Positions 1 to 28,452 of a stretch of 28,452 nt of DNA are shown here, in pieces. The DNA is taken from positions 1 to 28,452 of the IMG/VR virus record IMGVR_UViG_3300035698_001120, one strand, 5' to 3'. A program made the position numbers and the translations under genes. The stretch comes from a virus. Within the stretch, counting starts at the first letter, position 1, and the number at the start of each line of letters is the position of its first letter. The notes beneath the pieces were generated by a model, which ran no database searches, was not told the origin of the DNA, and saw nothing but the letters and a program-made list of their open reading frames with translations.

Positions 1-25
1 CTAAAATTCATTGGTTGCATAGCGT

Positions 26-1411
26 TTATGACATCCTTTTTTCGATTTTCGTGTCATCAATTTCTTGAATTTCAATTAACGTATTCGCAACCGTTTTTTC
101 ATTATCACGAACTTCGGCAAATATTGGCAAAAACAAAGACTTCATATCAGGATTATCGTGTCCTTCAATTATTTCATTAAATTTAGTAGTCGTGATACTA
201 TCTTTCATGGCACTAGTAAAATACAGATCCCGCTGTTCGTCCGAAAAACCGCTTCCAACGCGCACACGTAATTTGCCACATTCGCTTTCGCAGATGAAAG
301 CACCTAGCTTTCCCTCGTATTTACCTACACCTTCAACCACTTTAACTATACGTAGTTCACATTCTTTTTCAACTTTCATTTTAATATGATTAGCCAATCG
401 TTTTGGTTTCCAAATGCTATCTAAATTTTTAAGTACCAGACCTTCCCCACCTTTTTCGATCACTTCTAGATAAAACTGTTGAACCTGATAGAATGAATCT
501 AACATACGTGTTTCAACCAGCTTTACACGTTTGGCATCTTTATTAACAGTTGTTTTCATTAATTCAAATCGTTTTGAATATGGCATTTTAAATACACCAC
601 AATAAAAATCTTTTAATGGTATAATATCCCACACAATAAAAACGAATTTATCAAATTCTTCAAATTCTATAGTATCTTTAACAGCCTTATTGAATAATCC
701 ATTAGACACCCGGCGACTTAAATAGTCTCTTCCAGTAATAGTTAAACCAATTAATTCACCGTCAATTACACAATCACCAGTCACACGACTACGCATTTCT
801 TTGATTTCGTTCATCAATTGCCCATCATAGGTTTTAAGAACATTGCCACTTGAACTTCGAAACGATATAGTGCCATCTTCGCAAATAACATTACAACGTG
901 CTGCATCTATTTTTTCTTGACCGCATAAAGGATAAACCATTACATCCATATTTTTTTCATTAAATGGTTTAGCTTTTGCAACATTGAATACTGGAATTAA
1001 ATTAGGATGTGCTTTATTAATGGTTGTAGCAGATACACCACATGACAAAGATCTTTTAAAAATCAATTCACCAACTTCCTTTTCACGGCCCGGCAAAAAA
1101 TCAAAATATTGGCTAACACGTTCAATCGCAGCATTTCCAGTTATAGCACGTGATGACAGAAATCCAAAAATCATAAAAAATTTCTTCCAATAATTTTCAA
1201 GATGAAAACGTGAAGCTTTGTTGTATTCAGGAATCTTTTTAATATGATACTGTTTATATGGGTCATATGTGAATTCAAGTACACTTTTAAAATGTGGCAC
1301 ATAAGCAATAGCTTCTTTTAATATTATTACCTTTTCTACTGATGAAGTAGTCGAACGTAAAATATCAATCACTTCAAAAATATGTGTCGCTCTACCAAAA
1401 TTGTATTCCAT
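26..1411 (-). CDS. 30: ATP-dependent DNA ligase, T4 gp30-like
   Basis: Seals nicks in phage DNA during replication, recombination and repair, using ATP through an enzyme-AMP intermediate. At 461 residues it is close to T4 gp30 (487). The nucleotidyltransferase motifs are visible in order: adenylated lysine in KIDAAR (K167 to R172), IDGEL (216-220), FVFIVWD (256-262), EGLVLK (323-328) and IKMK (343-346), followed by an OB-fold region. Motif I is normally K-x-D-G; here the glycine is alanine (A170), but the lysine, aspartate and arginine are kept. The start codon overlaps the stop of the RNase H gene in a TAATG junction, so the two are probably translationally coupled. Bases 1-20 downstream may contain the start of another minus-strand gene (ATG at 20), too short to judge. 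The family call is secure. Confidence 0.95.
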   Translation of the reverse strand: MEYNFGRATHIFEVIDILRSTTSSVEKVIILKEAIAYVPHFKSVLEFTYDPYKQYHIKKIPEYNKASRFHLENYWKKFFMIFGFLSSRAITGNAAIERVSQYFDFLPGREKEVGELIFKRSLSCGVSATTINKAHPNLIPVFNVAKAKPFNEKNMDVMVYPLCGQEKIDAARCNVICEDGTISFRSSSGNVLKTYDGQLMNEIKEMRSRVTGDCVIDGELIGLTITGRDYLSRRVSNGLFNKAVKDTIEFEEFDKFVFIVWDIIPLKDFYCGVFKMPYSKRFELMKTTVNKDAKRVKLVETRMLDSFYQVQQFYLEVIEKGGEGLVLKNLDSIWKPKRLANHIKMKVEKECELRIVKVVEGVGKYEGKLGAFICESECGKLRVRVGSGFSDEQRDLYFTSAMKDSITTTKFNEIIEGHDNPDMKSLFLPIFAEVRDNEKTVANTLIEIQEIDDTKIEKRMS

Positions 1412-2247
1412 TAAAAATCCTCTAATACGTCTAACAGATGTCGCATTCTGTTTCTTGAAAAATAATGCATCATAGACGACATGTCTGCATCAAGGTTACC
1501 AGTACGGTTAAATTTTTCTAATATTTGTTTCTGAATATCATCAGGCACAAATGACAGATCGATCAGCTTTTGGTTAAAATGAAATCGTTTGATTTGATCT
1601 TCATCCAGAAATTCTTCAATAGGTAAGGTCAACCAATCTTTCATTTTATCTTTAAAAATCGATTTTTGCCTAACACCTTCCATTACAAAAACTTTTTCTG
1701 GCGACAATACATTTGGTATATCATCGCCGCTATCGCCACGTATAATATGTTCTTTCAAAAATATATCAGCGTCGTCAGTTTTGACAAACGATTTGTCCAT
1801 ATGTGAATATTGTCGAAAATGAGGATAACGACACAATTGTTTAAAATCTTTATCAGATGATACAACAATTGTTTTTTCATTGGTAGCTGCAACTATAACA
1901 CCTATTATATCATCACCTTCTGCACCATCAACTTCGATCACATTGTACGGAAAATAATTTATAATATCATCTTTAACTTGTTGCATTGTTGCATAAATCT
2001 TATCCCAATCGTCATCCTTTTTCTTTGCAGCACGTCTGACTTTATATTCAGTAAATATTTGTTTACGCCAATTATCTTTTGCATCAACGGCAAGTATCAT
2101 TTTGGTGCCATAATCTGTTGAAAACTTTTTCTTATAAGCACGAATTGAGTTGAAAATAATATGTTTAAACAAATCGGATTCAAAATTGCCTTTCAATTCA
2201 GCAAAATAACTAGATATAACAATTTGACTATAATCAAGTATGATCAT
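1411..2247 (-). CDS. rnh: RNase H / 5'-3' exonuclease (T4 Rnh-like FEN family)
   Basis: Removes RNA primers from lagging-strand fragments before ligation, so its coupling to the ligase gene makes sense. The 278 residues (T4 Rnh has 305) carry the FEN/PIN acidic metal-binding residues: an N-terminal ILDYSQ, AVDAKDNWRKQ followed by a KVRR basic patch, then VDGAEGDDIIG, VSSDKDF and RGDSGDDIPN. These match the conserved aspartate clusters of the T4 enzyme. No clear Shine-Dalgarno sequence lies before the ATG (AATAAATG), and an intrinsic terminator lies just upstream at 2266-2299, so the gene needs its own promoter or readthrough. A weak candidate TTGACG with a TACATT box 17 bases later overlaps that terminator. 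Family assignment is strong. Confidence 0.93.
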   Translation of the reverse strand: MIILDYSQIVISSYFAELKGNFESDLFKHIIFNSIRAYKKKFSTDYGTKMILAVDAKDNWRKQIFTEYKVRRAAKKKDDDWDKIYATMQQVKDDIINYFPYNVIEVDGAEGDDIIGVIVAATNEKTIVVSSDKDFKQLCRYPHFRQYSHMDKSFVKTDDADIFLKEHIIRGDSGDDIPNVLSPEKVFVMEGVRQKSIFKDKMKDWLTLPIEEFLDEDQIKRFHFNQKLIDLSFVPDDIQKQILEKFNRTGNLDADMSSMMHYFSRNRMRHLLDVLEDF

Positions 2248-2265
2248 TTATTGACACGTAGATAA

Positions 2266-2299
2266 GAAAAAACACAATGTATCATATTAAATACATTGC
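2266..2299 (-). terminator. Intrinsic terminator after tRNA-Arg
   Basis: On the minus strand a 9-bp stem (ACAATGTAT at 2274-2282 pairing with 2291-2299, one G-U pair) has an 8-base loop and is followed by a run of six T (2267-2272). It lies just downstream of the tRNA-Arg gene and just upstream of rnh, so it should end the short tRNA transcript. Confidence 0.8.
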
Positions 2300-2310
2300 G
2301 TCAAATAATT

Positions 2311-2387
2311 TGGAACCCTTGAGAGGATTCGAACCCCCACCTTACAGCTTAGAAGGCTGTTGTGCTGTCCAGTTACACCACAAAGGC
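2311..2387 (-). tRNA. tRNA-Arg(TCT)
   Basis: The 77-base minus-strand gene folds into a full cloverleaf. The acceptor GCCTTTG pairs with CAAGGGT with G-U pairs at 1-72 and 4-69. The D-stem is GTGT/GCAC, the anticodon stem ACAGC/GCTGT is perfect, and the loop CTTCTAA gives anticodon TCT, reading AGA. The T-arm GGGGG-TTCGAAT-CCTCT has two G-U pairs, and CCA is encoded. The discriminator base is T, unusual for tRNA-Arg. AGA is a common arginine codon in AT-rich phage genes, so the tRNA probably supplements the host pool. It lies directly behind the small ORF ending at 2389 and before an intrinsic terminator. Confidence 0.9.
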
Positions 2388-2388
2388 A

Positions 2389-2541
2389 TTAATCATATAC
2401 AATATTGATAGAAAAATTGTCGTTAGAATATCTTTCATCATTAGAATTTTCAACATAATTCACTAATGATGATTCACTACGAAATTTAATTCGTAAAATT
2501 TCAACACCTTTTTCTAACAGAACTAATATTACATTTTTCAT
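2389..2541 (-). CDS. Small hypothetical protein, 50 residues
   Basis: The ORF starts with MKNVILVLLEKGVEILR and ends with NIVYD; no function is recognised. It is open from an ATG at 2541 to a TAA two bases before the tRNA-Arg gene. Its composition is that of a normal AT-rich phage gene. Support comes mainly from context: a strong sigma70-like promoter (2577-2605) points at it, and without it the interval would be an untranslated leader of about 150 bases. No good Shine-Dalgarno sequence is visible; a GAG lies about 13 bases upstream. Another ATG at 2548 is in a frame that closes quickly. It could be only leader sequence of the tRNA transcript. Confidence 0.5.
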   Translation of the reverse strand: MKNVILVLLEKGVEILRIKFRSESSLVNYVENSNDERYSNDNFSINIVYD

Positions 2542-2576
2542 TTTTCATATTTGACTCATTGATTAATTATGAATCA

Positions 2577-2605
2577 ATTATACTACAACAGATATGTTAT
2601 ATCAA
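2577..2605 (-). promoter_or_regulatory. Sigma70-type promoter for the tRNA-Arg unit
   Basis: Minus strand TTGATA (2600-2605), 17-base spacer, TATAAT (2577-2582). It overlaps the stop codon of the GroES-like gene and drives the 50-residue ORF and tRNA-Arg up to the terminator at 2266. A 6-bp inverted repeat TTGATT/AATCAA (2559-2577) begins at the -10 box and could be an operator. Confidence 0.75.
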
Positions 2606-2871
2606 ATGTTTTGTTTAACTAACATCGCAGTTTTTGCTCTAAATACTGCATATGCTTTATCATCCAATGCTATCAATTCACGTCCTGTGTTCATTGGTGG
2701 AATTAATACTTCGTCACCAATTTGTATATTTTCAACATCTGGCCCAATACCAATAACTGTACCGAATTTTTCAACATCTTCTTTCGATTCTTCAACATGA
2801 ATAATTTCTGATACTTTAGTGAATATTAATTCACATAATACACAATCACTTAATGGTTTGAACATGTTCAT
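2602..2871 (-). CDS. GroES-like co-chaperonin (T4 gp31 counterpart)
   Basis: Probably caps the host GroEL chamber during folding of the phage major capsid protein, the role of T4 gp31. The 89 residues follow the Cpn10 layout: an N-terminal strand FKPLSDCVLCELI matching the GroES pattern RPLxDRVxV, a mid-region resembling the GroEL-binding mobile loop, GTVIGIGPDVENIQIGDEVL matching the G-x-V-x-x-V-G...V-G-D-x-V core, and a C-terminal AVFRAKTAML. It resembles bacterial GroES more than T4 gp31 does. The start shares an ATGA overlap with the gene upstream. The stop is TGA. Family call is good; partner specificity is inferred. Confidence 0.83.
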   Translation of the reverse strand: MNMFKPLSDCVLCELIFTKVSEIIHVEESKEDVEKFGTVIGIGPDVENIQIGDEVLIPPMNTGRELIALDDKAYAVFRAKTAMLVKQNI

Positions 2872-3116
2872 TGACCAATGGCCCGATTCATTTTTTTAAT
2901 TGCAGTTCGTCTACCACATGAAAACTTTCGTTTCCCTGCTTTAATTTCAGCTTCAGACCATTCAACAGCTTCTGATCCTGCATCAAGATCTTCTGTCAAA
3001 ACTTTCGGTGTGTGTTCTTCTGTATGTTCTTCTGCATGTTCTTCGACTGCACGTTGTTCTTCAACTACTTCACCCAAAACTTCAACTTTAGATGTTTTTT
3101 TATTTTTCTTTGCCAT
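2868..3116 (-). CDS. Hypothetical acidic protein with EEH repeats
   Basis: Eighty-two residues, not recognised. The N-terminus is lysine-rich (MAKKNKKTSK). The middle (residues 18-36) is a low-complexity acidic stretch with repeated E-E-H triplets (EEHAEEHTEEHT). The C-terminus is basic (KAGKRKFSCGRRTAIKKMNR). This charge-segregated, probably disordered design resembles small phage DNA- or scaffold-associated proteins, but nothing specific can be claimed. A GG-containing ribosome-binding site (TAGGTAATATC) precedes the ATG. It is coupled to the GroES-like gene by a 4-base overlap. Confidence 0.7.
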   Translation of the reverse strand: MAKKNKKTSKVEVLGEVVEEQRAVEEHAEEHTEEHTPKVLTEDLDAGSEAVEWSEAEIKAGKRKFSCGRRTAIKKMNRAIGQ

Positions 3117-3134
3117 GATATTACCTACGTATAA

Positions 3135-3527
3135 TTAACGGTATTGATTACCGAGTTGAAAATGTGGTGAATCTAAAAAGTCGCGCCACAAACCACCAGC
3201 TTCAATTTGAACACCAGCTTCAATTGCAGCAGTAAAGAAAGCTTGTATTACTTTCCTAAAGTATTTATGCTCCCACGTAACACTACCGTCAACAATAACA
3301 TAGATGTCAACTGCATGACTAAAACCGTCATCTTGTGGTAAATGCATACTATTCAGAGTAGTTGATTTACCATCAGCAACATATTGTGTTTGAGTTTCGA
3401 TTGTGCGTACACCTTCAGTTACACCAAAATCATATGGAGATAACTGTATAGCACGTTTAACGACAGCAATCAAATCTGGATGAACGTCAGTTAACCGACG
3501 TAATGAACGTTTTCCTAATGCGTACAT
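3135..3527 (-). CDS. Endolysin, M15 L-alanyl-D-glutamate peptidase type
   Basis: Cleaves the peptide stem of DAP-type peptidoglycan for lysis. The 130 residues align by eye with T5 endolysin: an N-terminal GKRSLRRLTDVHPDLIAVVKR, then AIQLSPYDFGVTEGVRT, then the Zn-binding region SMH (H62) to HAVD (D74), and the last ligand in SPHFQ (H122). There is no signal peptide, so a holin would be needed; none is seen in this window. The upstream region is unusual. The ATG directly follows the T-run of a terminator hairpin, so no Shine-Dalgarno sequence is present. An exact late-promoter box TATAAATA lies in the 5' arm of that hairpin, giving a plausible late-only expression switch. Confidence 0.9.
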   Translation of the reverse strand: MYALGKRSLRRLTDVHPDLIAVVKRAIQLSPYDFGVTEGVRTIETQTQYVADGKSTTLNSMHLPQDDGFSHAVDIYVIVDGSVTWEHKYFRKVIQAFFTAAIEAGVQIEAGGLWRDFLDSPHFQLGNQYR

Positions 3528-3563
3528 AAAAAAATACTGATATCGTTTGAGACATCAGTATTT
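3528..3563 (-). terminator. Terminator hairpin abutting the endolysin start codon
   Basis: A perfect 10-bp minus-strand stem (AAATACTGAT at 3554-3563, ATCAGTATTT at 3532-3541) is followed by a T tract that runs into the endolysin ATG. It would stop transcripts arriving from the 3589-4161 gene. The late-promoter box overlaps the 5' arm. Confidence 0.8.
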
Positions 3564-3566
3564 ATA
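3559..3566 (-). promoter_or_regulatory. T4-type late promoter for endolysin
   Basis: Exact TATAAATA on the minus strand, 32 bases upstream of the endolysin ATG. With T4 late-promoter geometry (start six bases after the box) the RNA would begin at about position 3553, just after the 5' arm of the terminator hairpin. Late RNA would therefore lack the terminator. Confidence 0.75.
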
Positions 3567-3588
3567 CAGTGATTAATTACTAGTTTGG

Positions 3589-4161
3589 TTAGTGACCCCA
3601 ACCCATTCCAGTCTTATGCATTGGACTTCCATCCCATACACCAGCAGTACTAAAGCTGTTCATTCTAACACGATTATATTCGTTAACACGTTTGGTGCCA
3701 TATTCGTCACTGATGTAATCGCCAGCGATTGCAACAACGTTTTCTGATGGGCCACCAGTCTCACCAACATAAGCACTAGCAACTTCACGAATTACAACAG
3801 ATTTTTTACCAACTAATCTAACTACTTCGTAAAAATCAACATTGGTCTGATCATAACCCCATGAATCATACAAAATTGTACCAACTTCCATATTATGGAC
3901 AAACGCTTTCTTCTCTGCTTTAGCTTTAGCTTTAGCTTCTACGTTTCGTTCAAGCTTCGCAACGTATTCTGCAATATATTCATCACGTCGAGCAACAGAA
4001 GTAAATCGAAAATGAAAATCAGGTTTGGCACGTTTGCCACTAAAACCCATTGCATGAATATCATCAATAACATAAACAATCATATTCAAGTCAGTGTTTT
4101 CAATCTTCGTTTCGTATTCTGATGGGGTAAAAAACTCTCGTGTCATTCTGAATCTTGGCAT
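3589..4161 (-). CDS. Conserved phage protein of unknown function, 190 residues
   Basis: Function not recognised. Residues 1-75 contain MTREFFTPSEYE and a segment about a conserved phenylalanine-rich HFRFTSVARRDEY. Residues 76-98 are a lysine/alanine-rich helix with KAKAKAEKK. Residues 98-135 (VGTILYDSWGYDQTNVDFYEVVRLVGKKSVVIREV) resemble a small beta domain found in many phage and plasmid accessory proteins of unknown role (established only as a recurrent pattern). The C-terminus is glycine/histidine-rich (MHKTGMGWGH). It has its own extended -10 promoter and a GAGAG ribosome-binding site. Confidence 0.75.
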   Translation of the reverse strand: MPRFRMTREFFTPSEYETKIENTDLNMIVYVIDDIHAMGFSGKRAKPDFHFRFTSVARRDEYIAEYVAKLERNVEAKAKAKAEKKAFVHNMEVGTILYDSWGYDQTNVDFYEVVRLVGKKSVVIREVASAYVGETGGPSENVVAIAGDYISDEYGTKRVNEYNRVRMNSFSTAGVWDGSPMHKTGMGWGH

Positions 4162-4191
4162 TTCGTTTCTCTCGTTAATTAATATACAAGT

Positions 4192-4219
4192 ATTATATCA
4201 GGTTGAATATAAATTACAA
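4192..4219 (-). promoter_or_regulatory. Early-type promoter, leader module 1
   Basis: Minus strand TTGTAA (4214-4219), 16-base spacer containing TATATTCAA, and extended -10 TGATATAAT (TATAAT at 4192-4197). The leader continues with ATTAATTAACGAGAGA and then the ATG of the 190-residue gene. The same module occurs before three other small genes. Confidence 0.7.
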
Positions 4220-4222
4220 TGT

Positions 4223-4483
4223 TTATTTGTGATATTTTGAATTTCTTCGCATAAATTCGTTAGGAACACCTTTCAAAAACAGTTGTGACTTTCGAAATGC
4301 CAAATCAAAGTTAGTCTTCGCATTTTTATATGCAGCACTATATCTTACCTCAGATTTAAGAAATCCTGATGCATTACGGTTACCGTCTGTGATGATTTTA
4401 AGTGCATCACTTGCGTCATCAACCCATCTGCGTACTACCACATATTCACGCTCGAATGTTTCAAAATCAGTTCTGTGGTTCAT
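4223..4483 (-). CDS. Hypothetical protein, 86 residues
   Basis: Not recognised. It is a predicted mostly helical, basic protein with an N-terminal ETFEREYVVVRRWVDDASDALKI amphipathic region and a conserved-looking aromatic AAYKNAKTNFDLAFRKSQLF segment. Start and stop are well placed: the ATG at 4483 overlaps the TGA of the upstream 65-residue gene (ATGA), and the TAA is just before the promoter of the next gene. Expression should come from leader module 2 through coupling with the upstream ORF. Confidence 0.7.
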   Translation of the reverse strand: MNHRTDFETFEREYVVVRRWVDDASDALKIITDGNRNASGFLKSEVRYSAAYKNAKTNFDLAFRKSQLFLKGVPNEFMRRNSKYHK

Positions 4484-4677
4484 AATGTTTTCATCATTGA
4501 GTGAATGTTAGGATATTTTACAGCATGATTGAACCACGCTGGTTGAATATATTCTTTAGCCATACCATCTAAGAAATTATCCCAAAAGATATATGCACCG
4601 TTTGTGTTACATGCTGACAAATCCCAGTGTAATACGAAATTGTCAGGCTGATTGTCGTATTCTACTAGTTTAAGCAT
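4480..4677 (-). CDS. Hypothetical protein, 65 residues
   Basis: Not recognised. The sequence is rich in aromatic residues (DNFVLHWDLSACNTNGAYIFWDNF), suggesting a compact globular fold rather than a disordered peptide. It directly follows a strong promoter/leader module with a GAGAGAG ribosome-binding site about 10 bases before the ATG, which makes it the first gene of a two-gene unit with the 86-residue protein. The stop overlaps the next start by 4 bases. Confidence 0.72.
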   Translation of the reverse strand: MLKLVEYDNQPDNFVLHWDLSACNTNGAYIFWDNFLDGMAKEYIQPAWFNHAVKYPNIHSMMKTL

Positions 4678-4708
4678 ATTATTTTCTCTCTCGATTAATT
4701 ATGTACAC

Positions 4709-4737
4709 ATTATATACTGTATTGAATATAAATACAA
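4709..4737 (-). promoter_or_regulatory. Early-type promoter, leader module 2
   Basis: Minus strand TTGTAT (4732-4737), 17-base spacer containing TATATTCAA, TATAAT (4709-4714), then ATTAATCGAGAGAGA as leader and ribosome-binding site for the gene starting at 4677. Closely similar to modules 1, 3 and 4. Confidence 0.75.
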
Positions 4738-4747
4738 CAACAGAAAC

Positions 4748-4773
4748 AAAAAAGCCAACAATTAAGTTGGCTT
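4748..4773 (-). terminator. Intrinsic terminator after the 106-residue gene
   Basis: A perfect 8-bp minus-strand stem (AAGCCAAC/GTTGGCTT at 4766-4773 and 4752-4759) with a 6-base loop and T tract (4748-4753). It separates the gene ending at 4805 from the promoter at 4709-4737. Confidence 0.85.
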
Positions 4774-4804
4774 CGGTATTAATAGTACTGATATGAACGA
4801 AATT

Positions 4805-5125
4805 TTAATCCATTCGTGAATTGTATCCCGATTTAACACCAGCATCAACTACAACATCGTTAAATGCTCGTGCATATGTTTCTTTAGCAACCATTGATTG
4901 ACCGAATAGGTCGACCCAAATACCAACACCACCACCATATCGTTTACTGGCTTTACCTTCAGAAACAAGCCACTTAGCAAACTTGCAATTAGCTGGTCTT
5001 ATAACGACTTCAGCGAAGCCACAAGGCCACCAATTGTCTTTATCATAGTTTGCCTCACTTGCTACCATTCCAGCAGCGTGAGCGTCATCAAACAGGTTTA
5101 CACATTGGTCTGTTGTCATTGTCAT
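4805..5125 (-). CDS. Conserved phage protein of unknown function, 106 residues
   Basis: Not recognised functionally, but the pattern CGFAEVVIRPANCKFAKWLVSEG ... RYGGGVGIWV ... KETYARAFNDVV recurs in small accessory proteins of many large phages (from memory). Residues 18-53 hold an AGMVASEANYDKDNWWPCGFAEV segment; residues 70-80 form a glycine-rich turn. It is a single-gene unit: its own promoter and GAGAGA ribosome-binding site upstream and an intrinsic terminator downstream. Such independently expressed small genes in T4-like phages often modify host functions, but that is inference only. Confidence 0.75.
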   Translation of the reverse strand: MTMTTDQCVNLFDDAHAAGMVASEANYDKDNWWPCGFAEVVIRPANCKFAKWLVSEGKASKRYGGGVGIWVDLFGQSMVAKETYARAFNDVVVDAGVKSGYNSRMD

Positions 5126-5158
5126 AATTAAATTCTCTCTAATAGTTAATATACGATC

Positions 5159-5186
5159 ACTATACCAAGATCAATATAATTATCAA
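5159..5186 (-). promoter_or_regulatory. Early-type promoter, leader module 3
   Basis: Minus strand TTGATA (5181-5186), 16-base spacer, TATAGT (5159-5164), then a leader with TATATTAACTATTAGAGAGA before the ATG at 5125. It overlaps the last codons of the GIY-YIG gene. Confidence 0.7.
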
Positions 5187-5644
5187 GCTTTATTGTTTTT
5201 TAATTCACGAACATCAGCATTATGATAAAACTTACCAGATATATTATCATTGTAATATTCCGGTGTCTCATCGGGTAAACATGCATACAGTACATCCCTT
5301 TCAAATTGTCCAGCAACTTCATAATAAGTCCATGAAGATTTAGATACATGTAAAGAAAGAATTTCTCGTGAAAAATTGTCAGCACCCAACAGTTCAACAT
5401 CTTCAAGCAAGGCTTTACTCGACCCATAATATAGTTTCCAATCGCTTTCATAAATTTTAGTACGTTTTCGCTTTTTCCCTTTCAGTGGTGGAATTTTTTT
5501 GGTAAATTTAAAAATCTTTTTGCCAATATATTTTCTACCAGTGATCAAGTTTGTAATTAAATAAACAAAACCGTGATATTTTTCAATGTCTAGTTCAGTT
5601 ACTTCATTATTCTGGTATATCCAATTCTTCGTCGTCAACGTCAT
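5183..5644 (-). CDS. GIY-YIG family endonuclease
   Basis: A probable Seg-like or stand-alone GIY-YIG nuclease. The catalytic N-terminal core reads GFVYLITN (GIY element) followed eleven residues on by RKYIGKK (YIG element). Then come a basic KKIPPLKGKKRKRTK stretch, WKLYYGSSK, REIL and a downstream conserved glutamate in YYEVAGQFERDVL, consistent with the nuclease fold. The start chosen is ATG at 5644 (MTLTTKNWIYQ), giving 153 residues. A longer reading from a GTG at 5725 would lie inside the zinc-ribbon gene and lacks a ribosome-binding site. It overlaps the zinc-ribbon gene by 38 bases in another frame. Whether it is mobile is unknown; no disrupted neighbour is seen. Confidence 0.8.
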   Translation of the reverse strand: MTLTTKNWIYQNNEVTELDIEKYHGFVYLITNLITGRKYIGKKIFKFTKKIPPLKGKKRKRTKIYESDWKLYYGSSKALLEDVELLGADNFSREILSLHVSKSSWTYYEVAGQFERDVLYACLPDETPEYYNDNISGKFYHNADVRELKNNKA

Positions 5645-5747
5645 CTGATCCACAAAATACACAATATCTACCTGTGTATTTATCTCCCATTTCGTGTTCA
5701 ACTTCGAATTCGGCACCACATTCACATGCTATTCTTATTTTATTCAT
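5607..5747 (-). CDS. Small zinc-ribbon protein, 46 residues
   Basis: Encodes MNKIRIACECGAEFEVE then YCVFCGSDDVDDEELDIPE. Two paired cysteine knuckles (C9-x-C11 and C29-x-x-C32) form a typical zinc ribbon, and the tail is strongly acidic. The ATG at 5747 overlaps the end of the upstream 68-residue gene (ATGAATAA), a usual coupling arrangement here. The 3' end overlaps the GIY-YIG gene in another frame. Function unknown; tiny zinc ribbons in T4-like phages often bind nucleic acid or RNA polymerase, which is only inference. Confidence 0.75.
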   Translation of the reverse strand: MNKIRIACECGAEFEVEHEMGDKYTGRYCVFCGSDDVDDEELDIPE

Positions 5748-5946
5748 CAATTTCTTCTTTCCATGCCCAGTTAACAATCATAAAATCGTTTAACATGTTT
5801 TCTTCAGTACAATCACATATTAGACCTCTGGCTATCATCTGTGCTGACCAATGCATCCAATAATATTCATGGACATGTTTTGCTGTCCATTTGTTAACAA
5901 CATTTCCTGTTTCAGTTTGTTCGTTAAAACAATAATAAGTGATCAT
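5740..5946 (-). CDS. Hypothetical protein, 68 residues
   Basis: Not recognised. It is notably rich in tryptophan and histidine (VNKWTAKHVHEYYWMHWSAQM, MIVNWAWKEEIDE) with a short CDC motif. It lies between the metallophosphoesterase-like gene and the zinc ribbon. Its ATG overlaps the upstream stop (TAATG), with GGTAAA as a likely ribosome-binding site, and its stop overlaps the downstream start. Confidence 0.7.
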   Translation of the reverse strand: MITYYCFNEQTETGNVVNKWTAKHVHEYYWMHWSAQMIARGLICDCTEENMLNDFMIVNWAWKEEIDE

Positions 5947-7490
5947 TATTTACCGCGCCATTCAGATTGGTAAATATCAATTAATGTTCGTTTACCATCT
6001 TGATATTGAATGCAATGAGTGTTTGTGTGATCACCTAGACCACGTTCATATTCTAACCGACCAGTAGACGTTCCCACTTGATACACGCCCTTCTCAATTC
6101 GAGAACCGTGAGTGTGACCTATGACCATTTTATATGTCGTCTTAGACATACCACGAGCCGAACCACGACTACCATTAATACCCACATCACCATGTTGTGA
6201 GTAATCTACACCTTTAACTAAGTATGGAGTATTACGATCTGCGAATTCAAAATTACAACCTGTTAAATATTCTTTCATATAGATTTCAAATGGATCATAA
6301 GATTCACCAGCTAAAATTCTTAAACGTTGTTTATACATCAATTCTAACGCAAGTAAAGAATTTGTATGATCTGTTCGAAGATCAACATTCTTTAACCATA
6401 TGTTTAAATGATCTTGATGATTGCTTGGCACAAAAACCGTTTTAGCAAAATCTGGTGTAGTAGTTCTGACATGTTCAACCACGCTATCTAATTCTTTTCG
6501 ATAGTCATTATCACCATTATGAAACTTTTTGAAATTGACTAAATCATTTCCTATGTGATGATGACTACCAGCATATCCATCTAATGTGTCATGACGAAAT
6601 ATCAGCGAAGGACGAAGAAAATTAACTATAGAATCATCATTTGTATATGTTGCTTTTCTGACACCATTTAACATAAATTTTTCGTGTTCATCACCAGTCG
6701 TCAACGCAATTATAGGTATACCCATCTTACACGTACCATCAAAAAATCGACAATCAAGATCATGAAAACTACCATCATTATGCGCATTTATTTGACGAAC
6801 GAATGCGTGATTTTTATATACTTCAACAACCAACGCACCAATTATATGATTAAAGTCAGCCTTTGCACCTTCTTTAGTATTGGAATAATTTTTAATTGTA
6901 CAAGCACCTGTGGTATACGTCCGTTTTGGTTTCTTGCCGCCCGGTGTTGCAACAGGTGTCATTGCTTGTTGAGTATGACCATATAAACACCATGCAGAAC
7001 CACCAATACTTTCAAGTCCTGATAATGGATTAACAGCAGTTGCATTAATTTTTTCAGGACGAACTGTAACATTACCACCTAATGATATTTTTTCATTAAC
7101 TAAGAATGGTTTGATTGAATTATCCCAATCTTTCTTATATTCTTTATTTACAGTAAACAACGAAATATTTTTGTAATGTATCGGCAACACAATTAATTTT
7201 GCATTGTTGATCTTACAATAGACATGTAAATTCGTTAAGAATTTTTCATGAACACGTGTGTTATTTTGTGCAGCAGTGATCACAAATTTCTGACAACGTT
7301 CAGATTTTAATTGTTTAGCATATTGATTTGAAATAGGAACTTCAACTTCCTTTTTAATCTTTTTAGACTTAGAATTTGATGGTGGAGTGTTCACGCGACT
7401 TTTACAAACTTTACATTTATAACGTTGTCCACCGTGTGATTCAAATCCTGCACGAACCATATTTTGACCACAATGTTTGGGTGCTTTCAT
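5946..7490 (-). CDS. Metallophosphoesterase-like protein with N-terminal zinc finger
   Basis: A 514-residue protein of the calcineurin-like phosphoesterase type, judged from ordered metal-binding motifs: a TTGDEH element (about 265-270), a double-histidine HHHIGND element (about 313-319), SNHQDHL resembling the GNHD/E block, and the C-terminal VIGHTHG (GHxH) motif. Residues 7-32 form a C-x-n-C...C-x-x-C zinc finger (HCGQNM, YKCKVCK) like those of transposase or DNA-binding proteins, followed by a lysine-rich linker. The central region (VITAAQNNTRVHEKFL, ALVVEVYKNHAFVRQINAHNDGSF) recurs in proteins of other large phages (from memory). A DNA end-processing nuclease role is plausible but inferred; the substrate is unknown. 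Confidence 0.75.
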   Translation of the reverse strand: MKAPKHCGQNMVRAGFESHGGQRYKCKVCKSRVNTPPSNSKSKKIKKEVEVPISNQYAKQLKSERCQKFVITAAQNNTRVHEKFLTNLHVYCKINNAKLIVLPIHYKNISLFTVNKEYKKDWDNSIKPFLVNEKISLGGNVTVRPEKINATAVNPLSGLESIGGSAWCLYGHTQQAMTPVATPGGKKPKRTYTTGACTIKNYSNTKEGAKADFNHIIGALVVEVYKNHAFVRQINAHNDGSFHDLDCRFFDGTCKMGIPIIALTTGDEHEKFMLNGVRKATYTNDDSIVNFLRPSLIFRHDTLDGYAGSHHHIGNDLVNFKKFHNGDNDYRKELDSVVEHVRTTTPDFAKTVFVPSNHQDHLNIWLKNVDLRTDHTNSLLALELMYKQRLRILAGESYDPFEIYMKEYLTGCNFEFADRNTPYLVKGVDYSQHGDVGINGSRGSARGMSKTTYKMVIGHTHGSRIEKGVYQVGTSTGRLEYERGLGDHTNTHCIQYQDGKRTLIDIYQSEWRGK

Positions 7491-7519
7491 ATGTTACTTT
7501 TAATTAAAATTAGTTAATG

Positions 7520-9862
7520 TTATGTACAACTTTCACAGTTTTCAATATCTGTTGATTTCAATTGTTTCAGATAATACAACGTTTTAATACCAAGTTCGAA
7601 AGCATACACGTGAAGTTTCATTAAATCAAAATATGAGTCAGGACGTTCAAAATACATATCAATTGCTTGTCCCTGATCGATATATATCTGTCGTATTGCT
7701 GCAAGTTCTAACAATTTTTTAGGGTCACAATCAAACGCTTTTTTGTAGTACATATTGTTTTGACGAAAATTAGGGGCCAGAGATATAATATTTCTAGTAC
7801 CTTCATCTTTGTATAGATAATTTACAACAGGTAAAATCGATTCTGTTGCATTGATTGCTTTACCACTTGTTGCTGTTGGTGCAATTGCCATCAACAAAGC
7901 ATTTCTAATACCATGTTGTTTAATTCGTTGTCCTAACGCATCCCATTTGGCCATATCTGGTTGATATTCAGTCAATGTTAATGCACGTGAATTAGCAAAA
8001 TGAACAGGTGTCATACCATGCGCCCATTGTGTTTCACGAAATTTAGGAAATGCACCACGTTTCATAGCTAAACGATTCGAAGTGTCGTAAATTCTATAAC
8101 TAAGTTCATCAAATAATTTATGTGTGAATTCCAACGCTTCTTGTGTATCTATTGTAATCTTCTGTGAAGCAAGTAAATTCGTAAAGTTACTGACCCCAAT
8201 ACCCAAATAACGATATAATTGATTCGAATTCATACCTTCTTTTACTGGATATTTCGCAACATCAATTGTGTTATCCATCATTGATACTATGTTATATATC
8301 AAATCATCTTTTTCACTATCAGATAAATCATAGTAATATACTAAATTTACAGATGACAAATTACATAAAGCAATTTCACCAGCAACATATTTTTTCCTTA
8401 CTTGTCGCTCACCTGATTCACGCACAACTAATTCTTCATCGAGACTAAATGATGGTCTTGATGGTTCCATGATTTCTGTACATAAATTTGACGTATTAAT
8501 ATAACGATCTGTCATATTATGGTTATTAACATTTTCTTCATGGAACAAATAAATGTTTCCAGTTTCAGTACGTTCTTTCATGATTTGAAAGAACAAATCA
8601 CGTGCAGACATTTTCTTCCTTCGAATAGATGTCTTTGATTCATATTCAGCATATTTTGCGTTAAAATCATCACCAGTCAATTCAAACAATTCTGGAACAT
8701 CTTTTGGATCGAACAATGATACATCTTCATCAGTCATCCAGCGATCTAACAATATTTGATTAAGTTTAACAGCATATTTCAAACCACGTGCGCGACTTTC
8801 TTCTGTTCCACCATTGGATTTTAAAACAATTAAATCTTGAAAATCAATATGCCACCATTGAAAATAAATGCAACATGATCCGGGTCTTTTACCACCTTGA
8901 TTAAACGCTTTCATTGTCGCTTCAACTATTTTCAAGAATGGAACTGGCCCACTTGAATTCCCTTGATTACCCATGATATAAGAACCACGTGCACGAAGAC
9001 GACTGATATCTAATGCAGTACCACCTTTAAATTTACTATACATGCCCAGATTTTTATTAGTGTCTAGAATACTGATTGTATCGTCAGACATTGCGTTTAA
9101 CACACAACTAGATAACTGTGCATTTGGCGTACCAGAATTTATAGTAATTGGTGTACCGTTTGTATACGCATGCTCAGATAGATATTTATAAGTTGTTGAC
9201 ACTTTAACTATTCGATCAAACGTTTCTTTCCAATGTATAAACATAGCAACACGAAGATACACATGCTGTGGTAATTCTAATTTTTTAGTTTTGCTATAAT
9301 TTAAACAATATTTGTCATTGAGTGTGACCAATCCCTTGTATGTAAATTTGAGATCGTTTGCTGGTGTAACCATAGATTCAAGTTCTAATATTTCAGTTTC
9401 AGAATAAGAGTCATATACAGTTTTATCATAGATACTATGTTGGATACCTTTTGAAATCACTTCTAGTAAAGATGGATAATCACCGTTGTCAATATGCCAT
9501 GCTTCTTTATACAATTGTAATAGATAAAGTTTTGCAGCAATATTTTCCCATTGCGGATACATTAACGATATTTTTGATGCAGCAGTGCGAATCAATTCAT
9601 CATACACTTCAGTGATCTTGATTTCATTATATAATTTTATTTCAGTAGATTCTAATAGTTCTTTGGCAAGATACTTATCATCATCGCATGCCCATCGAAC
9701 CACCTTTTTCATTTTTTCGATTACATATGGTTCTTTACGACCATCACGTTTTACAATTATTATTTTTGACGCATTGATGGATGTATTTTCATCTAAATCG
9801 ATTTCTTCATCTAAATCGATTTGTGATTGTAATAGACCTAACGTTATTTTATTTCTTTTCAT
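7520..9862 (-). CDS. nrdA: Ribonucleoside-diphosphate reductase class Ia, large subunit
   Basis: Reduces NDPs to dNDPs for phage DNA synthesis, together with NrdB. At 780 residues it is slightly longer than E. coli NrdA (761). An N-terminal ATP-cone (IIVKRDGRKEPYVIEKMKK, about 33-51) allows allosteric activity control. Active-site elements are present: LSSCVL, the N-x-C-x-E triad in SNLCTE, IALCNLSSVNL, the paired tyrosines in KTLYYLK that pass the radical, and a C-terminal CESC dithiol pair that is re-reduced by thioredoxin or glutaredoxin. No intron or inserted endonuclease is visible. Four bases separate it from nrdB upstream, so the two are co-transcribed, with nrdB first, the reverse of T4 order. 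Confidence 0.97.
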   Translation of the reverse strand: MKRNKITLGLLQSQIDLDEEIDLDENTSINASKIIIVKRDGRKEPYVIEKMKKVVRWACDDDKYLAKELLESTEIKLYNEIKITEVYDELIRTAASKISLMYPQWENIAAKLYLLQLYKEAWHIDNGDYPSLLEVISKGIQHSIYDKTVYDSYSETEILELESMVTPANDLKFTYKGLVTLNDKYCLNYSKTKKLELPQHVYLRVAMFIHWKETFDRIVKVSTTYKYLSEHAYTNGTPITINSGTPNAQLSSCVLNAMSDDTISILDTNKNLGMYSKFKGGTALDISRLRARGSYIMGNQGNSSGPVPFLKIVEATMKAFNQGGKRPGSCCIYFQWWHIDFQDLIVLKSNGGTEESRARGLKYAVKLNQILLDRWMTDEDVSLFDPKDVPELFELTGDDFNAKYAEYESKTSIRRKKMSARDLFFQIMKERTETGNIYLFHEENVNNHNMTDRYINTSNLCTEIMEPSRPSFSLDEELVVRESGERQVRKKYVAGEIALCNLSSVNLVYYYDLSDSEKDDLIYNIVSMMDNTIDVAKYPVKEGMNSNQLYRYLGIGVSNFTNLLASQKITIDTQEALEFTHKLFDELSYRIYDTSNRLAMKRGAFPKFRETQWAHGMTPVHFANSRALTLTEYQPDMAKWDALGQRIKQHGIRNALLMAIAPTATSGKAINATESILPVVNYLYKDEGTRNIISLAPNFRQNNMYYKKAFDCDPKKLLELAAIRQIYIDQGQAIDMYFERPDSYFDLMKLHVYAFELGIKTLYYLKQLKSTDIENCESCT

Positions 9863-9866
9863 AAAT

Positions 9867-10940
9867 TTACCAAACCATCACACCAGATGGAACATCATCT
9901 TTAATAATACCAATATTATAGGCAAGTCCTTCACCTTCTTGTCCTGCAACATTATCTAAATCTATATTTTTATAAATTTCGAACCAATTAACAATATCAG
10001 GCGGATCAATTTTATCAGATGTTAATTTTAATTTTCGTTTTCTGTCGTTGATGTAATAATCCACAAATTGTTCAACTACTTTTATTGTTAGGCCGGGAAT
10101 ATTACCATAGGACATCAAATATTTTGCCCATTCAATTTCAGATATTCTAACTTCATCAAACACTTTTTTTGCAAGATCTTTGAACCAATCACTATTCATC
10201 AATTCCACAAAACCTTCATCTTGTGTTTTACGTAACGTGTTCAATAAACCACCAAAAACAGACACGTGAATGTCTTCATCAAAATTGATCAATTTAATAA
10301 TACGATTAACACCTTGAATTGGATTATCATACGCATCATTTATTTTGTAAGTAACTAAAAAACTAACGTAAAATTTAATACCTTCTAACACAAAAATGCG
10401 TAACAACAATTCTAAAATATCTTTTCGTTTATCATCATTATCAGAAAGATCTGACATTGCAAAATGATACGCTGCAATTTCACTATCGACACGATGTTTA
10501 ATTTCAGGATAGTCACCAATTTTATTAAATATTGTTGTTGCATCAGGATACATTTCGCGTATAATATGTGAATACGAAATAGAATGTATTTGTTCGAAAT
10601 ATCCTTGTGTTCGAAATACAGCTTCCCATTCTGGACTAGTGGTTAATGAACATAGTATTGTGTCCAGTCCACGTGATTGCGCAGAGTCCATTAACGTCTG
10701 AAACAGAACATTTAATGTGAATATTTCTTGAATGTGTTCCGGTAAAGATGGAAATTTAATTCGATCAGAAATCATACTAATTTCTTCAGGATTCCAAAAT
10801 GCGTTTCTCATTTTTGATTCGATCTGCTTTGCGAATCTATATTTGTATACATCAAACCTTTGAAAACCTGAATATCTACCTAGAAATATTTTACGTTCAC
10901 CGATATCATCGTTAATATTTTCTATATCAAGTATTGCCAT
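9867..10940 (-). CDS. nrdB: Ribonucleoside-diphosphate reductase class Ia, small subunit
   Basis: Carries the diiron centre and stable tyrosyl radical needed by NrdA. The ligand pattern is complete: aspartate in TLMDSAQSRG, glutamate and histidine in YFEQIHS, radical tyrosine in SYSHIIR, glutamate in LEGIKFYVSF, and the last E/H pair in NFDEDIHVS. The tyrosine makes this a conventional class Ia protein rather than a radical-lacking Ic type. 357 residues is normal. The C-terminus (IIKDDVPSGVMVW) should dock into NrdA. The ATG follows the primase stop immediately, with a weak GATGGA site upstream. Nucleotide reduction and replication genes are thus arranged as one unit. Confidence 0.96.
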   Translation of the reverse strand: MAILDIENINDDIGERKIFLGRYSGFQRFDVYKYRFAKQIESKMRNAFWNPEEISMISDRIKFPSLPEHIQEIFTLNVLFQTLMDSAQSRGLDTILCSLTTSPEWEAVFRTQGYFEQIHSISYSHIIREMYPDATTIFNKIGDYPEIKHRVDSEIAAYHFAMSDLSDNDDKRKDILELLLRIFVLEGIKFYVSFLVTYKINDAYDNPIQGVNRIIKLINFDEDIHVSVFGGLLNTLRKTQDEGFVELMNSDWFKDLAKKVFDEVRISEIEWAKYLMSYGNIPGLTIKVVEQFVDYYINDRKRKLKLTSDKIDPPDIVNWFEIYKNIDLDNVAGQEGEGLAYNIGIIKDDVPSGVMVW

Positions 10941-11963
10941 TCATTTTTTCCATCTGTTAATTGCAAATAATGCTTCCAAACCTTTGAAAGTATTTTTATT
11001 TATTAGAACATCTATTTTATCTAATGACAAATTATGTATCATTGCTAAATCATTTATATCTTTAAATAATAATCTATCTGTCGATTGCCAAATCACTATC
11101 TTAGAATATGGCTCACTGTTAACCTTTTTAATCATTAAGTTGACAATTTGCTTATTTCGTGGTTCATTATCCCATATATAAGTAACATCATCTAAATTTG
11201 GATTATTTAAACCAGCGTTACCCACCGCAATCGCATTGTTAACAAACATTGAATCTATCGGCCCTTCAAGAATTTTGACGTTTTTGGCATGGTCAACAAT
11301 GTCTAAACCAAACACGTTATCGACATTTGTATCAACTTTTAGCGTCAAATATTTTGGCTTATTATTGTCGTCAAACGATCTGCCTTGTATCGCAATTAAC
11401 TTTTTGTTAACATCTCGAAACGCGATTATTAATCGTGGATGATCATATTTAGTCGATTCGAATTTGCCGGGATTCCAACTGTTAACCCATGTACAAAATT
11501 TGTCTGTATAGTAAAAATATTGGTGAAATTTGGTTGGTATTTTACGTTTTAAAAGTAATTGAACGGCAATATGATCATTTGGTAAATCAAGTATGCGATC
11601 TATTTGATCTACAACAGATTTTTCATTGAATATTATTTTTTTAGCAACTACAACAGGAATAAAATCATCAGCAACATATTTAGTATGCTTAAATGTTTCC
11701 ATTCGATATTCTTTATGTAACGATGGGAAATAAGTCTTCAACAAAAATGACAAACTCATTGATCGATCACAATTCCAACATTTAAACCACATATTTGGAT
11801 GTTCATCATGTGGATACAACCAAGCACGTGCCTTTCTATCGTTATATTTACTATCACCACATATCGGACATCTGAAATTGAATCGATTAGTGTCGATCTT
11901 CTTAAAACCGTCTAAATATGATGATAACTGTGCTACATAACGACTATCAGTTAATAACGACAT
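10941..11963 (-). CDS. 61: DNA primase, T4 gp61-like
   Basis: Makes RNA primers on the lagging strand in partnership with the gp41-like helicase encoded at 18842-20215. The 340 residues match T4 gp61 in size (342). The N-terminal zinc finger has cysteines at 32, 35, 62 and 65 (CPICGDS, CWNC). The TOPRIM core follows with RLIIAFRDVNKKLIAIQGR, LEGPIDSMF and IWDNEPRNKQ, supplying the conserved glutamate and DxD-like acidic residues. Its 3' end abuts nrdB and its 5' end overlaps the 63-residue zinc-ribbon ORF by 17 bases. Strong assignment. Confidence 0.93.
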   Translation of the reverse strand: MSLLTDSRYVAQLSSYLDGFKKIDTNRFNFRCPICGDSKYNDRKARAWLYPHDEHPNMWFKCWNCDRSMSLSFLLKTYFPSLHKEYRMETFKHTKYVADDFIPVVVAKKIIFNEKSVVDQIDRILDLPNDHIAVQLLLKRKIPTKFHQYFYYTDKFCTWVNSWNPGKFESTKYDHPRLIIAFRDVNKKLIAIQGRSFDDNNKPKYLTLKVDTNVDNVFGLDIVDHAKNVKILEGPIDSMFVNNAIAVGNAGLNNPNLDDVTYIWDNEPRNKQIVNLMIKKVNSEPYSKIVIWQSTDRLLFKDINDLAMIHNLSLDKIDVLINKNTFKGLEALFAINRWKK

Positions 11964-12138
11964 CTGGCCTCAGACTAAATATAGGCGCAACATCCAAATT
12001 ACTACACTGTGGACACACAAATGATTCAAAAACAGTAGAATATTTGGTGTCGCATCTTGTGCAATGTTTAACAAAGGTGACTTGCACCATCATATCTGAA
12101 TTCATTTCTGACTTACTCTTAACTATTTTTATTGACAT
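11947..12138 (-). CDS. Small zinc-ribbon protein, 63 residues
   Basis: Contains two cysteine knuckles, HCTRCDTKY and FVCPQCSNLD (C-x-x-C ... C-x-x-C), a treble-clef or zinc-ribbon arrangement. Function unknown; it is coupled to the primase gene through a 17-base overlap. The ATG at 12138 touches the ATG of the divergent plus-strand gene (sequence CATATG), and no Shine-Dalgarno sequence is visible there. An internal ATG at 12105 (MNSDMMVQV) is preceded by AAGAG and is an alternative start giving 52 residues. Confidence 0.68.
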   Translation of the reverse strand: MSIKIVKSKSEMNSDMMVQVTFVKHCTRCDTKYSTVFESFVCPQCSNLDVAPIFSLRPDVVIN

Positions 12139-12516
12139 ATGCTTTTTGAACGTTTATCCGAAAATAATTTTTTACTTTACGCAACAAAATGTTACGAAAG
12201 TGAAGATCCAGCAGGCGTAACTGAGTTTAACAAAGATATCAGAATTTTAGTATATGTCAAGAAACTGTTGCGAAAATATATCACAACTCAAGACATCAAA
12301 GAACGTCTAGCAATGAATCATATTATTATATTAAATAATGTATTTGGCCCAACTGCGACCACACGAATGTTGTTTTTCTACTGTGCTTCTGACATGCATT
12401 CTGCATTGAAGACTATTCTTATTTATCTAGATTTACTTCCTGCACAAATACCAGAAGTTGATTTACCAAACATTCAATTAGATAAAAATTTAGTTGCAAT
12501 ATTGCATAAAATATAA
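12139..12516 (+). CDS. Conserved T4-like phage protein, 125 residues
   Basis: First gene of the only plus-strand block. The sequence MLFERLSENNFLLYATKCYE ... ERLAMNHIIILNNVFGPTATTRMLFF recalls a family of about 125 residues widely present in marine and enteric T4-like phages, next to structural genes (recalled pattern; no function known). It is predicted to be all helical, without transmembrane segments or cysteine clusters. The ATG abuts the divergent start at 12138 and has no Shine-Dalgarno sequence. Its last codons contain the late-promoter box that serves the next gene. Confidence 0.78.
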   Translation: MLFERLSENNFLLYATKCYESEDPAGVTEFNKDIRILVYVKKLLRKYITTQDIKERLAMNHIIILNNVFGPTATTRMLFFYCASDMHSALKTILIYLDLLPAQIPEVDLPNIQLDKNLVAILHKI

Positions 12517-12519
12517 ATA
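12512..12519 (+). promoter_or_regulatory. T4-type late promoter at the start of the 192-residue gene
   Basis: Exact TATAAATA overlapping the TAA of the preceding gene. With T4 geometry, transcription would start at about 12524-12525, that is at the ATG of the next gene, which has no Shine-Dalgarno sequence. This suggests a leaderless late mRNA. Confidence 0.6.
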
Positions 12520-12523
12520 GATT

Positions 12524-13102
12524 ATGACATCAAACACATTTAAAGACAACTTATTAATAGAAGGTGGAGCGTTAAACGCTTTTGTCGCTATTAAGTTTTT
12601 ACAATTAATCACAAAACCGTTTAACAAATGGCCTGCATTCAATATGGGGTTAATTAATGGTGATGGTGAGAAGATTCGTGATGCTGAATCTGATGCTGAA
12701 AAAAAGGAAATGTCATTGTTTCATATCATTATCAAAAATATGAAACGTTTGTTAATTAAGATACCGGGCGGTCGATCAAAAATAGCATCATATGCAGCAG
12801 GTTTATGGTTGATCAAAGAAAGTCGAGATTTTGACAGTAATGATACTATTCTTTTAACACAATATTTAATCGAATGGTTAGAAAACAATGACAAAACTAT
12901 TGAATATCCAATCATTCAGGAAAACATCACACAAATATTACCGAAAGGGAAATATATCATGGATGATAATACCATGTTAGTCGTTAAAGAACAACTGATA
13001 CCTGTTGGTAATTTATTAGGTGTTTCAATATATAAAACTATCGATAGACTTTCTGGTAATGACAAACATTTCACAAATGAAAACATATTAAGGGTAATAT
13101 AA
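12524..13102 (+). CDS. Putative late virion-associated protein with capsid-targeting-like N-terminus
   Basis: 192 residues of unknown function. The N-terminus TFKDNLLIEGGAL resembles T4 capsid-targeting sequences, including an L-I-E site (residues 11-13) of the type cut by the prohead protease. The following KWPAFNMGLINGDGEKIRDAESDAEKKEMSLFHIIIKNMKRLLIKIPGGRSKIASYAAGL segment, quoted here only by its conserved blocks KWPAF, GLI-G, RLL-K-PGGRSK, recurs in T4-like phages. The late-promoter box directly before the ATG and the plus orientation with the next two genes support a late, structural or internal-protein role. The stop overlaps the next start in a TAATG junction. Confidence 0.75.
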   Translation: MTSNTFKDNLLIEGGALNAFVAIKFLQLITKPFNKWPAFNMGLINGDGEKIRDAESDAEKKEMSLFHIIIKNMKRLLIKIPGGRSKIASYAAGLWLIKESRDFDSNDTILLTQYLIEWLENNDKTIEYPIIQENITQILPKGKYIMDDNTMLVVKEQLIPVGNLLGVSIYKTIDRLSGNDKHFTNENILRVI

Positions 13103-13392
13103 TGGACGAAGAAATGACAACAGCTAATGCACCTGTACCTACAACAATGGGCGCATCAGGTAAAGCATTAGGTAAATCTTATTTTGATTGTGATCGATCA
13201 ACTTTCAATGGTTGTTTCAACGCACGTTCTAAAGGCAAGCATTGGAAAACATATTTAGGTAAAGATGCTGATTTAACAGGTAGAATCAAATCTCACTTCG
13301 AAAACAACAAAAATGACAAATCAATTCTTTTGCGTCATAATGATTCTTATTTGAACATTAATCGTTCATCCAACTCTAAGGATCTATTTTAA
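13102..13392 (+). CDS. Conserved phage hypothetical protein, 96 residues
   Basis: No function recognised. The first 25 residues are alanine/threonine/proline-rich and probably flexible. The remainder has FDCDRSTFNGCFNARSKGKHWKTYLGKD and a region ending SILLRHNDSYLNI, a pattern I recall from proteins that follow the upstream family in other T4-like phages. A strong AAGGG ribosome-binding site lies before the ATG, which overlaps the upstream TAA. It is likely co-expressed with the 192-residue late gene. Confidence 0.72.
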   Translation: MDEEMTTANAPVPTTMGASGKALGKSYFDCDRSTFNGCFNARSKGKHWKTYLGKDADLTGRIKSHFENNKNDKSILLRHNDSYLNINRSSNSKDLF

Positions 13393-13851
13393 TTGAAAAC
13401 GTATCAAGATTTCATCATTGAAGAAAATGAAGGTATTTTAATCGGTGTTCATTATTCTGGTAGAACAGACACATTGTTGAAAGAATATATTCACTCACGT
13501 GGATATCCGCCAACACATCAGATGCATTCAACGCTGATTTATAGCCGTGATCCTTTACATGGATTTGTGGCGCAGGGTCTAATATTCGATCAACGTGTCA
13601 AGCCAATTAAATTTAGTGTGTTTAACAATGCATTAGTGATAGAAGTCAAATCACCTTGGATGTCAAACCGTCATAATGAAATTCGTCGAAAATATGATGC
13701 GCCACATGATTTTGATAGATATATACCACATATCACCATAGCATATGATTTTGATGGTGATATACGACAATTTAATATATCAGATTTATCAAATATTGAT
13801 TTTACAATTGCAGATGAATATTCTGAACCATTAAACGCCAAAGACGATTAA
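13393..13851 (+). CDS. 2H phosphoesterase, candidate Acb1-like anti-CBASS nuclease
   Basis: The 152-residue protein has the two H-x-T motifs of the 2H phosphoesterase fold: HST at 45-47 and HIT at 113-115. Length and motif spacing match what I recall for T4 Acb1 (gp57B), which hydrolyses the cyclic oligonucleotides that activate CBASS defence. W89 could serve as a base-stacking residue. The N-terminus MKTYQDFIIEENE is close to the T4 internal-protein targeting sequence MKTYQEFIAE, with a possible protease site I-I-E at 8-10. The start is TTG, directly after the previous TAA, with an AAGGA ribosome-binding site ten bases before it. The 2H fold is well supported; Acb1 activity is inference. Other 2H enzymes (tRNA ligase-like cyclic phosphodiesterases) remain possible. 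Confidence 0.78.
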   Translation: MKTYQDFIIEENEGILIGVHYSGRTDTLLKEYIHSRGYPPTHQMHSTLIYSRDPLHGFVAQGLIFDQRVKPIKFSVFNNALVIEVKSPWMSNRHNEIRRKYDAPHDFDRYIPHITIAYDFDGDIRQFNISDLSNIDFTIADEYSEPLNAKDD

Positions 13852-14399
13852 TATTTTTTACCACCTTCCTTTTCACGATTTTCACGTTTATGATCGGCAC
13901 GTGTTTTATTGTATTCCATTTTTTCTTTGACAGCATCATTTAAATTGTAATTCATCTGAATAGCAAGATATTCAATTGAATTAATTAACACTGAATAAGT
14001 ATGTGAGAATTCACGTTTGTAATACATTGAGTTGTTGTATGATTCATATGCTTCTGCAAAATCTATAGTTGAAGCTGTAAGACCTAATAGCTTACCTGCA
14101 ACTGTATTAATATGTCGAGTCCATTTGTGAGGTATTGCGGTTGCATAATATTGTAGTTCGAATCGACCACCTAAATCTAAAACACGAATCCACGTGTCTG
14201 CAAGTTCGACTTCACACATTTTTCGATGTGGCAACTTGTCATCCATGAGATCTTTTCGATCACCTTCTGTTGCTTCTGCAATTTCAGTCACACAAAGTTG
14301 CATTGTTGTAAAAATGCAACGATCTTTGTCATCCCACCAACCTACATGGCAATTTGATTCGTATATTTCACGTGCTAAAGTTTCATGATGTATTGACAT
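13848..14399 (-). CDS. MazG-like all-alpha NTP pyrophosphohydrolase
   Basis: Likely hydrolyses nucleoside triphosphates, or lowers (p)ppGpp-linked signals, to NMP and pyrophosphate. The metal-binding signature of the all-alpha NTP-PPase superfamily is visible: E39-x-x-E42 in TEIAEA, then E65-x-x-D68 in EVELADTWIRVLDL, with an HRK between. The C-terminal half (about 95-183) is helical and ends in a basic KRENREKEGGKKY tail that is not part of the core. It is convergent with the 2H gene; the two stop codons share a TTAA. A 13-bp inverted repeat lies directly upstream of its ATG and no Shine-Dalgarno sequence is seen. Confidence 0.8.
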   Translation of the reverse strand: MSIHHETLAREIYESNCHVGWWDDKDRCIFTTMQLCVTEIAEATEGDRKDLMDDKLPHRKMCEVELADTWIRVLDLGGRFELQYYATAIPHKWTRHINTVAGKLLGLTASTIDFAEAYESYNNSMYYKREFSHTYSVLINSIEYLAIQMNYNLNDAVKEKMEYNKTRADHKRENREKEGGKKY

Positions 14400-14400
14400 T

Positions 14401-14442
14401 TATATTGTTTATCAGATTTAAAACAGTATGATAAACAATATA
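14401..14442 (-). repeat. Long perfect inverted repeat before the MazG-like gene
   Basis: TATATTGTTTATC (14401-14413) and GATAAACAATATA (14430-14442) form a 13-bp stem with a 16-base loop. It fills the gap between two minus-strand genes and ends one base before the ATG at 14399. No T tract follows, so it looks more like a translational or processing hairpin, or an operator, than a terminator. Confidence 0.8.
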
Positions 14443-14447
14443 AAATG

Positions 14448-15056
14448 TTACGTCAAATTTTCCCAATCTTGTTTTGACAGTTCGACCATACTTCGAATCT
14501 CAGTAGGATATTTTGGTGGGTTAAATGTTGTAACTTCAATTGATTCGCTGAATACAAATGGTCGTCCTTTAACACGACTCATAAATTCACCAGTTTTTCC
14601 AAAAATACCTGCACCTTGTGAAATCGATTTGTGATATCCCGGATATCCATTTGGACACTTGTTGGTTCCGATTAATGCAGCTTTGCCGCCAGCATCTGAA
14701 TATATGACAGAATCTTGTTCAAATGCTTCCCCAAATTTGAGAAGATCACTTTTTAGTTTGCCAGATTCTTTGATGTCAATAACGATAAACGAGCTTTCGC
14801 CAACTTCTCGTTCATCATCAGAACCATAGTTTTCAATATAAGAACCTTTGATTTTAGTGACACTGTAACCTTTCGTCATCATCTTATTCAGCAGACTCTT
14901 GTTACGAGCCTTATTTTCAGTTTTGGTATATGGTTTGCCAGTGTTGCATTCACGTGCGCTTCTAAACGCAGTGATAGTGCCATAATCAAATTTTTGAGTC
15001 TGAAGGTATATTCTACTTAGTCCAGACTCGTTTAATATTGTTCTATAATTTTTCAT
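14448..15056 (-). CDS. Conserved phage protein with capsid-targeting-like N-terminus, 202 residues
   Basis: Function unknown. A recurrent pattern in many large phages is present: TAFRSARECNTGKPYTKTENKARNKSLL, quoted by blocks TAFRSAR, YTKTENKARNK, GYSVTKIKGSYIENYG, IGTNKCPNGYPGYHKS and VKGRPFVF. The fold is predicted alpha/beta with a conserved KGSYIENYGSD loop that could be a ligand or catalytic site. The first residues MKNYRTILNESGL follow the targeting-sequence pattern with a possible L-N-E cut site at 8-10. It overlaps the 67-residue gene upstream by 4 bases and would be transcribed from the consensus promoter at 15287. Confidence 0.75.
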   Translation of the reverse strand: MKNYRTILNESGLSRIYLQTQKFDYGTITAFRSARECNTGKPYTKTENKARNKSLLNKMMTKGYSVTKIKGSYIENYGSDDEREVGESSFIVIDIKESGKLKSDLLKFGEAFEQDSVIYSDAGGKAALIGTNKCPNGYPGYHKSISQGAGIFGKTGEFMSRVKGRPFVFSESIEVTTFNPPKYPTEIRSMVELSKQDWENLT

Positions 15057-15256
15057 TCTATTCGTTTAATGGTCAATTCGATGTAATAGTCATAATCAAA
15101 ACAAACTTCTTCATCAACCTTTAATGTGTTGACCCCGAATTCATTCAAGATTTTAGTATTAGAATATCGTGCGTTCAATTCAAATTCATTGTAAATCTTA
15201 TTAATTACTTCAGGCACGTAATGTTCCTTGTGCCTGACCAACATATATCTTTTCAT
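15053..15256 (-). CDS. Hypothetical protein, 67 residues
   Basis: Not recognised. Small, mixed alpha/beta, with an aromatic acidic stretch EEVCFDYDYYIELTIKRIE at the C-terminus. It is first in the unit driven by an excellent promoter and has a GAGG ribosome-binding site nine bases before the ATG. The TGA overlaps the next start (ATGA). Confidence 0.72.
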   Translation of the reverse strand: MKRYMLVRHKEHYVPEVINKIYNEFELNARYSNTKILNEFGVNTLKVDEEVCFDYDYYIELTIKRIE

Positions 15257-15286
15257 ACATTCCTCATTTTAATATCTGATTTTAAT

Positions 15287-15315
15287 ATTATACTTGAATC
15301 TGTATAATTTGTCAA
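15287..15315 (-). promoter_or_regulatory. Perfect consensus sigma70 promoter
   Basis: Minus strand TTGACA (15310-15315), exactly 17 bases, TATAAT (15287-15292). It lies just downstream of the P-loop kinase stop and drives the 67-residue gene, the 202-residue gene and possibly the MazG-like gene. Confidence 0.88.
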
Positions 15316-15319
15316 TCAA

Positions 15320-16291
15320 TTAATATTGATCTTGGAATACTTTGATGGCAGTTGTAAAAGGCACATTATTTGTAATCCATGTTAACAACTGAATTTTGAT
15401 TTTAGAGGATGTATTTGGTGTTTTATTTGGTTCTTTGTAAGTCAAATATTTAAAATCTTTAATTACGATTCTTGATTTTGGTTTACTAGATGGACGCAAT
15501 TTAGCTTTATTCAAAAAATCAAATCCATCTATTTCAGATTTAGTTTTTCGAGTTTTAGCAGAAGAATCGTCATCAGCCTTTCGATAATCACGTCCATCAG
15601 ATTCTTTAAATGAGATGGTGGCATCTCGATTCCCAAGAATTACATATATTCCACCGTTCAAACCTCGGACAGCTTTACCACCAACAATATCCCACATTGT
15701 GTTCGCTGCACCCTCGTGAGTATCTAACAATATATCATCAGGCACCACACGTGCACGTTCTCTGTTAGCTTTGACAGCAATACCATAATCAGTCAACACC
15801 CAAACTAAATGCACGTTTTGAGATTTATATCCAACTGCTTCAAGTTCTGGAATAATTTTTTCCATATACTTTGTGTTTTTCAAAGTCACATCAAATATGA
15901 TATTGGGTAAACGATCAGGTGCTGTCATATTCTGAATCAACAATTTCATTGTTTTATCTTTGATGTTAAATTTGTCAACATAATTATGAAGCATACCAAC
16001 ATCATTAGGATTTTTCAACAACAAATCTTTAATTGATTTATGTTTACCCGCTTTCAATACAGGCGAAATATCTTTTTCGAAACGCGATAATTTTAAGAAA
16101 GTAGATTTCCATGAATCGACATCGCGTGTTTTAAAATCACTACCATTTAAAAAGTTCATTCCAGCGAATCCTTTACCAGATCCTGCACCACCAGCTAAAA
16201 ATACAATTTGACCATATTTTTTGCCATTGTTGATCAACAGTAATTTTTCTGTTAATAATTCTTCTGTTACAAACTCTGTATACTTTTTCAT
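15320..16291 (-). CDS. P-loop kinase (zeta-toxin-like) with capsid-targeting-like N-terminus
   Basis: A P-loop phosphotransferase of 323 residues. Walker A is GGAGSGKG (34-41, K40). Downstream are DVDSWKSTF, IIFDVTLKN (a likely Walker B-type strand) and a basic KANRERARVVPDD lid resembling zeta-toxin/polynucleotide-kinase relatives. The substrate is unknown. The C-terminal 90 residues are lysine- and serine-rich. The N-terminus MKKYTEFVTEELLTEKLLL has the targeting-sequence pattern and two possible cut sites (V-T-E at 10, L-T-E at 15); removal would leave the Walker A intact. The gene belongs to the late-promoter unit starting at 18829 and overlaps the HAD gene by 4 bases. Known phage relatives are annotated variously as kinase or zeta toxin. 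Confidence 0.75.
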   Translation of the reverse strand: MKKYTEFVTEELLTEKLLLINNGKKYGQIVFLAGGAGSGKGFAGMNFLNGSDFKTRDVDSWKSTFLKLSRFEKDISPVLKAGKHKSIKDLLLKNPNDVGMLHNYVDKFNIKDKTMKLLIQNMTAPDRLPNIIFDVTLKNTKYMEKIIPELEAVGYKSQNVHLVWVLTDYGIAVKANRERARVVPDDILLDTHEGAANTMWDIVGGKAVRGLNGGIYVILGNRDATISFKESDGRDYRKADDDSSAKTRKTKSEIDGFDFLNKAKLRPSSKPKSRIVIKDFKYLTYKEPNKTPNTSSKIKIQLLTWITNNVPFTTAIKVFQDQY

Positions 16292-16773
16292 ACGAACTTT
16301 TTCATACCTTCAATTGTTTGTCTCGCATTTTTGAACAACACAATATTTCCATTGTTTTTACTAAATGCTTTTGTAGATTTTGTTCGATCATCAATTAACA
16401 ATCGATCAGGTGCACCAAATGGCCCTTTAGCGTTTGAATTATGTACTAATGTCACTGGTGTATTAGGAAAATGTTTCATTACCCATTTATGTTTTGCACG
16501 TTGTACTGCTTTGATATTTATTTTTCCATAAGCTGATAATATCTGAACATCAGGAAAATTTTGTTTCGCAAATTTAAAAACTGTTTTAGCACCATCCATC
16601 AATAGCAAGTTTTCAAAGAAACTATCATCATTGAAAACTTCATCTTTTAGGCCCGATTTCTCAAAACCATCTGGCCCCATGTTTGATGGTATATGTTTTC
16701 CAGTTGCGAGAAATACACCTTTTTCAAAATCAGCAAGAACACCATCAAGATCAAAATATACTAGTTTAATCAT
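16288..16773 (-). CDS. HAD-superfamily phosphatase, probable 5'-nucleotidase
   Basis: The nucleophile motif FDLDGVLADF (D8, D10) is characteristic of HAD phosphatases and especially of 5'(3')-deoxyribonucleotidase-like members. A motif-II serine is in ILSAYG, and the acidic motif LLIDDRTKS lies near residue 126. 161 residues with no large cap fits C0/C1-type phage nucleotidases. A substrate such as a dNMP is likely but not proven. It sits between the kinase gene and a putative internal-protein gene in the same late unit, overlapping the kinase by 4 bases. Confidence 0.82.
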   Translation of the reverse strand: MIKLVYFDLDGVLADFEKGVFLATGKHIPSNMGPDGFEKSGLKDEVFNDDSFFENLLLMDGAKTVFKFAKQNFPDVQILSAYGKINIKAVQRAKHKWVMKHFPNTPVTLVHNSNAKGPFGAPDRLLIDDRTKSTKAFSKNNGNIVLFKNARQTIEGMKKFV

Positions 16774-16778
16774 TTATT

Positions 16779-17138
16779 TTATTTGTTGTAAGCTGGCCCA
16801 TATGCTGACATACGCGTTAAGCCATTAGATTCGTCGAAAATGTTACCACGTGCGCCTTTAGCTGGTGCTTTCCATCCAGCAGCTTTCAACACATCACCAT
16901 TAGTTCGAAACACACCAGCTAAATTAACACCCTGTGATTTCAACCATGAACGATCAGCATTATCAAGTTTATAAAATGCCCATCCAGCAGCACGATTATG
17001 TTTATTGGTGAACCATCCAACAACCTCATGATTTTTTAATTTCGGATCGATGTTAGGAGTTGTTGTACCACCTTTTTCACGATATTCCACGTTTCGTGCA
17101 ATTTTACTGTCTTCTCGGTACTGATCAAAAGTTTTCAT
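16779..17138 (-). CDS. Hypothetical protein with capsid-targeting-like N-terminus, 119 residues
   Basis: Unknown function. It starts MKTFDQYREDSKIARNVEYR, similar to the other MK-T/N-F/Y starts of this cluster, although the usual I/L-x-E cut site is not clear here (Y-R-E at 7-9). The body is basic and glycine-rich, with WFTNKHNRAAGWAFYKL and a C-terminal ARGNIFDESNGLTRMSAYGP. Coupled by a TAATG overlap to the 156-residue gene upstream. A DNA-associated internal or injected protein is a reasonable guess. Confidence 0.7.
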   Translation of the reverse strand: MKTFDQYREDSKIARNVEYREKGGTTTPNIDPKLKNHEVVGWFTNKHNRAAGWAFYKLDNADRSWLKSQGVNLAGVFRTNGDVLKAAGWKAPAKGARGNIFDESNGLTRMSAYGPAYNK

Positions 17139-17608
17139 TATTTAAACCACTTGTCGTCATATTTGTTACGTTGATAGATATTCGATTCATGTTCATTCAC
17201 CAGCTTACGTAAATTGGTGAAGAACCGAAGGAATGCTTTTAACACTTTATCAGGCGAACCTGTTGTCTTTCTCCACTTAGTTTTCACAGAAGACATTGCC
17301 ATATGTGGATTTGTTGGATTGATGCTTAAACGACCTTGTAGCACCTCCACTTCGTATTTCATTTCTGGTTCTTCAATATGCATCATAAAACTGTGATACA
17401 TTGGATCGTTTTCCATAATTTTAGATGACTGTGCATTTCGATCACTAATCAAACCTAAATTAACAACAATCACTTCACTAAGGATTGCTTTTTTGAGTAC
17501 GTTGATCCATCCATTAGGAAAATGTTTTTTGAATGCTGATGCAATTTGTTCCATCATTTCAGCTTCAGATACATTCTTTTCTGTCAGAAGTTCGCTATAA
17601 TTTTTCAT
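17138..17608 (-). CDS. Putative internal virion protein, capsid-targeting-like N-terminus
   Basis: 156 residues, no recognised domain. The N-terminus MKNYSELLTEKNVSE has a clear L-T-E candidate cut site at 8-10 for a T4 gp21-like prohead protease. The mature part is predicted alpha/beta and basic at the end (RNKYDDKWFK), with HIEEPEMKYEVEVLQGRLS in the middle. It is in the late unit from the box at 18829. Identification as virion protein rests on the N-terminus and the late promoter only. Confidence 0.7.
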   Translation of the reverse strand: MKNYSELLTEKNVSEAEMMEQIASAFKKHFPNGWINVLKKAILSEVIVVNLGLISDRNAQSSKIMENDPMYHSFMMHIEEPEMKYEVEVLQGRLSINPTNPHMAMSSVKTKWRKTTGSPDKVLKAFLRFFTNLRKLVNEHESNIYQRNKYDDKWFK

Positions 17609-17622
17609 ATAAAATGTCTCAG

Positions 17623-18594
17623 TTATCTAACTTTAAAAAATTGTGATTTATCCGTGTCATTTATTGCTGAATCAGTATTAAGTACCCGAATATAATCACC
17701 AAATGTAGTTATCGACAAAGATTTTGTTCGACTGTGAACATCAATTTTCTGTTTGGCTAAAGCAACAGCGATATTAGTAATTGTAATATTGTTACCTTTT
17801 CCAAATTTCTTGACAACCCAATTATATAAATCGTTATCAATGGATATACTGTTACCTTCTTTAACTTTTCGGTTTTGATCAATTTGATCACTAAACGAAA
17901 GATTAGCTTTTTTGGGAGTAACTTTTTTAGATTCAATCATAATTATTTCAGCACCATACTCAGACAAAACGTTGTCGATTAATTTATGGTTATCATTGTA
18001 TATTGATTCAGATATAAACACAACGTTTTCTTTCAATAATTTTGAATTTACTAAAAAATCACGAAACAAATGTGGATCAATACCAAATGTTCTAGCCGTT
18101 TTAGCTAATGCCAAATCTTTTGTTTTACTTTTATTTTTTTCCAATTCAAAGAAATCAATAGCAGCTTTCCATGTTTTTTTGTGAATTTTTGAATTTAATT
18201 TTGCCATCACAGCTTGAAATAGGAAAGGTGATTCAACTTGAAGTTTAGGATCATTTGTTTTAAAATCACGTTTGCGCATAACTGTTTTTGACACTAAATC
18301 AAGTTCTTTATCGCGTCTATCCCATTTCATAACAAACGGGATATTTAATTGACTTTGAAGATCGTTCAGAACAGCCTCAACACCGTCCGACATATTTGGT
18401 AATAATTTACTATATTTGCGATAGGTTTTAACAAATATATCTCGTAATTCGTCAAATTTGATTGGTTTACCACCACGTGAGTCATTCACCCGATCCATAA
18501 AATGTCTAGTAAAGACTATATCTATTCCAATATTTGCAAATAATTTATCCAATGCTCCTTCTAATTTTTTAAGCTGTGATGTTGTTATTTCCAT
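17623..18594 (-). CDS. Conserved phage protein, DUF4258/BrnT-like N-terminal region
   Basis: 323 residues. The N-terminal third contains IVFTRHFMDRVNDSRGGKP followed by FDELRDIFVKTYRKY, a pattern of T4-like phage proteins that resembles the H-x-x-x-R toxin-like layout of BrnT/DUF4258 domains, then VMKWDRRDKELDLVSKTVMRKRDF. A middle linker and a C-terminal domain (about 255-323, NDLYNWVVKKFGKGNNITITNIAVALAKQ, quoted as NLYNWV and FGKGNNITITN) differ from the short homologues, so this may be a fusion. No capsid-targeting start. It overlaps the upstream targeting-sequence gene by 26 bases. The RNase-like reading is speculative. Confidence 0.62.
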   Translation of the reverse strand: MEITTSQLKKLEGALDKLFANIGIDIVFTRHFMDRVNDSRGGKPIKFDELRDIFVKTYRKYSKLLPNMSDGVEAVLNDLQSQLNIPFVMKWDRRDKELDLVSKTVMRKRDFKTNDPKLQVESPFLFQAVMAKLNSKIHKKTWKAAIDFFELEKNKSKTKDLALAKTARTFGIDPHLFRDFLVNSKLLKENVVFISESIYNDNHKLIDNVLSEYGAEIIMIESKKVTPKKANLSFSDQIDQNRKVKEGNSISIDNDLYNWVVKKFGKGNNITITNIAVALAKQKIDVHSRTKSLSITTFGDYIRVLNTDSAINDTDKSQFFKVR

Positions 18595-18808
18595 ATTTTT
18601 TAATGTACTCGTAGGCTAATTTGATGTCTTTTTTATTATGCAAACGTTCATGAAGTAAATTAATAATACGTGTTAGATTACCTTCTCGCCATTCAGATTT
18701 AAGTTGATTTCCATTATCCATAGATAATGCACGATCCATTGCCTTAAACTCTGGATCATGTATTATATCAGTAGGTATCGATTCAATTAAATCTTTAAAT
18801 GTCTTCAT
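18569..18808 (-). CDS. Small protein with capsid-targeting-like N-terminus, 79 residues
   Basis: Begins MKTFKDLIESIPTD, close to T4 internal-protein starts, with an L-I-E candidate protease site at 7-9. The remainder is a helical, charged 70-residue protein (GNLTRIINLLHERLHNKK, IKLAYEYIKKYGNN) of unknown role. I prefer the ATG at 18808 over an in-frame GTG six bases earlier because of the N-terminal similarity. It is the first gene behind the exact late box at 18829-18836. No Shine-Dalgarno is evident; AACAGTGTTT precedes the ATG. Confidence 0.75.
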   Translation of the reverse strand: MKTFKDLIESIPTDIIHDPEFKAMDRALSMDNGNQLKSEWREGNLTRIINLLHERLHNKKDIKLAYEYIKKYGNNNITA

Positions 18809-18828
18809 AAACACTGTTGTTTAAACAA

Positions 18829-18836
18829 TATTTATA
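18829..18836 (-). promoter_or_regulatory. T4-type late promoter for the targeting-sequence gene cluster
   Basis: Exact minus-strand TATAAATA in the short gap between the helicase stop (18842) and the ATG at 18808. It would drive the run of genes down to 15320. The surrounding ATATTTATAAATAT is palindromic, so a plus-strand box also exists, but no plus-strand gene follows it. Confidence 0.75.
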
Positions 18837-18841
18837 AATAT

Positions 18842-20215
18842 TTACACCTTGAAAGATTTAAATTTTTCCGTTTTTGTGGATGTCGAATTAATCACATCTT
18901 GTTCAGAAGGTTTTGGTGGTAATGGAGTAGCTGATTGTTTAGTTTCCAAATCGTATAATTTCATTTTAGATTTATTACAACCGATATTAAATTTACGATA
19001 GTAGTTTATATCACCATATCGATTTTTTAATTGTTTCCATGTCAATTGACCGATTAGATCCAAATCTTCACCACCAATCACACCCAAATATAAATCAGAT
19101 GTAGCAGGAACACCAGCAGATTCAGAAGTATTTGATAATTTTAAATCACCACTGTCCCATCCATCACGATTAGTTTGGGTAGCAGTCCAACCCACAACAT
19201 CATGTTCGACAAACAATCCACGCAATTCTTCAGCAATAGATTTAGCGTAGTTATATGAATTTCCAGAATCTTTAACACGTGCAGAGGCGCATATATTGAG
19301 ATAATCTATTAATATGACATCTGGCACGAATCCTTTCATAGTGCGAAGTTCACGCAATAAAAATCTAAAATGGTTGACATTTGCTGTCGCTGTTGGGTAT
19401 TCTTTAATTATTAATTTGCCGGGGGTACGTGATTTAATATATTCAATTTTCTTTTCAAACACCGATTTTTGCATATCATCTAACGTATCAAAATCAACAT
19501 CCAATAAATTACAGTCAATACGTTCACCTATTTTTTCTTCTGACATTTCGAGTGTAATATATAACACATTTAAACCAGATAAAAAATAATGTGATGCAAA
19601 ATGACATAATGATCCAGATTTAAATCCACCTGTTGGGGCCATTAACACATTTAATGTTTTTCGAGTCACACCACCTTTAGTAATTTTATTTAAAATGTCA
19701 ATATTAAATGGTAGCCGAGCAACATCAGCATGAATTTGATCATATCTAGTTGATGAATCTTCGATGAAATCATGACCAACACTACAATCAAAACTAACAC
19801 CTAATGCATCTTGAAGTAATTGCGGTATACTTGATTTAGAAAGATTTTCATCTATTGAATCCATGATTGCCATAGCTTCAAGCATTGCAATATTTAACGC
19901 ACGATCTTTACAGAATGTTTCTGTAATATCGACCAACCACTGCTGATCAACTTTACTTTCTAATTCTTTAGATTTTATGAAAAATTCTGTCAATGCATCA
20001 TAGGTATGAGAATCCATACCACGATATTCATCGACATCAATTTGCAATGAAGCGTATGTTGGAACATTGTTATACTTATCGAAAAAATCATAGACTATTT
20101 TAAACAATACATTCGCTGCACCATCAAAATATTCTGGTTGAAGAAAAGGTATTACTTTTCTTATATATGCTTCGTCGTTAATTAAATAATGTAAAATTAA
20201 TTCATCTGTTTCCAA
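18842..20215 (-). CDS. 41: Replicative DNA helicase, T4 gp41/DnaB family
   Basis: Unwinds the fork 5' to 3' as a ring and recruits the gp61-like primase. 457 residues; T4 gp41 has 475. The N-terminal helical domain spans about 1-140. The RecA-like core has TLEM (221-224, the usual SLEM), DVILIDYLNI (Walker B, 299-308) and TATQTNRDGWD (sensor-like glutamine). Walker A is unusual: APTGGFKSG (193-201) keeps K199 and S200 but has phenylalanine where the glycine before lysine is normally found. It lies in one unit with the 148-residue gene and uvsX, 3 bases from the former. Strong family call. Confidence 0.93.
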   Translation of the reverse strand: METDELILHYLINDEAYIRKVIPFLQPEYFDGAANVLFKIVYDFFDKYNNVPTYASLQIDVDEYRGMDSHTYDALTEFFIKSKELESKVDQQWLVDITETFCKDRALNIAMLEAMAIMDSIDENLSKSSIPQLLQDALGVSFDCSVGHDFIEDSSTRYDQIHADVARLPFNIDILNKITKGGVTRKTLNVLMAPTGGFKSGSLCHFASHYFLSGLNVLYITLEMSEEKIGERIDCNLLDVDFDTLDDMQKSVFEKKIEYIKSRTPGKLIIKEYPTATANVNHFRFLLRELRTMKGFVPDVILIDYLNICASARVKDSGNSYNYAKSIAEELRGLFVEHDVVGWTATQTNRDGWDSGDLKLSNTSESAGVPATSDLYLGVIGGEDLDLIGQLTWKQLKNRYGDINYYRKFNIGCNKSKMKLYDLETKQSATPLPPKPSEQDVINSTSTKTEKFKSFKV

Positions 20216-20218
20216 TCT

Positions 20219-20665
20219 TTATTCCTGACTTTCTGTATCAATTTTTATGACACGTATTACATCAGTTTTTATTGAATTTTTCAAATTATTGATACGTTCA
20301 TCAGATGATAAATTATCTAAATACAACGCAAGTGCGTGTGCTTGTTCATCAAGTATTACTTCAAAATATTCTTCTTCATACCATGATAATGCATTGGCAA
20401 TATTATTAATTTTTTCATTGACAAAGGTTTGTTGATCACGTCGAACTAGATCGGCGTTAGCTTGTTGCGTAGCAATTTGTTGTGAAATATATGTTTCAAC
20501 TTGTGATGTTATTTCATTAAGAATATCACGTGTCAATTTTTCGCCTGATAATGTTTTAGATTTTGAAGGTGTTTCAATATCAACAGAGATTACACGATTT
20601 TCACAATTTATAATAAACGTGTTTTCAGATGGGTTTGATACTAAATTAATTTTATAGTTTGTCAT
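20219..20665 (-). CDS. Hypothetical protein, 148 residues
   Basis: Not recognised. A predicted N-terminal beta region (INLVSNPSENTFIINCENRVISVDIE) is followed by long helices with coiled-coil character (LTRDILNEITSQVETYISQQIATQQANADLVRR, quoted as blocks ITSQVETYIS and QQIATQQAN) and an acidic C-terminal half. It sits between uvsX and the helicase gene in a recombination/replication unit, so a role as loader or accessory protein is possible, but nothing in the sequence proves it. The start overlaps the end of the 97-residue ORF by 14 bases. Confidence 0.72.
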   Translation of the reverse strand: MTNYKINLVSNPSENTFIINCENRVISVDIETPSKSKTLSGEKLTRDILNEITSQVETYISQQIATQQANADLVRRDQQTFVNEKINNIANALSWYEEEYFEVILDEQAHALALYLDNLSSDERINNLKNSIKTDVIRVIKIDTESQE

Positions 20666-20945
20666 TTTTAGAATTACCTAATACTAATAGCTGTGTTATA
20701 AATTGTTGTGCGATTCGTTCACTGTCTGTAACATCACCAACAATATCATAATCACATATAACATTTTGTTGATTGTTTGTGAATTCGATTTTTTTAATTA
20801 TCAGTTTTGACGTGTCAGAAACAATAACATGAATTTGTTCTTCATCATCTATGAAAAAATCAAAAGAGTCAAATTGTGTTGAATTATTTGTCGCTGGTTG
20901 ATTTATCTTTAACAGGTTTAATAGGTATAATAATATTTTCTTCAT
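20652..20945 (-). CDS. Hypothetical protein, 97 residues (start uncertain)
   Basis: Unrecognised acidic protein with predicted beta strands (EEQIHVIVSDTSKLIIKKIEF). Its pattern recalls the downstream 148-residue protein, which also starts with strands of similar length, so the two might be related, but similarity by eye is weak. The ATG at 20945 lies 62 bases inside uvsX, a longer overlap than elsewhere in this genome. It encodes a hydrophobic start (KKILLYLLNLL) that may be artefactual. No other ATG exists near the uvsX stop, so a non-ATG start there is an alternative. Confidence 0.6.
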   Translation of the reverse strand: MKKILLYLLNLLKINQPATNNSTQFDSFDFFIDDEEQIHVIVSDTSKLIIKKIEFTNNQQNVICDYDIVGDVTDSERIAQQFITQLLVLGNSKNDKL

Positions 20946-21981
20946 CGTATTCTTTTATGTCTGAACCATAACAAAACAAACTGGGGCATGCTTCGTCGAT
21001 TTGACGAAGTATATCAGGTGTAAAATATTTTTCGGGTTTGTTTTCAATGTGCTTTCTGAAATGAGTTGTATCGTCTGGTAATTTTATTTTTGTTGAAAAT
21101 TTGGTAAAAATACCAGCATCTATAGCAATATCTACAAGACCATAATATTGATCAAGTCCAGATGAAAAAAACAAACGAGTTTGAACCTTTTTCTGTTCAA
21201 TAGTTAGTCTACCTTTTGTCAACAACGCAGTCAATAAACCACCAACAACTGGCCCACCTTTTTCTTCTTTTTCTTTCGTTTTTGATAAAAATACAATTGA
21301 TGATGCAGCATAAACTAATCCTTCACCACCACCCATGACCTTTGTACTATACGTAGATTGTGTGTCGTACACGTGATTAGTCAATAGAAATGGTACGTTA
21401 AGTTTACCAGATTTCAAAGTTAATACCCGAAAAGTTCCACGTATTAATTTAGATCGTGTCATATCCAATTTTTCAGAACCCGACGCCATATCTTCAACTT
21501 CTTTAGTTGTTGACAAATTTCCCAAAGAGTCTAAAACTATTAATAATTTAGGTGATTCTCGTTCCTTTTCCGAAGATTCTTGTTCATATTCCAAAAGTAC
21601 TTTTAACGCTTGATGTCGAAATTCTTGAACAGTAGCGACTGAAACAATTGCCATACGTTTAGGATCAATACCACGAGATTTAACAACTTCTGAATCAATC
21701 GCTGATTCTGATTCAAAATACATAACAACATTTTCTGGATCTTTATCTAGAAAAGCTTTAACTACTTGTAACGCATAATATGTTTTACCAACACCGGAAG
21801 GGCCAGCAAATGCAGCAATTTTATTCGATGGGATTCCACCAAAAATAGATCCAGAAAATAAAGCATTTAACGCATACGATCCAGTGTCAATAAAACCAAT
21901 ATTGTCACCAACTACACCATCAACTACCAAATTCGCAAATTCACTGTTAGTTGATTTCATTAGTGTATTGATTAAATCCAT
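20884..21981 (-). CDS. uvsX: UvsX recombinase (RecA family)
   Basis: Catalyses strand exchange for recombination-dependent replication and repair. 365 residues (T4 UvsX 391). Walker A is GPSGVGKT (60-67), the catalytic-glutamate region is MYFESESAIDSE, Walker B is LLIVLDSLGNL (about 149-159), and the VPFLLTNHVYDT and GGGEGLVYAAS segments match UvsX-type L1/L2 surroundings. An inserted KEKEEKGGPVVGG loop and an acidic/lysine C-terminus are present. The ATG overlaps the stop of the 73-residue gene (TAATG). Strong call. Confidence 0.95.
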   Translation of the reverse strand: MDLINTLMKSTNSEFANLVVDGVVGDNIGFIDTGSYALNALFSGSIFGGIPSNKIAAFAGPSGVGKTYYALQVVKAFLDKDPENVVMYFESESAIDSEVVKSRGIDPKRMAIVSVATVQEFRHQALKVLLEYEQESSEKERESPKLLIVLDSLGNLSTTKEVEDMASGSEKLDMTRSKLIRGTFRVLTLKSGKLNVPFLLTNHVYDTQSTYSTKVMGGGEGLVYAASSIVFLSKTKEKEEKGGPVVGGLLTALLTKGRLTIEQKKVQTRLFFSSGLDQYYGLVDIAIDAGIFTKFSTKIKLPDDTTHFRKHIENKPEKYFTPDILRQIDEACPSLFCYGSDIKEYDEENIIIPIKPVKDKSTSDK

Positions 21982-22202
21982 TACATTGAACCTTTTTGCA
22001 TATTCCCTAATCGTTTAATTAATCGACCTAGCGGTACTGAATCGGAACAACGTTGTAGTACTGCTAGTGGAATTATGGCACCGTCGGGCATTACAACACG
22101 TTGTTCATCAATTTGATCATTTTCAAATGCAAATGAAGCGAAAAATTTATTTATACGAATTCCGGGATTACCGGATAAGAATGTAACAGGTTCAGTTTTC
22201 AT
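21981..22202 (-). CDS. Hypothetical protein, 73 residues
   Basis: Not recognised. Predicted small beta-rich fold (FLSGNPGIRINKFFASFAFENDQIDEQ, VVMPDGAIIPLAVLQ) with a basic C-terminal helix (GRLIKRLGNMQKG). It is translationally coupled to uvsX and is first in the unit, behind a promoter at 22256-22284 and an AGG ribosome-binding site. Its position suggests a recombination-related or regulatory role, not testable here. Confidence 0.7.
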   Translation of the reverse strand: MKTEPVTFLSGNPGIRINKFFASFAFENDQIDEQRVVMPDGAIIPLAVLQRCSDSVPLGRLIKRLGNMQKGSM

Positions 22203-22255
22203 TTATTGCCTATTTATTAGTTGAAAATTATATAGATAAAATTAAATATTTTGAG

Positions 22256-22284
22256 ATCATAAACGTTTTAATTTAAAAAATCAA
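22256..22284 (-). promoter_or_regulatory. Sigma70-type promoter for the uvsX unit
   Basis: Minus strand TTGATT (22279-22284), 17-base spacer, TATGAT (22256-22261), about 55 bases upstream of the 73-residue gene that precedes uvsX. A second TATAAT nearer the gene lacks a convincing -35. Confidence 0.5.
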
Positions 22285-22287
22285 ATA

Positions 22288-22524
22288 TTAATGGAAGGTT
22301 GGAACAGTAACACGCTCAACATACTCATTATCGTCGGCTACAGTGATCATATCTTTACAGAAATTAACATCACCTAATAAGACAGAAACGCCATACAGAA
22401 GTTTTTTATATTGTTCAGGTGAGTCACTATCGTACAATAAACTGAATGAATTATTGTCATTATGAATAGCTAGTATGGTACTTTCACGAAGTTTTTTCAG
22501 TTCGTCTTCATTAAATGTTGCCAT
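22288..22524 (-). CDS. Hypothetical protein, 78 residues
   Basis: Unrecognised; starts MATFNEDELKKLRESTILAIHND and contains a beta-prone NNSFSLLYDSDSPEQYKKLLYG segment. I choose the ATG at 22524. An in-frame TTG at 22563 would lie inside the terminator hairpin that ends the tmRNA transcript, so it is unlikely. No Shine-Dalgarno sequence is clear before the ATG. Without readthrough of the tmRNA terminator its promoter is unknown. Confidence 0.65.
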   Translation of the reverse strand: MATFNEDELKKLRESTILAIHNDNNSFSLLYDSDSPEQYKKLLYGVSVLLGDVNFCKDMITVADDNEYVERVTVPTFH

Positions 22525-22542
22525 AGATGTACCATTAGAAAG

Positions 22543-22572
22543 AAAAAGTTGTTTGGGTAACAAGGAACAACT
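22543..22572 (-). terminator. Intrinsic terminator of the tmRNA unit
   Basis: A 7-bp minus-strand stem AGTTGTT/AACAACT (22566-22572 and 22547-22553) with a 12-base loop is followed by five T (22543-22547). It directly follows the tag-coding half of the tmRNA. Confidence 0.75.
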
Positions 22573-22599
22573 CGACCGAAGTCTGAAATCCCAGTTGGT

Positions 22600-22644
22600 T
22601 TACGCAGCTAGTGCGAATTCACCAAAGGTAAAGTTATCGTTTGC
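22600..22644 (-). other. tmRNA tag reading frame
   Basis: Fourteen codons from GCA (22642-22644) to TAA (22600-22602) encode ANDNFTFGEFALAA. The ALAA end is the protease-recognised type, and the ANDNF...EFA.AA pattern matches the alphaproteobacterial tag type (Caulobacter AANDNFAEEFAVAA, from memory). Its stop codon lies inside helix 5, as in other tmRNAs. Confidence 0.92.
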
Positions 22645-22727
22645 CTTTATTTCGTTTTATCTTTTTTCGTGAATAACCACGCATTGTCAACATATCGTCG
22701 CATCAATATCGATTCCAAGGCATCCCC

Positions 22728-22849
22728 ATCAAAAATTGTCCACCCGACTCGCTAATGTCAGTAGATTTGTGTGTCGTGCACAGGTCACGTGACCTGTACT
22801 TGACTTCCTATCAGTCTTACCTGATCCCATGTTAGCTGTGGACAACTTT
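22728..22849 (-). other. Intervening segment of the permuted tmRNA precursor
   Basis: This 122-base segment links CCA of the acceptor half to the 5' G of the tag half. Its ends pair (TTGTCCAC with GTGGACAA), an inner GCTAA/TTAGC pair continues the stem, and the perfect 18-base palindrome ACAGGTCACGTGACCTGT (22780-22797) could cap it. It would be removed by tRNA-type processing. Confidence 0.8.
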
Positions 22850-22998
22850 TGGTGGAGATGGCGGGAGTCGAACCCGCGTCTATCAACCTATTGTTTGCTT
22901 CATACAATGATAAAGCGATAGAGTAATGTCGTGTACGTTTCGCTAGGTCGATGTCAAACCAACTTCGGAAATTTCGCCTCTCTATCATGACTTACTAT

Positions 22999-23334
22999 TT
23001 AGACATATTGCAAATAGATTTCTTCAATATGCCTTGATTCATCATTGACATAAATTTCTGCCAATTCTTGACGTATTTGAATTCTTAATATCAAGTCCTT
23101 CGCTGATGCAATAATACCATATAAGGCATTGGATCGTTCACCGTTTCGTAACTTTCTAGTTCTTACATACTGCGCAATTTGCAATTTGTAACCGTTAGTA
23201 GTTTCGATGATATGCTCTGCTAAAGATCTTGAAAACGTAATACGATGTAATGTATTTTTGTCTTCATCGATAATACAATATACGTCTTTACTGGATTTAC
23301 ATGAACAAGCTTTTTTAGTTTTCTATTTCTTCAT
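22999..23334 (-). CDS. Conserved phage protein with in-frame UAG at codon 4
   Basis: The ATG at 23334 has a strong GAGG ribosome-binding site nine bases upstream, but codon 4 is TAG (23323-23325): MKK, stop, then KTKKACSCKSSKDVYCIIDEDKN. After that the frame stays open for 107 more codons to a TAA. The rest looks like a genuine protein, with two related halves: YCIIDEDKNTLHRITFSRSLAEHI and ALYGIIASAKDLILRIQIRQELAEIY, a duplicated pattern I recall from phage hypothetical proteins. No in-frame ATG follows until the end, so simple reinitiation is unlikely. A tRNA with CUA anticodon is encoded 42 bases upstream in the same transcript, which suggests suppression. Alternatives: a recent nonsense mutation of AAG, or a sequencing error. 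Confidence 0.72.
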
Positions 23335-23376
23335 TTTAATAATCCTCTGTTAGGTTATGTGTTTTCTGTTTAAAAT

Positions 23377-23445
23377 TGGTGGATCACCTGAGAATCGAAC
23401 TCAGAACGTGAAGTTTTAGAGGCTTCGGTTGGGTCTTCGTGATCC
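23377..23445 (-). tRNA. Tiny tRNA-like gene with CUA anticodon, no D-arm
   Basis: A 69-base minus-strand gene. Acceptor GGATCAC/GTGATCC is a perfect 7-bp stem, T-arm CTGAG-TTCGATT-CTCAG is perfect, and discriminator A plus CCA are encoded. The anticodon arm is GAAGC-CTCTAAA-ACTTC (four pairs plus a C-A at the loop end), U33 and A37 in place, giving anticodon CUA, which reads the amber codon UAG. Only 12 bases (GAAGACCCAACC) lie between acceptor and anticodon stems, too few for a normal D-arm, and no GG is there to contact the T-loop. A consensus promoter starts just upstream. It may be a functional minimal suppressor tRNA or a degenerate tRNA; the perfect acceptor and T stems favour function. 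Confidence 0.68.
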
Positions 23446-23461
23446 AATTAATGTAGGATTT

Positions 23462-23490
23462 AATATACACCAAAAAAGTATTTATGTCAA
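23462..23490 (-). promoter_or_regulatory. Promoter of the amber-tRNA / tmRNA unit
   Basis: Minus strand TTGACA (23485-23490), 17-base spacer, TATATT (23462-23467). The predicted start is about 10 bases before the tRNA-like gene at 23445. It overlaps the last codon of the SLOG gene. Confidence 0.8.
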
Positions 23491-23846
23491 AGTAAATATT
23501 TAAAACTTGAAACATGTCTAAAATCATGAATTTTGAGTTTATGTTTGACTGCACGTTTAAACATGTCATTAGTACCTGTATTACCAGAAAATACAATCAA
23601 CGCATCAGCATATACTGCCATCTGTTCGTTTCTGATACCACCAGCAGCAAGATTGTAACGTTTCCAATCAGCAGGAAAATCAATGTATGGTACACTAAGT
23701 CGTATAGCCCAAGATCTACCATCAGTGTCAACACCACGTGCACAACCACAGACCACTTCAGTGATCTCTGATTTTAAATTATCTAGGAGTAGTAAATCTT
23801 TTGCAGATAATCGAACATCTCGACCACCCGCAATTATTGTTTTCAT
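23487..23846 (-). CDS. SLOG-domain protein (YspA/DprA-like)
   Basis: 119 residues with the Rossmann-like SLOG signature: IIAGGRD (4-10), the glycine-rich CGCARGVDTDG (33-43), and PADWKRYNLAAGGIRNEQMA (58-77) typical of the YspA (DUF2493) group. Such domains bind nucleotides or NAD-derived ligands and occur as sensors or phosphoribohydrolase-like enzymes in defence systems; the role here is unknown. The ATG overlaps the TAA of the 76-residue gene. The neighbouring NAD-salvage genes make a nucleotide-handling role attractive, but this is inference. Confidence 0.82.
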   Translation of the reverse strand: MKTIIAGGRDVRLSAKDLLLLDNLKSEITEVVCGCARGVDTDGRSWAIRLSVPYIDFPADWKRYNLAAGGIRNEQMAVYADALIVFSGNTGTNDMFKRAVKHKLKIHDFRHVSSFKYLL

Positions 23847-24076
23847 TAACTGAAATTAGGAACGAAAACTTCCAATTCAAGTTTATCATCAACTAAAACG
23901 ACATTAGTAACCATTGGAGTCACCATGACAACAGGTCGTAATGCAACTGCTTCATCAATATAATTATCAGGAATATTATGATCGATGAAGAAATCTACCA
24001 TTTCATCGTCATCAGACATGTCGTTATTGATTAAAAAATCAGCAATAATATCAAGTTTGTATTTTGGTAAACTCAT
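23846..24076 (-). CDS. Hypothetical acidic protein, 76 residues
   Basis: Unrecognised. Helical acidic N-terminal half (DIIADFLINNDMSDDDEMVDFFIDHNIPDNY) and a hydrophobic beta-rich C-terminal half (PVVMVTPMVTNVVLVDDKLELEVFV). The isoelectric character is strongly acidic. It is first in a two-gene unit with the SLOG protein, behind promoter/leader module 4 with a GAGAGA ribosome-binding site. Confidence 0.7.
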   Translation of the reverse strand: MSLPKYKLDIIADFLINNDMSDDDEMVDFFIDHNIPDNYIDEAVALRPVVMVTPMVTNVVLVDDKLELEVFVPNFS

Positions 24077-24103
24077 AAAGATCTCTCAATTAATTAGATG
24101 TAT

Positions 24104-24109
24104 ATTATA
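24104..24109 (-). promoter_or_regulatory. Extended -10 promoter, leader module 4
   Basis: Minus strand TGATATAAT (TATAAT at 24104-24109), no good -35. The leader CTAATTAATTGAGAGA before the ATG at 24076 matches modules 1-3. An 11-bp inverted repeat (24109-24119 with 24136-24146) begins at the -10 box. Confidence 0.6.
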
Positions 24110-24146
24110 TCACATATAATCCCACTCTAACAGGTTTATATGTGAT
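24109..24146. repeat. 11-bp inverted repeat at the SLOG-unit promoter
   Basis: ATCACATATAA (24109-24119) and TTATATGTGAT (24136-24146) are perfect complements with a 16-base centre. Positioned across the -10 to -50 region it could be an operator, or a hairpin in a transcript from further upstream. Confidence 0.7.
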
Positions 24147-24165
24147 AACTTAACTATTGTTTGGT

Positions 24166-24182
24166 TAACGCCTAATGCGTTA
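24166..24182 (-). terminator. Possible weak terminator hairpin
   Basis: TAACGC/GCGTTA, 6 bp with a 5-base loop, lies just after the TAG of the 116-residue gene. No T tract follows on the minus strand, so termination is uncertain. Confidence 0.35.
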
Positions 24183-24186
24183 GGAT

Positions 24187-24537
24187 CTATTTGGTAGGTG
24201 ATGACTTCGATGTTGCGACAAAACGTCGTGAGGCACCAATCAGTACGCCACAAACACAGGTTACAGTCTGTCTACCAAACGTATCATCTAAAGATGGATC
24301 GATTTCTGTGATAGCATCACACTTCCAACATTTGACACCATTTTTGGTACTTTTGTTTGATGAAGTTAGACCACTCGCATACTCGACAGCAAACCGTTTT
24401 TTCTTAGTGAGGTGAATATGATTACCATCGCTGTCATAAACGTGCCATTTAGCTTGACTGGCTAGTGATATTTCACCTGTTACACCATTGGAGTTGGTAA
24501 ACGAATATTTACCAACTGATATCTTTTTAATTTTCAT
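24187..24537 (-). CDS. Zinc-ribbon hypothetical protein, 116 residues, ends with TAG
   Basis: N-terminal beta-rich region (KISVGKYSFTNSNGVTGEISLASQAKWHVYD) and a C-terminal zinc ribbon with KCWKC (about 69-73) and TCVCG (about 94-98). Function unknown. Its stop is TAG, one of the few genes here to end so; most others end in TAA or TGA. If the CUA tRNA works efficiently, readthrough would add about 16 residues, passing two more TAGs, before a TAA. The start follows the stop of the upstream interrupted gene by three bases. Confidence 0.7.
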   Translation of the reverse strand: MKIKKISVGKYSFTNSNGVTGEISLASQAKWHVYDSDGNHIHLTKKKRFAVEYASGLTSSNKSTKNGVKCWKCDAITEIDPSLDDTFGRQTVTCVCGVLIGASRRFVATSKSSPTK

Positions 24538-24540
24538 AAG

Positions 24541-24921
24541 TTACCTAACTACATCCACTGGAAATTTAAATAGTGAAGAACTTCCTTCCTTTTTTGCAAT
24601 CAATGGGTATTTAGAATTATTTGGCTTGATTTTACACAATTTAAAAGTTTCACCACCCACATTAAACACACGACCATAAAAATCAGGTGTAAGATTCACA
24701 TAACCACACATACTACTAAATGCTTCACGTTCTGTATCAATAATAGAAGTGTCTGAAGTTGGTAGTATAGCGTGAGCTTCAAGCTTACAACGGAATGAAT
24801 CACTGGTAAATCAAATGTTACCAATATCAAATGATAATGAATGTTTTTCAGCAACTGTCGCAAGTGCTGCATTTATATCTGCTCGAACGTCTGGAAGTGT
24901 ATTTTTGTTAATTGCTGTCAT
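24541..24921 (-). pseudogene. Phage gene interrupted by an in-frame TGA
   Basis: A strong GAGG ribosome-binding site precedes the ATG at 24921. The frame encodes MTAINKNTLPDVRADINAA ... SFDIGNI, then TGA at codon 37 (24811-24813), then 89 further open codons (FTSDSFRCKLEAHAIL ... SLFKFPVDVV) to a TAA. Both parts read as one protein of 126 residues: the N-terminal motif R-A-D-I-x-x-A-L and the GNI-FTSDSFRCKLE strand pair belong together in phage proteins I recall. Thus a nonsense change (for example CGA to TGA), a sequencing error, or UGA readthrough. No UCA-anticodon tRNA is in the window. A 7-bp inverted repeat GTTCGTA/TACGAAC brackets the leader. Confidence 0.65.
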
Positions 24922-24951
24922 GTTCGTACCTCATTTGTTTAAGATACGAAC

Positions 24952-24980
24952 ATGATATATCAATTTGAATATAGCGTCAA
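24952..24980 (-). promoter_or_regulatory. Promoter before the TGA-interrupted gene
   Basis: Minus strand TTGACG (24975-24980), 17-base spacer containing TATATTCAA as in modules 1 and 2, TATCAT (24952-24957). It lies just beyond the nadV stop codon. The short leader holds the GTTCGTA/TACGAAC inverted repeat around the GAGG site. Confidence 0.6.
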
Positions 24981-24983
24981 ACG

Positions 24984-26351
24984 TTATTTTTCAGAATTGA
25001 TACGAACATCTTCAAAAGTTTGTTCATTGAACAGTTCACCATTTTTGTATAAAGTAGTTAGTTCATTAGGTAACGATGTCGCACCTTCTTTGACTGTTTG
25101 GTATCCACCATTACTAGTTTTAACCAGTTGCAACCGTCCACGTTTTGACTGCTTGCCAACGTCTGTAGATGGGTCTTTAAAAACATCATTCCATTGTCCA
25201 TTAATCTGCATTGCTGAACATTTCATTGCCCATTGTTGAGTGTCACGATCCATCCCTTGCAGTAATGCACCACCCATTCCAAACGCGATGTTATCAGCAG
25301 AGAATCCAAGTTTCACAAATGCATCAAGAATGTTTTTAATTGTGTCATAATTAACACCATCACCCTGAATCAATCGAACATGTTTCAAAACTTTAAAACC
25401 TTTAAGATTGGCAGTAGTTCCAAATTTGTCTGCAAGAATTTGAATTATTTTAACGTTGACTTCAACAGGATCACCTGAATCAGGACGTAAAACAACAGTT
25501 GCACCTGAGTCGATTACTTCTTGACGTAGTTCTTCACCCCAAAGTTTTTCAACAGCGTGATATGGATTATACGAATCGATAACACATGCAAATATGCCAT
25601 TGCTTTTATAAGTGTTCAACATGTTACGATATGCGTCAACTTCAAATTCTTTACCCCATGCTGTTATTGTAGAATGTTCTGAAGCAGGGATTGAAAATCC
25701 GGGCATGTTTTTGGTGTTGTAATATCGCATTACATGAGATAACGATTCGACATTATCTGTACCCATGAAATTGACTAAATGCGCAGATCCACCAATAGCA
25801 GCAGATTGTGCAGATGAAACACCACGTGCACCAAAATCATGCAATTTGAAATATATATCGTCAGGTGTTCCAGTTTTTTCTAGATATGAAAGAATCAATT
25901 GTTTAATTTCCCAACTGATAGTAGCAACTGTTGTACCGTACCATGTCGCACGAAGAAAAGGAGTTTCAACGTATGATGATAACCATGCAGTCTTTGGATC
26001 AGTATTTTCAATAGTACCTACTGCGTTACTAATAGGAACTACCGTACCTTCAGGAACAGTTTTGATATGTAGTGGAAGATATCCACCATGTTTGTTAAGA
26101 ATATGTTTCCAACCAGCTTTATTAAATGGACAACGATGTGGTACAATGATTGATTCAGCTTCGTTAATATCGTGAATGGAAACTGGATTAGATAACATTT
26201 CTTTGGCATAGGCTTGTGGCCCATACACGACAGATTTTTTAAATTTACCACCACGTGGTTCTGTGTACGAAAACACACCTGTAGTACCTTTTGGATACTG
26301 TGGTGCATGGCTCAATTTATATGAATCTGTACTTAAAATTATATTTGACAT
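24984..26351 (-). CDS. nadV: Nicotinamide phosphoribosyltransferase (NAMPT/NadV)
   Basis: Joins nicotinamide and PRPP to give NMN. The 455 residues contain the family blocks: FKLHDFGARGVSSAQSAAIGGSAH (phosphate/PRPP site, quoted as HDFGARG), PASEHSTITAWG with the catalytic histidine, VLRPDSGDPVEV, IQGDGVNYDTI and FGMGGALLQ. Size is close to bacterial and phage NadV. It works with the NadM-Nudix enzyme encoded upstream to regenerate NAD+ from nicotinamide in two steps. This pair is known from phages such as KVP40 and as an NAD+ reconstitution pathway (NARP2) against NAD-depleting defences. The leader carries the same hairpin as the nadM leader. GAGG ribosome-binding site. Strong call. Confidence 0.95.
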   Translation of the reverse strand: MSNIILSTDSYKLSHAPQYPKGTTGVFSYTEPRGGKFKKSVVYGPQAYAKEMLSNPVSIHDINEAESIIVPHRCPFNKAGWKHILNKHGGYLPLHIKTVPEGTVVPISNAVGTIENTDPKTAWLSSYVETPFLRATWYGTTVATISWEIKQLILSYLEKTGTPDDIYFKLHDFGARGVSSAQSAAIGGSAHLVNFMGTDNVESLSHVMRYYNTKNMPGFSIPASEHSTITAWGKEFEVDAYRNMLNTYKSNGIFACVIDSYNPYHAVEKLWGEELRQEVIDSGATVVLRPDSGDPVEVNVKIIQILADKFGTTANLKGFKVLKHVRLIQGDGVNYDTIKNILDAFVKLGFSADNIAFGMGGALLQGMDRDTQQWAMKCSAMQINGQWNDVFKDPSTDVGKQSKRGRLQLVKTSNGGYQTVKEGATSLPNELTTLYKNGELFNEQTFEDVRINSEK

Positions 26352-26377
26352 ATTAGAAATCCTCTATATGTAAGTTT

Positions 26378-26401
26378 AAAAAACGTAACGTCTATCGTTA
26401 C
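26378..26401 (-). promoter_or_regulatory. nadV leader hairpin, terminator-like
   Basis: Minus-strand GTAACG-ATAGA-CGTTAC is a perfect 6-bp hairpin followed by a G and six T. It starts right after the stop of the 106-residue gene and precedes the GAGGATTTCT ribosome-binding region of nadV. A near copy with a compensating G-U pair lies in the nadM leader. It may terminate the upstream transcript or regulate nadV. Confidence 0.65.
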
Positions 26402-26405
26402 ACTA

Positions 26406-26726
26406 TTACAGACCAAGAACAAGTTTATCTTCGTCTGTTAATTTGGATAATGCGGTTTCTCGCTTTTGGTATTCATCGGTATCAGCGTTTAATTTAATAT
26501 TGCCACCATAACCCCATGACCAAAAATCATGTCGGTTAACTGCCTTATGCAAAACTAAACGTAATGATCCATACCATGATCCCAAATATGGTCTTATGTG
26601 TGATCCACCAAGATCACAATTTGGATCTTCACCATAGACATCCCATACACCTAACGTATCTAGTGAATACTGTTCCAATAGTTGACGATAGTTTTCAGAT
26701 TGCCTAAATGTTTCATAAGATTTCAT
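26406..26726 (-). CDS. Hypothetical protein between nadM and nadV, 106 residues
   Basis: Function unknown. Aromatic, glycine-rich centre: LGVWDVYGEDPNCDLGGSHIRPYLG, then SLRLVLHKAVNRHDFWSWGYGGNIKL. This W-x-x-x-GEDPNCD-GG-H ... FW-WG-GG-I pattern recurs in small proteins of other large phages (from memory). The start MKSYETFRQSENYRQ resembles the capsid-targeting starts, but no I/L-x-E site is apparent, so targeting is doubtful. It is coupled to nadM by a one-base TAATG overlap. Confidence 0.7.
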   Translation of the reverse strand: MKSYETFRQSENYRQLLEQYSLDTLGVWDVYGEDPNCDLGGSHIRPYLGSWYGSLRLVLHKAVNRHDFWSWGYGGNIKLNADTDEYQKRETALSKLTDEDKLVLGL

Positions 26727-27748
26727 TACAGACCACCAGTCATATTTAAAAAAATATCATAATGGTCTTCGAACATTATATGGCTCATACCCATTACTTC
26801 ATTTATCGGAAACCATTTGGCTTTTATTGCATCGTCAGAACCTTTTACACGTGGTAAGTTATGTCCAGATAATTGAATCAATGACACTTTTGTGATGATC
26901 CTTCCACGTGGTGAACGTTTCGGATCGTCAAATGTTTTTTCACGAGTGATCGAACGTTCCACTATAATTGGCTGAACTTTAATTTTCGTTTCTTCGTGCA
27001 ATTCACGTAACACAGCTTGACGTATAGTTTCCTTTACATTTACATATCCGCCGGGTATTGCCCATAGACCTTTGCCGGGTGCTGAACGTCGTTTAACTAA
27101 AAGAACATGACCAGATTGAACCACTAATGCATCAGCAGTTTGAAAAATTGGTGGATATGGTGCGTCCTCCCATTTTTTATGTTCTTTAACAATATGTTCA
27201 TGTTCATCAACCAAATATTTAAATTGACTAGATAGCATCCAATCTGATAAAAATTCAGCAGTATGCGGAAAAATTGCTTCTATCTGATGCGGATCTTTAT
27301 GTTCGAATAATGCAGTTCGAATATCAATGGCACTAAGAATTTCAATTGGTGTGATTTCGTGATAATCCCATTGAGGAAACAAATCAAGATAATATGAGCT
27401 ATCATCTTTATGATAACCAACCAATACCACTTTTGGTGGATAATCACCCCATCCACGTGGATGTGTCGATCTAACTTTATTGGCAACATCAGCAGTCCAA
27501 TTATGTGGATTGTAAATTTGATCACGAAGAGGTAAAATATCATCGTATTCACCCAAAACATTCGCCAACATAGTTTTGCGAGTATCAAACGAAAATGGAT
27601 TTAATGGTGTTGGAGGTTTATCTACAGAACCAATTAAAATGACAACTTCATCAGCTAGTTTCTTTGCTTCATTATATAAGTGAACATGCCCACGATGTGG
27701 AATTTGGAATCTACCAATAATGGCAGCTTTATCATACGGTTTTGACAT
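26726..27748 (-). CDS. nadM: Bifunctional NMN adenylyltransferase / Nudix hydrolase
   Basis: The N-terminal nucleotidyltransferase domain (about 1-180) has IIGRFQIPHRGHVHL, the GRFQPxHxGH motif that binds ATP, and makes NAD+ from NMN. The C-terminal domain (about 200-340) has a Nudix box, GGYVNVKETIRQAVLRELHEE in pattern GX5EX7REUXEE, and probably hydrolyses ADP-ribose or related compounds. This fusion is the NadM-Nudix architecture known from cyanobacteria, Francisella and vibriophage KVP40. With nadV it completes a two-step NAD+ salvage; the Nudix part may clear ADP-ribose made by NAD-cleaving defences. GAGG ribosome-binding site. An exact late box lies about 50 bases upstream. Confidence 0.95.
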   Translation of the reverse strand: MSKPYDKAAIIGRFQIPHRGHVHLYNEAKKLADEVVILIGSVDKPPTPLNPFSFDTRKTMLANVLGEYDDILPLRDQIYNPHNWTADVANKVRSTHPRGWGDYPPKVVLVGYHKDDSSYYLDLFPQWDYHEITPIEILSAIDIRTALFEHKDPHQIEAIFPHTAEFLSDWMLSSQFKYLVDEHEHIVKEHKKWEDAPYPPIFQTADALVVQSGHVLLVKRRSAPGKGLWAIPGGYVNVKETIRQAVLRELHEETKIKVQPIIVERSITREKTFDDPKRSPRGRIITKVSLIQLSGHNLPRVKGSDDAIKAKWFPINEVMGMSHIMFEDHYDIFLNMTGGL

Positions 27749-27780
27749 TTAAGAAATCCTCTTAAATTAAAAGTTATGCA

Positions 27781-27795
27781 ACGTCTATCGTTACA
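27781..27795 (-). promoter_or_regulatory. nadM leader hairpin, copy of the nadV leader element
   Basis: Minus-strand GTAACGATAGACGTTGC matches the nadV leader except one base; that change turns an A-T pair into G-U and so keeps the 6-bp stem. A weaker T tract (ACTTTTAA) and the same AGAGGATTTCT ribosome-binding region follow. Confidence 0.65.
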
Positions 27796-27799
27796 TTAT

Positions 27800-27807
27800 T
27801 ATTTATA
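27800..27807 (-). promoter_or_regulatory. T4-type late promoter box before nadM
   Basis: Exact minus-strand TATAAATA. With T4 geometry the RNA would begin at the first G of the leader hairpin. A separate TATAAT at 27836-27841 without a good -35 may serve earlier transcription. The 119-base gap 27749-27867 thus holds regulatory sequence and no gene. Confidence 0.6.
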
Positions 27808-27867
27808 ATTGTTGATTGTTTGTAACTGGAAAACAATTATACACACATTTCAAATTATGACAAATTA

Positions 27868-28275
27868 TCATAATAAAATATGTCCATCACTACCAACAGG
27901 TAAATTTTCTATTTCATACTCACTAAATGGTATATCTTTGTATCGTTCTGCTGGTTTATCATGCAGACCATCTTGACGGTTTTGTTTTTGTAATTTGCGG
28001 CGATATGCACGAGCTTCAAAAATAAATAATGTTTGACGTAAATAATACAAAGCATCTTTACTTTCTTCACATGTTAATTGTTCATCGAGATATAAAGTTC
28101 TATCAATTAACACACGTAAACATTCTTGAACGTTAGTTCCGTTATATTCAACATCGTGTGTGTTTAATTTACCAGAACGTTTTATAAATGTGATAGTTTC
28201 ATGAGATTTCACCCAGTCGATTTGTTCACCGACATGTGTCAATTGATATTCATGACCAGCGTCTATTACTTTCAT
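27868..28275 (-). CDS. Acb2/Tad1 hairpin-like protein, candidate cyclic-nucleotide sponge
   Basis: 135 residues. The core (about 17-100) matches, by eye, the pattern I recall for the Acb2/Tad1 hairpin family: an N-terminal ETITFIKRSGK strand, NGTNVQECLRVLIDRTLYLDEQ helix (46-67), a CEESKDALYYLRQTLFIFEARAYRRK helix (69-94) and a basic tail. Acb2 proteins bind and sequester CBASS cyclic nucleotides; Tad1 binds Thoeris signals. The extra C-terminal 35 residues are unlike the short family members. It is first in the run that continues with nadM and nadV, fitting a counter-defence group. Family match is moderate; activity is inference. Confidence 0.6.
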   Translation of the reverse strand: MKVIDAGHEYQLTHVGEQIDWVKSHETITFIKRSGKLNTHDVEYNGTNVQECLRVLIDRTLYLDEQLTCEESKDALYYLRQTLFIFEARAYRRKLQKQNRQDGLHDKPAERYKDIPFSEYEIENLPVGSDGHILL

Positions 28276-28289
28276 ATCTTTTTCAAAAT

Positions 28290-28367
28290 TGGTGGGTCAG
28301 ACTGGATTCGAACCAGTGATCACCTGATTATAAGCAAGCTGCTTTAGGCCAACTAAGCTACAGACCC
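28290..28367 (-). tRNA. tRNA-Ile(TAT) with imperfect anticodon stem
   Basis: Acceptor GGGTCTG/CTGACCC (one T-T mismatch), D-stem GCTT/AAGC, T-arm ACTGG-TTCGAAT-CCAGT perfect, A73 and CCA encoded. The anticodon loop CTTATAA gives TAT, reading the AUA codon, frequent in AT-rich phages. The anticodon stem GCTTG/TCAGG is poor: G27-G43 and T30-C40 mismatches and a G-T at 31-39. The strand TCAGG would fit a CCTGA partner, suggesting decay of the 5' side or a sequencing problem. Likely tRNA-Ile, possibly degenerate. Confidence 0.78.
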
Positions 28368-28452
28368 GATAAATAAATGCCATTCAGAACTTTCCGTTAA
28401 AAGGTTATCATCTAATACTCTATACGGTAAACCTTGTTCTTTCAAATAATTA
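28353..28452 (-). CDS. Partial C-terminus of an unknown gene overlapping tRNA-Ile
   Basis: One minus-strand frame is open from the window edge for 32 codons (NYLKEQGLPYRVLDDNLL, then TESSEWHLFIGSVA) and ends at a TAG inside the 5' part of the tRNA-Ile gene. Composition looks coding and the other frames are closed. Only the tail is present, so no function can be given. The stop inside a tRNA gene is unusual. Confidence 0.4.
   Translation of the reverse strand, partial: NYLKEQGLPYRVLDDNLLTESSEWHLFIGSVA

What the first reader, a model, noticed from the sequence alone, without database searches (positions are those of the whole stretch)
22999..23334. In-frame UAG at codon 4 of a conserved-looking gene directly behind the CUA tRNA
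The ORF has an optimal GAGG site and ATG, then UAG, then 107 open codons of plausible conserved protein with two related halves. The matching anticodon is encoded 42 bases upstream on the same predicted transcript. This looks like a tRNA and its dependent gene in cis: the protein would be made only when the suppressor is present, coupling its expression to the tRNA level.
Basis: partly seen in the sequence, partly recalled or inferred. Interest (0 to 1): 0.92.

Follow-up and report, generated by a model that had tools for sequence, protein, structure and literature searches.

The report
Phage gene gated by its own tRNA
A small gene in many unrelated large phages carries a deliberate stop codon at its start, and the phages usually carry next to it the one tRNA that can read that stop, so the gene appears to be switched on by a tRNA.

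Summary
In detail: ATG at 23334, UAG at codon 4, then 107 open codons. Relatives down to about 25-45% identity, in phages of Alishewanella, Synechococcus, Klebsiella, Pseudomonas, Acinetobacter and in uncultured phages, keep the early stop. 24 of 28 sequences read have UAG (codons 3-7, once 17) and one has UAA. The protein just after the UAG is under strong purifying selection (pN/pS 0.05-0.12) before any internal start codon, so the stop is read through. The next base is A or G in 25 of 25 cases. A CUA tRNA lies 14 nt to 1.9 kb upstream, or overlaps the gene's 3' end, in nearly all. Six related phages that lack the gene also lack a CUA tRNA, and UAG is an equally common ordinary stop with or without that tRNA. 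This is therefore not genome-wide recoding but a single-gene, tRNA-gated amber switch. The UAG lies in a disordered tail, so it acts as a gate and not as a special residue. Exceptions: two members without UAG, one UAG member without any tRNA gene, one frame-interrupted member. A second, unrelated gene family shows the same pairing. Decoding, charging and protein function are untested; the window's own tRNA lacks a D-arm.

The parts
23462..23490 (-). sigma-70-like promoter TTGACA-17-TATATT
   Evidence: 11 of 12 consensus matches, directly upstream of the tRNA; a consensus match only
23377..23446 (-). CUA-anticodon tRNA-like gene with encoded CCA and no D-arm (suppressor for UAG)
   Evidence: acceptor GGATCAC/GTGATCC, anticodon loop with CTA, T-arm CTGAG-TTCGATT-CTCAG; only 12 nt between acceptor and anticodon stem
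23344..23347 (-). GAGG ribosome-binding site, 9 nt before the ATG
22999..23334 (-). amber-gated gene, 111 codons including the UAG
23323..23325 (-). in-frame UAG (codon 4), followed by A
   Evidence: recurrent in homologues
23005..23286 (-). folded domain, two beta-beta-alpha-beta repeats (residues 17-110)
   Evidence: pLDDT mostly above 90; residues 1-13, including codon 4, below 50
22600..22909 (-). permuted tmRNA directly downstream (neighbour, probably the same transcript)
   Evidence: Rfam RF04321, 109 bits; ARAGORN tmRNA* 22509-22942, tag ANDNFTFGEFALAA

Best explanation
The UAG is a built-in 'off' switch in an otherwise ordinary small phage gene. RF1 ends translation after 2-6 residues. 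When the phage's own CUA tRNA has been transcribed, processed and charged it competes with RF1 at this UAG, which has a readthrough-favouring next base (A or G), and the full protein is made. tRNA and gene usually sit side by side, in the window under one predicted promoter, which would form an AND gate or coherent feed-forward loop: mRNA plus functional phage tRNA gives protein. This would delay and scale the protein with the phage's tRNA programme. Shown by comparison: conserved early stop, coding selection after it, pairing with a CUA tRNA, joint absence, no genome-wide recoding. Inferred: that the tRNA is charged and decodes the UAG, the timing role, and that the product acts in tRNA or translation metabolism.
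For: Homologues and early stop: (24 UAG, 1 UAA of 28). pN/pS right after the UAG and before any internal start: 0.06 with pS 0.70 (Pseudomonas-like group), 0.12 with pS 0.64 (Acinetobacter), 0.05 (Klebsiella, 12 changes in all), while the TAG itself never changes within these groups. Next base A 23, G 2, U/C 0, against T 67, A 46, G 43, C 35 after real UAG stops of the same genomes; +4U is reported to lower readthrough (abstract of PMC5289835). CUA tRNA upstream on the same strand or overlapping the 3' end. Joint absence in six related phages. UAG stop usage unchanged by the tRNA: phi1_175008 10.8% vs FKP3 10.7%, KARL-1 5.1% vs Acj61 4.7%. In most genomes scanned no other convincing early-UAG gene. 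UAG lies in a disordered tail and its codon position shifts.
Against: No expression or proteomic data. The window's and the Alishewanella phage's tRNAs have no D-arm, and the L019 tRNA carries an insertion of about 95 nt. L018 has UAG but no tRNA gene was found in its 180-kb contig. L029's CUA tRNA is about 24 kb from the gene. L017 and L209 have no UAG although their genomes have CUA tRNAs. L026 has UAA and no UUA tRNA in its 34-kb fragment. Only one of 19 IMG/VR contigs picked for a CUA tRNA has this gene, and that copy lacks UAG, so these tRNAs also serve other purposes.
Confidence: 0.83

Rival explanations
1. Termination sensor: the early stop mainly reports RF1 (termination) activity, as the in-frame UGA of prfB reports RF2, and the protein feeds back on termination. 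The tRNA only sets the threshold.
For: L018 keeps UAG without any phage tRNA gene; L026 has UAA; Mx1 has the conserved frame cut off from its ATG by a one-base shift and a UAG. Neighbours act in termination or rescue: permuted tmRNA in the window and in Synechococcus phage ZZ01, an RF-1-domain gene in Acinetobacter phages, PTH2 in Mx1.
Against: Does not explain the recurrent adjacent CUA tRNA or the joint absence of gene and tRNA in FKP3 and others. No RF-like domain was recognised in the protein itself.
Confidence: 0.13
2. Genome-wide amber reassignment (code 15): the gene is just one of many with in-frame UAG.
For: A CUA tRNA is present, as in about half of predicted code-15 phages (PMC11210395).
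Against: UAG remains a normal stop (about 3-12% of ORFs in 13 of 15 genomes, more in the other two), no different from relatives without the tRNA. The scan finds no set of in-frame-UAG genes in these genomes, whereas contigs that look recoded show several (G027, G011).
Confidence: 0.02
3. Leader peptide or minigene followed by reinitiation at an internal start, as the public annotations imply.
For: Annotators start the CDS at internal codons; MKH*, MS* and MKK* resemble minigenes.
Against: Residues between UAG and the first internal start are conserved at pN/pS 0.05-0.12. In L029 no ATG, GTG or TTG occurs for 93 codons after the UAG. The internal start differs between members and would delete part of the first repeat.
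Confidence: 0.03
4. The UAG inserts a special residue required at that site, as with pyrrolysine.
For: ARAGORN and annotators label these tRNAs 'Pyl' because of the CUA anticodon.
Against: The UAG position shifts (codons 3-7 and 17) within a disordered tail. L017 and L209 are conserved without it. The CUA tRNAs of different lineages are mostly only 60-78% identical.
Confidence: 0.03

Closest known systems
Synthetic suppressor-tRNA feed-forward loop in E. coli (PMC7969014)
   Same: A gene carrying a nonsense codon is expressed only when a co-regulated suppressor tRNA is made; coherent feed-forward logic (abstract)
   Different: Engineered circuit; here natural, recurring in unrelated phages, with the tRNA usually adjacent to the gene
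Stop-codon-reassigned (code 15) phages with suppressor tRNAs (PMC9523058, PMC11210395, PMC10879173)
   Same: A phage-encoded CUA tRNA is thought to read UAG in phage genes and has been proposed to time late genes
   Different: There many genes carry UAG; here one gene does, and UAG remains an ordinary stop
prfB (RF2) in-frame UGA autoregulation (own knowledge)
   Same: An in-frame stop near the start gates expression and makes it depend on termination
   Different: prfB uses a +1 frameshift and senses its own product; here a triplet amber codon is read, with a dedicated tRNA
Selenocysteine and pyrrolysine decoding (own knowledge)
   Same: A dedicated tRNA reads a stop codon in selected genes
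   Different: No special residue is implied: the codon lies in a disordered, position-shifting tail; no dedicated synthetase or signal element was identified

Membership tests
Code-15 recoded phage | Many genes with conserved in-frame UAG | tested here: not met
   one convincing early-UAG gene per genome at most; UAG still used as a stop
Code-15 recoded phage | Phage-encoded CUA tRNA | tested here: met
Suppressor-tRNA-gated gene (feed-forward logic) | In-frame nonsense codon before the functional domain, with coding constraint after it | tested here: met
Suppressor-tRNA-gated gene (feed-forward logic) | Matching suppressor tRNA encoded with it and absent without it | tested here: met
   exceptions L018, L017, L209
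Suppressor-tRNA-gated gene (feed-forward logic) | Protein output depends on the tRNA | not testable with these tools
   needs reporters, Ribo-seq or proteomics
Canonical tRNA (window copy) | Four-arm cloverleaf | tested here: not met
   no D-arm; acceptor, anticodon and T arms present
Pyrrolysine system | pylS and biosynthesis genes, special residue required at the site | tested here: inconclusive
   no pylS noticed among the proteins examined, but no dedicated search was made; the position shifts
Permuted tmRNA (RF04321) | Match above Rfam's gathering score | tested here: met
   109 bits against 47

The most novel reading that the evidence does not exclude
tRNA-gated genes are a general phage regulatory device: a CUA tRNA plus an early UAG is a portable module placed on unrelated genes in standard-code phages. 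Besides the present family, a second unrelated family shows it in Rhizobium phage RHph_I1_18 (MSEFM-UAG-NESCREV..., unannotated, CUA tRNA 12 nt after its stop) and in IMG/VR loci L223 and L244, while its relatives in phages Phosso and Atu_ph07 have neither UAG nor a CUA tRNA nearby. A peptidyl-tRNA hydrolase-like gene (L261, ML-UAG-IDHVY...) next to a CUA tRNA may be a third. This would explain many orphan 'Pyl' or 'Sup' tRNAs of standard-code phages.
Probability: 0.5. Interest if true: 0.93.

Novelty: new variant of a known kind. Interest (0 to 1): 0.88.

Why it matters
It would be a natural gene switch operated by a tRNA, so far described in the papers found here only as an engineered circuit, and it gives a purpose to 'suppressor' tRNAs in phages that use the standard code. 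It also shows that public annotations truncate or miss this gene in every annotated UAG-bearing record examined. The isolated phages make the idea directly testable.

Tried and rejected
Single-protein pattern scan of IMG/VR found nothing; profile subsets were needed. The only genome-contig hit (L040) and Nostoc phage YongM (L140) are false matches, so no cellular homologue was found in one motif-based scan. PDB comparison gave no convincing fold match; BFVD gave two phage proteins of unknown function. Pfam and PHROGs gave only a short PHROG of unknown function. Excess backup stops after UAG-ended genes appear in phi1_175008 and Slickus01 (13 of 18 each) but not consistently in the other genomes, so this was not used. 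The amino acid carried by the tRNAs could not be assigned. Literature searches found no report of this gene-tRNA pair; only open-licence papers are held, so this is weak evidence of absence.

Full report
What is there. The window is a 28,452-nt IMG/VR viral fragment with UvsX, DnaB, RNR and NAMPT-like genes. On the minus strand, in order: a promoter-like site (23490-23462), a CUA tRNA-like gene (23446-23377), GAGG and ATG 23334, UAG at codon 4, 107 further codons to TAA at 22999, then a permuted tmRNA (RF04321, 22600-22909). The tRNA has acceptor, anticodon and T arms but no D-arm, which is why standard finders miss it.

The early stop is conserved. tblastn of the read-through protein finds relatives at about 37-40% identity in isolated phages of Alishewanella, Synechococcus, Klebsiella, Pseudomonas and Myxococcus; further queries add T4-like Acinetobacter phages and IMG/VR contigs. 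Their 5' ends read MKRLK*, MGSDGS*, MS*, MKE*/MNE*/MKV*, MKH*/MNK*, MT*, MQ*, MTNS*, and MNCNCKPTIGYGLCDP* (codon 17), all UAG; one reads MES with UAA. Annotated records begin the CDS at an internal codon. Two members have no stop: L017 (MSCSGSCK...) and L209 (MAIQCSIKGC...). Myxococcus phage Mx1 has a one-base frame offset with a UAG between its ATG and the conserved frame; a sequencing error is not excluded. In total 24 UAG and 1 UAA among 28 distinct sequences read.

The stop is read through. Within groups whose synonymous sites are near saturation (pS 0.64-0.70), the codons between the UAG and the first possible internal start evolve at pN/pS 0.06 and 0.12; in the close Klebsiella group the value is 0.05 on few changes. 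The TAG is invariant in all three. That excludes a pseudogene and argues against reinitiation. The base after the stop is A (23) or G (2), while real UAG stops of the same genomes are followed by T 67, A 46, G 43, C 35; these 25 are not independent, but no lineage has U or C. The predicted fold is confident from residue 17 on and disordered over residues 1-13. The UAG position wanders and two cysteines follow it at variable spacing in nearly all members (L020 excepted, where they precede it). So the codon works as a gate, not as a site for a particular residue.

The tRNA belongs to it. A CUA tRNA lies upstream on the same strand within 14 nt to 1.9 kb in the Acinetobacter, Pseudomonas-like, Synechococcus, Alishewanella, L019 and L020 members and in the window, and overlaps the 3' end of the gene in the Klebsiella phages. 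Much of this closeness could reflect that the gene sits in tRNA clusters, so joint absence is the stronger test. Six related phages without the gene (profile search of whole genomes) were scanned with ARAGORN: none of FKP3, FBKp34, KP13-16, VLCpiM5a, Acj61 and 133 has a CUA tRNA, although they carry 14-25 tRNAs. FKP3 matches phi1_175008 at about 93% over the aligned flanks and lacks both gene and tRNA from that stretch.

It is not genome-wide recoding. UAG ends 5.1% of KARL-1 ORFs and 4.7% in tRNA-less Acj61; 10.8% in phi1_175008 and 10.7% in FKP3. A scan for early-stop ORFs picks out this gene in KARL-1, AciJM313, ZZ01, Astolliot and G004, and most other hits look like ordinary genes with a downstream start. 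The scan required an SD-like motif and a codon-usage score, and it missed the known gene in several genomes, so it is not exhaustive.

Exceptions. L018 keeps UAG at codon 3 although its 180-kb contig has no tRNA gene by Rfam and no CUA tRNA by ARAGORN; host suppression or a termination-sensing role would explain it. L029's CUA tRNA is about 24 kb away. L026 has UAA and no UUA tRNA in its 34-kb fragment. L017 and L209 have lost, or never had, the UAG while CUA tRNAs persist in their genomes. Of 19 IMG/VR contigs chosen for a CUA tRNA only L209's has this gene, so the tRNAs have other clients.

Other clients. Around those tRNAs the same anatomy appears on other genes. L223 (MSQQ*IEYACKDVVFHFNKKHLED...) and L244 (MT*ITELLANDLIFHFNKKHLED...) belong to a second, unrelated family; Rhizobium phage RHph_I1_18 has an unannotated member, MSEFM*NESCREVIFHFNKAHLAD..., with a CUA tRNA 12 nt after its stop, while relatives in Phosso and Atu_ph07 have neither. 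L261 is a PTH2-like gene with UAG at codon 3, 58 nt before a CUA tRNA. These contigs otherwise use UAG as a stop (4-9%), whereas L195 and L262 come from contigs with several in-frame-UAG genes and are probably recoded.

Mechanism. The most economical reading is a tRNA-operated AND gate. The product's role is unknown; its steady place in tRNA clusters and beside tmRNA, PTH2 or an RF-1-domain gene in some genomes suggests tRNA or translation metabolism, which is inference. The main rival is a termination sensor; the two overlap, because competition between RF1 and the CUA tRNA at the UAG reports both.

Noticed in passing
window 22600-22909 (-); also contigs of L017 and L018 and Synechococcus phage ZZ01: Permuted tmRNA genes in four of the phages studied, next to the amber gene in the window and in ZZ01.
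   Followed up: partly
window 23377-23446 (-) and L002 about 2830-2903: CUA tRNA-like genes without a D-arm directly upstream of the gene in the window and in Alishewanella phage Slickus01.
   Followed up: partly
L019 3767-3928: CUA tRNA with an insertion of about 95 nt between anticodon arm and T-arm, about 14 nt before the gene.
   Followed up: partly
L335 1501-1844; L223 5698-6270; L244 4093-4680: Second unrelated gene family with an early in-frame UAG beside a CUA tRNA, including an isolated Rhizobium phage.
   Followed up: partly
L261 5006-5543: PTH2-like gene with UAG at codon 3 and a CUA tRNA 58 nt downstream.
   Followed up: partly
L024 2790-3026: RF-1-domain protein next to the gene in Lazarusvirus; the usual GGQ region reads SGARRW, so it may be catalytically dead.
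   Followed up: partly
window 28290-28367 (-): tRNA with an enlarged anticodon loop, called by ARAGORN as a four-base anticodon tata.
   Followed up: no
L026 4983-5318: Member with UAA instead of UAG at codon 4, in a 34-kb fragment in which no UUA tRNA was found.
   Followed up: partly
L010 about 2920-3270 (Myxococcus phage Mx1): Conserved frame reached only by a one-base shift near a UAG (CTG TAG C); programmed frameshift or sequencing error.
   Followed up: no
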